From Alphaproteobacteria bacterium (lineage in GTDB: Bacteria > Pseudomonadota > Alphaproteobacteria > ATCC43930 > CGMCC-115725), in NCBI GenBank assembly GCA_019240125.1, contig JAFAYW010000047.1:1-55817 (forward strand): a DNA stretch of 55,817 nt, given 5' to 3'. Positions within the stretch are counted from its first letter, which is position 1; the number at the start of each line of letters is the position of its first letter. The notes under the pieces were generated by a model. The model was not told the origin of the DNA and did not search any database. It worked only from the letters and a program-made list of their open reading frames with translations. Of the stretch, positions 1 through 55,817 are shown piece by piece. A program made the position numbers and the translations under genes.

Positions 1-622
1 TCGCGGCAAAGATCGCGGGCTCCTCGATGTGGCCGCGTATCCAGAAAACGAAGAGCGCCGGCAACAATCCCACGGCGAACAGAAAGCGCCAGGCGACCGC
101 TTCCGGCAGAAACCAGTAAAGCGCCGTGTAGACCAGCGCCGAGCCACCCCAGCCGACCGCCCAGCCGGTCTGCACGATGCCGACGCCGCGACCGCGATAC
201 TTGTCGCGGATCACCTCGCCCATCAGCACCGCGCCCGCCGCCCACTCCCCTCCAAAACCCAGCCCGTGGAGCGCGCGCAGAATGAAGAACTGCTGGAAAT
301 TCTGGGCGAAGGCACAGAAGAAGGTGAAGACCGAGTACCACAGGATCGTGATCTGCAGCATGCGCACCCGGCCGTAGCGGTCGGACAGCGCCCCGGAAAA
401 CCACCCCCCGAACGACGAGATCAGCAGCGTCGCGGTGCCGATCAATCCGGCTTCGGCGCGCGACAATCCCCACAGTGCTATAACCGTCGGGATGACGAAG
501 CTGTACATCTGCACGTCGAACGCGTCGAGCGTCCAGCCGCCGAAGCAGCCCCACATCGTACGCCGCTCTTGGGCGGTAAGTTCGCGCAACCAGCCAAGCA
601 TCGGCGTTTCTGCTCCCATCAT
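1..622 (-). CDS. MFS transporter, metabolite:H+ symporter type (partial)
   Basis: This reading frame begins near 622 (two adjacent ATGs at 622 and 619) and runs off the left edge, so only about 207 N-terminal residues are visible. It starts MMGAETPMLGWLRELTAQER, followed by a first membrane segment containing GWTLDAFDVQMYSF. The MFS loop motif appears as GALSDRYGRVRML, and a later helix reads GLGFGGEWAAGAVLMGE. This pattern is typical of the aromatic acid/sialate/shikimate H+ symporter branch of the major facilitator superfamily, inner-membrane proteins importing organic acids. The substrate cannot be told. It lies 47 nt downstream of ltaE on the same strand and may be cotranscribed. No good Shine-Dalgarno sequence precedes either ATG. 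Confidence 0.85.
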   Translation of the reverse strand, partial: MMGAETPMLGWLRELTAQERRTMWGCFGGWTLDAFDVQMYSFVIPTVIALWGLSRAEAGLIGTATLLISSFGGWFSGALSDRYGRVRMLQITILWYSVFTFFCAFAQNFQQFFILRALHGLGFGGEWAAGAVLMGEVIRDKYRGRGVGIVQTGWAVGWGGSALVYTALYWFLPEAVAWRFLFAVGLLPALFVFWIRGHIEEPAIFAA

Positions 623-669
623 CTGTTTATAGATGAGGGGCTTAGACCGAAGCGGCCCTTGACCGCAAG

Positions 670-1728
670 CTACTCGGCAGCGCGAGCCGGAGCCGCGGCG
701 TTGCGGATCGTGGCGATCAACGCGTCCGCCTCTGCCTCGGTCGTATCGAAGCGGCAGACAAAGCGACCGAGCACCTTGCTGCGCCGATAAAACAGAAATC
801 CCTCGCGTTCCAGCGCGTCGAGAATGTCAGGTGTGGTTTCGAGGAAGATTTCGTTGACCTCAACCGGCGCGAGCAGCCGGACGCCGGGTAGCGTCCCCAC
901 GCCCTCGGCAATGCGGGCGGCGATGGCGTTCGATGACTGCGCCAAACGCAGCCATAAGCCATTCTCGATGTACGCCATCAGTTGCGCCGAGGCGAAGCGC
1001 ATCTTCGACCACACCTGCCCGGCACGCCTCAGCTGGATTGCCAGCCCATCCACCAGCTCCGGGTTGAACACGACGATCGCGTCACACAGCGCGCCGCCGT
1101 TTTTGGTGCAGCCGAACGACAGAATATCGACACCCGCGCGCCAGGTCATATCGGCCGGGCTGCAATTCAGTCGCGCCAGCGCATTGGCGAAGCGCGCGCC
1201 ATCCATATGCACATGCAGTTTGCGCGATTTCGCCGCCTCGCCGACGGCCCGCACCTCATCGAGCCGATAGACGGTCCCGAGGTCGCTGGCCTGGGTCATG
1301 TTCACGGCGGCCGGCTGGCCGCGATGCAACTGGCCGGGCTGAATCGCCGTCAAGGTCTGTGCCAGCGCTTCGGCATCGATGCGGCCGTGAGTGCCGGCGA
1401 CCGGCGCGAGCTTGAGGCCGCCGCCAAAGAACCCCGCCGCGTTCGCCTCCGAGGTGTTGATGTGCGCGAGTTCGCTGCAATAGACAACGCCCCAGGGCGG
1501 CGAGATCGCCGCCAGCGACAACGCGTTGGCCGCGGTGCCCGTCGCCACCGGAAAGACCCGCACGCTAGTCTCGAACAGGTCGGAAAAACGCTCCTGCAGA
1601 TGCGCCGTCCACTCGTCGCCCCCATAGCCGAGCGCGGTACCGTTATTCGCCTCTACCAGCGCCTCGAGGATTTCCGGCGCCGCCCGCCCGGTATTGTCGC
1701 TGCGATAATCGATCATGGCCTCATCCAA
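670..1728 (-). CDS. ltaE: Low-specificity L-threonine aldolase
   Basis: Predicted cytosolic PLP enzyme of the beta-eliminating lyase family that splits L-threonine or L-allo-threonine into glycine and acetaldehyde. The protein is 352 residues, a normal length. The N-terminus contains YRSDNTGRAAPEI, the usual substrate-binding start of this family. The PLP-binding region shows HMDGARF (Asp176) and the Schiff-base lysine in SFGCTKNGG (Lys209). Two starts are possible, at 1728 and 1716; the second gives MIDYRSDN, closer to family N-termini, but neither has a convincing Shine-Dalgarno sequence. The upstream 187 nt holds dispersed palindromic repeats, and a truncated MFS transporter follows 47 nt downstream. 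Confidence 0.93.
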   Translation of the reverse strand: MDEAMIDYRSDNTGRAAPEILEALVEANNGTALGYGGDEWTAHLQERFSDLFETSVRVFPVATGTAANALSLAAISPPWGVVYCSELAHINTSEANAAGFFGGGLKLAPVAGTHGRIDAEALAQTLTAIQPGQLHRGQPAAVNMTQASDLGTVYRLDEVRAVGEAAKSRKLHVHMDGARFANALARLNCSPADMTWRAGVDILSFGCTKNGGALCDAIVVFNPELVDGLAIQLRRAGQVWSKMRFASAQLMAYIENGLWLRLAQSSNAIAARIAEGVGTLPGVRLLAPVEVNEIFLETTPDILDALEREGFLFYRRSKVLGRFVCRFDTTEAEADALIATIRNAAAPARAAE

Positions 1729-1764
1729 GTGGCTGTTCGCAGCCGCAGTATATCGCTTGTAACA

Positions 1765-1830
1765 CTCTCCCGCACTGCGGGAGAGGGGGAGCGGCCGCGA
1801 AGCGGCTGGTGGGCGACGGTCTAACCAAAA
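1765..1830. repeat. Dispersed palindromic repeat, copy 1
   Basis: A perfect 10-bp inverted repeat with a one-base loop (ctctcccgca / tgcgggagag) lies at 1765-1785. It is followed by a short GC-rich segment ending near 1830. The reverse complement matches the composite element at 53790-53842: a CACC/CCACC stretch, a small GCxGCTTC hairpin, then CCCCCTCTCCCGC. A weaker related piece (ctcacccaatgggagcg) lies near 1880-1896. This is REP/MITE-like intergenic repeat DNA between moaB and ltaE, with no coding content. Confidence 0.7.
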
Positions 1831-1915
1831 ATTGTGTCAAAAACCCCTCGACCGACCGGCGCTGCGCTCCGGCCACCTTCTCACCCAATGGGAGCGAGGG
1901 AGCTTCCGGCGCGCG

Positions 1916-2455
1916 CTATTTCTGGTGCTCCAACAAACGCGGCATCAGCTCGACGAAGTTGCAGGGGCGGAAGCGGTTGTCGAGCTGGTGCACCAAAATG
2001 TCTTCCCAGGCATCGCGGCAGGCGCTCGGCGAGCCCGGCAGGGCGAACAGGTAGGTGCCGCCGGCGACCCCGGCGGTGGCGCGGCTCTGGATCGTCGACG
2101 TGCCGATCTTGGCAAAGCTGAGCCAGCGGAACAGCTCGCCAAACCCGGCGATCTCCTTTTCATAGACGCTTTGGAACGCCTCGGGCGTCACATCGCGGCC
2201 GGTGACGCCGGTGCCGCCGGTCGAGATCACGACATCGATTTGCGCGTCGGCGACCCAGGCGCGCAATTGCTCGGTGATGGCCGGCAGGTCGTCGCGCACG
2301 ATGCGGCGCACGATGATTTTGTGCCCCGCTTTGGTAATCAATTCTTCCAGTGTGTTGCCGGAGCGGTCATCGGCGGCGGTGCGGGTGTCCGACACCGTCA
2401 GCAAGGCGATGTTGACCGGCAGAAACGGGCGGGTTTCGTCGAGGCGACCAGGCAT
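1916..2455 (-). CDS. moaB: Molybdenum cofactor biosynthesis protein B
   Basis: This 179-residue protein belongs to the MoaB/MogA family, which adenylylates or otherwise handles molybdopterin during molybdenum cofactor synthesis in the cytosol. It shows the family signatures VSDTR near residue 20, the molybdopterin-binding STGGTGVTGRDVTPEA in the middle, and ALPGSPSACRDAW toward the C-terminus. Length and order fit MoaB rather than a larger MoeA. The ATG at 2455 is supported by GGAG eight bases upstream. It is divergent from the quinone oxidoreductase gene, and no other moa or moe genes are in the window. Confidence 0.93.
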   Translation of the reverse strand: MPGRLDETRPFLPVNIALLTVSDTRTAADDRSGNTLEELITKAGHKIIVRRIVRDDLPAITEQLRAWVADAQIDVVISTGGTGVTGRDVTPEAFQSVYEKEIAGFGELFRWLSFAKIGTSTIQSRATAGVAGGTYLFALPGSPSACRDAWEDILVHQLDNRFRPCNFVELMPRLLEHQK

Positions 2456-2487
2456 CGGGGCGGCTCCGGAAGGAGTTGATTTCCAGT

Positions 2488-2518
2488 AAGTAGGCGGGCA
2501 CCTGCCCGTCTGCTACTT
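2488..2518. repeat. Inverted repeat in the moaB/oxidoreductase divergent gap
   Basis: The sequence aagtaggcgggca, a two-base loop and tgcccgtctgctactt form a bulged hairpin in the 116-nt space between moaB (minus) and the oxidoreductase (plus). There is no T-run on either side, and both genes read away from it. It is therefore more likely an operator-like or extragenic palindrome than a terminator. Confidence 0.45.
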
Positions 2519-2571
2519 GCGGAAGCGCCGCCGGGCGTTATCGTCGCGCGATCGGATTGGGGGAGACACGC

Positions 2572-3525
2572 GTGAAGGCGTTGCAGGTGCGGCCGGAGGG
2601 GCTGGTCTATGTCGAGGTACCGGAACCGGCGGTCGGGCCCGGCGACGTGCTCGTCAAGATCGAGGCGGCCGGGATCAACTATATCGACACGGTCGCTGCC
2701 CAGAATGCCAAGCCGGAGCAGATGCCGATGTCGATCGGCGGCGAGGCCGGCGGCCGCGTCGTCGCGATCGGCGCCGAGGTCAGCGATATTACGGTCGGCC
2801 AGGCCGTGTGCTTTCGCGGCGCGCCGGCCGCCTTTGCCGAATTGGCGGTGATGCCGGCGGCGCGGGTCGTGCCGGTGCCGGAAGGATTTGATTTGCGCCT
2901 CGCCTCCGGGCTGATCGCCAACGGCATCAGCGCGCATTACCTGGTGACCAGCGCCCACCCGGTGCAGCCGGGCGACACCGTGCTGGTGCACGCCGCAGCC
3001 GGCGGCGTCGGCCGCATGATCGCGCGGCTCTCGAAGAACCGCGGCGCTCGCGTGCTGGGCACGGTGTCGTCTGCCGCAAAGGCGCGGGCGGCCCGCGCCT
3101 CCGGCGTCGACGAGACGATCAACTATGTCGACGGCGATTTCGAAGCCGAGACCATGCGCCTGACTAACGGCGAAGGCGTCAACGCGGTCTATGACAGCAT
3201 CGGCGCCACGACCTTTTTCAAGGGGCTTAACCTGCTGTGCACCCGCGGCACGATGGTCTCGTTCGGCGAGACCTCGGGCCCTGTGCCGCCACTCGACATC
3301 CGCGTGATGGCGCCGAAATCGCTATCATTGGTCCGCTGCGTCCTGATGGGCTACATCGCCACGACCGAAGAACTGCGCCGCCGCGCCGCCGACGTGTTCC
3401 GTTGGGTCGAGGAAGGCGCCCTCACCGTGCACTACCACGCCGAATATCCGATGGCCGACGCCCAGCGCGCTTTCGAGGCGCTGCGCAACCGCGAAACCAT
3501 CGGCAAGCTACTGCTGATCCCGTGA
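2572..3525 (+). CDS. Zinc-free NAD(P)H:quinone oxidoreductase (MDR family)
   Basis: Predicted cytosolic medium-chain dehydrogenase/reductase of the quinone oxidoreductase (QOR) type, transferring hydride from NADPH to quinones or enones. The GroES-like N-terminal part contains PGDVLVKIEAAGINYIDT. The Rossmann part starts with the characteristic HAAAGGVGRMIARL. Zinc-ligand cysteines of alcohol dehydrogenases are absent. I prefer the GTG at 2572 (MKALQVRPEG) because GGGGGAGA lies six bases upstream; a TTG at 2557 would only add five residues. The stop codon overlaps the GTG of the small gene downstream, suggesting translational coupling. The natural substrate is unknown. Confidence 0.9.
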   Translation: MKALQVRPEGLVYVEVPEPAVGPGDVLVKIEAAGINYIDTVAAQNAKPEQMPMSIGGEAGGRVVAIGAEVSDITVGQAVCFRGAPAAFAELAVMPAARVVPVPEGFDLRLASGLIANGISAHYLVTSAHPVQPGDTVLVHAAAGGVGRMIARLSKNRGARVLGTVSSAAKARAARASGVDETINYVDGDFEAETMRLTNGEGVNAVYDSIGATTFFKGLNLLCTRGTMVSFGETSGPVPPLDIRVMAPKSLSLVRCVLMGYIATTEELRRRAADVFRWVEEGALTVHYHAEYPMADAQRAFEALRNRETIGKLLLIP

Positions 3526-3797
3526 TACTCAGGCGTGGGATCACTGCCCTCGCGCATTTCGCGGGTGAGACTAGATACTGGGCATTTGTCCTAAAGGTAG
3601 GTGTGCTTCTGTTTGGCGGGCTGAGCACTTTAAGCGTGATTGTCGGTGATCTGCTTAAGGGTAACTTGAGTATCGGCAAACTCGCCGTCTACCTCACGCT
3701 ATGGCCTATCGCCGGTGTGTTTTGGGGCTCAGCCATGTGGGTGTACTTCTTGGGCATCAGGTGGCTGAAACGGCGCATCGCGGCCCGCCAAGGATAG
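3522..3797 (+). CDS. Small two-helix membrane protein, unknown function
   Basis: A 91-codon frame starting with GTG at 3522 overlaps the oxidoreductase stop as GTGA. The product has a short basic N-terminus (VILRRGITALAHFAGETRYW) and two hydrophobic segments, roughly FVLKVGVLLFGGLSTLSVIV and LAVYLTLWPIAGVFWGSAMW. It ends in a basic tail (LKRRIAARQG). This reads as a small inner-membrane protein with both ends on the cytoplasmic side. I do not recognise a family. The overlap, the membrane pattern and the lack of any other gene here argue that it is real, but the start is uncertain. Confidence 0.55.
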   Translation: MILRRGITALAHFAGETRYWAFVLKVGVLLFGGLSTLSVIVGDLLKGNLSIGKLAVYLTLWPIAGVFWGSAMWVYFLGIRWLKRRIAARQG

Positions 3798-3840
3798 CAT
3801 CGCTAAAGTCAACCGGAGAAGCTGCTCGCGGCCTCCCGAT

Positions 3841-3868
3841 TTGACTCCGGCGGCGCGCTGACTATAGT
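3841..3868 (+). promoter_or_regulatory. Housekeeping sigma-70-type promoter for rpsD
   Basis: TTGACT (3841-3846) is separated by 16 bases from TATAGT (3863-3868), a close match to the bacterial -35/-10 consensus. It lies 147 bases upstream of the rpsD start. The leader from about 3875 to 4014 holds no reading frame I trust. A long leader could carry S4 autoregulation, but I cannot show a conserved structure. Confidence 0.6.
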
Positions 3869-4014
3869 GCTGCCCCTTTCCCAAGAATGTGGGCGGTATC
3901 GCCCCGGCCCCGACCACCCGAACTTCCGGTCGGATCGCACTATTGGGACAACAAGTTGGTCCGGCCGGCCCGTCCGGCGTGGACACAACCATACGAAGTC
4001 GGATCTGGAGTCTT

Positions 4015-4629
4015 ATGAGCAAGCGTGAGGAATCGAAGTACAAGATCAACCGGCGTCTCGGCCTGAACCTCTGGGGTCGGTCGAAAAGCCCGTTGAACCG
4101 CCGCGAATATGGTCCCGGCCAGCACGGGCAGCGGCGCAAGAAGCCGTCGGATTACGGCACCCAGCTTTCGGCCAAGCAGCGCCTCAAGGGCTATTACGCC
4201 AATATCGGCGAGCGCCAGTTCCGCCGCCTGTATGAAGAGGCGGTGCGGCGGCGCGGCGATACCGGCGAAAACCTGATCGAATTGCTGGAGCGGCGGCTCG
4301 ACGCGGTGGTATACCGCATGAAGCTGGTGCCGACCCCGTTCGCGGCGCGCCAACTGGTCAATCACGGCCATGTGCTGGTCAACGGGCGGCGCCTCAACAT
4401 CCCGTCCTACCAGGTGCGCGACGACGACACGATCGAGCTGCGCCAGAAGGCCAAGGAAATGGCGCTGGTGCTCGAAGCGACACAGTCGAGCGAGCGCGAC
4501 GTGCCGGATTATGTCGAGATCGATCACGATCGGATGCGCGGCCGCTTTATCCGCGCGCCGAAACTGGCCGATGTGCCGTATCCGGTGACGATGGAACCCA
4601 ATCTGGTCGTCGAATACTACTCGCGCTAA
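4015..4629 (+). CDS. rpsD: 30S ribosomal protein S4
   Basis: A 204-residue primary-binding small-subunit protein that nucleates 16S rRNA folding in the 5' domain. The N-terminus ([20 protein letters not shown]) and the block [20 protein letters not shown] are typical of alphaproteobacterial S4 without zinc cysteines. The S4 RNA-binding domain is at about residues 94-155, with [10 protein letters not shown] and [11 protein letters not shown]. The ATG at 4015 is preceded by GGAG about seven bases upstream; longer in-frame starts upstream lack support. The gene stands alone, away from the rpsK-rpoA operon, as is usual in Alphaproteobacteria. Confidence 0.98.
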
Positions 4630-4766
4630 TACCCTTCCATCACGGGTCGCCGCCGCTGCGATCTCGCGCCGAGACCGTGGCGGCGGTCCAGGAATAAGCG
4701 ACAGGGCTCAAGGCCCTGGATGCCTGCCGTGGCGGTGGGCATGACCGGAAGCCCGCGGGGCTTGCC

Positions 4767-6065
4767 ATGCTGACCCTGCAACTGGCGGTCGTGGTGCTGT
4801 TGATCCTCGTCAACGGCTTCTTTGCCATGGCCGAAATCGCCCTCGTGTCGGCCCGCCCGGCACGGCTGCAGCCGCGCGCGGCTGCCGGTAACCGCGGCGC
4901 CGCGGCGGCACTCGATCTGAAAGGCGATCCCTCGCGCTTGCTGGCGACGGTGCAGATCGGCATCACGGTCATCGCGGTGCTGTCGGGTACGTTCGGCCAG
5001 GCCACTCTCGGCGAGAGTCTGCAGGATTACCTGGTCCAGCAGGGTGGTTTTCTGGCGCGCTACGCCCATGCCATCAGCATGGCCGTGGTTGTGCTCGGCA
5101 TCTCGTATTTCTCGCTGATCCTCGGCGAGTTGGTGCCCAAGCGGATTGCCCTCGCCCACCCGGAACGCATCGCCTCGGCATTGGCCGTGCTGATGCACGG
5201 CCTCGGACGTGTCGCCGCACCGCTGGAATGGCTGCTCAGCGAGACGACGGATCTCATTCTGCGGGTCTTTCCGGTGCACGGGGAAATGCCCGCCGTCACC
5301 GACGAGGAAATCGGCTTCATGCTGCGCGAGGGCGCCGCCGCCGGCCAGATCCCGCTCGGCGAGACCGCGATCGTCGAGATGGCATTGCGGCTGGGCGACC
5401 GCCGCGTCAGCGCCGTCATGACACCGCGCACCCAGATCGAATTCATCAATCTCGACGATTCGGAAGAGGAGATCCGGCGCCAGATCCGCGACAGCGCCTT
5501 CTCACGCTTTCCGGTGGTGCAGGGCGGCACGCACCAGCTCACAGGCGTGGTGCAGATCAAGGACCTCCTGAAGGCGTCGCTGAACGGGCAGGCCTTCGAA
5601 TTGCGGCCGGCGCTGCAGTCGCCTCTTTATCTGCCCAACACGGTTACTGTGTTGCGCGCGCTTGAGGTCTTCAAGACGAACCAGGAGCCGATGGCCATGG
5701 TCGTCGATGAATATGGCGATCTTGAAGGCCTCGTGACCCTCACTGACATTCTGGAAGCCCTTGTCGGCGATATTCCGCAGGGCGAAGGAGACTCGCGGGT
5801 CATCCGGCGCGATGACGGCACCTTCCTGGTCGACGGCATGCTGGCGCTCGACGAGTTGAAGCAGATCCTCGGCGTCCCCCATCTGACCGGGGAAGATCCG
5901 GAGTTTCATACGCTCGGGGGGTATATGATGGCGCGCCTCAACCGCGTGCCGATGGTCGCCGACCGCATCATCGCCGATCATTTTCAGTTCGAGGTGGTCG
6001 AGATGGACGGCCGTCGCGTCGACCGCGTGCTGATTGTACCCGTCGCAACGGCAGCGCGGCGATAG
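4767..6065 (+). CDS. Hemolysin/CorC-family membrane protein (DUF21-CBS-CorC_HlyC)
   Basis: A 432-residue inner-membrane protein. Residues 1-190 form a DUF21/CNNM transmembrane region beginning MLTLQLAVVVLLILVNGFF. Residues about 205-325 are a CBS pair, with RVSAVMTPRTQIEFINLDD and MVVDEYGDLEGLVTLTDILE. Residues about 340-425 are the CorC_HlyC domain. Members include the CorB/CorC-type Mg2+ efflux proteins (YfjD, PaeA) and the misnamed hemolysin TlyC; magnesium or cobalt efflux is the best guess. It follows rpsD by 137 nt and is convergent with ilvA. Length and domain order are complete. Confidence 0.9.
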   Translation: MLTLQLAVVVLLILVNGFFAMAEIALVSARPARLQPRAAAGNRGAAAALDLKGDPSRLLATVQIGITVIAVLSGTFGQATLGESLQDYLVQQGGFLARYAHAISMAVVVLGISYFSLILGELVPKRIALAHPERIASALAVLMHGLGRVAAPLEWLLSETTDLILRVFPVHGEMPAVTDEEIGFMLREGAAAGQIPLGETAIVEMALRLGDRRVSAVMTPRTQIEFINLDDSEEEIRRQIRDSAFSRFPVVQGGTHQLTGVVQIKDLLKASLNGQAFELRPALQSPLYLPNTVTVLRALEVFKTNQEPMAMVVDEYGDLEGLVTLTDILEALVGDIPQGEGDSRVIRRDDGTFLVDGMLALDELKQILGVPHLTGEDPEFHTLGGYMMARLNRVPMVADRIIADHFQFEVVEMDGRRVDRVLIVPVATAARR

Positions 6066-6174
6066 AGGCAACGTCACCCCACAAGATCGACCGGAGTGTG
6101 GCTGTTCCCCGCCAAGATCAACGGGAACAATTATCGGATCGACCGTTGCGCGCGTGGCTGACGGCAAAGCATAT

Positions 6175-7416
6175 CTATGTTTGTTCCGCCTCGATCCCGG
6201 TCATCAGCCGCGTCGGGAAGCCGGCCGCGATCAGCGCCGTGATGATCGTATCGACGTGTCGACGGTTTTGCGTCTCGACCATAACGTCGAGTTCGGCGCG
6301 CTTGATCGAGGTGTCGTGGAACAGCCGCTGGTGGTGCACCTCGACAATATTGCCGCCGAGCCCGCCGATGATCCCCGAGACGCGGGACAGCACGCCGGGC
6401 AGATCAGGCAATTCGGCGCGCAGGCGGACAAAGCGGCCCCCCCGCACCAGCCCGCGCATCAATAGCGAGGCAAGCAGGCGTGAATCGATATTGCCGCCGG
6501 TCAGCACGATACCCACCCGCCGCCCCCGGAAGCGCTCTGGCTCGGCAAGCAAGGCGGCGACTCCGGCGGCCCCGGCACCCTCCGCGACCAATTTGCTGCT
6601 TTCCGCCAACAACTCCACGGCTTCTTCGAGCTGCCGCTCGTCGACAACGCAGACATCGTTGACCAGCGCGAGGACGACCTGGCGTGTCAGCATCCCGGGC
6701 TCCTTGACCGCGATGCCCTCTGCCAGGGTCGCGGTATCGCTCGGCTCGCCTGGGTCGGCGCCGAGCAGCAACCGCTGCATTGACGGGTACAACGCGGATT
6801 GAACGCCGATCACCTCGATCTTCGGCGCCAGGGCCTTGGCGGCTACCGCGATGCCCGAGATCAAGCCACCGCCGCCAACCGGAACCAGCAGCACGTCGAG
6901 ATCCGGCCGGTCGGCGAGCATCTCGAGCGCGATCGTCCCTTGCCCGGCGATCACCGCCGGATCGTCATACGGATGGACAAAGACCAACCCATGCCGTTGC
7001 GCCAGGGCTTGCGCCGCCCGCCGTGCATCGACCAGCCCCTCCCCTTCGAGCACGACCTTGGCACCAAGCGCCTCCGTGCGGTCGATCTTGGTGAAGGGGG
7101 TACCGAGCGGCATCACGATCGTCGCGGGGATACCAAGCCGGCGTGCATGATAAGCCACGCCCTGAGCGTGATTCCCGGCCGACATGGCAATCACGCCGAT
7201 ATCACGCTCGGCCGCACTCAGGGTCAGCAACTTGTTAAGCGCCCCCCGCTCCTTGAAGGAGCCGGTGGGTTGCAGCGTCTCGAGCTTGAGGAAAACGTCA
7301 CACCCGGCGCGGTCCGATAGCGCCGGTGCCGCGACCAGTGGTGTGCGCAACACAGCGCCGGCAAGCGCCGCCCCGGCGCGTCGTACATCCGCGATGCCGA
7401 CGGGCAGATCGCTCAT
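6175..7416 (-). CDS. ilvA: Threonine ammonia-lyase with ACT domain
   Basis: A PLP-dependent fold-type II enzyme converting L-threonine to 2-oxobutanoate and ammonia. The Schiff-base lysine is in GSFKERGA (Lys55), and the phosphate-binding glycine loop is VPVGGGGLISG. A short C-terminal ACT-like domain (about residues 325-405) begins near RLRAELPDLPGVLSRVSGII, so the protein resembles the 400-residue TdcB/YgkB-like form rather than the long E. coli IlvA with two ACT-like lobes. The ATG at 7416 overlaps the stop of the upstream acylase gene as ATGA, so the two are very probably translationally coupled. It is 413 residues and convergent with the CorC-type gene. Confidence 0.92.
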   Translation of the reverse strand: MSDLPVGIADVRRAGAALAGAVLRTPLVAAPALSDRAGCDVFLKLETLQPTGSFKERGALNKLLTLSAAERDIGVIAMSAGNHAQGVAYHARRLGIPATIVMPLGTPFTKIDRTEALGAKVVLEGEGLVDARRAAQALAQRHGLVFVHPYDDPAVIAGQGTIALEMLADRPDLDVLLVPVGGGGLISGIAVAAKALAPKIEVIGVQSALYPSMQRLLLGADPGEPSDTATLAEGIAVKEPGMLTRQVVLALVNDVCVVDERQLEEAVELLAESSKLVAEGAGAAGVAALLAEPERFRGRRVGIVLTGGNIDSRLLASLLMRGLVRGGRFVRLRAELPDLPGVLSRVSGIIGGLGGNIVEVHHQRLFHDTSIKRAELDVMVETQNRRHVDTIITALIAAGFPTRLMTGIEAEQT

Positions 7417-9779
7417 GGCGCCGGCTCCAGGGTCAACGTCGCGACGGCTGGAGCCTGCCCCGGCACCAGCCAATCGAACGCGCGCCAGCGTTGCAATAGA
7501 TCGGCATAATGCGACGACAGCGGATTACCCGATTGTCCTGGCGCGATCATCATCCGCGATCCGCCCGGCGCCGCCATGTCGGTGATGATGCGCAGACCCG
7601 CGCCGAACCGCTGCTCGAAAGGATGCGCGGCGTCCCGCACATCGGGTGACCCGCGATTGATCGTATCGAACCCACCCTGGGTTGCGGCGCTTAGATGCAG
7701 CATATCGGCCAGTATCGGCACCCGGTCGAACAGGCGGTTGGGAAACTGCGCGATATGTGCCCGGCTCCATTGCCACTGGTTCATGTCGCTGCCGTAGGTT
7801 CGGCTAAGCTCCGAGAGCGCGTGGTCCAACGTCGCGACGAGCAGCGCATCGCAGGACGTGGCGTGCACCTCCGGCCTGCCGCACCATTCGGGATGGTCGG
7901 TCAGCACCGCCTGCATCATCAGCGGTTTGAGGTCCCACGCCTCGGCACCGGCAGCCGCCCCAAGATGCTGCGCGAACACATCGTGCGCAAAGCCCTTTAG
8001 CCAGGCGATGAACAGCAGCGGTTCTACCTTGTCCGCGTCCATTCGATAGTCCCAGTGCTGCAGCCGCTCGATCGCGGCGCGGCCCATATCGCCGCTGGGG
8101 CCAGCGCTGGCACTGATGCGCGTCATCAGAGGTACCAGGCGCTGCGCCGCCAGCGACAGGGTATCCGCCTGAATTGCTGCGCTGGCAGCCTGCGATTGCT
8201 TCGGCGTGGCCTGCAATAACGCGGTGATGCGCTCGGCGCGGTTTGGCAGATCCCAGTCGCGCGACAGGAAATAAGGGTAGCTGTCGGGCACAATCTTGTT
8301 GTTGGCGCTGACGAAGTGACCGGCAGGTGGCGCCGTGCCCTGCGGCAGTTCCTCGAACGGAATAAAGCCGCTCCAATCATATTCACCGGTCCAGCCCGGC
8401 ATCGGCATCCACCCATCGCCGCTTTTCCGGATCGGGACGTGCCCGGGAGCGATGAAGCCGATCGTGCCGTCCTGTCCGGCAAAGACTATGTTCTGCTGTG
8501 GTCCGATGAAATCATGCAACGCATCACGAAACCCGGCCCAATCGGCGGCGCGACTGACCTCCCACAATGCCTGCGGTGTGCGATCGTCCGGGGTAAGATA
8601 GCTTGCCTGCAAGGCGATGACATAACCGCTTTCCGCGGTGCCGGGCGGTAGCGCATCCGATAGGACAGGACCATGCCGCGTCGAGCGCACCGTCAACGAA
8701 ACCGACGGCGCATCCTTGACCGCGATCTGCTCATCGTGTGTCTCGAAAGCGAGGTTGCCGCCCGGCGCGAGATACCGGTGTTGGTCGGCCGGGTCTAATT
8801 TCTCGATAAACAAATCCTCGAGATCGCTCGCCGTATTGGTGAAACCCCAGGCGATGCGCTCGTTATGGCCGATCACGACCAGCGGCACTCCGGGCGAGGT
8901 TGCGCCGTCGATCTCATGGTCCGGGGTTTTCAGCCGCGCCAGATACCAGATCAGCGGCGTGGTAAAACCAAGATGCGGGTCGTTCGCCAGCAGCGGCTTG
9001 CCGCTTTCGCTGTGAGCCCCGTCCACAACCCAATTATTCGACGCATAGATCGGCCCGACCCGGTCCGGCACCGCGCTATTCAAGGCATCCAGCGGCAGCT
9101 GCCGGTACAACACCCTAAGCTCGGCGAGCGTCGTCACAGCGCCTTTAGGGTATTGCGGGTAGATGAAGTTGAGCGCATCCGCCGGAATTTCCCGCAGCAG
9201 CTTTGCCCGCAACAGTTCGCCGCGGTAGTTGCCAGCCAGGTCGAGCGCCATCAGCTTGCCCCAGACGAGGCTGTCGGCCGGTCGCCAGGGCTGCGGGGCA
9301 AAGCCCAGCAGCAGGAATTCGGGAGGCCATGCGGCAAGCGGCCCGCCCCGCGTCGCGATATAGGCGTTGACCCCCGCGGCATAGGCGTCGAGCCCCTGGC
9401 GAACCGCGGGGGAGAGCCGAGCAACCGCTTGTTCTGCAAACCGATACAGCGCGAGGACGCGCATCTGCCTGTCGATGCCGACCGTCGCCTGCCCGAGCAC
9501 CTCCGAGAGGCGCCCTGCCCCGTAACGCCGCATCATCTCCATCTGAAACAGACGGTCCTGCGCATGCGCAAAGCCCAGCCCGAACGACACATCCTCGTCG
9601 CTTGCGCCGGAGATCAGGGGCACCCCATCGGCGTCGCGAGCGATCGTGATGGGGCCGTGCAGACCAGGCACCGACATGCGGCCGTCGACCTGCGGCAGTG
9701 ACGTGCGGAGGTAGAAATAGGCGCCACCGCACACCAGGACGAGCAGTAGTAGGGTCCCGGCAAGGAGCGAGCGGATCAT
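7413..9779 (-). CDS. Penicillin acylase family hydrolase (Ntn amidase)
   Basis: A 788-residue protein of the N-terminal-nucleophile hydrolase family that includes penicillin G acylase and acyl-homoserine-lactone acylases. A single hydrophobic N-terminal segment (LLAGTLLLLVLVCGGAYFYL) acts as signal peptide or anchor, so it should work in the periplasm. The predicted autocatalytic cleavage site lies before Ser247 in YASNNWVVDG, giving an alpha chain upstream and a beta chain starting with the catalytic serine. Other family blocks are NDPHLGFTTP and IGHNERIAWGFTN. It lies 50 nt downstream of a CoA-transferase gene and overlaps ilvA by ATGA. The substrate may be an acyl-amide or a quorum signal; the sequence does not decide. 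Confidence 0.9.
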   Translation of the reverse strand: MIRSLLAGTLLLLVLVCGGAYFYLRTSLPQVDGRMSVPGLHGPITIARDADGVPLISGASDEDVSFGLGFAHAQDRLFQMEMMRRYGAGRLSEVLGQATVGIDRQMRVLALYRFAEQAVARLSPAVRQGLDAYAAGVNAYIATRGGPLAAWPPEFLLLGFAPQPWRPADSLVWGKLMALDLAGNYRGELLRAKLLREIPADALNFIYPQYPKGAVTTLAELRVLYRQLPLDALNSAVPDRVGPIYASNNWVVDGAHSESGKPLLANDPHLGFTTPLIWYLARLKTPDHEIDGATSPGVPLVVIGHNERIAWGFTNTASDLEDLFIEKLDPADQHRYLAPGGNLAFETHDEQIAVKDAPSVSLTVRSTRHGPVLSDALPPGTAESGYVIALQASYLTPDDRTPQALWEVSRAADWAGFRDALHDFIGPQQNIVFAGQDGTIGFIAPGHVPIRKSGDGWMPMPGWTGEYDWSGFIPFEELPQGTAPPAGHFVSANNKIVPDSYPYFLSRDWDLPNRAERITALLQATPKQSQAASAAIQADTLSLAAQRLVPLMTRISASAGPSGDMGRAAIERLQHWDYRMDADKVEPLLFIAWLKGFAHDVFAQHLGAAAGAEAWDLKPLMMQAVLTDHPEWCGRPEVHATSCDALLVATLDHALSELSRTYGSDMNQWQWSRAHIAQFPNRLFDRVPILADMLHLSAATQGGFDTINRGSPDVRDAAHPFEQRFGAGLRIITDMAAPGGSRMMIAPGQSGNPLSSHYADLLQRWRAFDWLVPGQAPAVATLTLEPAP

Positions 9780-9829
9780 TGGACAGGCTCGTACGCCCTG
9801 CCGACCGTCAGGGCGCGTCGCCGCGGCGG

Positions 9830-10981
9830 CTATAGGCCCAGTTCGCGCAAGATGGTGGCGCGGTCGGCGTCAAGGTCGGGGGACGGTTCGCGCGTCGGCG
9901 GATCGGGGAACGCCGAGAACTTCATCGGATTGCCTGCCAGTTTAAGGGTGCCGGTTACCGGGTCCTCCACATCAACCAGCATGTTGCGCGCCGCGGTCTG
10001 CGGGTGCGCCAGCGCCTGCGCCACATTGTTTACCGGTCCGCAGGGAATGCCCGCCTTTTCCAGTACGGCGATCCAGTGCTCGGTCGTGCCGCCCCGCAAC
10101 ACATCCTCGATTTCCGCTTTCAGTGCCGGCTGGTGCTGATTGCGCAGCGGGTTGGTCTTGAACAGCGGGTTATCCACCAGATCGGCGCGTCCGAGCGCCT
10201 GGGCCGTCTTGACAAACAACCCGTCATTGCCGGCGGCGATGATGATGTGGCCGTCCTGCGTCTCGAATGCCTCGAACGGCGTGATCGAAGGATGACGCGC
10301 CCCCATCGGCCCCGGAATCTCTCCCGTGGTGGTGTAGCGCATGATGGCGTTTTCGAGCAGCGCCAGCTGACAATCGAACAGCGCGACATCGACCTTGGTC
10401 GCTTCGCCGGTGCGCTCGCGGTGCAGCAGGGCGGCATTGAGCGCGATGGTCGTGTAGAGCCCGCCCGCCAAATCACCGACCGAAGTTCCGACGCGCACCA
10501 GCGGCCCATCCGGGATGCCGGTGATGCTCATAATGCCGCCGAGGCCCTGCACCACCATGTCGTAGGACGGGTAATGCGAGTATGGGCCGGTGTGGCCAAA
10601 GCCCGAGGCAGCCGCATAAATCAGCCTCGGATAGCGCGGATGCAGCGTTTCCCAGCCATAGCCGAGCTTTTCCATTGTGCCGGGGCGAAAGTTCTCGACC
10701 ACTGCGTCAGCCTTGTCGAGAAGCCGCTCGAAGATTTCCCGGTCGGCCGGTGCCTTGAGGTCGAGGACGATCGATTCCTTGCCGCGATTGACCGAGGCGA
10801 AATAAGTCGATTTGCCATTTTTGAAGGGCCCGTACTGGCGTGCGTCGTCGCCAGTTTCGGGGGCTTCGACCTTGATCACCCGCGCGCCCATCTCCGCCAG
10901 TAATAACGTGCAGTACGGCCCGGCCAGGATGCGCGAGAGGTCGACGATGGTATAGCCGGAAAGCGGCCCAGCCTGTGGCAT
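9830..10981 (-). CDS. CaiB/BaiF CoA-transferase family III protein
   Basis: A 383-residue cytosolic family III CoA transferase, the group containing formyl-CoA transferase, CaiB and alpha-methylacyl-CoA racemase. The N-terminus reads LSGYTIVDLSRILAGPYCT, and the next block contains GARVIKVEAPETGDDAR. The catalytic aspartate is expected at Asp141 in PSYDMVVQGLGG. VVENFRPGTMEKLGYG is another typical block. Length and spacing fit a complete monomer of an interlocked dimer. It lies between the PAS-like gene and the acylase on the same strand. The acyl-CoA donor and acceptor cannot be inferred. Confidence 0.92.
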   Translation of the reverse strand: MPQAGPLSGYTIVDLSRILAGPYCTLLLAEMGARVIKVEAPETGDDARQYGPFKNGKSTYFASVNRGKESIVLDLKAPADREIFERLLDKADAVVENFRPGTMEKLGYGWETLHPRYPRLIYAAASGFGHTGPYSHYPSYDMVVQGLGGIMSITGIPDGPLVRVGTSVGDLAGGLYTTIALNAALLHRERTGEATKVDVALFDCQLALLENAIMRYTTTGEIPGPMGARHPSITPFEAFETQDGHIIIAAGNDGLFVKTAQALGRADLVDNPLFKTNPLRNQHQPALKAEIEDVLRGGTTEHWIAVLEKAGIPCGPVNNVAQALAHPQTAARNMLVDVEDPVTGTLKLAGNPMKFSAFPDPPTREPSPDLDADRATILRELGL

Positions 10982-11069
10982 GCCTCGGTGTCCTTGTTAC
11001 TTGGGCAATGCCGGGTCATAGCCCAGCGGAAGGCGGGGAGCAATGCCGGCTGCGCTTGGCTGGAACCGG

Positions 11070-11630
11070 TTAGCTGGGATCGGCGATACGACTGCTGAAT
11101 GTGCCAAACGCATAGCGCATTGGCGAGTTCTCTTCCGGCTCAACTGGGATGAAGATCGCCCGGAATAGTTCGCGACGGCCGTCTTCGCGCTCCACCTCGC
11201 CTTCGACCCGCTCGGGCGCTTCCTGGTGACAGGCCTGAGTGCAGCCTCTCATGAACAGATCCGTGTAGCGCGCCGGCAATTGGCGCGACATCCTGACAAA
11301 CGGCAGGTTCTTCTTTGGCATGTCGAGCAGCCGCGCGAAATCAGCACCATAAACCAGCAATGATGACACCTCGACCATCGGGTCGACCGCGACCACAAAC
11401 CCATACGACCACTCGTCGGTATCAACCGCCGCGAACAGTTCGGGCAGCGTTGGGCTGCGTCCGAGCGTCGCCAGCTTCTGTTCCCATGCGACAAGGGTCC
11501 GCTCCGACTGGCGGCGCTCGCGACCGGTGGGTTCGCCATTGTCTGTCGACATGGCTTGGCAGGTTTGCTGCGATGGATCGGCCTGCATCCGCGAGTACGC
11601 TTTCGAGACCCTGCTTTTAAACCGAGACAC
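11070..11630 (-). CDS. PAS-like domain protein, unknown function
   Basis: The longest frame gives 186 residues from GTG at 11630; later in-frame ATGs lie at 11588 and 11552, the latter giving MSTDNGEPTGRERRQSERTL. None has a strong ribosome-binding site. The central part reads like a PAS-type sensor fold: DEWSYGFVVAVDPMVEVSSL, then LLVYGADFARLLDM, and RRELFRAIFIPVEPEENSPM. Proteins of this size with a single degenerate PAS domain occur widely in Rhodospirillales with unknown roles. It has no output domain and no visible partner. It is upstream of the CoA-transferase gene by 88 nt. Confidence 0.65.
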   Translation of the reverse strand: MSRFKSRVSKAYSRMQADPSQQTCQAMSTDNGEPTGRERRQSERTLVAWEQKLATLGRSPTLPELFAAVDTDEWSYGFVVAVDPMVEVSSLLVYGADFARLLDMPKKNLPFVRMSRQLPARYTDLFMRGCTQACHQEAPERVEGEVEREDGRRELFRAIFIPVEPEENSPMRYAFGTFSSRIADPS

Positions 11631-11771
11631 TCACAGTCTAACGCTTGGCTTCTTAGTTTGGCTTAACGAGTTTCCTATATCGCGTGCCTCGACAGGCCAA
11701 CGCTCCTACTATGCGCGCCGCAACAGCGGCGCGGCGCGGGCAAAAGATCGAATTTGGGCCTTATTGCCGAA

Positions 11772-14700
11772 CTAAAGCGACTCGCGCGTAGCGGGTTGTG
11801 CTGTCGCCCGGCTGACACGGGTCACCCTTAGCTTGGGTGATCGAGGTGGTTGAAGAGCCTGCGACTGCTTGATCAATGCTCCGATCACTTCCTGTGTTGT
11901 TTTAGTGCATTCGCGCGCGGTTTCGAAGGCCGGAGGGCCACGTCCGCCGCGGTCGAAGGCTTGCTGGCCGGCGGCGACTGCGTCGATTGCCGCGAGCACC
12001 TGGCGGCTGTCGAACGGGAAAGGATAGACCGCCCCAAACCCTGCCTTACGAACGCGCTCGGCCGGAGCGCCGATGTCCGGGACAAGCGGAATGAGACCGG
12101 CGGCGACTACCTCCGATAAGGCATATGAAAACGTCTCGGGCCACCCGTGCAGAAACAAGGCGAGGCAAGCCTCGGTATTCGCGATCAACCGCGGCAGGTC
12201 CGCCGGGTCGTATTCGCCAGAGACCGATACATTGGTGAGTTCGGCTAACTGCTCATCCACATTGGTATAGCCGATCACGTGAAAGCGCAGATGAGGGTGC
12301 GTGAGGCGGGCATTGCGGGCGATGTCGAGCAGGGCTCCTGAACCCTTGTGCGATCCGATCGCGCCGAGCAGCACGATATCGTCAAACGAACCCGCGCGCG
12401 TCGTCGCCGGAAACTGCCACAGCGTTTGCGGATGTGGAATTGCGTCGATCGCCAGTGCCGGGAACACGCGCCGCAGATAGCCGGCGGCATTTTCCGAGGG
12501 CGTGATGAGACGCCCGAACCGGCCCAGCAGCCGCCCAAACAAAGCGCGATGCTCGGCGACTGTTGACCCTTTCGCCCGCGAGGCCTCATGGGCGCCGCCG
12601 GCCAAGACGCACCGCTCGCACACAGGCATCTCGGGCAAGCCGCAATGGCGTTGCGTCGCATCGATCAGAGTCACGCGGGGACAGAGCGCGTAGAAATCAT
12701 GCAGATAGCAGATGGACGGGCGGGTCTCTGCCCACTGCGTAAATGCTTCCAGAAAGGCCGGCGAGAAGCCTAGCAATTGGTGCGCGATGACTAATCGAAC
12801 ATTGGCGGCCTGCAGTAAAGCAATGAGTTCAGCTTCGTCGCCGGGGGCGAACAGTGCCATCAGAACAGGCTCTTCAGCCGTCAATACAACAAAGCCATCC
12901 TCTCGTGCCGACAGAGACAACAAGGCATAACGCGGATCAATGGTTCCGCGAAGATCACGAATGGCGGTATCGCAACCGCCGCCAAGCCAGTTCCGCACTA
13001 TCAGCGCAAAGGCCCGGCCCGCGTGGTGCGCCTTGGCCAGACGATAACGATCGAGCGGCCAACGTCCGCGGCGCACCTCGTCCCGAAGCTCGTACGCCAT
13101 GATCTGCGGCGTGTACTCCGGAAATGCCGCCTCCAGGAGCGGCCGGTTGCGCTCCCATAAGGCGACGCGCTCCCCACCGAACGAGACGCTCTCGCGGTGT
13201 TCGACAACAACACCGGTCGCCGCAACGTTGCGATAACCCAGATCGGCGGCAAGAGCGCAGAGATGATTTTCCTCGCCATACCCTCGACCGTAGCGCTCGT
13301 CGAGATAGCCCACACGATCGAGTACGACACGTTTGATAAAGAGGCAGAAGCCGTGTCCAGTCGGCACGTCCTCATAGTTGCCAGCGTTTTCGCGCAGCGC
13401 TACGGCCGCCACCTCCTCCCAGCTCACGTCCTTCAAGGTTGCGGTCGCCTTTGTTGGGTGCGGATAGCTGAAGATCGTCGCGTTATTCGACAATGCGGTT
13501 ACGGTGCCGATATCGGCCGATGAACAGGCAATAGCCGCCATTTCATCCAGCCAACCCGCAAACACGCGCGTATCGGAATTGAGCAACACAACATCATCGT
13601 TTGGAAATACAGCGAGCGCCCGGTTTACCGATCCGATAAACCCCTTATTGATATTATTAGTCAGCAATCTGAAATTATCCTCCTTCTCGAGCGCGGCCAA
13701 CATCTCGCTCATGCCCGGGTCAGGCGAGCAGTCGTTTACCACAAGAACACGCAAGTGGCGTGAGCTCCGACACCGCAACACGCTCGCTATACAATCTCGC
13801 GTCACGTCGATATCGCGATAGACCGGGATAATGATCGTAATGTCAGGGGTGGCAGGTGCGGTGCCATTGCTTTTTATTACAAGCTGCTCTGAGCTACGGC
13901 GCTGTTTTTCGATAAAATCTCGCAACGCGATCTGGAGAACAGTCCGATCGCAATCAGCGAGCCGCGTTGATGCGTCATGTGCTAGTCGTGCGACCCGTCG
14001 TGCCGCTTCTATGAGGCCAGGACGCCGGGCAACAACGAAAGGTCCGTCGAACAATTCGGAGTTCGATCCCGAAAGCCGCAGCGACACCTCGCAGAGTTGC
14101 GAGGCAACTTCATCACAGCTCAGCGTTACCTCGAAACCGCTGCGCCACGATCGCGGATAATGCGTCTTGAGGTCTTCGCGTGGCCGGCAAGCCAGCACCG
14201 TTGCGTGTAGCCGGCCATCGAGACGAAGTTCAATTTCGAAGTTCCGTTCGGGCGCGTCAGGCGATAGCAGCCAGCCGGCACATCGTTCCGGAGAGATGAA
14301 GTCGAGAAAACCGTCCAATCCCAACGTCGCCCAAGTTTCGGCGAACAAATTGCCGTTGATGCGTCCGAAATAGCGGGTTTCGCCGCGACCAAAGCAACGA
14401 TCGGGCAATGGAATCGAAAAAGGCGCCGGCGCGAAACCCGTATCAACGGCAGGCGCATGTAGTACCGCACGGCCTTGCCCAACCTGCTCGCCCTGCTCAT
14501 CGACGATATCAATGAGCGGCGCGGTTTTTGAAGCCACACAACGTTCGGTCACCCAGCCGGTTGCTGCTCCTGCGGTAATCTCCAGAACACCATCCCAAAT
14601 CCCCGGGCCGACAGCGATCGGAGAGCCCGCAAGCTCACTCCCGGCTACCAGGACCCGGACCAGACTGGCCCGTTCGACCTTTACCGCGAAGCGGAAGGCG

Positions 14701-14903
14701 AAGTCGGTCCGGCCAAGACCGAGAATGTGGAGGTCTGGCCTGACGCGATTTGCCCGGCCGGTTCCGAGCACCCGCCCACCTTCGTCGACAGCCTCGACGA
14801 TGCAGCTTTCCAGATGCGGCGGAGCGATCGCCCAGCCGCTGAGATACGTCCCCTCGAACCCGTCGACATGTCCCACGATCCCCGCAGTCTGAGGGTCGGT
14901 CAT
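11772..14903 (-). CDS. Two-domain glycosyltransferase (GT2 plus GT4-like) with N-terminal repeat modules
   Basis: A 1043-residue protein with three parts. Residues about 8-290 hold three copies of a beta-rich module with a conserved GW and an R-x-DL step, for example GHVDGFEGTYLSGWA. Residues about 354-595 form a GT2 (GT-A fold) domain: ITIIIPVYRDIDVTRDCIAS, VVNDCSPD, the DxD-like LLNSDT, and GHGFCLFIKR. Residues about 640-985 form a GT-B/GT4-like domain: CYLHDFYALCPRVTL, VLLGAIGSHKGSGALLDIA, and an E-x7-E motif at Glu923/Glu931. It probably builds a surface polysaccharide by adding two sugars from nucleotide donors. The neighbouring sulfotransferase-like protein carries the same N-terminal module. 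Confidence 0.88.
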   Translation of the reverse strand: MTDPQTAGIVGHVDGFEGTYLSGWAIAPPHLESCIVEAVDEGGRVLGTGRANRVRPDLHILGLGRTDFAFRFAVKVERASLVRVLVAGSELAGSPIAVGPGIWDGVLEITAGAATGWVTERCVASKTAPLIDIVDEQGEQVGQGRAVLHAPAVDTGFAPAPFSIPLPDRCFGRGETRYFGRINGNLFAETWATLGLDGFLDFISPERCAGWLLSPDAPERNFEIELRLDGRLHATVLACRPREDLKTHYPRSWRSGFEVTLSCDEVASQLCEVSLRLSGSNSELFDGPFVVARRPGLIEAARRVARLAHDASTRLADCDRTVLQIALRDFIEKQRRSSEQLVIKSNGTAPATPDITIIIPVYRDIDVTRDCIASVLRCRSSRHLRVLVVNDCSPDPGMSEMLAALEKEDNFRLLTNNINKGFIGSVNRALAVFPNDDVVLLNSDTRVFAGWLDEMAAIACSSADIGTVTALSNNATIFSYPHPTKATATLKDVSWEEVAAVALRENAGNYEDVPTGHGFCLFIKRVVLDRVGYLDERYGRGYGEENHLCALAADLGYRNVAATGVVVEHRESVSFGGERVALWERNRPLLEAAFPEYTPQIMAYELRDEVRRGRWPLDRYRLAKAHHAGRAFALIVRNWLGGGCDTAIRDLRGTIDPRYALLSLSAREDGFVVLTAEEPVLMALFAPGDEAELIALLQAANVRLVIAHQLLGFSPAFLEAFTQWAETRPSICYLHDFYALCPRVTLIDATQRHCGLPEMPVCERCVLAGGAHEASRAKGSTVAEHRALFGRLLGRFGRLITPSENAAGYLRRVFPALAIDAIPHPQTLWQFPATTRAGSFDDIVLLGAIGSHKGSGALLDIARNARLTHPHLRFHVIGYTNVDEQLAELTNVSVSGEYDPADLPRLIANTEACLALFLHGWPETFSYALSEVVAAGLIPLVPDIGAPAERVRKAGFGAVYPFPFDSRQVLAAIDAVAAGQQAFDRGGRGPPAFETARECTKTTQEVIGALIKQSQALQPPRSPKLRVTRVSRATAQPATRESL

Positions 14904-15068
14904 CTACCTTCCCAGCCCATTCAGATGCGACCATCTCAACAGACCCTGCCCGCACCATTCTTCAGGATGATGCGGCAACCTGGCGCTTATCGGTTCAATA
15001 AGGGGCCCACCCCGCGTAACATCGTCTAGAAGGCTGCTATACAAATACATCGCGTTCACATCGACCGG

Positions 15069-16367
15069 TTACTCATTATCAGTCTGAATTTCCGACGTGC
15101 TCGGGAACTCTATAAATCTTGGGCTTCCACTGATGTGATATTGTTGACAGCCATCTATGGTCATTTTCACCTGATGTGTCTTGCCGTCGAACAAGTATGG
15201 GGGAATCTCAAATGCCAAGCCCTGAGCTCCACCGAAGCCGATTGGTTCTAAATCATCGCGTGGAAAATCCGCGGATGCCCGCACAATCAGATGATCATCG
15301 ATCTCCACCGTTGCATAAAGATCCTGCGTCTTTCCCTTCCACCAGAAAAGCCAACCGCGCAACGTTTGATCGACGATTTCCTCCAGACTACCGAATATTT
15401 CAGGAATACGCAGATCAAACGATGCGTTGGCAATACGCGTTGATGCTGAACTCGTACAACGGATTACAACGGCGTGATTCACATCATCGTAGTAGGTTCT
15501 CGGCACGCGCCACCGAAATCCGTGCTTCAAGTTAGCATGACAGTAAACCCATAAATCCGCGCGCAACTGCTCCGCGGCGAATTCCGCGATCAGTATACTA
15601 TCTATCTCGACCGTCAAACTGACACTTCTGGTTTCATTGCTTAGATCGACGGCCCATCCGACTAGATCGCCACAATCAAAACCCTCAACATGCCCGATAA
15701 TGTCGGCGGGCCCTGCCACCGCGAGATACTCGGCGGGTGTGCGGCGAACAACCTCTGCCGCGGCAAGCAGTGCTTCCTGGGGCATCGAAAGACTGAGAGT
15801 CTCGGCCATATGACGGACGAATTCCTCGGGCTTTGCGACAGCTTTTTCGTAGGAGATCGCCAGTGACGGTCGAGTGGTTCGCGCGAACGTCTCTGCAAGT
15901 CGCCCCTGGAGATTTGCAACATAATCGAAGGCATCAGCAGTCGAGCGTCGGGTCGAGGCTGCAATACGCTCGGCGATCGCGATATTGTCACGAAACACAA
16001 ACACCAGCACGGGATCGCGGATAAATTCAATAATTTCAATATTCAAGAAAATATTCGGGATTTTGAAACCCCATTGAGCGTGTCGCTGATTTCGAGTTTT
16101 TACTGCGTGCTTGAGGGTAACCTGCGACGACTGGGTGGAAAGAGAGATGTAATCACGAGCCGCATTGGCAAGCTCGTGGTCTTCAAAAGTTGCATCAAGG
16201 TTGTCGCCCATCGTGATGCCGAGCTTGTGCAGCACCGCGGCAATCATTGAGGTGCCGCCACGCTCAATGCCGCACACCACGTATGTCCGCGGGTGACAGG
16301 GTTCAGCCGGCAGGTTGCGGCAGATCATAGGGAAAGGGAGACCCGATACGTTTATCGCGCCGAACAA
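15069..16367 (-). CDS. Sulfotransferase-like protein with two C-terminal GW modules
   Basis: A 432-residue protein. The N-terminal half has a P-loop resembling the PAPS-binding loop of sulfotransferases: YVVCGIERGGTSMIAAVLHK, residues 29-48. A later strand FVFRDNIAIAERIAAS and ISYEKAVAKPEEFVRHMAE match the 3'-phosphate-binding and C-terminal helix regions of the family. Residues about 224-320 and 326-415 are two copies of the beta-rich module found in the adjacent 1043-residue glycosyltransferase (GHVEGFDCGDLVGWAVD and TLRGWLFWW). It probably sulfates a surface glycan. Base composition is more AT-rich than the flanks, with runs such as aatttcaatattc, suggesting acquisition by transfer. Confidence 0.78.
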   Translation of the reverse strand: MFGAINVSGLPFPMICRNLPAEPCHPRTYVVCGIERGGTSMIAAVLHKLGITMGDNLDATFEDHELANAARDYISLSTQSSQVTLKHAVKTRNQRHAQWGFKIPNIFLNIEIIEFIRDPVLVFVFRDNIAIAERIAASTRRSTADAFDYVANLQGRLAETFARTTRPSLAISYEKAVAKPEEFVRHMAETLSLSMPQEALLAAAEVVRRTPAEYLAVAGPADIIGHVEGFDCGDLVGWAVDLSNETRSVSLTVEIDSILIAEFAAEQLRADLWVYCHANLKHGFRWRVPRTYYDDVNHAVVIRCTSSASTRIANASFDLRIPEIFGSLEEIVDQTLRGWLFWWKGKTQDLYATVEIDDHLIVRASADFPRDDLEPIGFGGAQGLAFEIPPYLFDGKTHQVKMTIDGCQQYHISGSPRFIEFPSTSEIQTDNE

Positions 16368-16388
16368 AGCGGCGGGTAATGCTGCCGT

Positions 16389-16429
16389 AAAATATTATGA
16401 CATCGTCGTTTGCGGAACCAGAAAATATT
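16389..16429. promoter_or_regulatory. Paired aaaatatt boxes in the divergent regulatory gap
   Basis: Two aaaatatt boxes occur at 16389-16396 and 16422-16429, 33 bases apart, about three helical turns. They lie between the sulfotransferase-like gene (minus) and the XRE/S24-like regulator (plus). Position and spacing suit operator half-sites or overlapping promoters for the divergent pair. This is inference from spacing and AT content only. Confidence 0.35.
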
Positions 16430-16515
16430 CCGTCTCAGATATAGCGGGCAGTACCTAATCCTTGCGCGATCGCGTCCGATTACTATCGTATTCAGATGTC
16501 GGAGGATGGGACTGC

Positions 16516-17256
16516 GTGCAAGCAACGAGGCGAGAGCAGAAGCGGGCGGAACTGGCTCCTCTGGTCGCATACATCGATGCTCGCTGCGCCGATATCGGAA
16601 TAACCCGCTCGCAACTCGGAATACAGGCAGGCCTTGGCGAGGACTGCATCCGCAAGATCGCCGAGGGACATATGCCCGCTGCACCGCGCCTGCGGGCCAT
16701 CGCCGACCGAATCGGCGAGCCGGTCGAGCGGCTGATCGGATTGATCGGACAAGCTGCTGACGCGGCGAAGATGTTCCCGCCGACAAGCGAGGCGAACCCT
16801 GCTGCGTTCATGCAACCGGATAATATTCCTTACACTGGCCGACCGCAGATCGTCGGCATAGCGCCGCTCGCGGGCGGATGCCTCGGCCGAGCAGCCGATC
16901 CGCGGACACCAGTCCCTGCCTCAGTCGCATTCCGCCGCGAACAGATCATTGACGGGCTGCGCGGTGAACCGGGAGATTTCCGTTGGGCCATCATGGCGGG
17001 GAATGCGATGGCGCCAGAGTTGTGCGATCACGACGAGGTACTGATCGATTGTCGCACGACGCAACCGATCGAACCGGCAATATTCGCCATCGATGAAGGT
17101 ATTGGGTTCACGGCGCGCTGGGTCGAATATATCCCGGGCTCGGTGCCCCCCAGCTACCGCGTACGCTGCTCCGATGCCAGGTTCACGCCGTATGACGTGG
17201 CAGCGGACCGGATTACGATTGTCGGCCGCATCGTTTGGATTGGCCGCCGCCTTTGA
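16516..17256 (+). CDS. XRE/S24-like regulator lacking the catalytic Ser and Lys
   Basis: A 246-residue predicted DNA-binding repressor. Residues about 8-80 look like an XRE helix-turn-helix (ITRSQLGIQAGLGEDCIRKI). Residues about 155-246 resemble the LexA/CI-type S24 domain, ending in the typical IVGRIVWIGRRL. The S24 nucleophile position reads GNAMAP with alanine (Ala164) instead of serine. The general-base lysine region reads GFTARWV with alanine (Ala200) instead of lysine, so self-cleavage should be lost. The GTG at 16516 follows GGAGG by ten bases; upstream in-frame starts to 16462 lack support. It is divergent from the sulfotransferase-like gene and may control it. Confidence 0.72.
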   Translation: MQATRREQKRAELAPLVAYIDARCADIGITRSQLGIQAGLGEDCIRKIAEGHMPAAPRLRAIADRIGEPVERLIGLIGQAADAAKMFPPTSEANPAAFMQPDNIPYTGRPQIVGIAPLAGGCLGRAADPRTPVPASVAFRREQIIDGLRGEPGDFRWAIMAGNAMAPELCDHDEVLIDCRTTQPIEPAIFAIDEGIGFTARWVEYIPGSVPPSYRVRCSDARFTPYDVAADRITIVGRIVWIGRRL

Positions 17257-17266
17257 GGGGCTGTTC

Positions 17267-17932
17267 TCACCCGTGTGTCATGCTTGACGTAAGCTGGTCG
17301 GCGAGGCGTACCAGCTGGGCCACTCCTGAGGCCTGCATCTTTCGCATTACCTGGCGACGATGCATCTTGACGGTCATCTCGCTGACCCCGAGTTCGCCGG
17401 CGATCTGCTTATTGAGCCGGCCGGCGACAACCAGCGATAGCACCTGTCGCTCGCGCGCCGTCAACGTGTCGAAGCGGCCGCGCAATTCGGCTAGATTCAT
17501 CTCCGCCGTCCGTCGCACCCGATCTTTCTCGAGGGCGGTACCGACAGCGTCGAGCAGATCCTGGTCGCGGAATGGCTTGGTCAGAAATTCCACCGCGCCC
17601 GCTTTCATTGCGCGCACCGACATCGGGATGTCGCCATAGCCGGTGATGAAGATGATTGGCAATTGGGCCTCGGCGTCGGCCAGGTCGCGTTGCATATCGA
17701 GGCCACTGCGCCCCGGGAAACGCACATCGAGGACGATGCATCCCGGGCGGTCCGCCCGATCGGTCTGCAGGAAGTCCTGGGGCGACGCAAACAACTCGAC
17801 CTCGAAACCTACGGATTTGAACAGGTTGTCGAGCGCCTTGCGCATCGATACGTCGTCATCGATGACCACGATGGAGGGCGCGTCGGCGGTCTGTGCAATA
17901 CGCTGCTGTGGCGCGGCCATGTTAATGTTCAT
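17267..17932 (-). CDS. FixJ/NarL-type response regulator (orphan)
   Basis: A 221-residue two-component regulator. The receiver domain (about residues 20-135) has the acidic pocket IVVIDDD (Asp25-27), the phosphorylated Asp69 in IVLDVRFPG, Thr97 in [11 protein letters not shown] and Lys119 in FLTKPF. The C-terminal LuxR-type helix-turn-helix contains [20 protein letters not shown] and [17 protein letters not shown]. The order and the [12 protein letters not shown] block match FixJ/TtrR/NodW proteins. The ATG at 17932 overlaps the thiE end; 17920 is an alternative. No histidine kinase gene is nearby, so its signal is unknown. Confidence 0.88.
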
Positions 17933-18599
17933 CCTTGAACGCCCGCCCATATCGCTCGAAAATTGAATTGTATTCGCGCACGGCCGCTTCCGGGCCTTGC
18001 GGATAGGACCAGACGGAGGCAATCACCGCGAGGAAATCGGCCCCCGCCTCCACCAGTGGCCGGCAATTCTCTTGCGTGATCCCGCCGATCGCGACGCAGG
18101 GCACCACGGTTGTCTCCGACCAGTCAGCGAGAACCGCCGGGCTGGGATGATGCTTGGCGGCCTTCGTGACACTTGGAAAAAACGCGCCGAACGCGACGTA
18201 GTCCGCACCCGCCTCCGCCGCGACCACAGCACGGTGCCGGCTGTCGCCGCAGGTCACACCGACGATACGGTCAGCACCGAGCAGGCGCCGGGCATCGTCA
18301 TAGCCCATATCATCCTCGCCAATATGCACACCGTCACAATCAAGCTCGGCGGCAAGGTCGGGCCGGTCGTTCATGATGAACGCGACGCCATGGTCATGCG
18401 CGATGGGTTGGAGTACCTGCACCGCGTACCGCACCAGATCGTCGGTGGTGTCCTTAAGGCGCAATTGCAGGCAGGCGACATCGCCACCCGCCAGTGCCGC
18501 GACCAACTCGTTTGCGAACCGATCAGGATCGAGCACCGGTGGGGTGATCAGATAAAGCCGAGTGCTGGGCCTTGTCTCGTCGCGCTCCATTCGGCTCAC
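17922..18599 (-). CDS. thiE: Thiamine phosphate synthase
   Basis: A 225-residue TIM-barrel enzyme joining the pyrimidine (HMP-PP) and thiazole (THZ-P) halves of thiamine phosphate in the cytosol. Family blocks are in order: [63 protein letters not shown] and [11 protein letters not shown]. It is downstream of tkt, gap and a small unknown gene on the same strand. Transketolase uses thiamine diphosphate, so the grouping is sensible. Its stop overlaps the start of the FixJ-type gene. Confidence 0.94.
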
Positions 18600-18668
18600 G
18601 ATTGATCCTTGATCGCCACGCTGGCGTTGTAACGCCTGAAAGCTAACTATCTTCTAACAAAACGTTGT

Positions 18669-19106
18669 TTAGGACGCGAGCGCTATGGCACAGCACTCAC
18701 GCAGCGCCTCGGGCGAGGCGAAAAACTGAGACGCAAGGTCCAGTGTGGCAACGGGGCGTTCGAATACCAAATTCACGCCTCTCTGAACGGCGATCTCAGC
18801 GAGACGCGCCATCACCTCGGGGCGCCCTGTCAAGACAACCCCTTCGACGCCGGCACGGATGGCCGCCTGCGCCATGCCCGTGTCATCGCCACAATCAAGC
18901 AGTGTGGTGACAAGTGCCTGCGGCACAGCTCGGCGCGCGGGTTCGATGATCTCGCGAAACCAACCCGCACCGGCAGACACGCCGGCGGCGGGCGCACTCA
19001 ACAGCACCACCGGCCGCGCCGCTGCCGCCGCTTCACTCAGCGCCGCGACGGCATGGGCCAGTCGGTGAATAACAATTACGGGCGCATACGCCTCAGTGCA
19101 TGCCAC
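18669..19106 (-). CDS. Conserved-looking protein of unknown function between gap and thiE
   Basis: From the GTG at 19106, which overlaps the gap stop codon by a few bases, the product is 145 residues. It starts ACTEAYAPVIVIHRLAHAV and has an alternating strand/helix pattern: VVLLSAPAAGVSAG, TLLDCGDDTGMAQAAIRAG, VEGVVLTGRPEVMARLAEIA. The pattern suggests a half-barrel or Rossmann-like fold. I recognise no catalytic motif. It sits where pgk and fba are commonly found in tkt-gap clusters, but it resembles neither. Codon use matches its neighbours and the frame is clean, so I believe it is expressed. Confidence 0.65.
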   Translation of the reverse strand: MACTEAYAPVIVIHRLAHAVAALSEAAAAARPVVLLSAPAAGVSAGAGWFREIIEPARRAVPQALVTTLLDCGDDTGMAQAAIRAGVEGVVLTGRPEVMARLAEIAVQRGVNLVFERPVATLDLASQFFASPEALRECCAIALAS

Positions 19107-20103
19107 CGAACTGTGCGGCGACTTCAACCATGCGGTTCGAGAAGCCCCATTCATTGTCGTACCAGGACAGCACCCGCACGAACCTCTTATCGAGCACCTG
19201 CGTCTGCGTCACGTCAAAGGTCGAGCTGTGCGGGTCATGGTTGAAGTCGACCGAGACGGTCGGGGCGTTGTTGATCCCGAGAATACCGGCGAAGCGGTTT
19301 GACTTCGCGGCGTCTACCATCAAGGCGTTGACTTCGTCCGACGTTGTCTCGCGCGCCGCGTCAAACTTGAAGTCGATCAGCGACACATTGGCGGTCGGCA
19401 CCCGGATCGCTGTGCCGTCGAGCTTGCCCTTTAACGCCGGCAGTACCAGCCCGACCGCGCGCGCAGCGCCGGTCGAGGTCGGGATCAGGGACAATGCTGC
19501 GGCGCGCGCGCGCCGCAGATCGCTGTGCAAGGTATCCTGCAGGCTCTGATCGCCTGTGTAGGAATGAATCGTGGTCATATACCCGCGATCGATGCCAATA
19601 CCCTTGTGCAATACATAAGCCACCGGCGCGAGGCAGTTGGTCGTGCAGGATGCGTTGGATATGACCTGATGGTCAGCCTTCAGCTCGTCATGATTGACGC
19701 CGCGTACGACGGTGAAGTCGGCGCCGTCGGCCGGCGCCGAGATGACGACCTTCTTGGCGCCGGCTTCGAGATGCTTCGCAGCCGCCTCGCGCTTGGTGAA
19801 TATGCCGGTGCATTCAAGAGCGACGTCAACGCCGAGTTCGCGCCACGGCAGTTTTGCGGGATCGCGCTCTGCTGTAACGCGTACCTTGCCCTGTCCGGCA
19901 TCGATCCAGTTCTCACCCGAGGTGACATCGCCGGCATATTTGCCGTGCACGCTGTCATATTTCAGCAGGTGAGCGTTGGTCGCCACCGGTCCGAGATCGT
20001 TGATGCCAACGATCTCGAGTTCCTTGCTCGCGTGCTCCAAAGCGGCGCGCATGACGAGGCGGCCGATGCGGCCAAAGCCGTTAATCGCTACTCGAATAGC
20101 CAT
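19093..20103 (-). CDS. gap: Glyceraldehyde-3-phosphate dehydrogenase
   Basis: A 336-residue enzyme of glycolysis/gluconeogenesis or the Calvin cycle, oxidising glyceraldehyde 3-phosphate to 1,3-bisphosphoglycerate. The NAD(P)-binding start is AIRVAINGFGRIGRLVMRA. The catalytic cysteine is Cys153 in SNASCTTNCLAP. The S-loop region includes HSYTGDQ, and the C-terminus has SWYDNEWGFSNRMVE. Aspartate in VGINDLG suggests NAD preference. It lies 25 nt downstream of tkt on the same strand, so the two are probably cotranscribed. Confidence 0.97.
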   Translation of the reverse strand: MAIRVAINGFGRIGRLVMRAALEHASKELEIVGINDLGPVATNAHLLKYDSVHGKYAGDVTSGENWIDAGQGKVRVTAERDPAKLPWRELGVDVALECTGIFTKREAAAKHLEAGAKKVVISAPADGADFTVVRGVNHDELKADHQVISNASCTTNCLAPVAYVLHKGIGIDRGYMTTIHSYTGDQSLQDTLHSDLRRARAAALSLIPTSTGAARAVGLVLPALKGKLDGTAIRVPTANVSLIDFKFDAARETTSDEVNALMVDAAKSNRFAGILGINNAPTVSVDFNHDPHSSTFDVTQTQVLDKRFVRVLSWYDNEWGFSNRMVEVAAQFGGMH

Positions 20104-20128
20104 TCCATAGCTCCCATAACCCGATTCC

Positions 20129-22138
20129 TCAGCTTATGAGCGAGCGCGCCGCCTCCGCAACCTTCTCGGCGGTTATCCCGAAATGGGGGTAGAGGTCCTC
20201 GATCGGGCCAGAAGCGCCAAACCCGGTCATACCGACAAACTTTGACTTGTCGCCAAGCCAGCGATCCCAGCCGAACGACAAGGCCGCCTCGACACCGACC
20301 CGCGGCGCCGTACCAAGCACCGATTTGCGGTACGATTCCGGCTGCTTTTCGAACAATTCCCAGCACGGCATCGAGACCAGCGCGGCGCGCACACCCGCCT
20401 GCTTCAGGAGGTTGAGCGCATCCATAGCGATCGCAACTTCCGAGCCGCTCGCCATCAGTGTGACCTGCCGCTCGCCCTGTGCCTCGACCAGGACATAGGC
20501 GCCCTTAGCCGATTTGTTCTCGGTGCCCGCCTCGTTGCGCATCAGCGGCAGGGCCTGCCGGGTCAACGCCATGATCGACGGCGCCGTCTTGTCTTTCAGC
20601 GCGATCGCCCAACATTCGGCGGTTTCGACCGCGTCGCCGGGGCGGAACACCAGCACGTTGATCATCGCCCGCAGCGCGGCCATGTGCTCGACCGGCTGAT
20701 GCGTCGGGCCGTCTTCGCCGAGACCGATCGAATCGTGCGTCATGATGTAGACGACGCGCAAATCCATCAGCCCCGACAGGCGGATCGAGGGGCGGCAGTA
20801 ATCGGTGAAGCACATGAATGTGCCGCCATACGGGATCAGCCCGCCATGCGCCGCGAGGCCGTTCATCGCCGCGGCCATGCCGTGCTCGCGCACGCCGTAA
20901 TGGACGTAGCGGCCGGCGAATTCGCCTGGCTTGATATCGACCATTCCCTTGGCGCGAGTGTTGTTTGACGGCGTCAGGTCGGCCGAGCCGCCGAGCAGTT
21001 CGGGTACGGCGGGAACCAGTGCGTCGAGCACCGCGCCCGACGATTGGCGGGTCGCCAGCTTTGCGTTTGTGGTGCGGAAATTGGCGATGATCTTGTTGAC
21101 CTGCTCGTCAAAATCGGCCGGCAGGTCGCCGCGGAAACGACGCAGCAATTCGGCCTTCTTTTCGGCCCCAATTCCGTCGAGCCGCTTTTCCCATTCGGCC
21201 CGAAGGGCGGCGCCCTTCTTACCCGGCTCCAGCCATTCGGCGCGGATGTCATCGGGCACCTCGAACGGGCCGAATTCCCACCCGAGCCGCTCCTTGGCGC
21301 CCTTGAGTTCCTCGGCGCCGAGCGGTGCGCCGTGCGCGCCCGCGGTGCCGGCCTTGGTCGGCGCGCCAAAGGCGATCGTGGTTTTACAGGCGATCAGATT
21401 CGGCTTGTCGCTCTGATGTGCCTTCTTGATCGCGGCGATGATCTGGTCGCTGTCCTGACCGTCGATCTCCTGCACGGCCCAACCCTGCGCGGCAAACCGC
21501 TGGGGTTGATTGTCCCTCGTCGACAAACTCGTCGAGCCGTCGATGGTGATCGAGTTGTTATCCCAGAACACTATCAGCTTGTTCAGCTTGAGGTTCCCGG
21601 CAAGCCCGATCGCTTCATGGCTGATGCCTTCCATCAGGCAGCCGTCGCCGGCGATCACGTAAGTGTAATGATCCATCACATCGGAGCCGAACTGCGCGGC
21701 AAGGATGCGTTCGGCGAGCGCCACGCCGACCGAGTTGGAGATGCCTTGGCCGAGTGGGCCAGTCGTCACTTCAATACCGGTCGCGAGACCGCGTTCGGGA
21801 TGCCCTGCTGTCTTGCTGCCGAGTTGCCGGAAATGCTTGAGCTCGTCGAGCGTCATGTCGGGATAGCCGGTCAGATGCAGTAGGCTGTAGATCAGCATCG
21901 AGCCGTGACCGGCGGACAGGACGAAGCGGTCACGGTCGGGCCAATCCGGCGCCTTCGGATCGAAGCGCATGAACTCGTGGAACAGCACCGCCGCGACATC
22001 CGCCATGCCCATTGGCATGCCGGGATGACCGGATTTGGCTTTTTCCACGCCGTCCATGGAAAGCGCACGTAGCGCATTCGCCAGGCGGCGCAACTTGGGG
22101 TTGGCGGGCGGGGGGAGGGGGGGAGCTGCGTCTGTCAT
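20129..22138 (-). CDS. tkt: Transketolase
   Basis: A 669-residue thiamine-diphosphate enzyme moving two-carbon ketol units in the pentose phosphate pathway. The N-terminal PP domain contains KSGHPGMPMGMADVA and the ThDP motif GDGCLMEGISHEAIGLAG followed by WDNNSITIDG. The Pyr domain has GVREHGMAAAMNG and THDSIGLGEDGPTHQPVEH. Length and order are those of a full bacterial transketolase. It is the first gene of a minus-strand run tkt-gap-unknown-thiE-fixJ-like, and is divergent from an alpha/beta hydrolase gene across 131 nt. Confidence 0.97.
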   Translation of the reverse strand: MTDAAPPLPPPANPKLRRLANALRALSMDGVEKAKSGHPGMPMGMADVAAVLFHEFMRFDPKAPDWPDRDRFVLSAGHGSMLIYSLLHLTGYPDMTLDELKHFRQLGSKTAGHPERGLATGIEVTTGPLGQGISNSVGVALAERILAAQFGSDVMDHYTYVIAGDGCLMEGISHEAIGLAGNLKLNKLIVFWDNNSITIDGSTSLSTRDNQPQRFAAQGWAVQEIDGQDSDQIIAAIKKAHQSDKPNLIACKTTIAFGAPTKAGTAGAHGAPLGAEELKGAKERLGWEFGPFEVPDDIRAEWLEPGKKGAALRAEWEKRLDGIGAEKKAELLRRFRGDLPADFDEQVNKIIANFRTTNAKLATRQSSGAVLDALVPAVPELLGGSADLTPSNNTRAKGMVDIKPGEFAGRYVHYGVREHGMAAAMNGLAAHGGLIPYGGTFMCFTDYCRPSIRLSGLMDLRVVYIMTHDSIGLGEDGPTHQPVEHMAALRAMINVLVFRPGDAVETAECWAIALKDKTAPSIMALTRQALPLMRNEAGTENKSAKGAYVLVEAQGERQVTLMASGSEVAIAMDALNLLKQAGVRAALVSMPCWELFEKQPESYRKSVLGTAPRVGVEAALSFGWDRWLGDKSKFVGMTGFGASGPIEDLYPHFGITAEKVAEAARSLIS

Positions 22139-22269
22139 GCCCGCAGTGTAGGTCTGGTTTGTGACAACCGCAAATACAGAGCGGGCGCAATCGAGCCTTC
22201 GAGTGCAATTATTTGGCGAATTTTCGCCTGCACCCCATCACGATCGCGCCGACAAGTCAGGAGACCACC

Positions 22270-23148
22270 ATGATTGCCCGTCTTCTGCTGATCGCGATGT
22301 TGCTAACAGGCCTCGCCGCTCCCGGTCATGCCGGCGAGCGCAGCGCTGATATTGCGGGCCTCGCGGTCTCGATCTGGAGCCCCGATGCTGCGCTACGAGG
22401 TCCGCTGCCCTTGCTGGTTTTCTCGCATGGGTTTCATGGCTGCGCGACACAGTCGCGATTCCTGATGCAGGCTTTTGCTGCTGCCGGCTACCTCGTCGTT
22501 GCACCGAATCATCGCGACGCGACCTGCGACGGCCACTTTGCGCGGCTATTCAGCGCGCCCGAAGGTCCGTTCCGCCGTCCGGATCTGTGGACTGACGCCA
22601 CATATCGCGACCGCGCCGACGATATCATCGACCTGCTCTCCGCTTTACGAAGCGATTCCAGCTATGCGGCGTCAGTCGACTGGACCCGAATCGGTCTCGT
22701 CGGTCATTCGCTGGGCGGCTACACGGTATTGGGGCTTGGCGGCGCCTGGCCGGCATGGCGCCTCCCCGGGATCAGGGCGGTGCTCGCCCTTTCTCCCTAC
22801 GCGCTGCCCTTTGTAATTCGGCACGATCTGTCCGGCTTGTCGGCGCCCGTTATGTATCAGGGGGGCAGCCTCGATTACGGGCTTACACCGACGATCGAGA
22901 AACCGGCCGGTGCCTTTGCCCTGTCGGCGCGGCCGAAATACTTCGTCGATATCGCCGGCGCCGGGCATCTGGCCTGGGCCTGTGTCGGACGGGCCGACAC
23001 CCGCCCGGCGATCACAGCCTATTCGCTCGCGTTTCTCGACCGCTATGTAAAAGGCGCGGCGCCCGCGTCCTTGCTGACGCAGATTGGCCCAGGTGTCGCC
23101 CGCCTTGCCTTCAATAGCGAGCTCGGCGTGTCGGCCGGTTCCCGGTGA
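22270..23148 (+). CDS. Secreted alpha/beta hydrolase (dienelactone hydrolase-like)
   Basis: A 292-residue protein from the ATG at 22270, which has AGGAG seven bases upstream. The first residues form a Sec signal peptide (MIARLLLIAMLLTGLAAPG, cleavage likely after HA). The mature part is an alpha/beta hydrolase: the oxyanion region VFSHGFHGC, the nucleophile elbow GHSLGGY (Ser147), a probable acid at Asp202 in GGSLDYGLTP, and His233 in GAGHLAW. It resembles predicted dienelactone hydrolases and the platelet-activating-factor acetylhydrolase-like group. The substrate is unknown; it should act outside the cytoplasm. Confidence 0.85.
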   Translation: MIARLLLIAMLLTGLAAPGHAGERSADIAGLAVSIWSPDAALRGPLPLLVFSHGFHGCATQSRFLMQAFAAAGYLVVAPNHRDATCDGHFARLFSAPEGPFRRPDLWTDATYRDRADDIIDLLSALRSDSSYAASVDWTRIGLVGHSLGGYTVLGLGGAWPAWRLPGIRAVLALSPYALPFVIRHDLSGLSAPVMYQGGSLDYGLTPTIEKPAGAFALSARPKYFVDIAGAGHLAWACVGRADTRPAITAYSLAFLDRYVKGAAPASLLTQIGPGVARLAFNSELGVSAGSR

Positions 23149-23306
23149 GCCGAACCCGGGGGATGCAATACCGCCGAACAGGATCTTGCTCGTTGCTGTT
23201 GGGCTGGCTGTCGCGCCGGTGTAGGCTCCCGGCCGCCCGGCATAGCCAATGGAAAGGCCAGTAGGCGGAAGCCGTGGGTATCGGCTAGCTCTGGGGAGCA
23301 TCAGAC

Positions 23307-24425
23307 ATGAGTGGAGAACACGCGGCCGCCGCAGGCGGCATCGTTTTCACGGATTGCGAATTCACCTCGTCGGTCAAGGCGGCCGTCAGCGCCGGGGCCA
23401 GCGCAAGCGCCGGCGGCGGATCGGCTCACGCACACGGCCACGCTCATGCGCACAAGCGCTGGGAGGTCGTGATCTCCGGCAAGCGGATCAAGACGATCGA
23501 CGTGCACGCGCACTGCATCGTTCCGGATGCCGCCAAGGTCATCAACCACCCGCTCGAGGCGCCCGGTCTTTTATGGTCGAATGTCGGCGACCGGCTGGCG
23601 CATATGGATAAGTCGGGTGTCGATGTCGAGGCGCTCAGCATCAACCCTTACTGGTACCGCGCCGACCGCGATCACGCCGAACAGCTGATCAAGGTGCAGA
23701 ACGAGCAGCTCGCGGGCTTCTGCGCCGGGCATCCCGACCGGTTTGTCGGCTTTGCCACGGCCGCGCTGCAATTCCCCGACCTCGCCGCGCAGCAGATCGA
23801 GCACGCGGTCAAGCATCTCGGCTTCAAAGGGGTCGGCGTTGCCGGCAGCTGCGCCGGAGAAGACCTCGCCAACCCGAAATTCCACCCATTCTGGCAGAAA
23901 TGCGAAGAGCTGGGCGTGCTAGTCTTCATGCATCCGCTGGGCACCCGCGAATTGGAGCCAAGCGGCCGGCTCGGCGGCAACGGTCTGTTGACCAACACGA
24001 TCGGCAACCCGCTCGAAACCACCATCGCGCTGTCTCACCTGATCTTCGAAGGGACGCTTGACCGGTTTCCGGGCCTCAAGATCTGCGCCGCTCACGGCGC
24101 CGGTTTCCTCGCCTCCTACGCCAACCGGTCGGATGCGGTGTTACGCGTGTTCCCCGAGCGGGTTGGCACGCCGCCCAAGCTGAAGCCGACGCAGTACCTG
24201 CGCAACGGCCAGATCATCGCCGACACGATCATGTTCACCGATGAAGGCATCCGCCACCTGATTGCGGAAATGGGCGTCGAAAACGTGGTGATGGGCACCG
24301 ACTACCCGTTCCCGTGGAATACCGCGCCGGTCGAGCACATCATGTCGGTGCACGGGCTGAGCGATGCCGACAAGATCGCGATACTTGGCGGCACTGCGGC
24401 GAAACTCCTGGGCATCGCCGAATAG
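23307..24425 (+). CDS. Metal-dependent amidohydrolase (ACMSD-like) with His-rich N-terminus
   Basis: A 372-residue TIM-barrel hydrolase/decarboxylase of the amidohydrolase-2 family, which includes aminocarboxymuconate semialdehyde decarboxylase. The metal motif is IDVHAHCIVPDA (His67, His69). Later ligands are probably in AHGAGFLASYANR and in MGTDYPFPW. The first 60 residues are an unusual extension: an Ala/Ser/Gly-rich stretch followed by AHAHGHAHAHK at residues 40-50, which could bind or buffer metal. Start at 23307 has GGGGAG upstream. The gene is followed by a clear intrinsic terminator. The substrate is not known. Confidence 0.88.
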   Translation: MSGEHAAAAGGIVFTDCEFTSSVKAAVSAGASASAGGGSAHAHGHAHAHKRWEVVISGKRIKTIDVHAHCIVPDAAKVINHPLEAPGLLWSNVGDRLAHMDKSGVDVEALSINPYWYRADRDHAEQLIKVQNEQLAGFCAGHPDRFVGFATAALQFPDLAAQQIEHAVKHLGFKGVGVAGSCAGEDLANPKFHPFWQKCEELGVLVFMHPLGTRELEPSGRLGGNGLLTNTIGNPLETTIALSHLIFEGTLDRFPGLKICAAHGAGFLASYANRSDAVLRVFPERVGTPPKLKPTQYLRNGQIIADTIMFTDEGIRHLIAEMGVENVVMGTDYPFPWNTAPVEHIMSVHGLSDADKIAILGGTAAKLLGIAE

Positions 24426-24448
24426 CCGAGCCGCTGACGATAATATCT

Positions 24449-24476
24449 GGGCCGCCGGCAGGCGGCCCTTTTTCTT
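24449..24476 (+). terminator. Rho-independent terminator after the amidohydrolase gene
   Basis: An eight-base perfect stem (gggccgcc, loop ggca, ggcggccc) is followed directly by a T-rich tract (tttttctt). It starts 24 bases after the amidohydrolase stop codon, which is the expected place. Confidence 0.85.
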
Positions 24477-24544
24477 GACCCGGCTGCCGCCACTGGGCGT
24501 CCCGCTCTGCGCTCCAGGCCGAAAAGACCCCGAAAACACCTGTG

Positions 24545-25750
24545 ATGCCATCTTCAAAGTCGCGCAAGGACCTCATTGACCTGCATCGGCTGTCGCGCAC
24601 GCCGGCCGAAGCCTATCTGCGGCGGCAGGCGCGGCCATCCAGCCCGCGCCGCAAGGCGGGAACGATCGTCAAGCGCCCGCTGCTCGGCAGCTTTTCACCA
24701 ATGCATCAGGCCAAGTGGGTCACAGAGTATGTCGTCCACCGGCTGGGGCACCGGCACGCCTTTCTCGATTACAGCCAAACCGGCGATGACAACGGCATCT
24801 ACCGCCTGGAGGGCCATCACGGCGAGGTACGCATCGCCCTGGCCGGCGATTGGGCGACGGGCACCGACGAGGCGCACGAGGTCGCGCAGCTGATGAAGCG
24901 GTATCAGCCGCACTACACAATTCATCTCGGCGACGTCTATTTCGTCGGCGACGTGACCGAGGTTGGCGAGAACTTCCTCGGCATCAACAACGAAGAAAAC
25001 GGCTATGAGCCGTGCGCCTGGCCGATGGGATCACACGGTTCCTTCGCGCTCAACGGCAACCATGAGATGTACGCGCTCGGCTACGCCTATTTCGACCATA
25101 TGCTGCCGAAGCTCGGCCTCTGTGTGGACGGCAAGCAGGTCGGGCAGCATGCCAGCTTCTTCTGTCTCGAAAATGACCACTGGCGGATCATCGCGCTCGA
25201 CACCGCCTTCAATTCGGTCGGCTGGCCAATGATCGAGTATTTCTCGAAGCCGGATGCCAGACTGCCCGAGCCGCTGATGCAATGGCTGCGAGATGAGGTT
25301 CAGCTGCGGCCGGACGACCCGCGTGGCATAATCCTGATGAGCCACCAGCAATACGTATCGCGCTTCGAGGATTGCTTCGACGTTCCGGCACGGCAGCTGG
25401 CGCCATTCATCGGCCACCCGGTGCTGTGGTTCTGGGGCCACGAGCATCGCATGGCGATATACGAAGAGGCGGGGTTACCTGACAACATCCGCGCTCTCGG
25501 CCGCTGCGTCGGCCATGGCGGCATGCCGGTGGAGTTATCTCCCGCAAAGCCGCGGCATCCGGAATATAAGGTAGAGTTTGTCGATGACCGGCTGTACCCG
25601 AACGACGAGAACCTGAAGATCGGCTATAACGGCTTCGCCCGCATGACTTTTCGTGGCCCTCAGCTCAGTGTCGACTACGTCGATATCGAGGGGACGGTTG
25701 TGTTTTCAGAAGTGTGGCAAGTCGATAAGGGCGCTTTGACGCGCCGCTGA
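24545..25750 (+). CDS. Calcineurin-like metallophosphoesterase
   Basis: About 401 residues. After a basic 95-residue N-terminal extension come the metallophosphoesterase motifs in order: AGDWATGTDEAHE, HLGDVYFVGDVTE, LNGNHEMYALGYAYF, LMSHQQYVS and WGHEHRM. These supply the two-metal site of the family. There is no signal peptide, so it is probably cytosolic or peripheral. Start is ATG at 24545, or GTG one codon earlier; neither has a strong ribosome-binding site. It stands alone after a terminator. Phosphodiesterase or phosphatase activity is likely; the substrate is unknown. Confidence 0.85.
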   Translation: MPSSKSRKDLIDLHRLSRTPAEAYLRRQARPSSPRRKAGTIVKRPLLGSFSPMHQAKWVTEYVVHRLGHRHAFLDYSQTGDDNGIYRLEGHHGEVRIALAGDWATGTDEAHEVAQLMKRYQPHYTIHLGDVYFVGDVTEVGENFLGINNEENGYEPCAWPMGSHGSFALNGNHEMYALGYAYFDHMLPKLGLCVDGKQVGQHASFFCLENDHWRIIALDTAFNSVGWPMIEYFSKPDARLPEPLMQWLRDEVQLRPDDPRGIILMSHQQYVSRFEDCFDVPARQLAPFIGHPVLWFWGHEHRMAIYEEAGLPDNIRALGRCVGHGGMPVELSPAKPRHPEYKVEFVDDRLYPNDENLKIGYNGFARMTFRGPQLSVDYVDIEGTVVFSEVWQVDKGALTRR

Positions 25751-25854
25751 ATGTCCGTTTCGCGGGCGCGGCAGATTACCTCTCTGATCGGACGCGCGTG
25801 CCGGTATGGGCTCAGGCCGGCGACATTGGTCGCCACTGGTGCTCTTCGGAACGC

Positions 25855-26061
25855 TTACGACGCGATGAGCATGACGCGGCGGTGGCGATGCTTGGCGATC
25901 CGGGCCTCTTCGCGAGCCGCCTCATAGCTGCGCAGTGCAACTCGATCGTTCTCGCCAACGCTCGCCCGCGTTGGTATCACGCATACTGTCGGGCAGCGGG
26001 TCACACCCTTTTTGCTCAGAAAATCGGCTACAGCCTTCGAATAATCGGTATCGGACATCAC
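25855..26061 (-). CDS. Small conserved-type protein, unknown function
   Basis: A 68-residue frame starting MMSDTDYSKAVADFLSKKGV, with the motif VTRCPTVCVIPTRAS. A charged helical tail follows (LRSYEAAREEARIAKHRHRR). Short alphaproteobacterial proteins with a TRCPTxCV core and the same layout are familiar to me from genome annotations as hypothetical proteins. It is between the phosphoesterase and MBL-fold genes, on the opposite strand from both. No function can be given; the paired cysteines could bind a metal or form a disulfide. Confidence 0.65.
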   Translation of the reverse strand: MMSDTDYSKAVADFLSKKGVTRCPTVCVIPTRASVGENDRVALRSYEAAREEARIAKHRHRRVMLIAS

Positions 26062-26254
26062 ATGCTCTCTACTAGGCTTGTCGCTGCATCCAGTGATAAT
26101 CCTAAAGTGGTTAACGAGCGGTTATGGTAAACGCGAAAATGCAGCTCTGCGAAATCGACAGCGACTGCGTCGCTAAGACCTCTAACGTTTTACCGAGTGT
26201 CCTGCCTATCTATCCGACTTAATGAGGTTGGTAGAGAACGCACGGGAGTCGCCG

Positions 26255-27088
26255 GTGGACGACCGGGAGTTCACGGTTCGGTTTTGGGGTGTGCGGGGCA
26301 GCATCGCTTGTCCAGGTCCGCAGACCATGCGCTATGGCGGGAACACCTCGTGCGTCGAGGTACGCGCCGGCGGCGAGTTATTCATCTTCGACGGGGGTTC
26401 GGGTTTACGCCTGCTTGGTGAGGCCTTGATGAAAGGCGGCCACCCGCACGAATTCGACCTGTTTTACACGCACACTCACCTCGATCATTGCCACGGCCTG
26501 CCGTTCTTCGCGCCATGTTACGACCCGCGCAACCGGATCCGCGTCTGGGCCGGCCATCTGAAGCCGGAAAATGATATTGCGGCGGTACTCGGAAGCATGA
26601 TGTCGGCGCCGCTGTTTCCGATCCCCATCAGCATTTTCAACGCCAAGCTGGAATTTCAGGATTTCAACGCAGGGGAGCCGTTGCGTCCGCATAACCGCAT
26701 CACCTTGCAGACGAATTCGCTGAATCACCCCAACCGTGCCACTGGTTACCGGCTGGAATATGACGGCAGGGCGCTGGCCTATATCACGGATACCGAGCAT
26801 GTCCCGGGGACCCTCGACCGCAATATCCTGCAGCTTGTGGATCAGGCGGACGTGATGATCTACGACAGCACCTACACCGACGAAGAGTACCCGGCGCATA
26901 AGAACTGGGGCCATTCGACGTGGCAGGAAGGCGTGCGCCTGGCCAATGCCGCCAAGGTGAAAACGCTAGTGCTGTTTCACCACGATCCCGAACACGACGA
27001 TGTATTCATGGACGCGGTCGCGGCGGAAGCGGCTAAGGTGCGACCGGGTACGGTCGTGGCCCATGAGGGACTTATCCTGCGACTGTAG
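26255..27088 (+). CDS. MBL-fold metallo-hydrolase
   Basis: A 277-residue metallo-beta-lactamase-fold protein from the GTG at 26255, supported by GGGAG six bases upstream; an ATG at 26222 has no ribosome-binding site. The metal-binding motif is FYTHTHLDHCHGLPFF, with further ligands likely in SLNHPNRATGYR, AYITDTEH and LVLFHHDPEHDD. The N-terminal FWGVRGSIACPGP is typical of a group related to RNase Z and PhnP, including phosphodiesterases of uncertain function. It is convergent with the ABC permease gene. Confidence 0.88.
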   Translation: MDDREFTVRFWGVRGSIACPGPQTMRYGGNTSCVEVRAGGELFIFDGGSGLRLLGEALMKGGHPHEFDLFYTHTHLDHCHGLPFFAPCYDPRNRIRVWAGHLKPENDIAAVLGSMMSAPLFPIPISIFNAKLEFQDFNAGEPLRPHNRITLQTNSLNHPNRATGYRLEYDGRALAYITDTEHVPGTLDRNILQLVDQADVMIYDSTYTDEEYPAHKNWGHSTWQEGVRLANAAKVKTLVLFHHDPEHDDVFMDAVAAEAAKVRPGTVVAHEGLILRL

Positions 27089-27101
27089 TGCCGGAAGCTG
27101 C

Positions 27102-28310
27102 TCAGTGGTACGGATCGGCGGCGTCGCGCAACCCGTCGCCGAGAAAGTTAAACGCCAGCACGGTCAGAATTACCGGGATCACCGGCAGCATCAGCCACGG
27201 GTAAAGCGCCACGACGCTGATATTCTGCGCCTCGTTCAACAGCACGCCCCAGCTGGTGATCGGCGGCCGCAAGCCGAGCCCGAGAAATGACAGCGCGGTC
27301 TCTCCGAGGATCATGCCCGGGATTGTCAACGTGGCTGAGGCGATCAGGTGGCTCATGAAGCTTGGTAACAAATGGCGTCCGATGATGCGCGATGGGCGGG
27401 CGCCCATCAGCACTGCCGCGGTACAGAAATCCTCCTCACGCAGCGCCAGTAGTTTTGATCGCACCGCGCGGGCAAGGTGGGTCCACTCGATCATCCCGAG
27501 AATGATGGTGATGCCGAAATACACGAGGATGGGGCTCCAGGTAACCGGCAGGATTGCCGATAGCGCCATCCAGAGCGGCAGATGCGGAAAGGATTGGACG
27601 ACCTCAATTCCGCGTTGGATCAGCATATCGGTCCAGCCGCCGTAATAGCCGGCAATGCCGCCGATCATGATGCCGAGGGTAAAGCTGACCGTGACGCCGA
27701 TCAGACCCACCGTCAGCGAAATGCGTGCACCATAGACGATGCGCGATAGCAGGTCGCGCCCGAGGCGGTCGGTTCCCAATAGGAACAGCTCACCGCCCTG
27801 CGCCGGGCAGAAGAGGTGAACGTCGCCGCGAATGACGCCCCAGAACACATATGGGTCGGCGTGGCAGAAAAAGCGGATTTGTTCGTGCTTCTGATGGTCC
27901 GGCGTGTAGACACGACGAAGCTGCTTCATATCAAGCTGGTAGGTAAAGCCGTCAACATAGGGCCAGGTGATATGGCCGTCGGCCAGGATCCGGACGCGCT
28001 GCGGCGGCGCGTAGATGAAATCGGTATGGCGCGAGTCGAGCCCATAGGGCGCGATCATCTCCGAAAACAAGATCGTCGCGTAAAAGACCAACAACAGAGC
28101 GCCCGACGCCACCGCAATGCGATGCCTGCGAAATCGCCACCACATCAGGCGCAGCGGCGCGGCACGGTAGAACCGCTCCTGCGCTGGCGTCATAGCATCG
28201 GTCGCGTAAGGATCGAACGGCGCCGGCGAGACGTAATGCGGCAGCGACTCGTCGCCGCGCCGCGGCGGCAGGCGCGCCTGATCGGGACCGGCGAGCCCGA
28301 TCTCGCTCAT
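27102..28310 (-). CDS. Opp/Dpp-type ABC transporter permease (DppC-like) with long periplasmic loop
   Basis: A 402-residue inner-membrane permease. TM1 is at about residues 65-88. The family entry motif LGTDRLGRDLLSRIVYGARI is at 178-197, followed by five more helices. The EAA loop is near AAVLMGARPSRIIGRHLLP, and GETALSFLGLGLRPP is also typical. The stretch between TM1 and the motif (about residues 90-176) is much longer than in ordinary DppC and contains two cysteines (Cys149, Cys168). It overlaps the DppB-like gene by ATGA and ends the ten-gene minus-strand unit. It should pair with the DppB-like subunit to import an oligopeptide or oligosaccharide. Confidence 0.9.
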   Translation of the reverse strand: MSEIGLAGPDQARLPPRRGDESLPHYVSPAPFDPYATDAMTPAQERFYRAAPLRLMWWRFRRHRIAVASGALLLVFYATILFSEMIAPYGLDSRHTDFIYAPPQRVRILADGHITWPYVDGFTYQLDMKQLRRVYTPDHQKHEQIRFFCHADPYVFWGVIRGDVHLFCPAQGGELFLLGTDRLGRDLLSRIVYGARISLTVGLIGVTVSFTLGIMIGGIAGYYGGWTDMLIQRGIEVVQSFPHLPLWMALSAILPVTWSPILVYFGITIILGMIEWTHLARAVRSKLLALREEDFCTAAVLMGARPSRIIGRHLLPSFMSHLIASATLTIPGMILGETALSFLGLGLRPPITSWGVLLNEAQNISVVALYPWLMLPVIPVILTVLAFNFLGDGLRDAADPYH

Positions 28311-29305
28311 TCCCCATGCCCCGCATGCAACCGGATACGCGGGTCGAATGCGGCCAGCGCCAGATCCGACAGGAACACCCCGATCACCGTCAGAAACGCC
28401 ATGAACATCAGGAAGGAGCCGGCGAGGAACATATCCTGACCCCGCAACGCATCGAGCAGCATCGGCCCGGTTGTCGGCAGCGACATCACCACCGACACCA
28501 CCGCCGCGCCCGAGATGACATGCGGCAGAAGCGACCCGATATCCGAGATAAACGGGTTGAGTGCGAGCCGCAGCGGGTACTTGAACAAGACCTTGAGCGG
28601 ATGCAGCCCCTTTGCCCGGGCGGTCACGACATATTGCTTTTGCAGCTCATCGAGCAGATTGGCGCGGAGGCGCCGGATCATCGCCGCGGTTCCCGCCGTG
28701 CCGATCACGATCACCGGGATCCAGATGTGCGCGAAGACCGAACCGACCTTGCCCCAGGACCACGGCTTGTCGAGGTATTTCGCGTCCATCAGACCGCCGA
28801 CCGAGATTCCGAAATAGACATGCGCCAGGTACACCAACACCAGCGCCAGCAGGAAACTCGGCGTCGCCAAACCGAGAAAACCCAGAAAGGTCAGCGTGTA
28901 ATCGCCCATGCTGTACTGGTGCGTGGCTGAATAGACGCCGATCGGAAAAGCAACCGCGTAGGTGAAGAGGATCGTGACAAACGAAACCACGAAGGTCAGC
29001 AGCAGCCGGTCGCCGACGACCTTGTTGACTGGCATATCGTAGAGGAAGGAATACCCCATATCGCCGTGCAACAGCCCGACGACCCAGTACAGATATTGCT
29101 CCCATAGCGGTTTATCGAAGCCGTATTGAGCCTTGAGAAAGGCAATCTTGGCGAGGTTTGCCTTCTCGCCCTGGCTCTGCAACTCGGCAATGTAGGTCGA
29201 GAAGTAGTCGCCCGGCGGCAAATGGATGATCGTGAAGATGACGATGCTGATGGCGATCATCGTCGGGATCATGATCAGGATGCGCCGCACGAGATAACCC
29301 AGCAT
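28307..29305 (-). CDS. Opp/Dpp-type ABC transporter permease (DppB-like)
   Basis: A 332-residue permease from the ATG at 29305 (MLGYLVRRILIMIPTMIAIS), which is the usual DppB start; the open frame extends further upstream but without family resemblance. Typical blocks are QYGFDKPLWEQYLYWVVGLL, GDMGYSF, the coupling loop YVVTARAKGLHPLKVLFKYP, and ISGAAVVSVVMSLPTTG. Six transmembrane helices are expected. It is 58 nt downstream of the binding-protein gene and overlaps the DppC-like gene by four bases. Confidence 0.92.
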   Translation of the reverse strand: MLGYLVRRILIMIPTMIAISIVIFTIIHLPPGDYFSTYIAELQSQGEKANLAKIAFLKAQYGFDKPLWEQYLYWVVGLLHGDMGYSFLYDMPVNKVVGDRLLLTFVVSFVTILFTYAVAFPIGVYSATHQYSMGDYTLTFLGFLGLATPSFLLALVLVYLAHVYFGISVGGLMDAKYLDKPWSWGKVGSVFAHIWIPVIVIGTAGTAAMIRRLRANLLDELQKQYVVTARAKGLHPLKVLFKYPLRLALNPFISDIGSLLPHVISGAAVVSVVMSLPTTGPMLLDALRGQDMFLAGSFLMFMAFLTVIGVFLSDLALAAFDPRIRLHAGHGE

Positions 29306-29363
29306 CAGATCGTTCTCTGACGCGCCAGTCGGAACATTGCCACCGAATGCAGCATCCGCTCGC

Positions 29364-31298
29364 TCAGTGCGGTCGGTCAACCAGCTCGGCGGAAGCCGCC
29401 GGGCCGCCGCTGCGATCGAACCAGAACCCGTCCGGCTTATAGATTCCGAAATGCGCGCCGGGGTCCCAGTTATAGATGCCGTCCTCTGGCACATTACGCA
29501 GGCGCGCATTGACGACAACTGGCTGCTGCACACCCGCGATCAAGCCGATCGAATAAACCTCGTCGGCCCAAATGCGCAGCATTTCGTGCCATGGTTCAAG
29601 GTGTCCCTCGGCGTCCGACGCATCAAGCCAGCGTTGATATAGCTGCTGCAATTGTATCGCCGAGGGCATGTCGACCGTCTCACCCGCGTTACCCTTGGTC
29701 TCGAAATACTCACCCCATTTCGGCCATTCGAGCTGCTGCTGCGAGGTCGGGGCGAACTCCCACGGCGACATGTCTGCGGTCGCGAGGCCGTTCTCAATCC
29801 CCTTGTCGAGCGACATGATCGTTTCGCCGGAGAACACGCGGCGGCGGAATAGGGTCAATTGCATCGGCCGCGAAAATAACCGGATACCCACCTTTGCCCA
29901 CGAATCGCGGACCAATTCCAATACATCGGACTTTTCGGAAGCCTCCCCGGAATCCTCCACGACAATATCGAGCGGCCGCCCATCCGGAAGTTGCCGCAAC
30001 CCGTCGCTTCCTCTCTTCAGGCCGATCAGGTCGAGCAGGCGATTGGCTTCGGTCGTGTCATAGGACGACCACGCGGCGCGGTACTCGGGACGATAAAGCG
30101 GGCTCTCCGGCAAGACCGTATTCTGCCCCTCGGTTGCGAGCCCGAAATAGATCACCTGATTGATCTCATGCCGATCGGTCGCCAGGGACAGGGCGCGCCG
30201 GAACCGGACGTCGCGCAACAGCCCGCGCCACACATCATCGCTGACATTAAGATTGGGATACAGCGCCAGCTGGCTGCCCGGGCCGGTTCGCCACAGCACA
30301 ACCTTATAGCCACTCTCCGACTCGCCGGCCTTGAGGAAGGTGTAATCGTCGAAACTCAGATATCGCGCCTGCAGGTCGCTCTCGCCGGCGCCTGTCTTGG
30401 CCGGGATGATCTTGGCTGAGGCGATCGAATAGACGACGCGATCGATATAAGGGAGCTGATGCCCCGCACCATCGACCCGGTAGTAATACGGGTTGCGTTC
30501 GAAGACGATTTGATCTGCCGGCAATCTCGTCTTGAGGACCCAGGGATCGAGCGATGGCAGGTCAGGATTGTCGTTGCGGTACATCCCGTCCATTTTGTTG
30601 TGCAAAGCGGCCCAATTTCTGACTCCGGCGCTCTTGACCATTTCCTTCAGTTTCGCCGGCTCCGCGTATTTTTCATGAAATTTCTTGAGGTAATGCGCGG
30701 GGCGGTAAATGAAGAGCGGATCGGGACCCGCGAGAGCTGGCAGGAAGAGCGGGTTGGGCGTGTCCCAGCTATATCGGACCGTTGTCGGGTCAAGCACCGT
30801 GAATTTGGGCCGATTGCCGTTTGGCAGCATCGACACCGGCAGACCCGATGGCGACAGGTCGGGATTGTTGATCACATCCTCGAACCAATAGCGGAAATCC
30901 TCGGTGGTAAAGGGTTTACCGTCCGACCATTTGTGCCCCGCCCGCAGGTGTAGTGTGAAGACGCGGTCGCCTTCCACATCAACCTTTTCCAGCATATCGG
31001 GCACCAGCGCCAAGGCCGGGGTGTAAGCGACCAGCCGCGCATATGCGTAGACAACCATCAGCCGGGTATCCTTGGGACCGGCCATCAGCATTCGCAGTTC
31101 GCCGCCCGGCTGGCCCAGCTGTTCCAGTTCGGCAAGCGCCGGAGCTTGCGGGATGCGTTCCGCCACGGGGGGCAAGGCACCGCTCGCGACCAGCGGTGCC
31201 AGCTCGGGCGTTTCCAGCAACGCCGTCCAACCCGCGCGAGGCGTCGCGCACAGCACAACGAGGCACAACAGCAAGCGGAAGGCGGCGACGCGGCGCAT
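29364..31298 (-). CDS. Extracellular solute-binding protein, family 5
   Basis: A 644-residue periplasmic binding protein (SBP_bac_5) for the adjacent ABC importer. The start at 31298 gives a signal peptide (MRRVAAFRLLLCLVVLCATP). The mature N-terminus contains GALPPVAERIPQAPALAELE, a PPVxERxPxxP pattern I associate with a branch of Opp-like binding proteins that is not restricted to peptides. Other family blocks are LRAGHKWSDGKPFTTEDFRY, YRVDGAGHQLPYIDRVVY and RFRRALSLATDRHEINQVIY. It starts two bases after the ATPase stop codon. The ligand is unknown; the neighbouring glycosyltransferases make an oligosaccharide or glycopeptide plausible. Confidence 0.9.
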   Translation of the reverse strand: MRRVAAFRLLLCLVVLCATPRAGWTALLETPELAPLVASGALPPVAERIPQAPALAELEQLGQPGGELRMLMAGPKDTRLMVVYAYARLVAYTPALALVPDMLEKVDVEGDRVFTLHLRAGHKWSDGKPFTTEDFRYWFEDVINNPDLSPSGLPVSMLPNGNRPKFTVLDPTTVRYSWDTPNPLFLPALAGPDPLFIYRPAHYLKKFHEKYAEPAKLKEMVKSAGVRNWAALHNKMDGMYRNDNPDLPSLDPWVLKTRLPADQIVFERNPYYYRVDGAGHQLPYIDRVVYSIASAKIIPAKTGAGESDLQARYLSFDDYTFLKAGESESGYKVVLWRTGPGSQLALYPNLNVSDDVWRGLLRDVRFRRALSLATDRHEINQVIYFGLATEGQNTVLPESPLYRPEYRAAWSSYDTTEANRLLDLIGLKRGSDGLRQLPDGRPLDIVVEDSGEASEKSDVLELVRDSWAKVGIRLFSRPMQLTLFRRRVFSGETIMSLDKGIENGLATADMSPWEFAPTSQQQLEWPKWGEYFETKGNAGETVDMPSAIQLQQLYQRWLDASDAEGHLEPWHEMLRIWADEVYSIGLIAGVQQPVVVNARLRNVPEDGIYNWDPGAHFGIYKPDGFWFDRSGGPAASAELVDRPH

Positions 31299-31300
31299 CC

Positions 31301-33207
<1,907 letters not shown>

Positions 33208-33211
<4 letters not shown>

Positions 33212-33759
33212 GCCAGCTCTCCAAGGCGTTCGCCCTGCCCCGGCACCCGTATACCGAGCGCTTCGAGATTGGCCGCCGTTGCGTCGGCAAGGTTGAGATT
33301 GCGGGTGGCCGCGGCGAAGGTGGCGCGGCGGACAACCTCGTCGAACCCGTCAAGACGGCTGTCGATGCTGATCCTTGCGCCAGCACCGCTCAGTTCGAGC
33401 TGCATCCAGCCGTCGCGTTTGTCGCGCCGTGTCGAGTAATACGCGAGCCGCATCCGCTCGAGTTCGGCCCACGAAATCGCCCGGGGCACCAATCCCGTTA
33501 TCCTGATGCCGGTCTCGGTCAACTCAAGACGCGTCTGGTGGCGCACCACGGTGCGCGCACCGAACACCGCGAACACCGCACCAAAGCCGCCGAGGATCAC
33601 CGCCGGCACGGTGGCAACCGGGACAACCGCGAGGATGATAGCCACCGGCACCAGCCCCGCGGCAGAACGGAGATAATCGCCGACCATCGCCGATACCGGG
33701 TACCCATGCCGAGTGGCGGCCAGCCCTTCGTCGGTCGCGATAGCTCCGGCCGACATCAT
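33208..33759 (-). CDS. Small membrane protein with PH-like cytoplasmic domain, unknown function
   Basis: A 183-residue protein from the ATG at 33759, which overlaps the deacetylase-like stop as ATGA. Residues about 35-70 are two close hydrophobic segments (LVPVAIILAVVPVATVPAVI and LGGFGAVFAVFG). The rest is a beta-rich soluble region (LELTETGIRITGLVPRAISW, MQLELSGAGARISIDSRLDG) resembling the bacterial PH-domain proteins of the YdbS/YcxB type, followed by a helical tail. I do not recognise a specific family. Its position between the deacetylase-like gene and the ABC ATPase, with overlaps on both sides, ties it to the same unit. Confidence 0.7.
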
Positions 33760-34529
33760 GCCATCAACTCGGTCGGCGCGGCCCAAAGCACGCCAGGATG
33801 GCGCCGCGTGACGCTCAGCAATCGGTCGAGAAAACCTCGGGTCAGGTCATCCATGATCAGGTGATGCGTCAAAATACCCAGCGGCTCGCCATAATGCTGC
33901 GCCTGCCGTGCCGCGCCGAGCCGACGCACGATTTCGCCCAATGCCGGTTCGGTGCCCACGAATCCTCGATCTTGCCTCCAGGCTGTCAGATCGACATGCA
34001 CGTCCAGTATCACTGAACTAACAGTTCCGGGGAGTACTTGTCGCGAGGTCATCCCTGACACTTTGGTTAGGCCCAAAGCCCGCAGGAGCGGAAGAAACTC
34101 CGCGGCGATGCGGTTCCACGGCGGGACAAAGATCGGCAACGCACGAGTCCCGAACTGGGATCGCTGGAGCGCCATCCCGGCGCCGATTTCCGCCGCGACC
34201 AATACCGGGGAGCGACCAGGCGGGTATTCGCTCTTCTTGCCGGCCACTGCGTGATTCACGTGCCGCCAGCCGTGCTGCAACACGGTGACGGTCGACGGCA
34301 GAGCCGCGGCCAGTTCCGGCTGGGCCAGAGCCGGGATTACCGCCAAGCCGATCGGTGTCCCCGCCGCCAGCCGCAACATGTCGGCCAGCGAGGCGGTCGG
34401 ACGCACCGCGTCGTCGTCGCGCCACCAGAACGTGGCGATGTTTCCCGTCGCTGCCCATCGATCGAGTTCCTCGACGAGATCCGCCCAGCCACATGTTTTT
34501 GCCGCTTCCGAAGGCGGCATGATTTTCAT
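33756..34529 (-). CDS. Polysaccharide deacetylase-like (NodB-fold) protein
   Basis: A 257-residue protein that looks like a divergent carbohydrate esterase 4. In place of the TFDD motif it has TFWWRDDDA (Asp38-40). The metal motif appears as QHGWRHVNH (His86, His90, His93). FVPPWNR (134-140) matches the RPPxG/xPPWxR motif, and later DVHVD and ILTHH supply candidate catalytic residues. There is no signal peptide, so it may act on cytosolic sugar intermediates. It overlaps the MurG-like gene upstream and the membrane protein downstream by ATGA. It probably removes an N-acetyl group from a glycan precursor made by the neighbouring glycosyltransferases. Confidence 0.72.
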   Translation of the reverse strand: MKIMPPSEAAKTCGWADLVEELDRWAATGNIATFWWRDDDAVRPTASLADMLRLAAGTPIGLAVIPALAQPELAAALPSTVTVLQHGWRHVNHAVAGKKSEYPPGRSPVLVAAEIGAGMALQRSQFGTRALPIFVPPWNRIAAEFLPLLRALGLTKVSGMTSRQVLPGTVSSVILDVHVDLTAWRQDRGFVGTEPALGEIVRRLGAARQAQHYGEPLGILTHHLIMDDLTRGFLDRLLSVTRRHPGVLWAAPTELMA

Positions 34530-35722
34530 CGCGTGATCATACCCGCCTCGACGGTTGCGGCCAATTCCCTGGCAGCACGATGCGGCGCGGCGATCAGCGC
34601 GCGGATCAGCCGGGCCGAACGCGCCGCGCCATCAACGTCGATCGTCAGCGGCTCGGGATTGTGCGCCGCAGCCTGATCGATCGCAGCGGCCAGCATCTCG
34701 CCGCTCAGCTCGGGCTCGCGCACCAGGGTTATCCGGCCGCGGGCGGCCAGCCGTTCCGCCCGCAGCAACTGCTCGGTCTCGCGCTCCGCGGCATAGGGCA
34801 CGACGACGGCCCGCGCACCGGCCACCAGGACATCGAGGATCGTGTTGTATCCCCCCTGACTGACAGACACCCGGCACCGCTGCAGCATGCCGGCAAGATT
34901 ATCGCGAAACCGCTCGACGATCATGTGGCCGGGCGCGCTCGCACGCAGCTCGGCGAGTTGCGGCTCCGGCAGGTTCGTGCCGGCCAGCAGGCGCCATCGC
35001 ACATCGGCAAGGCAGCCGCCACGGCACGCCGCGACCGCCGCCTGCATCAGCGCGAACCCCGCGATGCCGCCGCCAGCCGAGACCACCACCTCATCGGCTC
35101 CGATATCGTCCGTAGGAGGCGCGATGCCGGGGGCGGGGCTGACATATCCGGTATAGACGAGGCGATCAGCAATCTGCGGCGCCGCGGGGAAACTGGCGTC
35201 GAGCGCGATCAACCGCTCGTCGCCGTGCACCAGCACCGCGTCGAAGTCGCGAAGCACGCGGTCGACGATCTCGCGGTGCCGCTCCGGATCGTCGCGCATC
35301 ACGATGATGTCGCGCACCGAGCAGGCGATACGGGGACGCGGCGTGGCGCTGCGCGCCGCGGCGATAAGGGGGTCGAGCTCAAAGCGAAAGGCACGGCGCG
35401 CAAATGGGAACCCCTCGGTTACCACCGCGTCGGGGCGACGCTCGTCCAATAACGCCAGCAGTCGGACGCGCCGCTGCTCGCGGAGTGCGTCGCTGAGCGG
35501 ACGCCCGTCGCCGTCGATCAGTTCGAAGCGCGCGTCGCGGGCTCGCACCGGCGGCAGTTGCACCACACGAACTTCCGGATCGTGGGGCAGCATCGCGGGA
35601 AATCCGCCATTGACCAGCGTCACGACGGTGCCGTCAGCGGCAAGTGCATCGGCGATGCGCAACGACCGCTGCAAATGGCCAATGCCGAGCAGATATTGCA
35701 CGTAGAAGAGGACACTCGGCAT
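34526..35722 (-). CDS. MurG-like GT-B glycosyltransferase, copy 2
   Basis: A 398-residue protein with the layout of MurG/GT28-type enzymes. The N-terminal Rossmann half begins VLFYVQYLLGIGHLQRSLRI, with the GIGH loop near residues 13-16. The second half contains VVVSAGGGIAGFALMQAAVA and the donor-binding block VSVSQGGYNTILDVLVAGAR. It is related to the other MurG-like protein at 38108-39322, which has GLGHLRR and AMGGYNTFCEILSF at the same places. It probably transfers a sugar from a nucleotide donor on the cytoplasmic face. Start and stop overlap both neighbours (TAATG, ATGA). Confidence 0.83.
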   Translation of the reverse strand: MPSVLFYVQYLLGIGHLQRSLRIADALAADGTVVTLVNGGFPAMLPHDPEVRVVQLPPVRARDARFELIDGDGRPLSDALREQRRVRLLALLDERRPDAVVTEGFPFARRAFRFELDPLIAAARSATPRPRIACSVRDIIVMRDDPERHREIVDRVLRDFDAVLVHGDERLIALDASFPAAPQIADRLVYTGYVSPAPGIAPPTDDIGADEVVVSAGGGIAGFALMQAAVAACRGGCLADVRWRLLAGTNLPEPQLAELRASAPGHMIVERFRDNLAGMLQRCRVSVSQGGYNTILDVLVAGARAVVVPYAAERETEQLLRAERLAARGRITLVREPELSGEMLAAAIDQAAAHNPEPLTIDVDGAARSARLIRALIAAPHRAARELAATVEAGMITR

Positions 35723-36825
35723 TAGGCTGCCCGCGCGGGGCGGAGGCGGTCGATGATGTCGCGCAGCCGCTCACCCGCATTCGCAAGATCATGCAGGCGC
35801 AGGGTCTTGTCCCGCGCCGCTCGCCCCATCGCGAGGCGCAGGTCGCGGTTTTCCAGCAACCGCCGCACGGCGCCGGCCAAGGCGATGCCATCGCCGGGAG
35901 ATGCCAGCCACCCGGTCTCGCCGTTTGCGACAATGGCAGATACACCGCCGCTCTCACCAGCGACGACCGGTAACCCGCTGGCCTGCGCCTCGAGGAGCGC
36001 CATCCCGAAGGCTTCGTTGATCGCCGGCCACACCATCGCGTCGGCGCCGCCCAACGCGGCCGCTACGGCCGTGTCCGCGAGGGCGCCGAGATAGGTAACG
36101 CGATTGCCGAGCGGAGCCAGCGCCCGCACGACGTCGTCCCACGCCGGCCCATCGCCAACGATGTCGAGCGTCCATTCAAGATCGAGCAGTTGCACCAGCG
36201 CCTCCCCGAGCAGCCGGTACGAGGTCAGCTTATCGCCCCGACGCATCATCGCCACCGTGATCAACCGGGGCGGCCTTCCGCTCATCAGGCTTTCCACGTA
36301 ACCGCGGGTATCGAGGAATGGCAAGAGTGGATGGTATCGGGCAGGGTCGCGGAGCATCGGTGTGACACAGGCGCGATCCGCCGGGTTGAGGCCAATCACA
36401 GCATCGGCGCGACGCAGGGCGCCGGCGACGGCGCGGTGTCCGAGCGCCCAAGGGCCGCCCTCTTGCTTGGGCGCGAATGACGCTTCCGCCGCGACATAAG
36501 GAATGCCGAGCGCATTGGCGATCGTCGGTCCGAGCCAATCCGGGGCCTTATGATAGAGGTGGTAGGTGAACCAGAGCTGAGGTCGCAATCGCGGTTCGGG
36601 TTGCCATTGCGTCAGCAGCCGGACCGCGACCCGCTGTGCCAGTCGCGCCATCCGCCCCTGCCGCCGGGTGTCGCCGGTCGCATCGAAGCTGCGCAGCCGG
36701 GCGGCGATAAACGGCTGATCCCCCGCCATCTCCAACGCGCGAAACAGCAATTGGCCGACCCGCCGATCCCCGGACGCGACGGCATGATCCGGCGGTTTGA
36801 GCGGCGCGTAGAAGGCGATGCGCAT
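35722..36825 (-). CDS. Glycosyltransferase family 4 protein
   Basis: A 367-residue GT-B enzyme. The N-terminus MRIAFYAPLKPPDHAVASGD is the typical GT4 start with a sugar-acceptor loop. The C-terminal half has the E-x7-E donor motif in NEAFGMALLEAQASGLPVVA and ESGGVSAIVANGETGWLASP. Cytosolic or membrane-associated, it should add a sugar to a lipid-linked or nascent glycan. It lies 11 nt downstream of another GT4-like gene, and its stop codon shares one base with the ATG of the next gene (TAATG). Confidence 0.9.
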   Translation of the reverse strand: MRIAFYAPLKPPDHAVASGDRRVGQLLFRALEMAGDQPFIAARLRSFDATGDTRRQGRMARLAQRVAVRLLTQWQPEPRLRPQLWFTYHLYHKAPDWLGPTIANALGIPYVAAEASFAPKQEGGPWALGHRAVAGALRRADAVIGLNPADRACVTPMLRDPARYHPLLPFLDTRGYVESLMSGRPPRLITVAMMRRGDKLTSYRLLGEALVQLLDLEWTLDIVGDGPAWDDVVRALAPLGNRVTYLGALADTAVAAALGGADAMVWPAINEAFGMALLEAQASGLPVVAGESGGVSAIVANGETGWLASPGDGIALAGAVRRLLENRDLRLAMGRAARDKTLRLHDLANAGERLRDIIDRLRPARAA

Positions 36826-36836
36826 CGGCGGGCCGT

Positions 36837-38111
36837 TTATTCGGCCGCGTCCAAGACCGCGACAGTTGGCTGTGACGGCAATCCAAACATGACGGCAAGC
36901 CTATCGATGCCATCATGCATGTCAAATGACTGGCGTATCCGCGCTTCCCCTGCCGCGGCCAGCCGCGCCCGCAAAGCTGGGTTGCCTGCCAGAGTCGCGA
37001 TGGCGGTCGCCAATTCGGCCGGCGACGCGGGCGGCACCAGCCAGCCTGACTGGCCGTGCTCGATCAATTCGGCGACGCCCGGCAGCGTCGTCGAGATGCA
37101 CGCAAGCCGCTGGCTCTGAGCCTCCATCAGAACGTTGGGCAGCCCGTCCTGATCGTTGTCGCGGCCAACCTTGGCGGCGAGTACGAAGAGGTCGGCCTGC
37201 CGGTAGGCCTCCAGCACGGCCGGCTGGGGTTGCGTCCCGCGCCATTCGATCCTGTCGCCAAGGCCGAGTGCCGTCGCCTGCCGCTTCAGCGGGCCGGACA
37301 GCGCCCCACCCCCGATATGAACACAGCGCCAGGCAAGCTCCGGCGACAGGTGGCTGAGGGCATGGAGCAGATCGTCATAGCCCTTCTTTTCGACCGCTCG
37401 ACCGACCGACAGGATCATCACTGGATGCGCCGGGTCGCTGCCATCCGGGCCAGCCGGTCGGACCGGGGCGACGGCGAAACGATCGAGATCGAGCCCGTGG
37501 TAGGCCAGCCCCACCCTGCCGGGCGTGGCGGCCAGCCCGGCGAGATGCGCGTGGCCACTGGCTGTGCAAGTCACCGCCCACCGAGCCGAGGCGAGTTTGC
37601 CGCGCTTCTCCCACGCGGGGGTGGTCCAGATGTCCTTGGCGTGGGCCGATACTGACCACGGCAGGTCTCGCATTACAGCGGCGTAGCGCGTCACCGAGCC
37701 CGGGGTGTGCAGGAAGTGCGCATGCAACTGCTCGATCCGCGGGCTCAGCTCGGCCGCCAATACCAGCGCCTGACCAAAGCGGCGGCCGCGATTGGGTGTC
37801 GGATCGCGCAGCAGATCAGCCAGCCAGGCGCGGCGGGCGGCGCGATAGCCCGGCAGGCGGCGCGCCCGGCGCCAGGCCGCGAAGACCCGCCGCGGGTCAT
37901 CGCGCAGATACTCCGGCAGATACCGGACCGGCGCGCCGATCTGGTCATGGATCGGATGCCGGGTTCGGTCGGTCGGATGCCGCAGCGAGATGATCTCGAT
38001 ATCGAGGCCCCGCTGTTCCAGCGCCAGTATTTCCTGCGCGATGAACGTTTCGGACAGACGCGGATAGCCCTTCAGCACAAAAGCGACTCGGCGCGAGCTC
38101 GGGTCGTTCAT
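36837..38111 (-). CDS. Glycosyltransferase family 4 protein (colanic acid-type)
   Basis: A 424-residue GT4-type enzyme. The N-terminus reads VAFVLKGYPRLSETFIAQEI, the classic start of WcaL/AmsK-like colanic acid and exopolysaccharide glycosyltransferases. Mid-protein HAHFLHTPGSVTRYA and the C-terminal blocks ILSVGRAVEKKGYDDLLHAL, DGLPNVLMEAQSQRLACIST and GVAELIEHGQSGWLVPP all fit. It overlaps the MurG-like gene upstream by ATGA. The sugar donor is unknown. Confidence 0.92.
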   Translation of the reverse strand: MNDPSSRRVAFVLKGYPRLSETFIAQEILALEQRGLDIEIISLRHPTDRTRHPIHDQIGAPVRYLPEYLRDDPRRVFAAWRRARRLPGYRAARRAWLADLLRDPTPNRGRRFGQALVLAAELSPRIEQLHAHFLHTPGSVTRYAAVMRDLPWSVSAHAKDIWTTPAWEKRGKLASARWAVTCTASGHAHLAGLAATPGRVGLAYHGLDLDRFAVAPVRPAGPDGSDPAHPVMILSVGRAVEKKGYDDLLHALSHLSPELAWRCVHIGGGALSGPLKRQATALGLGDRIEWRGTQPQPAVLEAYRQADLFVLAAKVGRDNDQDGLPNVLMEAQSQRLACISTTLPGVAELIEHGQSGWLVPPASPAELATAIATLAGNPALRARLAAAGEARIRQSFDMHDGIDRLAVMFGLPSQPTVAVLDAAE

Positions 38112-39322
38112 GCCGGCGCCGCGGCGACGCGCACCGGTTCGGCGCGCCCGAAATTAAGCCATTTACGGACCAGCCGATTGACGTTCGGCATGCCGTCCAG
38201 CAGCCCCGGCACGACAATCGACGACGGCTTCGCCTGCTGCCGGAGCTGCATCAAGGCAGCCACCATGGTTCTCGGATCGCGTCCCGCCTCGTCCGTCAGC
38301 ACCGCGACGAGCCCGAGATCGGCGGCGCGCTGAGCCCGGATGAATTGCTCGAGGCGTGGCGCGGTGCGCGGCACAATCAGCGCCGGCTTATCGAAGGACA
38401 GGATCTCGCAGAATGTATTGTAGCCGCCCATGGCGACAATACCGGTGGCGCGCGCCATCAGGGTTTCGACATGCGCATCAAAGGTAATCGCCCGCACCTT
38501 GGGCAGCCGCGCGACACGGGCGGTGAATCCGGCTTGTAGATCGGGCAACATAAACGGGCCGAAGACGATGAGAATTGGCGGTAATCCGCCTGGATCATGC
38601 TCATAGGCCGACAGGACCCAGTCGATCAGCCCGTCGCCATCGCCGCCACCACCCGGTGTTGCCAGTAGGAATGGACCGCTTGGGATCTCGGTGAGCTTGG
38701 CGCTGACACTCGTCGGGACATGCCGGCGCAGATAACCGGTATAGATCATCCGACGCCGCACGCTGGCCGGCAGTTCGATGCCGGCAAGCGGATCGCAGAT
38801 CTGCGGCAATCCGTAGACCCAGACTTCATTGTAATAGTCGCTCAACGCGGGCACGGCGTTCTTTCGCTCCCACTCGTTCTCGAGCGCATTCGGGTCGTCC
38901 ATCACATCCCGCAACCCGAGGATGAGGGGCGTAGCGCGATCGCGCATGAGATCGAGCGTCGCCCGCATTTCGCCCCGTAAACCCAACGGCTCCTTGTCGA
39001 CGATCAGGATGTCGGGATCGAAGATGTCGGCGGTGTGCCGGATGATCGAGGAGCGCATCGCAAGCGTCTCCTCGATGTCGATATGCAGGTTTAGCGAGAC
39101 GTACTCACCATTGCGGAGCTTGATTACGCCGGGAATGCGTACAAAATCGACTCGGGAGCGAAAATCGAAGCTGCCGATGATCGGCGATCCCGACAAAATC
39201 AGGACCGAAAGGGACGAATCTGCCTCGACGAGCGAATGTGCGATTGCTCGACACCGCCGCAAATGGCCGAGTCCGAACGTGTCATGACTGTAGATGAGTA
39301 TACGTTTGTGATCGCGCGCCAC
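38108..39322 (-). CDS. MurG-like GT-B glycosyltransferase, copy 1
   Basis: A 404-residue protein and the first gene of the ten-gene minus-strand unit. It starts RILIYSHDTFGLGHLRRCRA with the GLGH loop. FLLATPGGGGDGDGLIDWVL and the donor-binding GIVAMGGYNTFCEILSFDKP follow in the C-terminal half. A shared pattern shows that it and the protein at 34526-35722 are paralogues. Conserved proteins of this type are annotated only as glycosyltransferases. Its start lies 37 nt from the divergent ABC exporter gene, so the two units probably share a control region. Confidence 0.83.
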   Translation of the reverse strand: MARDHKRILIYSHDTFGLGHLRRCRAIAHSLVEADSSLSVLILSGSPIIGSFDFRSRVDFVRIPGVIKLRNGEYVSLNLHIDIEETLAMRSSIIRHTADIFDPDILIVDKEPLGLRGEMRATLDLMRDRATPLILGLRDVMDDPNALENEWERKNAVPALSDYYNEVWVYGLPQICDPLAGIELPASVRRRMIYTGYLRRHVPTSVSAKLTEIPSGPFLLATPGGGGDGDGLIDWVLSAYEHDPGGLPPILIVFGPFMLPDLQAGFTARVARLPKVRAITFDAHVETLMARATGIVAMGGYNTFCEILSFDKPALIVPRTAPRLEQFIRAQRAADLGLVAVLTDEAGRDPRTMVAALMQLRQQAKPSSIVVPGLLDGMPNVNRLVRKWLNFGRAEPVRVAAAPA

Positions 39323-39359
39323 GCGTTACCCCTCGCGCTATCCACGTCCACGGCATGAT

Positions 39360-42176
39360 ATGGGGGCGACGCCGTTGCGAGATGAATTTTTTTCTGGACT
39401 GGCGACGATGAAGGGACTGGCGGCCGCCGTGATCTCAGCGGAGCAGGTGCTGCGGCCGCGTTTTCGTTTGCGCCTGCGCGACAGACGGTCTGCCGCTACG
39501 ACCGAGCCAGCACCGGCACCGGCCACCGATCTCGAACCAACGATCTATCGCTTTATTCTCAAGCACAGCCTGCGGCAACAGATCGTATTGCTGCTGCTGA
39601 CCTGCGCGTCCTTTCCCTTTCTTTACTTTTCACTGAGCCTGCCAAAGTCGATCGTCAACCAGGCGATCCGCTCCGACGCGCCGCCGCACCATCAGATTTT
39701 CGGCATTGATTTCGACCGCGTGCCCTACCTGGTCGTTTTGTGCATGGGTTTTCTGGCTCTTGTCCTGATCAACGGCGCATTCAAATATTGTATTAATACG
39801 TATAAAGGTCAGCTTGGCGAACGCATGTTGCGGCGATTTCGCTATCAGCTATATCAGCGGCTGTTGCGATTTCCACTGAATTACTTTCAGAAGACATCCA
39901 CCGCGCAGATCATCCCGATGATCACCGCAGAGTGCGAGTCGCTTGGCGGCTTTATCGGCGATGCTTTCGCCATTCCTGCCTTTCAGGGCGGCACGCTGAT
40001 TACAATCGTTCTTTTCATGTTCATGCAGGACCCGGTGCTCGGCGCCGCCGCGGTAGCGTTGTACCCGATGCAGGGATACGTGATCCCCAAGTTGCAGCGC
40101 AAGGTCAACGCGCTCGGTAAACGGCGGGTCCGCACGATCCGCGAGGTGGCTGACCGGGTGCACGAAAGCGCGGCCGGCATCATCGAGATCCGTGCGCATG
40201 ACACGGTACGATTATACTTGGCGGATTTCGCCCATCTGATGGGCACGATCTATGATATCCGGTTTGAGATCTATCGCCGCAAGTTTTTTGTGAAGTTCCT
40301 CAACAACTTCATTGCGCAGCTGACACCATTCTTCTTTTATCTGATCGGCGGGTATCTTGTTATAGCCGGAGACCTTTCATTCGGCGCGCTTGTCGCGGTC
40401 CTCGCTGCCTATAAGGACATGGCGTCGCCCTGGAAAGAGTTGCTGGATTTCTATCAGCAAAAAGAAGATTCAAGAATAAAATACGAGCAGATCGTCGAGC
40501 AGTTTCAACCCGCTGGCCTTTTCGACGCGGCGCTCTTGCTGGAGGAGCCGGAGAACATTCCGCGACTCACCGGTGAAATCGTGGTTAGCAATCTCTCGTT
40601 CGAGGACGAACAGAGTCGCTCAGTCGATGGCGTCAGCTTCACCGCCGCGCTCGACGAGCACATCGCGATCATCGGCCAGAGCGGCAGCGGTAAAACGGAA
40701 TTGGGCCAGGTGCTGGCGCGCCTCGTCGAACCAAGCGGCGGGCGCATCATGATCGGCGGCTTCAGCCTCGGCGATCTGGCGCTGCCGGTCATTGGACGGC
40801 GGATCGGCTATGCCGGCGCCATCCCGCATCTGTTTCCCGGCAGCCTGCGCGACAACATGCTGCTGGCGCTGCGGCACCGGCCCCTGCGGCCGCCGCACTA
40901 TGACGACGCGACCGGACGCCGCCGCGCCCGCCAGATCGACGAGGCACGCCGATCCGGCAATATCGATTTCGATCTGCAGGCGGATTGGATCGACTACGAC
41001 GCAGCGGGGGTGGATACGCCAAAGGCGCTGTCGCAGCGGATCGCGGAAATCCTGCGGCAACTGAACTTTGAGGATGATGTCTACAGCTTCGGCTTGCGCT
41101 GGCGGATCGACCCTCGGGCCGATCCCGAATTAACGGAACGGCTGCTGCGGGCGCGTACGGCCCTCGCGGAACGGCTAGTCACCGACGGCATCACGCAACT
41201 CGTCGAGACCTACGATGTCGAGCGCTACAACACGAACGCGAGCGTCGCCGAAAACCTGCTCTTTGGAACCCCCATAGGACCGGTGTTCGATTTTGAGGCA
41301 CTAGCTGAAAACAGCTATGTCCTATCCGTGCTCGACAAGGTCGGCCTGACGACCGATCTGCTTAATATCGGCCGCCAGGTCGCCGCCATGATGACCGAGA
41401 TGTTCGGCGGCCTCGCGCCCGAGCATGAGTTTTTTGAGCAATTCTGTTTTATCAACGCGCCCGACCTGCCGATTTTCGCGGCCATTCTGACGGCTATTGA
41501 TGGCGGCGGTGTTGATGCCCTGCGCCAGGACCAGAAGCATAAGCTGCTATCGCTACCCCTCAAACTCATCGTGGCGCGGCATCGTCTCGACTTCCTCGAC
41601 GAAACCATGCAGCAGCGCATTCTCGAAGCGCGCCAGGTATTCCGCCGCGACCTGCCCGAGAAGTACAGCGATCAAATCGAGTTTTTCGATCCCAAACGGT
41701 ACAACGCCGCAGCCTCGCTGCAAGACAACATCCTGATGGGCCGGATCGCGTTTGGCGAAGCCGACGCCCCGCTGCGCATTCCTGAGCTCCTGGCTGAGAT
41801 CGTCGATGCCGTGGATTTGCGTCCGGCGATCGTCGATGTCGGGCTTGAATACAACGTCGGCACCAGCGGTGCGCGCTTATCACAGGCGCAGCGGCAGCAG
41901 GTCGCCATTGCGGCCGCCCTTTTGAAAAAGCCCGATCTGTTAATACTTAATGAAGCAACTTCTGCTCTTGATGCTCAGGCGCAAGCCAAGGTCGCGGACG
42001 GGCTGAGGCAGGAAATGGCGGGACGCGGAATGGTCTGGGTCCTGCATCGCGCGAGCCTGGCCCGGAACTTCGATCGCGTGATGGTCATGAGTGGTGGGAA
42101 ACTTCAGGAACAGGGGCGTTTTGAGGAGTTGAATCGTAACGATTCCCTGACAGCGCTGCTGATGGCAGCTGAATAA
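39360..42176 (+). CDS. ABC exporter with greatly enlarged, degenerate nucleotide-binding domain
   Basis: A 938-residue fused permease/ATPase (an alternative ATG lies at 39408). Residues about 65-355 are an ABC exporter membrane domain, with KGQLGERMLRRFRYQLYQRL as the entry helix. The ATPase part starts near 405, with an intact Walker A GQSGSGKT (439-446). The Q-loop region reads GYAGAIPHLFPGSL, lacking the usual glutamine. The signature reads LSQAQ (840-844) and Walker B reads LLILNEATSALD, with Asn864 in place of the usual aspartate; the H-loop His896 is kept. Walker A and signature are nearly 400 residues apart, about 290 more than usual. Inside this insert are two copies of a repeat ending RYNxxAS..[ED]N[LI]L.G (592-636 and 750-794). 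It probably exports the product of the adjacent glycosyltransferases. Confidence 0.88.
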   Translation: MGATPLRDEFFSGLATMKGLAAAVISAEQVLRPRFRLRLRDRRSAATTEPAPAPATDLEPTIYRFILKHSLRQQIVLLLLTCASFPFLYFSLSLPKSIVNQAIRSDAPPHHQIFGIDFDRVPYLVVLCMGFLALVLINGAFKYCINTYKGQLGERMLRRFRYQLYQRLLRFPLNYFQKTSTAQIIPMITAECESLGGFIGDAFAIPAFQGGTLITIVLFMFMQDPVLGAAAVALYPMQGYVIPKLQRKVNALGKRRVRTIREVADRVHESAAGIIEIRAHDTVRLYLADFAHLMGTIYDIRFEIYRRKFFVKFLNNFIAQLTPFFFYLIGGYLVIAGDLSFGALVAVLAAYKDMASPWKELLDFYQQKEDSRIKYEQIVEQFQPAGLFDAALLLEEPENIPRLTGEIVVSNLSFEDEQSRSVDGVSFTAALDEHIAIIGQSGSGKTELGQVLARLVEPSGGRIMIGGFSLGDLALPVIGRRIGYAGAIPHLFPGSLRDNMLLALRHRPLRPPHYDDATGRRRARQIDEARRSGNIDFDLQADWIDYDAAGVDTPKALSQRIAEILRQLNFEDDVYSFGLRWRIDPRADPELTERLLRARTALAERLVTDGITQLVETYDVERYNTNASVAENLLFGTPIGPVFDFEALAENSYVLSVLDKVGLTTDLLNIGRQVAAMMTEMFGGLAPEHEFFEQFCFINAPDLPIFAAILTAIDGGGVDALRQDQKHKLLSLPLKLIVARHRLDFLDETMQQRILEARQVFRRDLPEKYSDQIEFFDPKRYNAAASLQDNILMGRIAFGEADAPLRIPELLAEIVDAVDLRPAIVDVGLEYNVGTSGARLSQAQRQQVAIAAALLKKPDLLILNEATSALDAQAQAKVADGLRQEMAGRGMVWVLHRASLARNFDRVMVMSGGKLQEQGRFEELNRNDSLTALLMAAE

Positions 42177-42205
42177 AAGCGAAAAAGGGGAACGGGAGGA
42201 AGCCA

Positions 42206-42703
42206 GTGAGCCTGTTGCAGGAATACGAGTTGCTGCGGCGCGTGCCGTTTTTTGCGGATATTGAGCCAGCCAAGCTGAAACTGCTGACCTTCATGAGCGA
42301 GCGTGTCGCCTACGACGCTGACAAGACCCTGTTCCGTCAGGGCGACCGGGCCGACGCGGCCTATCTGATCATCGAAGGCGAGGCTGACATCATCGTAGAG
42401 CTGCCGACCGGTCCGATGACGATCGCGACGCTCGGGCCGCATGAAATCGTCGGCGAGATGGCGATCCTGTGCGATGTGCCGCGTACTGCGACGGTCCGTG
42501 CAAAAAGCCGGTTGGTAACGTTGCGGATTGCGAAAGACCCGTTCATGCGGATGGTTCGGGAGTTCCCGAACATCGCGGTGTCGATCATGCGCGAGCTGGC
42601 CCATCGCCTTGAGCTCACCAATAACCAGTTGCGCTCGGCCTTGTCCGAGGTGCGGCGCCTGCGCGATGCCGGCATCGAACCGGCGAGCGCAGCGGCTGAA
42701 TGA
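42206..42703 (+). CDS. Stand-alone cyclic-nucleotide-binding-domain protein
   Basis: A 165-residue protein with one cNMP-binding domain and no DNA-binding domain. It starts SLLQEYELLRRVPFFADIEP, like the CRP and Popeye families. The phosphate-binding cassette reads IVGEMAILCDVPRTATVRA, with the key Glu84 and Arg93-Thr94 present, so cAMP or cGMP binding is plausible. The C-terminus is a long helix (ELAHRLELTNNQLRSALSEV) that could dimerise or contact a partner. The GTG at 42206 follows GGGAGGA by about six bases. It is 29 nt after the ABC exporter gene and overlaps the methyltransferase by ATGA, which suggests it regulates the exporter. Confidence 0.9.
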   Translation: MSLLQEYELLRRVPFFADIEPAKLKLLTFMSERVAYDADKTLFRQGDRADAAYLIIEGEADIIVELPTGPMTIATLGPHEIVGEMAILCDVPRTATVRAKSRLVTLRIAKDPFMRMVREFPNIAVSIMRELAHRLELTNNQLRSALSEVRRLRDAGIEPASAAAE

Positions 42704-43200
42704 GTCGGCTCGACAGCTTTATCCGCCGTCTGGAGGCACAACGCGCCTGCCTGAATAGCGCCGTCGCCCGCATACGCGACATTCCCGGCTATATCCTCGA
42801 ATTAGGCCTGGGTAACGGCCGCACCTTCGACCACCTGCGTGAACTGCTGCCCGATCGCGATATCTACGTCTGCGAGCGAAGGGTTGCCGCGCACCCGGAT
42901 TGTGTACCGCCGCCCGACCGCCTGATCCTCGGCGATATGCGCGAGACATTGGCGAGCGCTGGCGAATGGCTGGAAGGTCGTGTAGCGCTGATGCATTTCG
43001 ATGTCGGTACCGGAGATGCCGCCGGCAATGTCGTTCTCGCGGCCGAGCTCACGCCGCTGATCGTGCCACTGTTGTGCGAGGGAGCAATCCTGGTTTCCGA
43101 CCCCGAGATCTCCAGCGCTCTCCTGAAGCCAATGGACTTGCCGCAAGGAGTCGCGCCCGGTCGCTATCGAATGTACCGCCGACAGAACGTCACCGCCTGA
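42700..43200 (+). CDS. Small class I SAM-dependent methyltransferase
   Basis: A 166-residue Rossmann-fold protein. Motif I is ILELGLGNGRTFDHLRELLP (residues 32-51), and the acidic end of strand 2 is YVCERR (Glu59). RLILGDMRETL fits motif II/III, and ALMHFDVGTGDA fits motif IV. It is short for the family and has little room for a substrate-binding cap, so it may methylate a small molecule or a glycan carried by a partner. It overlaps the cNMP-binding gene by ATGA and is convergent with xthA, eight bases away. Confidence 0.85.
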   Translation: MSRLDSFIRRLEAQRACLNSAVARIRDIPGYILELGLGNGRTFDHLRELLPDRDIYVCERRVAAHPDCVPPPDRLILGDMRETLASAGEWLEGRVALMHFDVGTGDAAGNVVLAAELTPLIVPLLCEGAILVSDPEISSALLKPMDLPQGVAPGRYRMYRRQNVTA

Positions 43201-43207
43201 TCGCGGC

Positions 43208-43999
43208 TTAGCCGCCAAGCTCGATCATGACCGGAACATGATCCGATGTCCTGTCCCAGAAGCGGCTATCGCGATGCACCTTTGCGGCGCTCAGCCCGCT
43301 GATCAGCGACGGGGTGACCCAGACATGGTCGAGCCGCCGCCCTCGATCGCTCGCCGCCCAATCGCGGTTACGATAGCTCCACCACGTGTAAAGCCGCTGA
43401 TCCGGCGGGACGAAGTGGCGCACGGCATCAACAAAGCCGCCGGCTGCCTGGAGCGCACCCAGCCGCGCCACTTCTACGGGCGTGTGGCTGACGACGCTGA
43501 GAAGTTGCTTGTGCGACCAAACATCCATCTCAAGCGGTGCGATGTTCAGGTCACCCACCGCGATCATCGGGCGCCCCGAATTGCGCTCGGCCGCAAACCA
43601 AGCGGTCAACTCGTCGAGAAACTGCAATTTATGGGCGAATTTCGGATTGAGCTGTGGGTCCGGGATATCGCCACCAGCCGGCACATAGATGTTATGGAGC
43701 TCAATGCCACCGGGCAGTTCGACGATGCCGTGCCGACAATCGGTGCGAGTGCACCAGCTTTGCGTCGAGAAGGTCGAGAACGGCAAACGGGATAGTATCG
43801 CGACGCCGTTATACCCTTTCATACCGTGAATGAGGGTGTGGCGATAACCCAGCGCCTCAATCTCGGCGAGTGGGAAACGATCATCCGGTGTCTTGGTCTC
43901 CTGCAGGCAGAGCACATCTGGCTGCTGCTCGTCGATGAGCCGCCGGACCAGATCAATCCGGAGCCGGACGGAATTAATGTTCCACGTTATGAGCCTCAC
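43208..43999 (-). CDS. xthA: Exodeoxyribonuclease III
   Basis: A 263-residue DNA-repair nuclease of the ExoIII/APE family acting at abasic sites and 3' ends. The start at GTG 43999 gives VRLITWNINSVRLRIDLVRR, the usual N-terminus, with GGGGA upstream; longer frames add no family sequence. Catalytic blocks are LCLQETKTPDDRFP (Glu), IYVPAGGD, IAVGDLNIAPLEMDVW (Asp, Asn) and the C-terminal TSDHVPVMIEL (Asp-His). It is downstream of the lolA region as often seen in Alphaproteobacteria, separated here by a glutamine-amidotransferase-like gene. Confidence 0.96.
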   Translation of the reverse strand: MRLITWNINSVRLRIDLVRRLIDEQQPDVLCLQETKTPDDRFPLAEIEALGYRHTLIHGMKGYNGVAILSRLPFSTFSTQSWCTRTDCRHGIVELPGGIELHNIYVPAGGDIPDPQLNPKFAHKLQFLDELTAWFAAERNSGRPMIAVGDLNIAPLEMDVWSHKQLLSVVSHTPVEVARLGALQAAGGFVDAVRHFVPPDQRLYTWWSYRNRDWAASDRGRRLDHVWVTPSLISGLSAAKVHRDSRFWDRTSDHVPVMIELGG

Positions 44000-44057
44000 G
44001 CAGTCCCCATTTGCTGTCACCACCGTGATTATAGCGCGGATACGCGGACACAAAAAC

Positions 44058-44087
44058 GGCGCCCGGTCGGGGGGGAGACCGGGCGCC
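44058..44087 (-). terminator. Strong hairpin with T-run, likely terminator on the minus strand
   Basis: An 11-bp perfect stem (ggcgcccggtc / gaccgggcgcc) encloses an eight-base G-rich loop. Read on the minus strand, it is followed by gtttttg, the form of an intrinsic terminator. It lies about 190 nt downstream of the amidotransferase-like gene and 59 nt upstream of xthA. It could end the upstream transcript or a small RNA, or act as an attenuator in the xthA leader. No other feature is evident in the rest of the 278-nt gap. Confidence 0.6.
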
Positions 44088-44277
44088 TGCTTGTAGAAGC
44101 GCTTTGGGGGATCAGCCAGACCCGCAGGGGAGACGGGGCCGACTTACAAGAGAGCTTTTGCGGCTCTCCCCGCTTCTAGGCTTTAGATGGTGTTGGATCG
44201 GCTAATGCGAATTGCATTTCGTGCATGGATGCCACGGCAAAAACGCATCCACTCTCTCGGAACTTTGTCAATATTGC

Positions 44278-45057
44278 TTAGGCTGCTCGGCGATTAATCG
44301 ATTCTGCCGTTGCAGTTGCGCCACACGCCTCGCCGAACGACCGGAACAGGCTGAAAGAGAACGGGTTTTCCAGGACCTTGTACTCCGGATGCCATTGCAC
44401 GCCGACCACAAATCGGGCGCCGGGTAAACTCACCCCCTCGATCTGTCCATCGGGTGCAACCGCCTCGATCTGAAGCTTGGGCGCGGGCACGTCGATTCCC
44501 TGCCCGTGGAGTGAGTTCACCATGATCTCGGCCGAACCCGCCAACCGCGCGAAGTAGCCGCCAGGCGTCAGAGCGACGGTATGCGCGGGTCCATAACGCT
44601 CATCGAGGCTCATTGGACCCTGTCGACGGCGATGGTTAAAGCGCTCGGGCATATCGAAGATGCGCTGGTGCAGAGTGCCCCCTAGCGCCACGTTGAGCTC
44701 CTGGATGCCGCGGCAGATCGCCAGTACCGGCATATCGCGGCGGACCGCCTCGCGGATCAGCGGCAGCGTCGTGGCGTCGCGGTCAGGGTCGTGCAAAGTG
44801 CCTTCAGTGCTTGGTGGCCCGCCATAATGATAGGGCTCGACGTTGGACGGGCTTCCGGTGAGGATCAGGCCATCGAGCCGATCGAGCAGCGCATCGACAT
44901 CCATCATCGAGCCGATCGACGGGATCAATATCGGCATGCAGCCGGTGGCCTTGACGAGCGCCTCGGGGTACTTCTCGCTGGCGGTATGAAAGATGCGCTC
45001 GTTGATCGAACGCAGACAGCACGGAATGCCGATGAAGGGGACGTTTCTACCGGACAT
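44278..45057 (-). CDS. Gamma-glutamyl-GABA hydrolase family protein (peptidase C26)
   Basis: A 259-residue class I glutamine-amidotransferase-fold hydrolase of the PuuD type. The nucleophile is Cys115 in LAICRGIQELNVALGG. The histidine-glutamate pair is His223/Glu225 in GVQWHPEYK. The N-terminus VPFIGIPCC and LTGSPSNVEPYHYGG are family blocks. Enzymes of this type hydrolyse gamma-glutamyl amides such as gamma-glutamyl-GABA in putrescine use, but no other puu genes are nearby. It follows lolA on the same strand by 19 nt and is inserted between lolA and xthA. Confidence 0.9.
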   Translation of the reverse strand: MSGRNVPFIGIPCCLRSINERIFHTASEKYPEALVKATGCMPILIPSIGSMMDVDALLDRLDGLILTGSPSNVEPYHYGGPPSTEGTLHDPDRDATTLPLIREAVRRDMPVLAICRGIQELNVALGGTLHQRIFDMPERFNHRRRQGPMSLDERYGPAHTVALTPGGYFARLAGSAEIMVNSLHGQGIDVPAPKLQIEAVAPDGQIEGVSLPGARFVVGVQWHPEYKVLENPFSFSLFRSFGEACGATATAESINRRAA

Positions 45058-45076
45058 CTGGCTCGCTCTGTTGAGG

Positions 45077-45724
45077 CTAGTGATAGTTGCCGGAAAACAA
45101 ATACTGATACTGGAACAGCCGCGGATCGAGCGCCATTCCGAATTGCAGGTTGGATAGGGAGACGTTGGTCGTCTTGCCCTGCTGATCGACGACCACCCAT
45201 TGACGCAGGCTTACCGGATTTTCCGCGAATACCAGCGTCAGTGAGCCGCTGTCGGGCTGAGCCCGCTCGACAACCGTGACCCGGATCAAACCGCCGGAAT
45301 TATCGAAGCGGGTCACAATCACGTCATTGCCGAAGCTGATCGGATCGCGCAGGAAGAACCAGGCCGGCGTCGATCGCAATTCGTACTTCGAGGTCTGGTT
45401 GAGCTGCTTGTCCCAGTAATAGATCGAGGTGCTGTCAGCCAGCATCGTAACTGCCACCGGCGGATCGTATTCGAACCGCATGCGCCCAGGGCGCGCGACC
45501 CAGACGGTACCGCTACTGCCACCGCCGTTATTGTTGATCTGCTGGAAATGCGCGGTCATCGTGCGGATGCCATTGAGGTAGGCGGCGATACGCTGCAGTA
45601 CGAGCGTATCCTGCGAGGTCAGCGGGGCGGCCACCGGCTCCGCGGCATGGCTTGTGGCGCTCGACACGCCGGCAAGGGACGCCACGACAACGGTCGCGCG
45701 CAATAGACGCAAGAACCAGACCAT
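45077..45724 (-). CDS. lolA: Outer-membrane lipoprotein carrier protein
   Basis: A 215-residue periplasmic chaperone carrying lipoproteins from LolCDE to the outer membrane. The ATG at 45724 gives a clear signal peptide (MVWFLRLLRATVVVASLAGV, cleavage probably after HAA). The mature part has the LolA pattern: YLNGIRTMTAHFQQI, GTVWVARPGRMRFEYDPP, YYWDKQLNQTS and WVVVDQQGKTTNVSLSNLQ. No LolB-type lipobox is present. It lies downstream of ftsK on the same strand, an arrangement common in Alphaproteobacteria. Confidence 0.9.
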   Translation of the reverse strand: MVWFLRLLRATVVVASLAGVSSATSHAAEPVAAPLTSQDTLVLQRIAAYLNGIRTMTAHFQQINNNGGGSSGTVWVARPGRMRFEYDPPVAVTMLADSTSIYYWDKQLNQTSKYELRSTPAWFFLRDPISFGNDVIVTRFDNSGGLIRVTVVERAQPDSGSLTLVFAENPVSLRQWVVVDQQGKTTNVSLSNLQFGMALDPRLFQYQYLFSGNYH

Positions 45725-45814
45725 CGAATGCTCGTGCCTCCCTGCTCCCCGTGCCGGAGATAGGCTAATGACGCCGCAGGTCAATGTGGCGTGTCCGCGC
45801 GATCACCCGACCGC

Positions 45815-48328
45815 CTAATCAATCGACCGGGCCAGAACCTCGCGCTTGCCGACATGATTAGCAGAGCTGACCACGCCTTCCGCTTCCATCCGCTCGATCA
45901 GCCGCGCCGCACGGTTATAGCCGATCTGCAAATGACGCTGAACAAAGCTGGTCGACGCCTTGCGCTCGCGGCACACCAGCGCCACCGCCTGATCGTATAA
46001 TTCATTGCCGGGACTGTTCTCTTCATCGCCACCGAACGGGTCGATCGCGTTGCCGGGCCCATCATCCTCGGTGATCTCATCAATGTAGTCGGGCTCGGCA
46101 CGCGATTTAAGGAAGGAGACGACACGCTCGACCTCCTCGTCGGAGACAAACGGGCCGTGCACGCGCGTCAACCGCCCGCCGCCCGCCATGTACAACATGT
46201 CGCCGCGCCCCAGGAGCTGCTCGGCGCCGCCCTCGCCGAGGATCGTGCGGCTGTCGATCTTGGAGGTGACCTGAAAGCTGATGCGGGTCGGGAAATTGGC
46301 CTTGATCGTTCCGGTAATGACGTCGACTGAGGGCCGCTGCGTCGCCATGATGATGTGGATGCCGGCGGCGCGCGCCATTTGCGCCAGACGCTGTACCGAT
46401 GCCTCAATATCCTTGCCGGCGACCAGCATCAGATCGGCCATCTCGTCGACGATCACAACGATCAGCGGCAGTTCGGCGGCGTCGAACGGCTGCTCCTCAA
46501 ACACCGGCGTGCCGGTTTCGGGGTCGAAGCCGGTTTGCACTTTGCGAACCAGAGTCTCCCCTTTTGCGGCAGCCTCGCGAATTCGGGTGTTATAGCCCTC
46601 GATATTGCGCACCCCCAGCTTCGACATCTTCTGGTAGCGGCTCTCCATCTCGCGCACGGTCCATTTGAGGGCCATCACCGCCTTTTTCGGATCGGTGACG
46701 ACCGGCGAGAGCAGATGCGGAATGCCGTCATACACGGACAATTCCAGCATCTTCGGATCGACCATGATGAATTTGCAGGCCGCCGGGGTCATGCGGTAGA
46801 GGATCGACAGGATCATCGTGTTGATCCCGACCGATTTACCCGAGCCTGTGGTACCGGCGATCAACAGATGCGGCATGCGCGCCAGATCGGCAACGACCGG
46901 CTCACCGCTGATATCCTTGCCGAGCCCCAGCGCCAGCCGCCCCGAATGCTTTTCATAGGCCGGCGAGTCCAGCAGTTCGCGCAAGTAGACGGTCTCGGCC
47001 TTGAGGTTGGGCAATTCGATGCCGATCACGGTGCGCCCCGGCACCACGGCGACGCGCACCGATATGGCGCTCATCGAGCGTGCGATATCGTCGGCCAGCC
47101 CGATAACGCGCGACGCCTTGATGCCCGGCGCCGGCTCTAATTCGTACAGCGTCACGACCGGGCCGGGCCGTACCTGCACGATCTGCCCACGCACGCCATA
47201 ATCCTCGAGTACCGCTTCCAGCATGCGGGCGTTTTTCGACAGCGCCTCCTCATCCACCGTCTCGGTGCGCACGGCCGGTGGTTTGACGAGCAAGCTTAGC
47301 GGCGGCAAGAGCGGCTGATCGTCGAGATCCAGTCCGGGTTGCGCCTCCTGCGCGGAACGCCGGCCCGGCACCAACACTTTCGTCTTGGGCATCACCAGCC
47401 GGACAAGCCGGCTCGCGGTCGGCTCCTCGGCGGCAGGGACGGGCGCCGGCGACGTAGAGGGTGGCGCGGCGGGAGCCGGCGCTTCTCCACCTGACCGGCC
47501 GAGTTGTGGCTCTCGGCGCTCCGAGAGCGGACTCACAACGCCGCGAGACCCAGCATTCCGGCTGAGATGGTCCCACAAATTGCCGCCGCCGCGTTCCGCT
47601 TTCGGTCGATGGGCCTCTCGCGCGTCGCGCCAATCGCGCATCCAACGCTGCCCCACCGCTGCCGCCGCAGCGCTGCCGCGCCCGGAGAAGCGCGCAAAGC
47701 GCGTCGCCCGCCGGCTTGCGCCACTTCCCAGCACCCGCCAGTCGGTCGGCGATAAGCCGACGACCGCCAATAACAGCAACGCCACGAGCGCCGACGCGCT
47801 CATCGCCAGCGGCAGTTCGAAACCCGTCGTGCCGAGCCGCGTTGCCAGGCTCTGCCAAAGCCAACCGACAATGCCGCCTGCTCCGGCCGGCAACGCCAGC
47901 CCGGGAGTGAGGATTGAGCATGCGGCGGCACCCAGCGCAAGCGCCAGCGCCAGCATAAAAAGCCGCCGGAGAAAGTGCTCGATCGGCCGCTGCAGCAACA
48001 GGTTGAAGGCCCAGCCGAGCAGCCCGATCGGCAGCAGGTAAGCCGCCAGCCCAAAGCTCTGGATCATGATGTCGGCAATGGCCGCGCCGTCATAGCCGAG
48101 GAAATTATGCGGCGTCGCCTCGACTGCGGTGTCGAATGAGGCGTCGGCCGGTCGATACGTCAGCAGGGCGAGCAGCAGAAGCACGCTGACCAGCACCAGC
48201 GCGGCACCCATCGCCTCAAAGACCCGCCGCCGCAGGCGCAGCAGGATATCGCCCCAGCCGTGCCAACGCTGGCCGTATCCCCGCGCCGCGAGAAGTTGCG
48301 CTGTTCTGGGCATCCCCCTTGCCCTCAC
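45815..48328 (-). CDS. ftsK: DNA translocase FtsK
   Basis: An 837-residue septal DNA pump that clears chromosome ends during division. Four hydrophobic N-terminal segments (about residues 35-190) anchor it in the membrane. A Pro/Ala-rich linker (about 255-300) follows. The motor has TVIGIELPNLKAETVYLREL, the Walker A GTTGSGKSVGINTM (about residues 490-503) and Walker B LPLIVVIVDEMADLMLVAGK. The C-terminal winged-helix gamma domain for KOPS recognition is at the end (STSFVQRHLQIGYNRAARLI). It is 52 nt downstream of an aminotransferase gene and upstream of lolA. Confidence 0.97.
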   Translation of the reverse strand: MRARGMPRTAQLLAARGYGQRWHGWGDILLRLRRRVFEAMGAALVLVSVLLLLALLTYRPADASFDTAVEATPHNFLGYDGAAIADIMIQSFGLAAYLLPIGLLGWAFNLLLQRPIEHFLRRLFMLALALALGAAACSILTPGLALPAGAGGIVGWLWQSLATRLGTTGFELPLAMSASALVALLLLAVVGLSPTDWRVLGSGASRRATRFARFSGRGSAAAAAVGQRWMRDWRDAREAHRPKAERGGGNLWDHLSRNAGSRGVVSPLSERREPQLGRSGGEAPAPAAPPSTSPAPVPAAEEPTASRLVRLVMPKTKVLVPGRRSAQEAQPGLDLDDQPLLPPLSLLVKPPAVRTETVDEEALSKNARMLEAVLEDYGVRGQIVQVRPGPVVTLYELEPAPGIKASRVIGLADDIARSMSAISVRVAVVPGRTVIGIELPNLKAETVYLRELLDSPAYEKHSGRLALGLGKDISGEPVVADLARMPHLLIAGTTGSGKSVGINTMILSILYRMTPAACKFIMVDPKMLELSVYDGIPHLLSPVVTDPKKAVMALKWTVREMESRYQKMSKLGVRNIEGYNTRIREAAAKGETLVRKVQTGFDPETGTPVFEEQPFDAAELPLIVVIVDEMADLMLVAGKDIEASVQRLAQMARAAGIHIIMATQRPSVDVITGTIKANFPTRISFQVTSKIDSRTILGEGGAEQLLGRGDMLYMAGGGRLTRVHGPFVSDEEVERVVSFLKSRAEPDYIDEITEDDGPGNAIDPFGGDEENSPGNELYDQAVALVCRERKASTSFVQRHLQIGYNRAARLIERMEAEGVVSSANHVGKREVLARSID

Positions 48329-48380
48329 TCCCTATTTGTCTGCGCTACCCAGCCCCCCAGCCAGGCAGCGCGACCGACCT

Positions 48381-49574
48381 CTATAGCACGCGGCGAATCC
48401 GCGCGAATGCCTCTTCAAGCGTGGCCTCGTCATGGACGATTGCCAAGCGGATATATTTGCTGCCTGGATTCGGACGCCCCTCGGCCGCGCGAGCCGTGTA
48501 CCCGCCTGGCAAGACCCGAATCGCCGCGTCGCGCCACAGCCGGACCGCCGCTTCCTCGCCATTGCCGACATCGAGCCACAAGAAGAACCCGCCATCCGGC
48601 CGGTAGAAGCCGTAGCGTCCGGCAATTGTCGATTCAGCGATGTCGAATTTGCGGCGATAACGAGCGCGGTTCTCCTCGACATGCACTTCGTCGCACCACA
48701 AGGCGGTTGCCGCCGCCTGGATCGGTAACGGCACCTGACAGCCGCCATAGCTGCGCAGATGCGAGTAATGCCCGATCAGTTTTCGATCGCCTGCGACAAA
48801 TCCCGAGCGCAGCCCCGCCGCACTCGACCGCTTCGATAGTGAATGAAACACGACCACGCGGTCGAACCCCTCGCCTATTTCGGCGCAGGCCTGCAGCGCG
48901 CCCGCGGGCGGCGCCTTGTCATAGATTTCGGCGTAGCACTCATCGACCGCCAGCACGAAATCGTACTCGCGGGCCAGCCGGATCGCCTGTTTCAGGTAGT
49001 CGAGCGTCGCGATAGCGCCCTGCGGATTGGCCGGCGAGCACAGGTAGAACAGCGCCGTGCGTTCCAGGGTCTCGCGCGGAATAGCGGCGAGGTCGGGCAT
49101 GAAGTCATTGTCCCGCGTCGCGTCGAGGAAAACAGCATCGGCGCCGGCCATCGTCGCGGCGCCGTTATAGACGAGGTAATACGGGTTCGGCACCAGCACG
49201 ACAGGCCGTTGCCCGGCCTTCTCCCGCGGCACGACGAGGCTGGAAAACAGGTAGAGGCCTTCCTTGGTCCCCGCCAAAGTCATGATGTTGGCATCGGCAT
49301 TGAGAGCGCCCGCGGGCAAGTTGTAACGCCGCGTCAGCCAGTCGACGATCGCCTGGCGCAATTCCGGCGTGCCGGCCATCGGCGGGTATCTGTTCCATTC
49401 CGAGGCATGCTTCGCGAGTGTCTCGGTCAACAGCACCGGCGGCTGGTGCTGCGGCTCGCCGACCGACATCAGGATCGGCGTGTCGTTGACCCGCGGCGTG
49501 ATCGGATTGAGCAAAGTGCGTAGCGCCTCGAACGGATAGTCCGATAGCGTGTCGAGTTGCGGATTGAGCGGCAC
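48381..49574 (-). CDS. PLP-dependent aminotransferase class I/II
   Basis: A 397-residue fold-type I aminotransferase. The PLP lysine is Lys248 in FHSLSKRSSAAGLRSGF. Asp211 in LAVDECYAEIYD and the NP pair in CSPANPQGAIATLD are in the expected order. The last part contains the substrate-carboxylate arginine region YIRLAIVHDE. It belongs to the DapC/DapL-like group and may be the succinyldiaminopimelate aminotransferase, but specificity cannot be fixed by sequence. It is directly upstream of ftsK, as in many Alphaproteobacteria. Confidence 0.9.
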   Translation of the reverse strand: MPLNPQLDTLSDYPFEALRTLLNPITPRVNDTPILMSVGEPQHQPPVLLTETLAKHASEWNRYPPMAGTPELRQAIVDWLTRRYNLPAGALNADANIMTLAGTKEGLYLFSSLVVPREKAGQRPVVLVPNPYYLVYNGAATMAGADAVFLDATRDNDFMPDLAAIPRETLERTALFYLCSPANPQGAIATLDYLKQAIRLAREYDFVLAVDECYAEIYDKAPPAGALQACAEIGEGFDRVVVFHSLSKRSSAAGLRSGFVAGDRKLIGHYSHLRSYGGCQVPLPIQAAATALWCDEVHVEENRARYRRKFDIAESTIAGRYGFYRPDGGFFLWLDVGNGEEAAVRLWRDAAIRVLPGGYTARAAEGRPNPGSKYIRLAIVHDEATLEEAFARIRRVL

Positions 49575-49693
49575 GTCCTGGTTCCCGATCGCGAAAGCGG
49601 CCGCGAGAGTACGCGATCAGCCGCGTAAGACAAACACCACCCGTCGCAATCAACAAGTGTGGCCCCCACGCCGGCACCCGCTAAGATCACCCG

Positions 49694-50443
49694 ATGGCGG
49701 CGTTGTCCTCTTACAGCCTTGTCTTCTACGCGGCGGTGCTGCTCGGCGCCTTCATGGTGCGCAGCGCCGCTGGGTTTGGCGCGGGGCTGATCGCGATCCC
49801 GATGCTGGCGCTGATCCTGCCGGTATCGACCGCCGTGTCGGTCGCCTCGGTCCTGACCGTGCTCAGTTCGACGCAGCAGGTCAGTCGCGAGTGGCGCCAG
49901 ATCGCCTGGCGCCACTTCATCATGATTTTCCTGTACTCAATGGTCGGTGTCGCGCTCGGCCTCTATTTCGTCAAGCTGCTCAATGAAGACCTGATGCGGC
50001 CCGCGTTGGGGATCTTCATGATCCTCTATTCGCTGCGTGCTTTATTCTCCGCCGGCAATAGCGCGCGTCCTGTGTCGGCGCGCTGGCACGCCCCGCTAGG
50101 CGCGGGTGTCGGCATTGTCGGCGGTTTGTGCAGCGCCTTGTTCGGCGCCGGCGCCGGGCCGATCTATATCGTGTATTTCGACATCCTGCGGCTTGAGAAG
50201 GCCGTCTTCCGCGCCACGATGAGCGCCGTCGTGCTGCTCAGCGGGGGCGCCCGCATCGTGGGGTACGGCAGCCTGGGGCTTTACACCGGGTCGAGCATCG
50301 CCTTACTGGCGATCGGCATCCCGCTGATGATCGCGGGTTCCTGGGTCGGCGATCGCGTCGTCTACCGGCTCAATGCGCGCTCGTTTGCACGGCTGGTATC
50401 TGCGGTAATGCTACTCAGCGGCGCCACATTGCTCATACGGTAG
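49694..50443 (+). CDS. Sulfite exporter TauE/SafE family permease
   Basis: A 249-residue integral membrane protein of the TSUP family with about eight hydrophobic segments in two similar halves. The first half contains RSAAGFGAGLIAIPMLALIL and the second GGLCSALFGAGAGPIYIVYF, the repeated glycine-rich motif of the family. Members export sulfite, sulfoacetate or other small organosulfur anions. It is divergent from the aminotransferase and 28 nt upstream of a UbiH-type gene on the same strand. The substrate is unknown. Confidence 0.9.
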   Translation: MAALSSYSLVFYAAVLLGAFMVRSAAGFGAGLIAIPMLALILPVSTAVSVASVLTVLSSTQQVSREWRQIAWRHFIMIFLYSMVGVALGLYFVKLLNEDLMRPALGIFMILYSLRALFSAGNSARPVSARWHAPLGAGVGIVGGLCSALFGAGAGPIYIVYFDILRLEKAVFRATMSAVVLLSGGARIVGYGSLGLYTGSSIALLAIGIPLMIAGSWVGDRVVYRLNARSFARLVSAVMLLSGATLLIR

Positions 50444-50471
50444 TCTCGCCGACGGCGCACCGTCTTCGGCG

Positions 50472-51761
50472 ATGACGGCTTCAATTCAACTCAATGGCGG
50501 AGCGGCCGACGGGACGATGAGCGACGACGCGGAGTTGGTAATCGCCGGGGCCGGGCTGAACGGCATGCTGCTCGCCTTGGCCTGCGCCGGGGTCGGGCTG
50601 GAAGTTGCGGTGGTCGACCCGCAACCGCTCGAGGCGATGCTCGATGAGCGGTTCGACGGGCGGACCTCGGCGCTCGCCTACGGGTCACGGCTGGTGCTGG
50701 AGGGAGTCGGCGTGTGGCCGGCGATCGCACCGCAGGCCGAGCCGATCCGCGAAATCCGCGTCGCCGACGACAACGCGCCGCTGTTTCTGCATTACGACTA
50801 TCGCGATGTCGGGGACGAGCCGCTCGGCTACATTGTCGAGAACCGGGTATTGCGCCGCGTGTTGTTGCAACACGCGCGCGGCCTGCCGAACCTGAGGCTG
50901 CTGGCGCCGCGCCGGGTTGCCGCGGCCGAAACCAGTGACCTTCGCGCCACCGCGGCGCTCGACGACGGCACACGCCTCAACACGAGGCTGATCGCCGCAG
51001 CCGACGGCAAGGACTCGCCGCTGCGACACGGCGCCGGGATACGCGCGGTCGAATGGCGCTATCGCCAGACCGGCATCGTCACCACCGTGGCGCATCAGCA
51101 CCCGCACGGCGGCATCGCGGTCGAGCACTTCCTGCCGGCCGGCCCGTTCGCGATACTGCCGATGACCGACGATCCTGCGGGCGCGGATGGCGCCCCTCCC
51201 TGCCATCGGTCATCGATCGTGTGGACCGAGAATGCCGATCTGGCGCCGCATCTGCTGGCGCTGCCCGACGCGCAATTCGCCGCCGAGCTGGCGGCACGAT
51301 TTGGCGATTTCCTCGGCGCTGTCGAGCCGGTCGGGCCGCGCGGGCGCTATCCGCTCTCGCTGATGCAGGCCGAGAGTTATGTGGCGCGCCGGCTGGTCTT
51401 GGTCGGCGACGCGGCGCATGTGATCCACCCGATCGCCGGTCAGGGGCTCAATGTCGGCATCCGCGATGTGGCGGCGCTCGCCGAGTTGATCGTCGACACC
51501 CGCCGCCGCGGCCACGATATCGGCGACCCCGCGGTGTTAGAGCAATATCAGCGCTGGCGCCGCTTCGACGCCTTATTGCTGGCGGCTGTAACCGACGGGC
51601 TCAACCGCCTGTTTTCCAACACGATCCCGCCGGTGAAATTGGCCCGCGATATCGGCCTCGACCTGGTCAATCGCCTGCCGCCCTTAAAGCGCATGCTGAT
51701 GCGCCACGCGATGGGCGTGCTCGGCGACCGCCCGCGCCTGGCGCGCGGCGAACCGCTGTAG
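50472..51761 (+). CDS. UbiH/UbiF-family FAD-dependent hydroxylase
   Basis: A 429-residue flavoprotein monooxygenase, most likely for hydroxylating the ubiquinone ring (UbiH, UbiF, UbiL or UbiM class). The FAD-binding start is LVIAGAGLNGMLLALACAGV. The second FAD motif reads VLVGDAAHVIHPIAGQGLNV, followed by IRDVAALAELIVD, diagnostic of the UbiH/COQ6 family. An alternative ATG at 50517 removes 15 residues that do not match the family. Which ring position it modifies cannot be said from sequence. It lies 28 nt after the TauE/SafE gene. Confidence 0.9.
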   Translation: MTASIQLNGGAADGTMSDDAELVIAGAGLNGMLLALACAGVGLEVAVVDPQPLEAMLDERFDGRTSALAYGSRLVLEGVGVWPAIAPQAEPIREIRVADDNAPLFLHYDYRDVGDEPLGYIVENRVLRRVLLQHARGLPNLRLLAPRRVAAAETSDLRATAALDDGTRLNTRLIAAADGKDSPLRHGAGIRAVEWRYRQTGIVTTVAHQHPHGGIAVEHFLPAGPFAILPMTDDPAGADGAPPCHRSSIVWTENADLAPHLLALPDAQFAAELAARFGDFLGAVEPVGPRGRYPLSLMQAESYVARRLVLVGDAAHVIHPIAGQGLNVGIRDVAALAELIVDTRRRGHDIGDPAVLEQYQRWRRFDALLLAAVTDGLNRLFSNTIPPVKLARDIGLDLVNRLPPLKRMLMRHAMGVLGDRPRLARGEPL

Positions 51762-51833
51762 GTTTAGCGCGTTGAAGCATTAGCCTTCACGCACGACGAT
51801 ATGCGAGACTACATGTGGCAGCAAGAGGACGCG

Positions 51834-52004
51834 ATGGGTGAGCTGAAATCCACATTCGACGAGATCGACGAGGCTGCCGAGACGCGGGCGATTGAAGAAG
51901 CCGAGGCGGAAATCGACGCTGGCCACGGCGTGCCGCACGAGCAGGTCCGCGAGTGGCTTAAGAAACTGGCGAGAGGCGAGATCGTCCCGCCGCCGTGCAA
52001 TTAA
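51834..52004 (+). CDS. ParD/RelB-like antitoxin
   Basis: A 56-residue protein from the ATG at 51834 (MGELKSTFDEIDEAAETRAI), preceded by AGAGGA four bases upstream; an upstream in-frame start would add 11 poorly fitting residues. It is highly acidic and helical: AIEEAEAEIDAGHGVPHEQV, then REWLKKLARGE. The C-terminal pattern is typical of antitoxins paired with RelE/ParE toxins. Its stop codon overlaps the GTG start of the toxin frame by ten bases, the usual toxin-antitoxin layout. Confidence 0.75.
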   Translation: MGELKSTFDEIDEAAETRAIEEAEAEIDAGHGVPHEQVREWLKKLARGEIVPPPCN

Positions 52005-52272
52005 TCTGGTCGCCGGCCTCGCTGCGCCAGATCGCGAAAATCCACGCCTACATCGCGGAGTTCAATCCACAGGCAGCGGCCGAGCTGGTAACCGCGATCC
52101 TCGATGCCGGAGATTCGCTCGAGCAGTTTCCGTATCGCGGTCGGTCGTACCGGGCACACTCCTGCGGGAGACGGTGCTGCCCTATCCCTACATCATCCGA
52201 TATCGCGTCGTTCGCGATCACATTCGCATCCTGCGCGTGCGGCACGGTCGAAGACGGCCGACCAACCCCTGA
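51995..52272 (+). pseudogene. ParE/RelE-type toxin, frameshifted
   Basis: The first half reads in one frame from GTG at 51995: LIWSPASLRQIAKIHAYIAE, then AILDAGDSLEQFPYRGRS, the normal ParE N-terminus. The expected second half (VPGTLLRETVLPYPYIIRYR, then ILRVRHGRRRP, ending at 52272) continues in another frame. A single base seems to be missing at about 52139-52156. As it stands, the reading frame runs on into lpdA antisense sequence and gives a nonsense tail. The toxin is therefore probably inactive, while the antitoxin frame is intact. A sequencing error would give the same picture. Confidence 0.8.
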
Positions 52273-52292
52273 GCAGGGTGGACCGCGCCGCT

Positions 52293-53693
52293 TTAAAAAT
52301 GGATGGCGCGGCCGTAGGCGTCGAGGACGCTCTCGTGCATCATTTCGGAGAGTGTCGGGTGCGGGAAGATCGTGTGGATCAGCTCGGCTTCGGTGGTCTC
52401 GAGCGTCTTGGCGATCGTGTAGCCCTGGATCAGCTCGGTGACCTCGGCGCCGACCATATGCGCGCCGAGCAATTCGCCGGTCTTGGCATCGAACACGGTC
52501 TTGACCATGCCCTCCGGCTCACCCAGCGCGATCGCCTTGCCGTTGCCGATAAACGGGAAATGCCCGACCTTGACCTCATACCCAGCATCGCGCGCCGCCT
52601 TTTCGGTGAGGCCGACGCTGGCGACCTGCGGCCGGCAATAGGTGCAGCCGGGGATATTGCGCACGTTGAGCGGGTGCACATCGTTGTGGCCGGCGATCTT
52701 CTCGACGCAGATCACCCCCTCATGGCTGGCCTTGTGCGCCAGCCAGGGCGGCCCGACGACATCGCCGATCGCATAAAGCCCGGGCTCGCCGGTCTGCAGC
52801 CACTCATCGACGACGATATGGGCGCGTTCGACCTTCGCTTTGGTGTGTTCGAGGCCGATATCCTCGACATTGCCGACAATGCCGACCGCCAGGATGACGC
52901 GCTCGACGGTCAGTTCGGTTGATTTGCCGCCCGCCTCGATCGTCGCCGTGACGTTGTTGGGGCCGCGCTTCAGCCCCTTCACGGTGGCGCCGGTATGCAC
53001 CTTGATGCCCTGCTTCTCAAAGCTCTTGCGGGCGAAGGCGGAGATTTCCTCATCCTCGACCGGTAACACCCGGTCGAGCACCTCGACCACCGTCACCTCG
53101 GCGCCCATATCATTGTAAAAACTGGCGAATTCGATACCGATCGCGCCCGAGCCAATCACCAGCAGCGATTTCGGGATCGCTTCCGGCACCATCGCCTCCT
53201 TATAGGTCCACACCAGCTTGCCATCGGGCTCCATGCCGGGCAGCGCGCGGGCGCGCGCGCCGGTCGCCAGGATGATGTGTTTCGCCGTGAGGTCGGCGAC
53301 CGGCTTGCCGTCTTTGGTCACCGCCAGCTTGCCCTTGCCCGCGAGTTTTCCGGCGCCATCGAACACCGTGACCTTGTTCTTGCGCAGCAGATAGGCGACG
53401 CCCTGCGACAATTGCTTGGCGACGCCGCGCGAGCGGGCCACGACCTTTTTGGCATCGTATTGGATGTTGTCGGCGGAAAACCCGAAATCGCCGAGATGAT
53501 GCATCAGGTGAAACACCTCAGCCGAGCGCAACAACGCCTTGGTCGGAATACACCCCCAATTGAGGCAGATGCCGCCAAGATGCTCGCGCTCGACGACCGC
53601 GGTGTTCATCCCAAGCTGCGCCGCTCGGATCGCCGCGACATACCCGCCAGGCCCGCCGCCGACGACGATCAGATCGAATGATGTGTCCGCCAC
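52293..53693 (-). CDS. lpdA: Dihydrolipoyl dehydrogenase (E3)
   Basis: A 466-residue FAD-dependent disulfide oxidoreductase that reoxidises lipoyl groups of the pyruvate and 2-oxoglutarate dehydrogenase complexes. The FAD-binding GGGPGGYVAA is at residues 12-21. The redox pair Cys43/Cys48 lies in GGICLNWGCIPTKALL. The NAD-binding IGSGAIGIEFASF and the C-terminal dimer motif HTIFPHPTLSEMMHES (with the catalytic His) are present. The start is GTG at 53693; its ribosome-binding site GGGAG lies inside a dispersed palindromic repeat. It follows pdhC and a small gene on the same strand. Confidence 0.97.
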   Translation of the reverse strand: MADTSFDLIVVGGGPGGYVAAIRAAQLGMNTAVVEREHLGGICLNWGCIPTKALLRSAEVFHLMHHLGDFGFSADNIQYDAKKVVARSRGVAKQLSQGVAYLLRKNKVTVFDGAGKLAGKGKLAVTKDGKPVADLTAKHIILATGARARALPGMEPDGKLVWTYKEAMVPEAIPKSLLVIGSGAIGIEFASFYNDMGAEVTVVEVLDRVLPVEDEEISAFARKSFEKQGIKVHTGATVKGLKRGPNNVTATIEAGGKSTELTVERVILAVGIVGNVEDIGLEHTKAKVERAHIVVDEWLQTGEPGLYAIGDVVGPPWLAHKASHEGVICVEKIAGHNDVHPLNVRNIPGCTYCRPQVASVGLTEKAARDAGYEVKVGHFPFIGNGKAIALGEPEGMVKTVFDAKTGELLGAHMVGAEVTELIQGYTIAKTLETTEAELIHTIFPHPTLSEMMHESVLDAYGRAIHF

Positions 53694-53698
53694 TTACC

Positions 53699-53719
53699 CT
53701 CTCCCGCATTGCGGGAGAG
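53699..53719. repeat. Dispersed palindromic repeat, copy 2 (overlaps the lpdA RBS)
   Basis: A perfect 10-bp inverted repeat (ctctcccgca, one base, tgcgggagag) begins six bases upstream of the lpdA start. On the minus strand its arm reads gggagaggg, giving GGGAG seven bases before the GTG. Confidence 0.85.
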
Positions 53720-53789
53720 GGAGGGACCCGCGCCCGCCGTTGTACATTGGGGCGTGGGAGGGTGAGGGTCTCACCGCGTGCCTGTCCCC

Positions 53790-53842
53790 TCACCCACCGG
53801 CTGCTTCACAGCCGGTCCCCCCTCTCCCGCAATGCGGGAGAG
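53790..53842. repeat. Dispersed composite repeat, copy 3
   Basis: A small hairpin (ccggctg, loop cttca, cagccgg) is followed by CCCCC and the inverted repeat at 53822-53842. The same order, reverse-complemented, occurs at 1765-1830. Together with 53699-53719 it brackets a 100-bp segment of GC-rich noncoding DNA, giving a MITE-like pair of inverted ends. Confidence 0.75.
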
Positions 53843-53861
53843 GGTTTTCAAATTCGACCTC

Positions 53862-53941
53862 GTAGGGCGGAAAAGCGAAGCGCCTTCCGCCATTCCGATC
53901 GGCGCGTTAGTGGCGGAAGGCGCTTCGCTTTTCCGCCCTAC
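53862..53941. repeat. Long perfect inverted repeat (31-bp arms)
   Basis: Arms of 31 bases (53862-53892 and 53911-53941) are perfectly complementary and separated by an 18-base loop. The core ggcggaaaagcgaagcgcc resembles the widespread proteobacterial palindrome usually written with attag in place of aaaag. It lies between lpdA and the small gene at 53971. No T-run makes it an ordinary terminator, but it would form a very stable hairpin in either transcript. Confidence 0.9.
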
Positions 53942-53970
53942 AATTTCATGTTCGGCTCAGCATGATGAAG

Positions 53971-54327
53971 TTAGGCAAGATTAGGTTCACCTGAACGCGA
54001 ACCCCAAGCTAAACCCAATATCGTCGTACCATCGGTTAAGATGAACGACGCCGATTGGTCGCCCGCGTAAAAAGCTCCCCGAAGGCTAAACGATGGCACG
54101 TCCTCTTGTGGGGAACTGACATCGGCAATTACGGTAGAGTCGTCGTCAGCATGGATATCGACGTAGTGATAAACGCCACTATCGGGAGCGTGGCGCAACG
54201 TTGCTTTGAAATTCCCCGCGTTTACACCATCGATTACTTCGGCATAGCCATCTGTGATTATCCACTTCCCGTGAATGTCAGCTGCGATAAACGAATGCCA
54301 TCGTGACATGTCCTCATTTGCGGGCAT
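53971..54327 (-). CDS. Small unknown protein between pdhC and lpdA
   Basis: A 118-residue frame beginning one base after the pdhC stop (MPANEDMSRWHSFIAADIHG); a second ATG lies at 54309. The product looks beta-rich (GKWIITDGYAEVIDGVNAGN, GVYHYVDIHADDDSTVIADV, SLRGAFYAGDQSASFILTDG) with no cysteine, no signal peptide and no known motif. Its base composition is clearly less GC-rich than pdhC and lpdA. It may be an inserted gene or a remnant. I cannot assign a family or be sure it is expressed. Confidence 0.5.
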   Translation of the reverse strand: MPANEDMSRWHSFIAADIHGKWIITDGYAEVIDGVNAGNFKATLRHAPDSGVYHYVDIHADDDSTVIADVSSPQEDVPSFSLRGAFYAGDQSASFILTDGTTILGLAWGSRSGEPNLA

Positions 54328-54328
54328 G

Positions 54329-55726
54329 TCAAAGCAGCATCGTCAGCGGGTCTTCGATCAGTTTCTTGAAGGCGGCCATGAATTGGGCGCCGGTGGCGCC
54401 GTCGACGACGCGGTGGTCGCAGGAGATCGTGCAGCTCATGACAGTCGCGATCGCCAGTTCGCCGTTGCGCACGACCGGGCGCTGCTCGCCGGCGCCGACC
54501 GCGAGGATGCAGCCATGCGGCGGGTTGATCACCGCCGAGAACTCGCGGATGCCGAACATGCCGAGATTGGAGATCGAGAAGGTGCCGCCCTGAAACTCCT
54601 CGAGCTTCAACTTGCCGGAGCGGGCGCGCGCCGCGAGGTCTTTGGTTTCGGCGGCGATCTGGGCTAGGCCCTTCTGGTCGGCGCCCTTGATGATCGGCGT
54701 GATCAGCCCGTCATCGAGCGCCACCGCGATCGCCATATCGACCCGCTCCCATTGCAGGATCGCGTCGTCGCTCCACGACGCATTGGCCGCCGGTACCTGC
54801 CGCAAGGCGAGCGCGGCGGCGCGGATCACAAAATCGTTGACCGATATCTTGGTCTCGGTCTTGGCGTTGAGCGCGGTGCGGGTCTTGAGCAATTCGTCGA
54901 TCGTGCAATCGACCGTCAGGTAGAAATGCGGCACCGTCGCCTTAGACTCGGCAAGACGGCGCGCAATGACCCGGCGCATCCCGGAATGCGGCTTTTCGCT
55001 GTAGGGCGGGTTGCCGGCGAGCGCCAATACCTGCGCCTTGGCAAAGACCGCCGCCCCCGCGGCCGGCGCGGGTGTTGGAGGCGACGCGGCGGCCGGGGCG
55101 ACCTGCGGCTGTGGCGCAGTCGGCGTCGGGGTCGGGCGGGTCGCGGCGGGTTGAGCGGCGGATTGCGTGCCCCCCTGCGCTAGAGCGCGATCGATATCGG
55201 CTTTTACGATGCGGCCCTGCGGCCCCGATCCGCGCAGACCGGACAGGTTGATACCGGCATGGTGCGCCATGCGGCGCGCCAGAGGACTGGCGAATACGCG
55301 ACCGCCGCCTGCTGCTGCCTCCGGATGACCCGCTGGCTGCCCCGAACCGTTGGCGGTTGCCTTTGGAGCGGGAGCTGGCTCGGTTTTCGGCGCAACCGGG
55401 GTCGGCGGTGCAGACTTTGCCTCCGCCTTGGGCGCTTCCGGCTTGGCTGCCGCGCCGCCCCCGCTCAGCGCCGCGTCATCCTCGCCCTCTTCGAGCAATA
55501 GCGCGATCGGCTCATTAACCTTCACGCCCTGCGAGCCTTCTGGGACGATGATCTTACCGATGCGGCCCTCATCGACCGCCTCGTACTCCATCGTCGCCTT
55601 GTCGGTCTCGATTTCGGCGATGACATCGCCGGAATGCACCTCGTCGCCCTCTTTCTTGAGCCAACGGGCGAGGTTTCCTTCAGTCATCGTCGGCGACAGC
55701 GCCGGCATGCGGATTTCGATGGGCAT
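54329..55726 (-). CDS. pdhC: Pyruvate dehydrogenase E2, dihydrolipoamide acetyltransferase
   Basis: A 465-residue core subunit of the pyruvate dehydrogenase complex. One N-terminal lipoyl domain has the modified Lys43 in IETDKATMEYEAVD. A Pro/Ala-rich linker (about 80-140) follows. The peripheral-subunit-binding domain reads ASPLARRMAHHAGINLSGLR. A second Ala/Pro linker leads to the catalytic domain with FYLTVDCTIDELLK and the active-site His438/Asp442 in SCDHRVVDGATGAQF. The start gives MPIEIRMPALSPTMTEGNLA. E1 subunits are presumably upstream, beyond the window. lpdA lies about 640 nt downstream. Confidence 0.97.
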   Translation of the reverse strand: MPIEIRMPALSPTMTEGNLARWLKKEGDEVHSGDVIAEIETDKATMEYEAVDEGRIGKIIVPEGSQGVKVNEPIALLLEEGEDDAALSGGGAAAKPEAPKAEAKSAPPTPVAPKTEPAPAPKATANGSGQPAGHPEAAAGGGRVFASPLARRMAHHAGINLSGLRGSGPQGRIVKADIDRALAQGGTQSAAQPAATRPTPTPTAPQPQVAPAAASPPTPAPAAGAAVFAKAQVLALAGNPPYSEKPHSGMRRVIARRLAESKATVPHFYLTVDCTIDELLKTRTALNAKTETKISVNDFVIRAAALALRQVPAANASWSDDAILQWERVDMAIAVALDDGLITPIIKGADQKGLAQIAAETKDLAARARSGKLKLEEFQGGTFSISNLGMFGIREFSAVINPPHGCILAVGAGEQRPVVRNGELAIATVMSCTISCDHRVVDGATGAQFMAAFKKLIEDPLTMLL

Positions 55727-55750
55727 TTTGGCTTTTGCTCACATTGTCCG

Positions 55751-55817
55751 TCATTCCCGCGAAAGCGGGAACCCAGGGGCAAGCGACGGCTGCCCTGGGT
55801 CCCCGCTTTCGCGGGGA
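55751..55817. repeat. Large imperfect inverted repeat at the right edge (incomplete)
   Basis: The arm tcattcccgcgaaagcggga and the following acccaggg are mirrored, after an intervening segment, by ccctgggt and ccccgctttcgcgggga, which runs to the edge of the window. This is a common type of proteobacterial intergenic repeat. It occupies the pdhC upstream region, starting 25 bases before the pdhC ATG. Confidence 0.8.

What the first reader, a model, noticed from the sequence alone, without database searches (positions are those of the whole stretch)
39360..42176. ABC exporter whose ATPase domain carries a ~290-residue insert built from internal repeats and has lost key catalytic residues
In a canonical ABC ATPase, Walker A and the signature motif are about 100 residues apart; here they are nearly 400 apart (439-446 and 840-844). 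The insert contains two copies of a segment (592-636 and 750-794) that align position by position, each ending in RYN..AS..[ED]N[LI]L.G. A third related motif (GSLRDNM, 494-500) sits at the normal post-Q-loop site. This suggests tandem duplication of the Q-loop/helical region. The Q-loop glutamine, the Walker B aspartate (N864) and the LSGGQ signature (LSQAQ) are all altered, while Walker A, Walker B Glu865 and the H-loop are kept. ATP may be bound but turned over slowly or only on activation.
Basis: partly seen in the sequence, partly recalled or inferred. Interest (0 to 1): 0.78.

Follow-up and report, generated by a model that had tools for sequence, protein, structure and literature searches.

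The report
Cyclic-nucleotide-linked ABC transporter with dead ATPase
This bacterial membrane protein is built like an ATP-driven export pump, but in every relative examined several of the ATP-burning residues have eroded while the membrane part stays better conserved, and a cyclic-nucleotide-binding-type domain is fused to it or encoded next door in most of them, so it likely moves its cargo under the control of a signal rather than by burning ATP.

Summary
The 938-residue protein is an ABC-exporter membrane domain plus an ATPase domain in which Walker A and signature lie 401 residues apart (104 in 25 of 25 MsbA-like controls). Profile comparison shows that the ~297-residue insert holds tandem copies of the Q-loop/helical segment (copies 2 and 3: hhalign 98%, E 2e-13).

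The changes are not a quirk of one strain. The family occurs in 58 of 190 alphaproteobacterial genomes. All 78 aligned members lack at least 4 of 9 catalytic residues; none keeps K, S/T, D, E and H together. Conservation is inverted: the ATPase core is more alike than the membrane domain in 0 of 435 pairs, against 298 of 300 control pairs. Two related groups lack the ATPase domain; one sits in copper-resistance operons. A cyclic-nucleotide-binding domain is the next gene or, in 8 loci, fused to the C-terminus (65 of 70 loci together). Glycosyltransferases and, in the plasmid relatives read, an importer lie beside it.

Best reading: a pseudo-ATPase ABC transporter, probably gated by a nucleotide signal and not powered by ATP hydrolysis, likely moving a glycan or glycolipid. 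Transport, ligand and cargo are untested. I found no description in the papers searched.

The parts
39360..42176 (+). CDS of the pseudo-ATPase ABC transporter, 938 aa (a start at 39408 is also possible)
   Evidence: Pfam ABC_membrane and split ABC_tran
39543..40514 (+). transmembrane domain, residues 62-385, long helices of the type IV exporter fold
   Evidence: (PF00664 4e-21), AF2 model, fold matches
40560..40802 (+). first part of the nucleotide-binding domain (residues 401-481) with Walker A
40674..40697 (+). Walker A GQSGSGKT, residues 439-446 (kept here, decayed in many relatives)
40803..41183 (+). repeat copy 1 (residues 482-608): Q-loop strand with the Gln replaced by Ala, first helical segment
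   Evidence: hhalign to MsbA Q-loop 94.6%; to copies 2 and 3 about 67% each
41184..41657 (+). repeat copy 2 (residues 609-766): extra helical segment, RYNTNASVAENLLFG
   Evidence: hhalign to copy 3 98%, E 2e-13; 6.7% to MsbA
41658..41867 (+). repeat copy 3 (residues 767-836): RYNAAASLQDNILMG, runs on into the native signature helix
   Evidence: hhalign to MsbA 99.5%, E 7e-23
41868..42149 (+). last part of the nucleotide-binding domain (residues 837-930)
41877..41891 (+). altered signature LSQAQ (residues 840-844)
41937..41954 (+). altered Walker B LLILNE (D to N864, E865 kept)
42206..42703 (+). cyclic-nucleotide-binding protein, 165 aa, 29 bases after the transporter, binding-cassette motif intact
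   Evidence: Pfam PF00027 9e-20; motif; fused in 8 relatives and in A. ramasamyi
42700..43200 (+). SAM methyltransferase (Methyltransf_17), overlaps the previous gene by 4 bases
   Evidence: PF12692 1e-54; in 30 loci
38108..39322 (-). glycosyltransferase, GT28-like, divergent from the transporter
   Evidence: PF04101; conserved neighbour
36837..38111 (-). glycosyltransferase, group 1
   Evidence: PF00534
35722..36825 (-). glycosyltransferase, group 1
   Evidence: PF00534
34526..35722 (-). second GT28-like glycosyltransferase
   Evidence: PF04101
33756..34529 (-). conserved 257-aa ORF, no Pfam family; deacetylase-like by eye only
   Evidence: in 26 loci; no Pfam hit
27102..33211 (-). Opp-type importer: two permeases, family 5 binding protein, double ATPase
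   Evidence: Pfam; importer genes (ATPase, permeases, in four of five records also the binding protein) lie beside the relatives in the plasmid records read

Best explanation
The protein belongs to a widespread alphaproteobacterial family of ABC exporters whose ATPase residues are eroded in every member examined and whose partner is a cyclic-nucleotide-binding-type domain, so it likely works as a signal-gated transporter that does not depend on ATP hydrolysis. Shown: the membrane domain keeps the exporter fold in the model and is the best-conserved part; the ATPase domain keeps its fold in the model but not its catalytic residues; it has gained extra copies of its helical segment; the cNMP-binding domain is the next gene or is fused to the C-terminus in most loci; related membrane domains exist without any ATPase domain. 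Inferred: two copies form the usual exporter dimer. The enlarged pseudo-ATPase domain would act as a docking platform that passes the state of the cNMP sensor to the membrane domain. The membrane domain would then open or flip its cargo using a gradient or the cargo's own concentration, possibly through a set of charged residues that the MsbA-like controls lack. The cargo is probably the glycan or glycolipid made by the neighbouring glycosyltransferases. The ligand could be cAMP, cGMP or another nucleotide such as ppGpp.
For: (1) Catalytic loss: of 78 rows, K445 is kept in 49, the S/T after it in 13, Q-loop Gln in 16, signature Ser in 45 and its two Gly in 6 and 5, Walker B Asp in 10, Glu in 46, H-loop His in 32. 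Every row lacks 4-9 of 9; none keeps all of K, S/T, D, E and H. In MsbA-like controls from the same genomes 25 of 25 keep all nine; frames were chosen there by profile, because the earlier 23-row control had been picked for holding LSGGQ. (2) Inverted conservation: ATPase core more alike than membrane domain in 0 of 435 family pairs (membrane 61.4%, ATPase core 45.7%, insert 50.0%) against 298 of 300 control pairs (45.5%, 66.8%). (3) Of the 19 ATPase/insert positions conserved in at least 95% of 78 rows none is one of the nine catalytic residues; several are repeat motifs such as N632, G636, N790, G794. (4) Relatives without an ATPase domain: copper-operon group and orphan group; in 14 of 17 such loci no ABC ATPase was found in the stretch held. 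(5) cNMP domain adjacent or fused in 65 of 70 loci: 63 of 68 plus the window and L013; 8 are fusions; 0 of 25 control loci, which have short flanks. A ninth fusion is A. ramasamyi. Binding motif: Gly 53, Glu 50, Arg 53, Ala 53 of 53 separate proteins. (6) Nineteen charged membrane-domain positions held by at least 85% of 77 full-length and of 18 copper-group rows but by at most 13% of 23 control rows, e.g. K142, E154, R161, E193, R256, R261, K352, D353, E360. (7) Conserved glycosyltransferase neighbourhood.
Against: The window protein itself is among the 12 of 78 rows with the fewest losses (four: Q-loop Gln, both signature Gly, Walker B Asp): K445, T446, E865, the D-loop Asp and H896 are intact, so it may still bind ATP. 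23 of 78 rows keep K, E and H together. I made no transport, binding or ATPase measurement and found none in print. In the four fused members with destroyed Walker A the cNMP-binding motif is also partly altered (by eye, sequences). Five of 70 loci have no cNMP domain in the stretch held: L010, L072, L075, L108 (a 5-kb contig) and the own-genome paralogue L109. The NBD-less groups have no cNMP domain either (0 of 17 loci) and a different setting, so their function may differ. The orphan group keeps only part of the charged set. Rows are not independent: L073 lies inside L005, and L090/L120, L006/L105 are near-identical. Only 2 of the 25 control loci pass the MsbA curated cut-off. The tree is a quick one with an unresolved backbone, so whether erosion preceded NBD loss is not shown.
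Confidence: 0.55

Rival explanations
1. Slow or conditional ATPase: the transporter still binds ATP and uses binding, or slow hydrolysis, as its power stroke or switch, with the cNMP protein as an activator.
For: The window protein keeps Walker A, E865, D-loop and H896. K or R at the Walker A lysine in 73 of 78 rows; the ATPase fold is complete in the model (238 of 239 residues of the ComA domain matched at 1.8 A).
Against: S/T after the lysine is Asp or Glu in 44 of 78 rows, Walker B Asp is lost in 68 of 78, no row has LSGGQ, Walker A is gone in L010, L123, L124, L127, L128, and related membrane domains lack the ATPase domain altogether.
Confidence: 0.22
2. Degenerate half of a heterodimer: it pairs with an ordinary ABC half-transporter encoded elsewhere, which supplies the working ATP site.
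For: Heterodimeric exporters with one poor site (recalled) are among the best fold matches (TmrAB, TM287/288). 30 of 30 genomes searched also hold MsbA-like exporters (E<=1e-60, 4 to 14 matches each).
Against: No second exporter gene recurs beside it; the recurrent ABC neighbours seen are importer ATPases. Both the Walker A side and the signature side are eroded, which heterodimer partners usually do not share (recalled). The membrane domain is more conserved than in the MsbA-like controls.
Confidence: 0.13
3. Not a transporter: a membrane scaffold or sensor that organises the glycosyltransferases and relays the cNMP signal.
For: Conserved glycosyltransferase cluster, eroded ATPase, fused sensor-type domain.
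Against: The exporter membrane domain is the best-conserved part and carries family-specific charged residues, which a mere anchor would not need.
Confidence: 0.08
4. Decay: pseudogenes on the way to loss.
For: Catalytic residues lost.
Against: Long frames in 58 of 190 genomes, few with a stop inside; strong conservation of the membrane domain and of insert motifs; conserved gene order.
Confidence: 0.01

Closest known systems
MsbA and other type IV (ABCB-like) ABC exporters
   Same: Exporter membrane domain fused to one ATPase domain; best NCBIfam match MsbA (E 6e-65); fold matches TmrAB, Sav1866, TM287/288
   Different: 219.8 bits against a cut-off of 602; ~297-residue insert; eroded ATPase; inverted conservation; 12-19% membrane-domain identity between P0001 and 23 MsbA-like rows
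SbmA/BacA family (SLiPT), proton-driven peptide transporters
   Same: Exporter-type membrane domain that works without an ATPase domain; the copper-operon relatives also have an extra predicted N-terminal helix. Precedent for NBD loss: PMC13316013 (passages)
   Different: 0 of 50 NBD-less relatives match an SbmA_BacA Pfam family at E<=0.1, 50 of 50 match ABC_membrane; SLiPTs are proposed to descend from YddA-like transporters (PMC13316013 passages); the full-length family keeps an ATPase-fold domain
HetC of Nostoc, peptidase ABC exporter with a cNMP-binding domain
   Same: ABC exporter joined to a cyclic-nucleotide-binding domain, which binds ppGpp in vitro and is needed in vivo (PMC10986499, passages)
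   Different: HetC has the domain at the N-terminus, a peptidase domain, and an ATPase residue essential for function; here the domain is C-terminal or separate and the ATPase is eroded
Heterodimeric exporters with one degenerate site (TM287/288, TmrAB, BmrCD)
   Same: Substituted catalytic residues in an exporter ATPase domain (recalled for these systems)
   Different: There the partner subunit supplies a working site (recalled); here no partner exporter gene recurs in the neighbourhood

Membership tests
Type IV ABC exporter | exporter membrane domain fused to an ABC ATPase-fold domain | tested here: met
Type IV ABC exporter | intact Walker A, Q-loop, LSGGQ, Walker B Asp-Glu and H-loop | tested here: not met
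   every one of 78 rows lacks at least 4 of 9; controls 25 of 25 keep all nine
Type IV ABC exporter | ATP-driven transport | not testable with these tools
   needs biochemistry
MsbA (TIGR02203) | score over the curated cut-off of 602 bits | tested here: not met
   219.8 bits
SLiPT (SbmA/BacA) | no ATPase domain | tested here: not met
   not met by the window protein; met by the copper and orphan groups
SLiPT (SbmA/BacA) | sequence match to the SbmA_BacA family | tested here: not met
   not listed for P0001 nor for any of 50 NBD-less relatives
SLiPT (SbmA/BacA) | glutamate ladder in the membrane cavity, proton coupling | tested here: inconclusive
   family-specific conserved charges exist but were not placed in a dimer cavity
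cNMP-regulated ABC exporter (HetC-like) | cNMP-binding domain on the same polypeptide | tested here: not met
   a separate adjacent gene in the window; met in 8 relatives of the set and in A. ramasamyi
cNMP-regulated ABC exporter (HetC-like) | peptidase domain and working ATPase | tested here: not met
   no peptidase family found; ATPase residues eroded
cNMP-binding domain (PF00027), the partner gene | phosphate-binding cassette with Gly-Glu and Arg | tested here: met
   window motif VGEMAIL..PRTA; Gly 53, Glu 50, Arg 53 of 53

The most novel reading that the evidence does not exclude
A third way to run an ABC-fold transporter: the ATPase engine has been turned into a dead regulatory platform, enlarged by tandem copies of its own helical subdomain, and a cyclic-nucleotide sensor has taken over as the switch, making a nucleotide-gated, ATP-independent flippase or channel; sister lineages then dropped the dead engine and were recruited to copper-resistance operons.
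Probability: 0.35. Interest if true: 0.9.

Novelty: new variant of a known kind. Interest (0 to 1): 0.74.

Why it matters
ABC transporters are defined by a conserved ATPase that drives a variable membrane part. Here the rule is reversed across a large family found in 58 of 190 alphaproteobacterial genomes sampled, with relatives on Sinorhizobium and Rhizobium plasmids that can be worked on. It offers a natural series (degenerate ATPase, destroyed Walker A with fused sensor-type domain, no ATPase at all) for asking what the exporter membrane domain can do without ATP, and how a signal domain could replace ATP as the switch. It also flags records annotated 'ABC transporter ATP-binding protein' (many of the annotated rows listed) whose name is likely misleading.

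Tried and rejected
Pseudogene or assembly error: rejected, since the frame is intact and the architecture family-wide. Strain-specific mutation: rejected. Insert as an ordinary known domain: a 327-residue stretch covering the insert gave no match among solved-structure sequences and Pfam showed no extra family above its cut-off; it is best explained as copies of the protein's own helical segment. I did not fold the insert alone, so a structural match of it is not excluded. Single-sequence repeat identity was not above shuffles and is not used. Nucleotide repeats: one chance-like 23-nt direct pair and one 20-nt inverted pair.

Controls and rows: the first MsbA control (23 of 25 loci) had been picked by requiring LSGGQ, which made its signature count circular; one search repeated it for all 25 loci by profile (the two left out read VSGGQ and LSGGE, and keep all nine residues). 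G139/L200 looked NBD-less but is the contig-edge half of a split gene and was dropped from the NBD-less counts after the tree; G178 is also split over two contigs. The copper-group list included L013, a full-length locus, by a range slip; it is the only one of those 11 with a cNMP domain. The 4752 homologues and the 672 may include ordinary exporters or fragments (only the best 120 were listed each time), so I do not use these totals as family sizes. The model of the NBD-less protein is of moderate confidence (mean pLDDT 74) and its best PDB match is weak (E 4e-4).

Papers: search listings only, except passages of PMC13316013, PMC10986499, PMC10945364 and PMC6180224; one search listed 10 of 343 papers, 10 of 19 and 8 of 16. 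SMb20813 is called the msbA homologue of S. meliloti (PMC10945364); I could not tie that name to the pSymB locus because the held records carry no annotation there. Gene numbers tried were guesses. The labels 'histidine phosphatase' for a recurrent cluster gene and 'deacetylase-like' for 33756-34529 are my recollection of motifs, not from a call.
Full report
WHAT IS THERE. The frame 39360-42176 encodes a 938-residue protein with an ABC exporter membrane domain (PF00664, E 4e-21) and an ABC ATPase domain that Pfam sees in two pieces. Walker A (439-446) and the signature (840-844) are 401 residues apart; in 25 of 25 MsbA-like exporters taken from 25 of the same genomes they are 104 apart. These controls are the best TIGR02203 match of their genome; only two of the 25 pass the curated MsbA cut-off. 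The AlphaFold2 model (mean pLDDT 81.5, ATPase and insert mostly around 90) is an exporter half-molecule: VIA-align matches 238 of 239 residues of the ComA nucleotide-binding domain at 1.8 A within model residues 401-936, so the ATPase fold is complete and the insert is extra.

THE INSERT. Built from the 120-row alignment A1, profiles of 476-612, 609-770 and 767-870 were compared. Copies 2 and 3 match at 98% (E 2e-13); copy 1 matches each of the others at about 67% (E 5e-5); 12 control comparisons gave 0.1-2.3%. Against a profile of the MsbA Q-loop-to-Walker-B stretch (23 rows), the start of copy 1 matches the native Q-loop (94.6%), copy 3 matches the native post-Q-loop region through Walker B (99.5%, E 7e-23), and copy 2 does not match directly (6.7%). 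So copy 2 is well supported as a duplicate of copy 3, and copy 1 is probably a third, more diverged member. The insert is present in all 78 family rows (spacing 386-408).

THE FAMILY. A search of 190 alphaproteobacterial genomes, the own one included, found it in 58 at E<=1e-100. A sample of 200 genomes of the phylum found it in 16 at E<=1e-90, 15 of them in the same class (the two draws overlap); the one outside, G300, matches over the membrane domain only. L010 is from an Oceanospirillaceae MAG. Among plasmid records 325 match at E<=1e-60, 259 of them over at least 80% of the query, led by Rhizobium and Sinorhizobium. I aligned the window protein with 68 further relatives from loci, after removing rows identical in a core stretch, plus nine listed proteins: 78 rows. 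Some rows remain near-identical.

EROSION OF THE ATPASE. Counts out of 78: Walker A Lys 49 (Arg 24), Ser/Thr 13 (Glu 23, Asp 21), Q-loop Gln 16, signature Ser 45, first Gly 6, second Gly 5, Walker B Asp 10 (Asn 44), Glu 46, H-loop His 32. Each row lacks four to nine of these (four in 12 rows, the window protein among them); none keeps K, S/T, D, E and H together; 23 keep K, E and H. In the 25 controls all nine are kept (Thr for Ser in two). By contrast the near-invariant positions of the ATPase and insert region are others: G461, W543, N632, R758, N790, G794, L840 in 78 of 78, G837 in 77.

INVERTED CONSERVATION. Among 30 genomes' copies, the ATPase core is more alike than the membrane domain in 0 of 435 pairs (means 45.7% and 61.4%; insert 50.0%); over all 78 rows in 85 of 3003 (54.5% membrane, 40.0% core). 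In the controls the ATPase core is more alike in 298 of 300 pairs (66.8% against 45.5%).

RELATIVES WITHOUT AN ATPASE DOMAIN. Nine of the 20 loci from named records matched only the membrane domain: L011, L012, L014-L020. Their frames are 412-453 aa and end after the sixth helix (L018); L001, L002, L004-L010 and L013 are full-length or nearly so, L003 starts at a contig edge. A search with such a protein gave 672 proteins at E<=1e-20 within the allowed length range, of which the best 120 were listed; all 50 members aligned match ABC_membrane. P0001 is 39-46% identical over the membrane domain to 18 rows of this group, 25-33% to seven rows of a second, orphan group (one in the window's own genome, G000:C267), and 12-19% to 23 MsbA-like rows. 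In the 190-genome sample I count one frame of the copper type (G107) and seven of the orphan type. Copper-group neighbours include multicopper oxidase, cupredoxin/CusF, CopB, PCuAC, an outer-membrane efflux protein and P-type ATPases (domains of L011, L012 and L017; recurrence). In 14 of 17 NBD-less loci no ABC ATPase was found in the stretch; the exceptions are a 1031-aa frame in L194, a frame in L196, and a 355-aa ATPase about 4.3 kb away in L198. The quick tree separates the whole group from the MsbA-like rows at 100 but leaves its backbone open.

SHARED CHARGES. Nineteen charged positions of the membrane domain are held by at least 85% of 77 full-length and of 18 copper-group rows and by at most 13% of 23 MsbA-like rows, among them K142, E154, R158, R159, R161, E193, D201, R256, R261, R301, K312, K352, D353, E360. 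Six others (R155, E191, K244, K308, K359, D370) are shared with most controls too. The seven orphan rows keep part of the set: K96, K142, E154, R161, E193 and R261 in all, but K352 and D353 in none. Whether these line a cavity was not tested.

THE cNMP PARTNER. The next gene (42206-42703) is a cyclic-nucleotide-binding protein without a DNA-binding family hit. Clustering put such a gene beside the transporter in 53 of 70 loci, always on the same strand, in 52 of the 53 within 150 bases. A profile search of 68 of those loci found the domain in 63, and every one lies next to or inside the transporter gene except L122, where another frame is listed between; with the window and L013 that is 65 of 70. 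One locus, L073, lies inside L005, so 64 of 69 distinct loci. Eight are fusions at the C-terminus: L007, L009, L071, L081, L123, L124, L127, L128 by profile; Pfam confirms the six of them that I scanned, and the seventh protein of that call, L105, is not a fusion. A named ninth is the Azospirillum ramasamyi protein of 1049 aa, whose residues 911-996 match PF00027. None of 25 control loci has one, but their flanks are only about 1.5 kb. Four of the fused members have no Walker A left; in these the cNMP motif is partly altered too (by eye). In the 53 separate proteins the binding-cassette Gly, Glu, Arg and Ala stand at 53, 50, 53 and 53.

THE CLUSTER. Over the 80 loci pooled (NBD-less ones included) the GT28-like genes occur in 45, the two group-1 glycosyltransferases in 43 and 39, the methyltransferase in 30 and the 257-aa gene in 26. 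The window also has an Opp-type importer at 27102-33211. Importer genes and at least one annotated glycosyltransferase lie beside the relatives in Rhizobium etli p42e, R. ruizarguesonis, Sinorhizobium sp. B11, S. meliloti and Azospirillum ramasamyi; the cNMP protein is the next gene in the first four.

MECHANISM. Shown: erosion, repeats, partner gene and fusions, neighbourhood; the fold rests on predicted models. Inferred: dimerisation, gating by the sensor through the pseudo-ATPase platform, ATP-independent movement of a glycan or glycolipid. The SbmA work (PMC13316013, passages) is the precedent for an exporter-fold protein that lost its ATPase and uses protons; HetC (PMC10986499, passages) is the precedent for a cNMP domain on an ABC exporter. 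This family differs from both in sequence and in architecture. Searches of held papers listed no paper that, by title and abstract start, describes it; most subscription papers are not held.

VERDICT. A confirmed and larger finding than stated: a family-wide pseudo-ATPase ABC transporter tied to a cyclic-nucleotide-binding domain. Energy source, ligand and cargo remain open.

Noticed in passing
own genome G000:C18:15823-18477 (L109): A second full-length member in the same genome, 52% identical, with no cNMP gene and no glycosyltransferase cluster found beside it.
   Followed up: partly
own genome G000:C267:13027-13986 (L110): A 345-residue orphan ABC exporter membrane domain with no ATPase domain and no ABC ATPase gene in the 12-kb stretch held.
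   Followed up: partly
L011, L012, L014-L020, L201: Stand-alone exporter membrane domains beside copper-resistance genes in Roseobacter-group and other Alphaproteobacteria; possible new copper-linked transporter.
   Followed up: partly
window 27102-33211: Opp-type importer genes next to the glycosyltransferase cluster, an arrangement also seen on Rhizobium, Sinorhizobium and Azospirillum plasmids.
   Followed up: partly
window 33208-33786: Conserved 192-aa ORF without a Pfam family, in 23 loci.
   Followed up: no
L005 15015-15575 and 32 other loci: A small gene with an RHG motif (histidine phosphatase by recollection) recurs in the cluster but has no copy in the window cluster.
   Followed up: no
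NC_003078.1 841741-844426: The S. meliloti 1021 pSymB copy is one base longer than in strain 2011 over the same query, a possible frameshift or sequencing difference.
   Followed up: no
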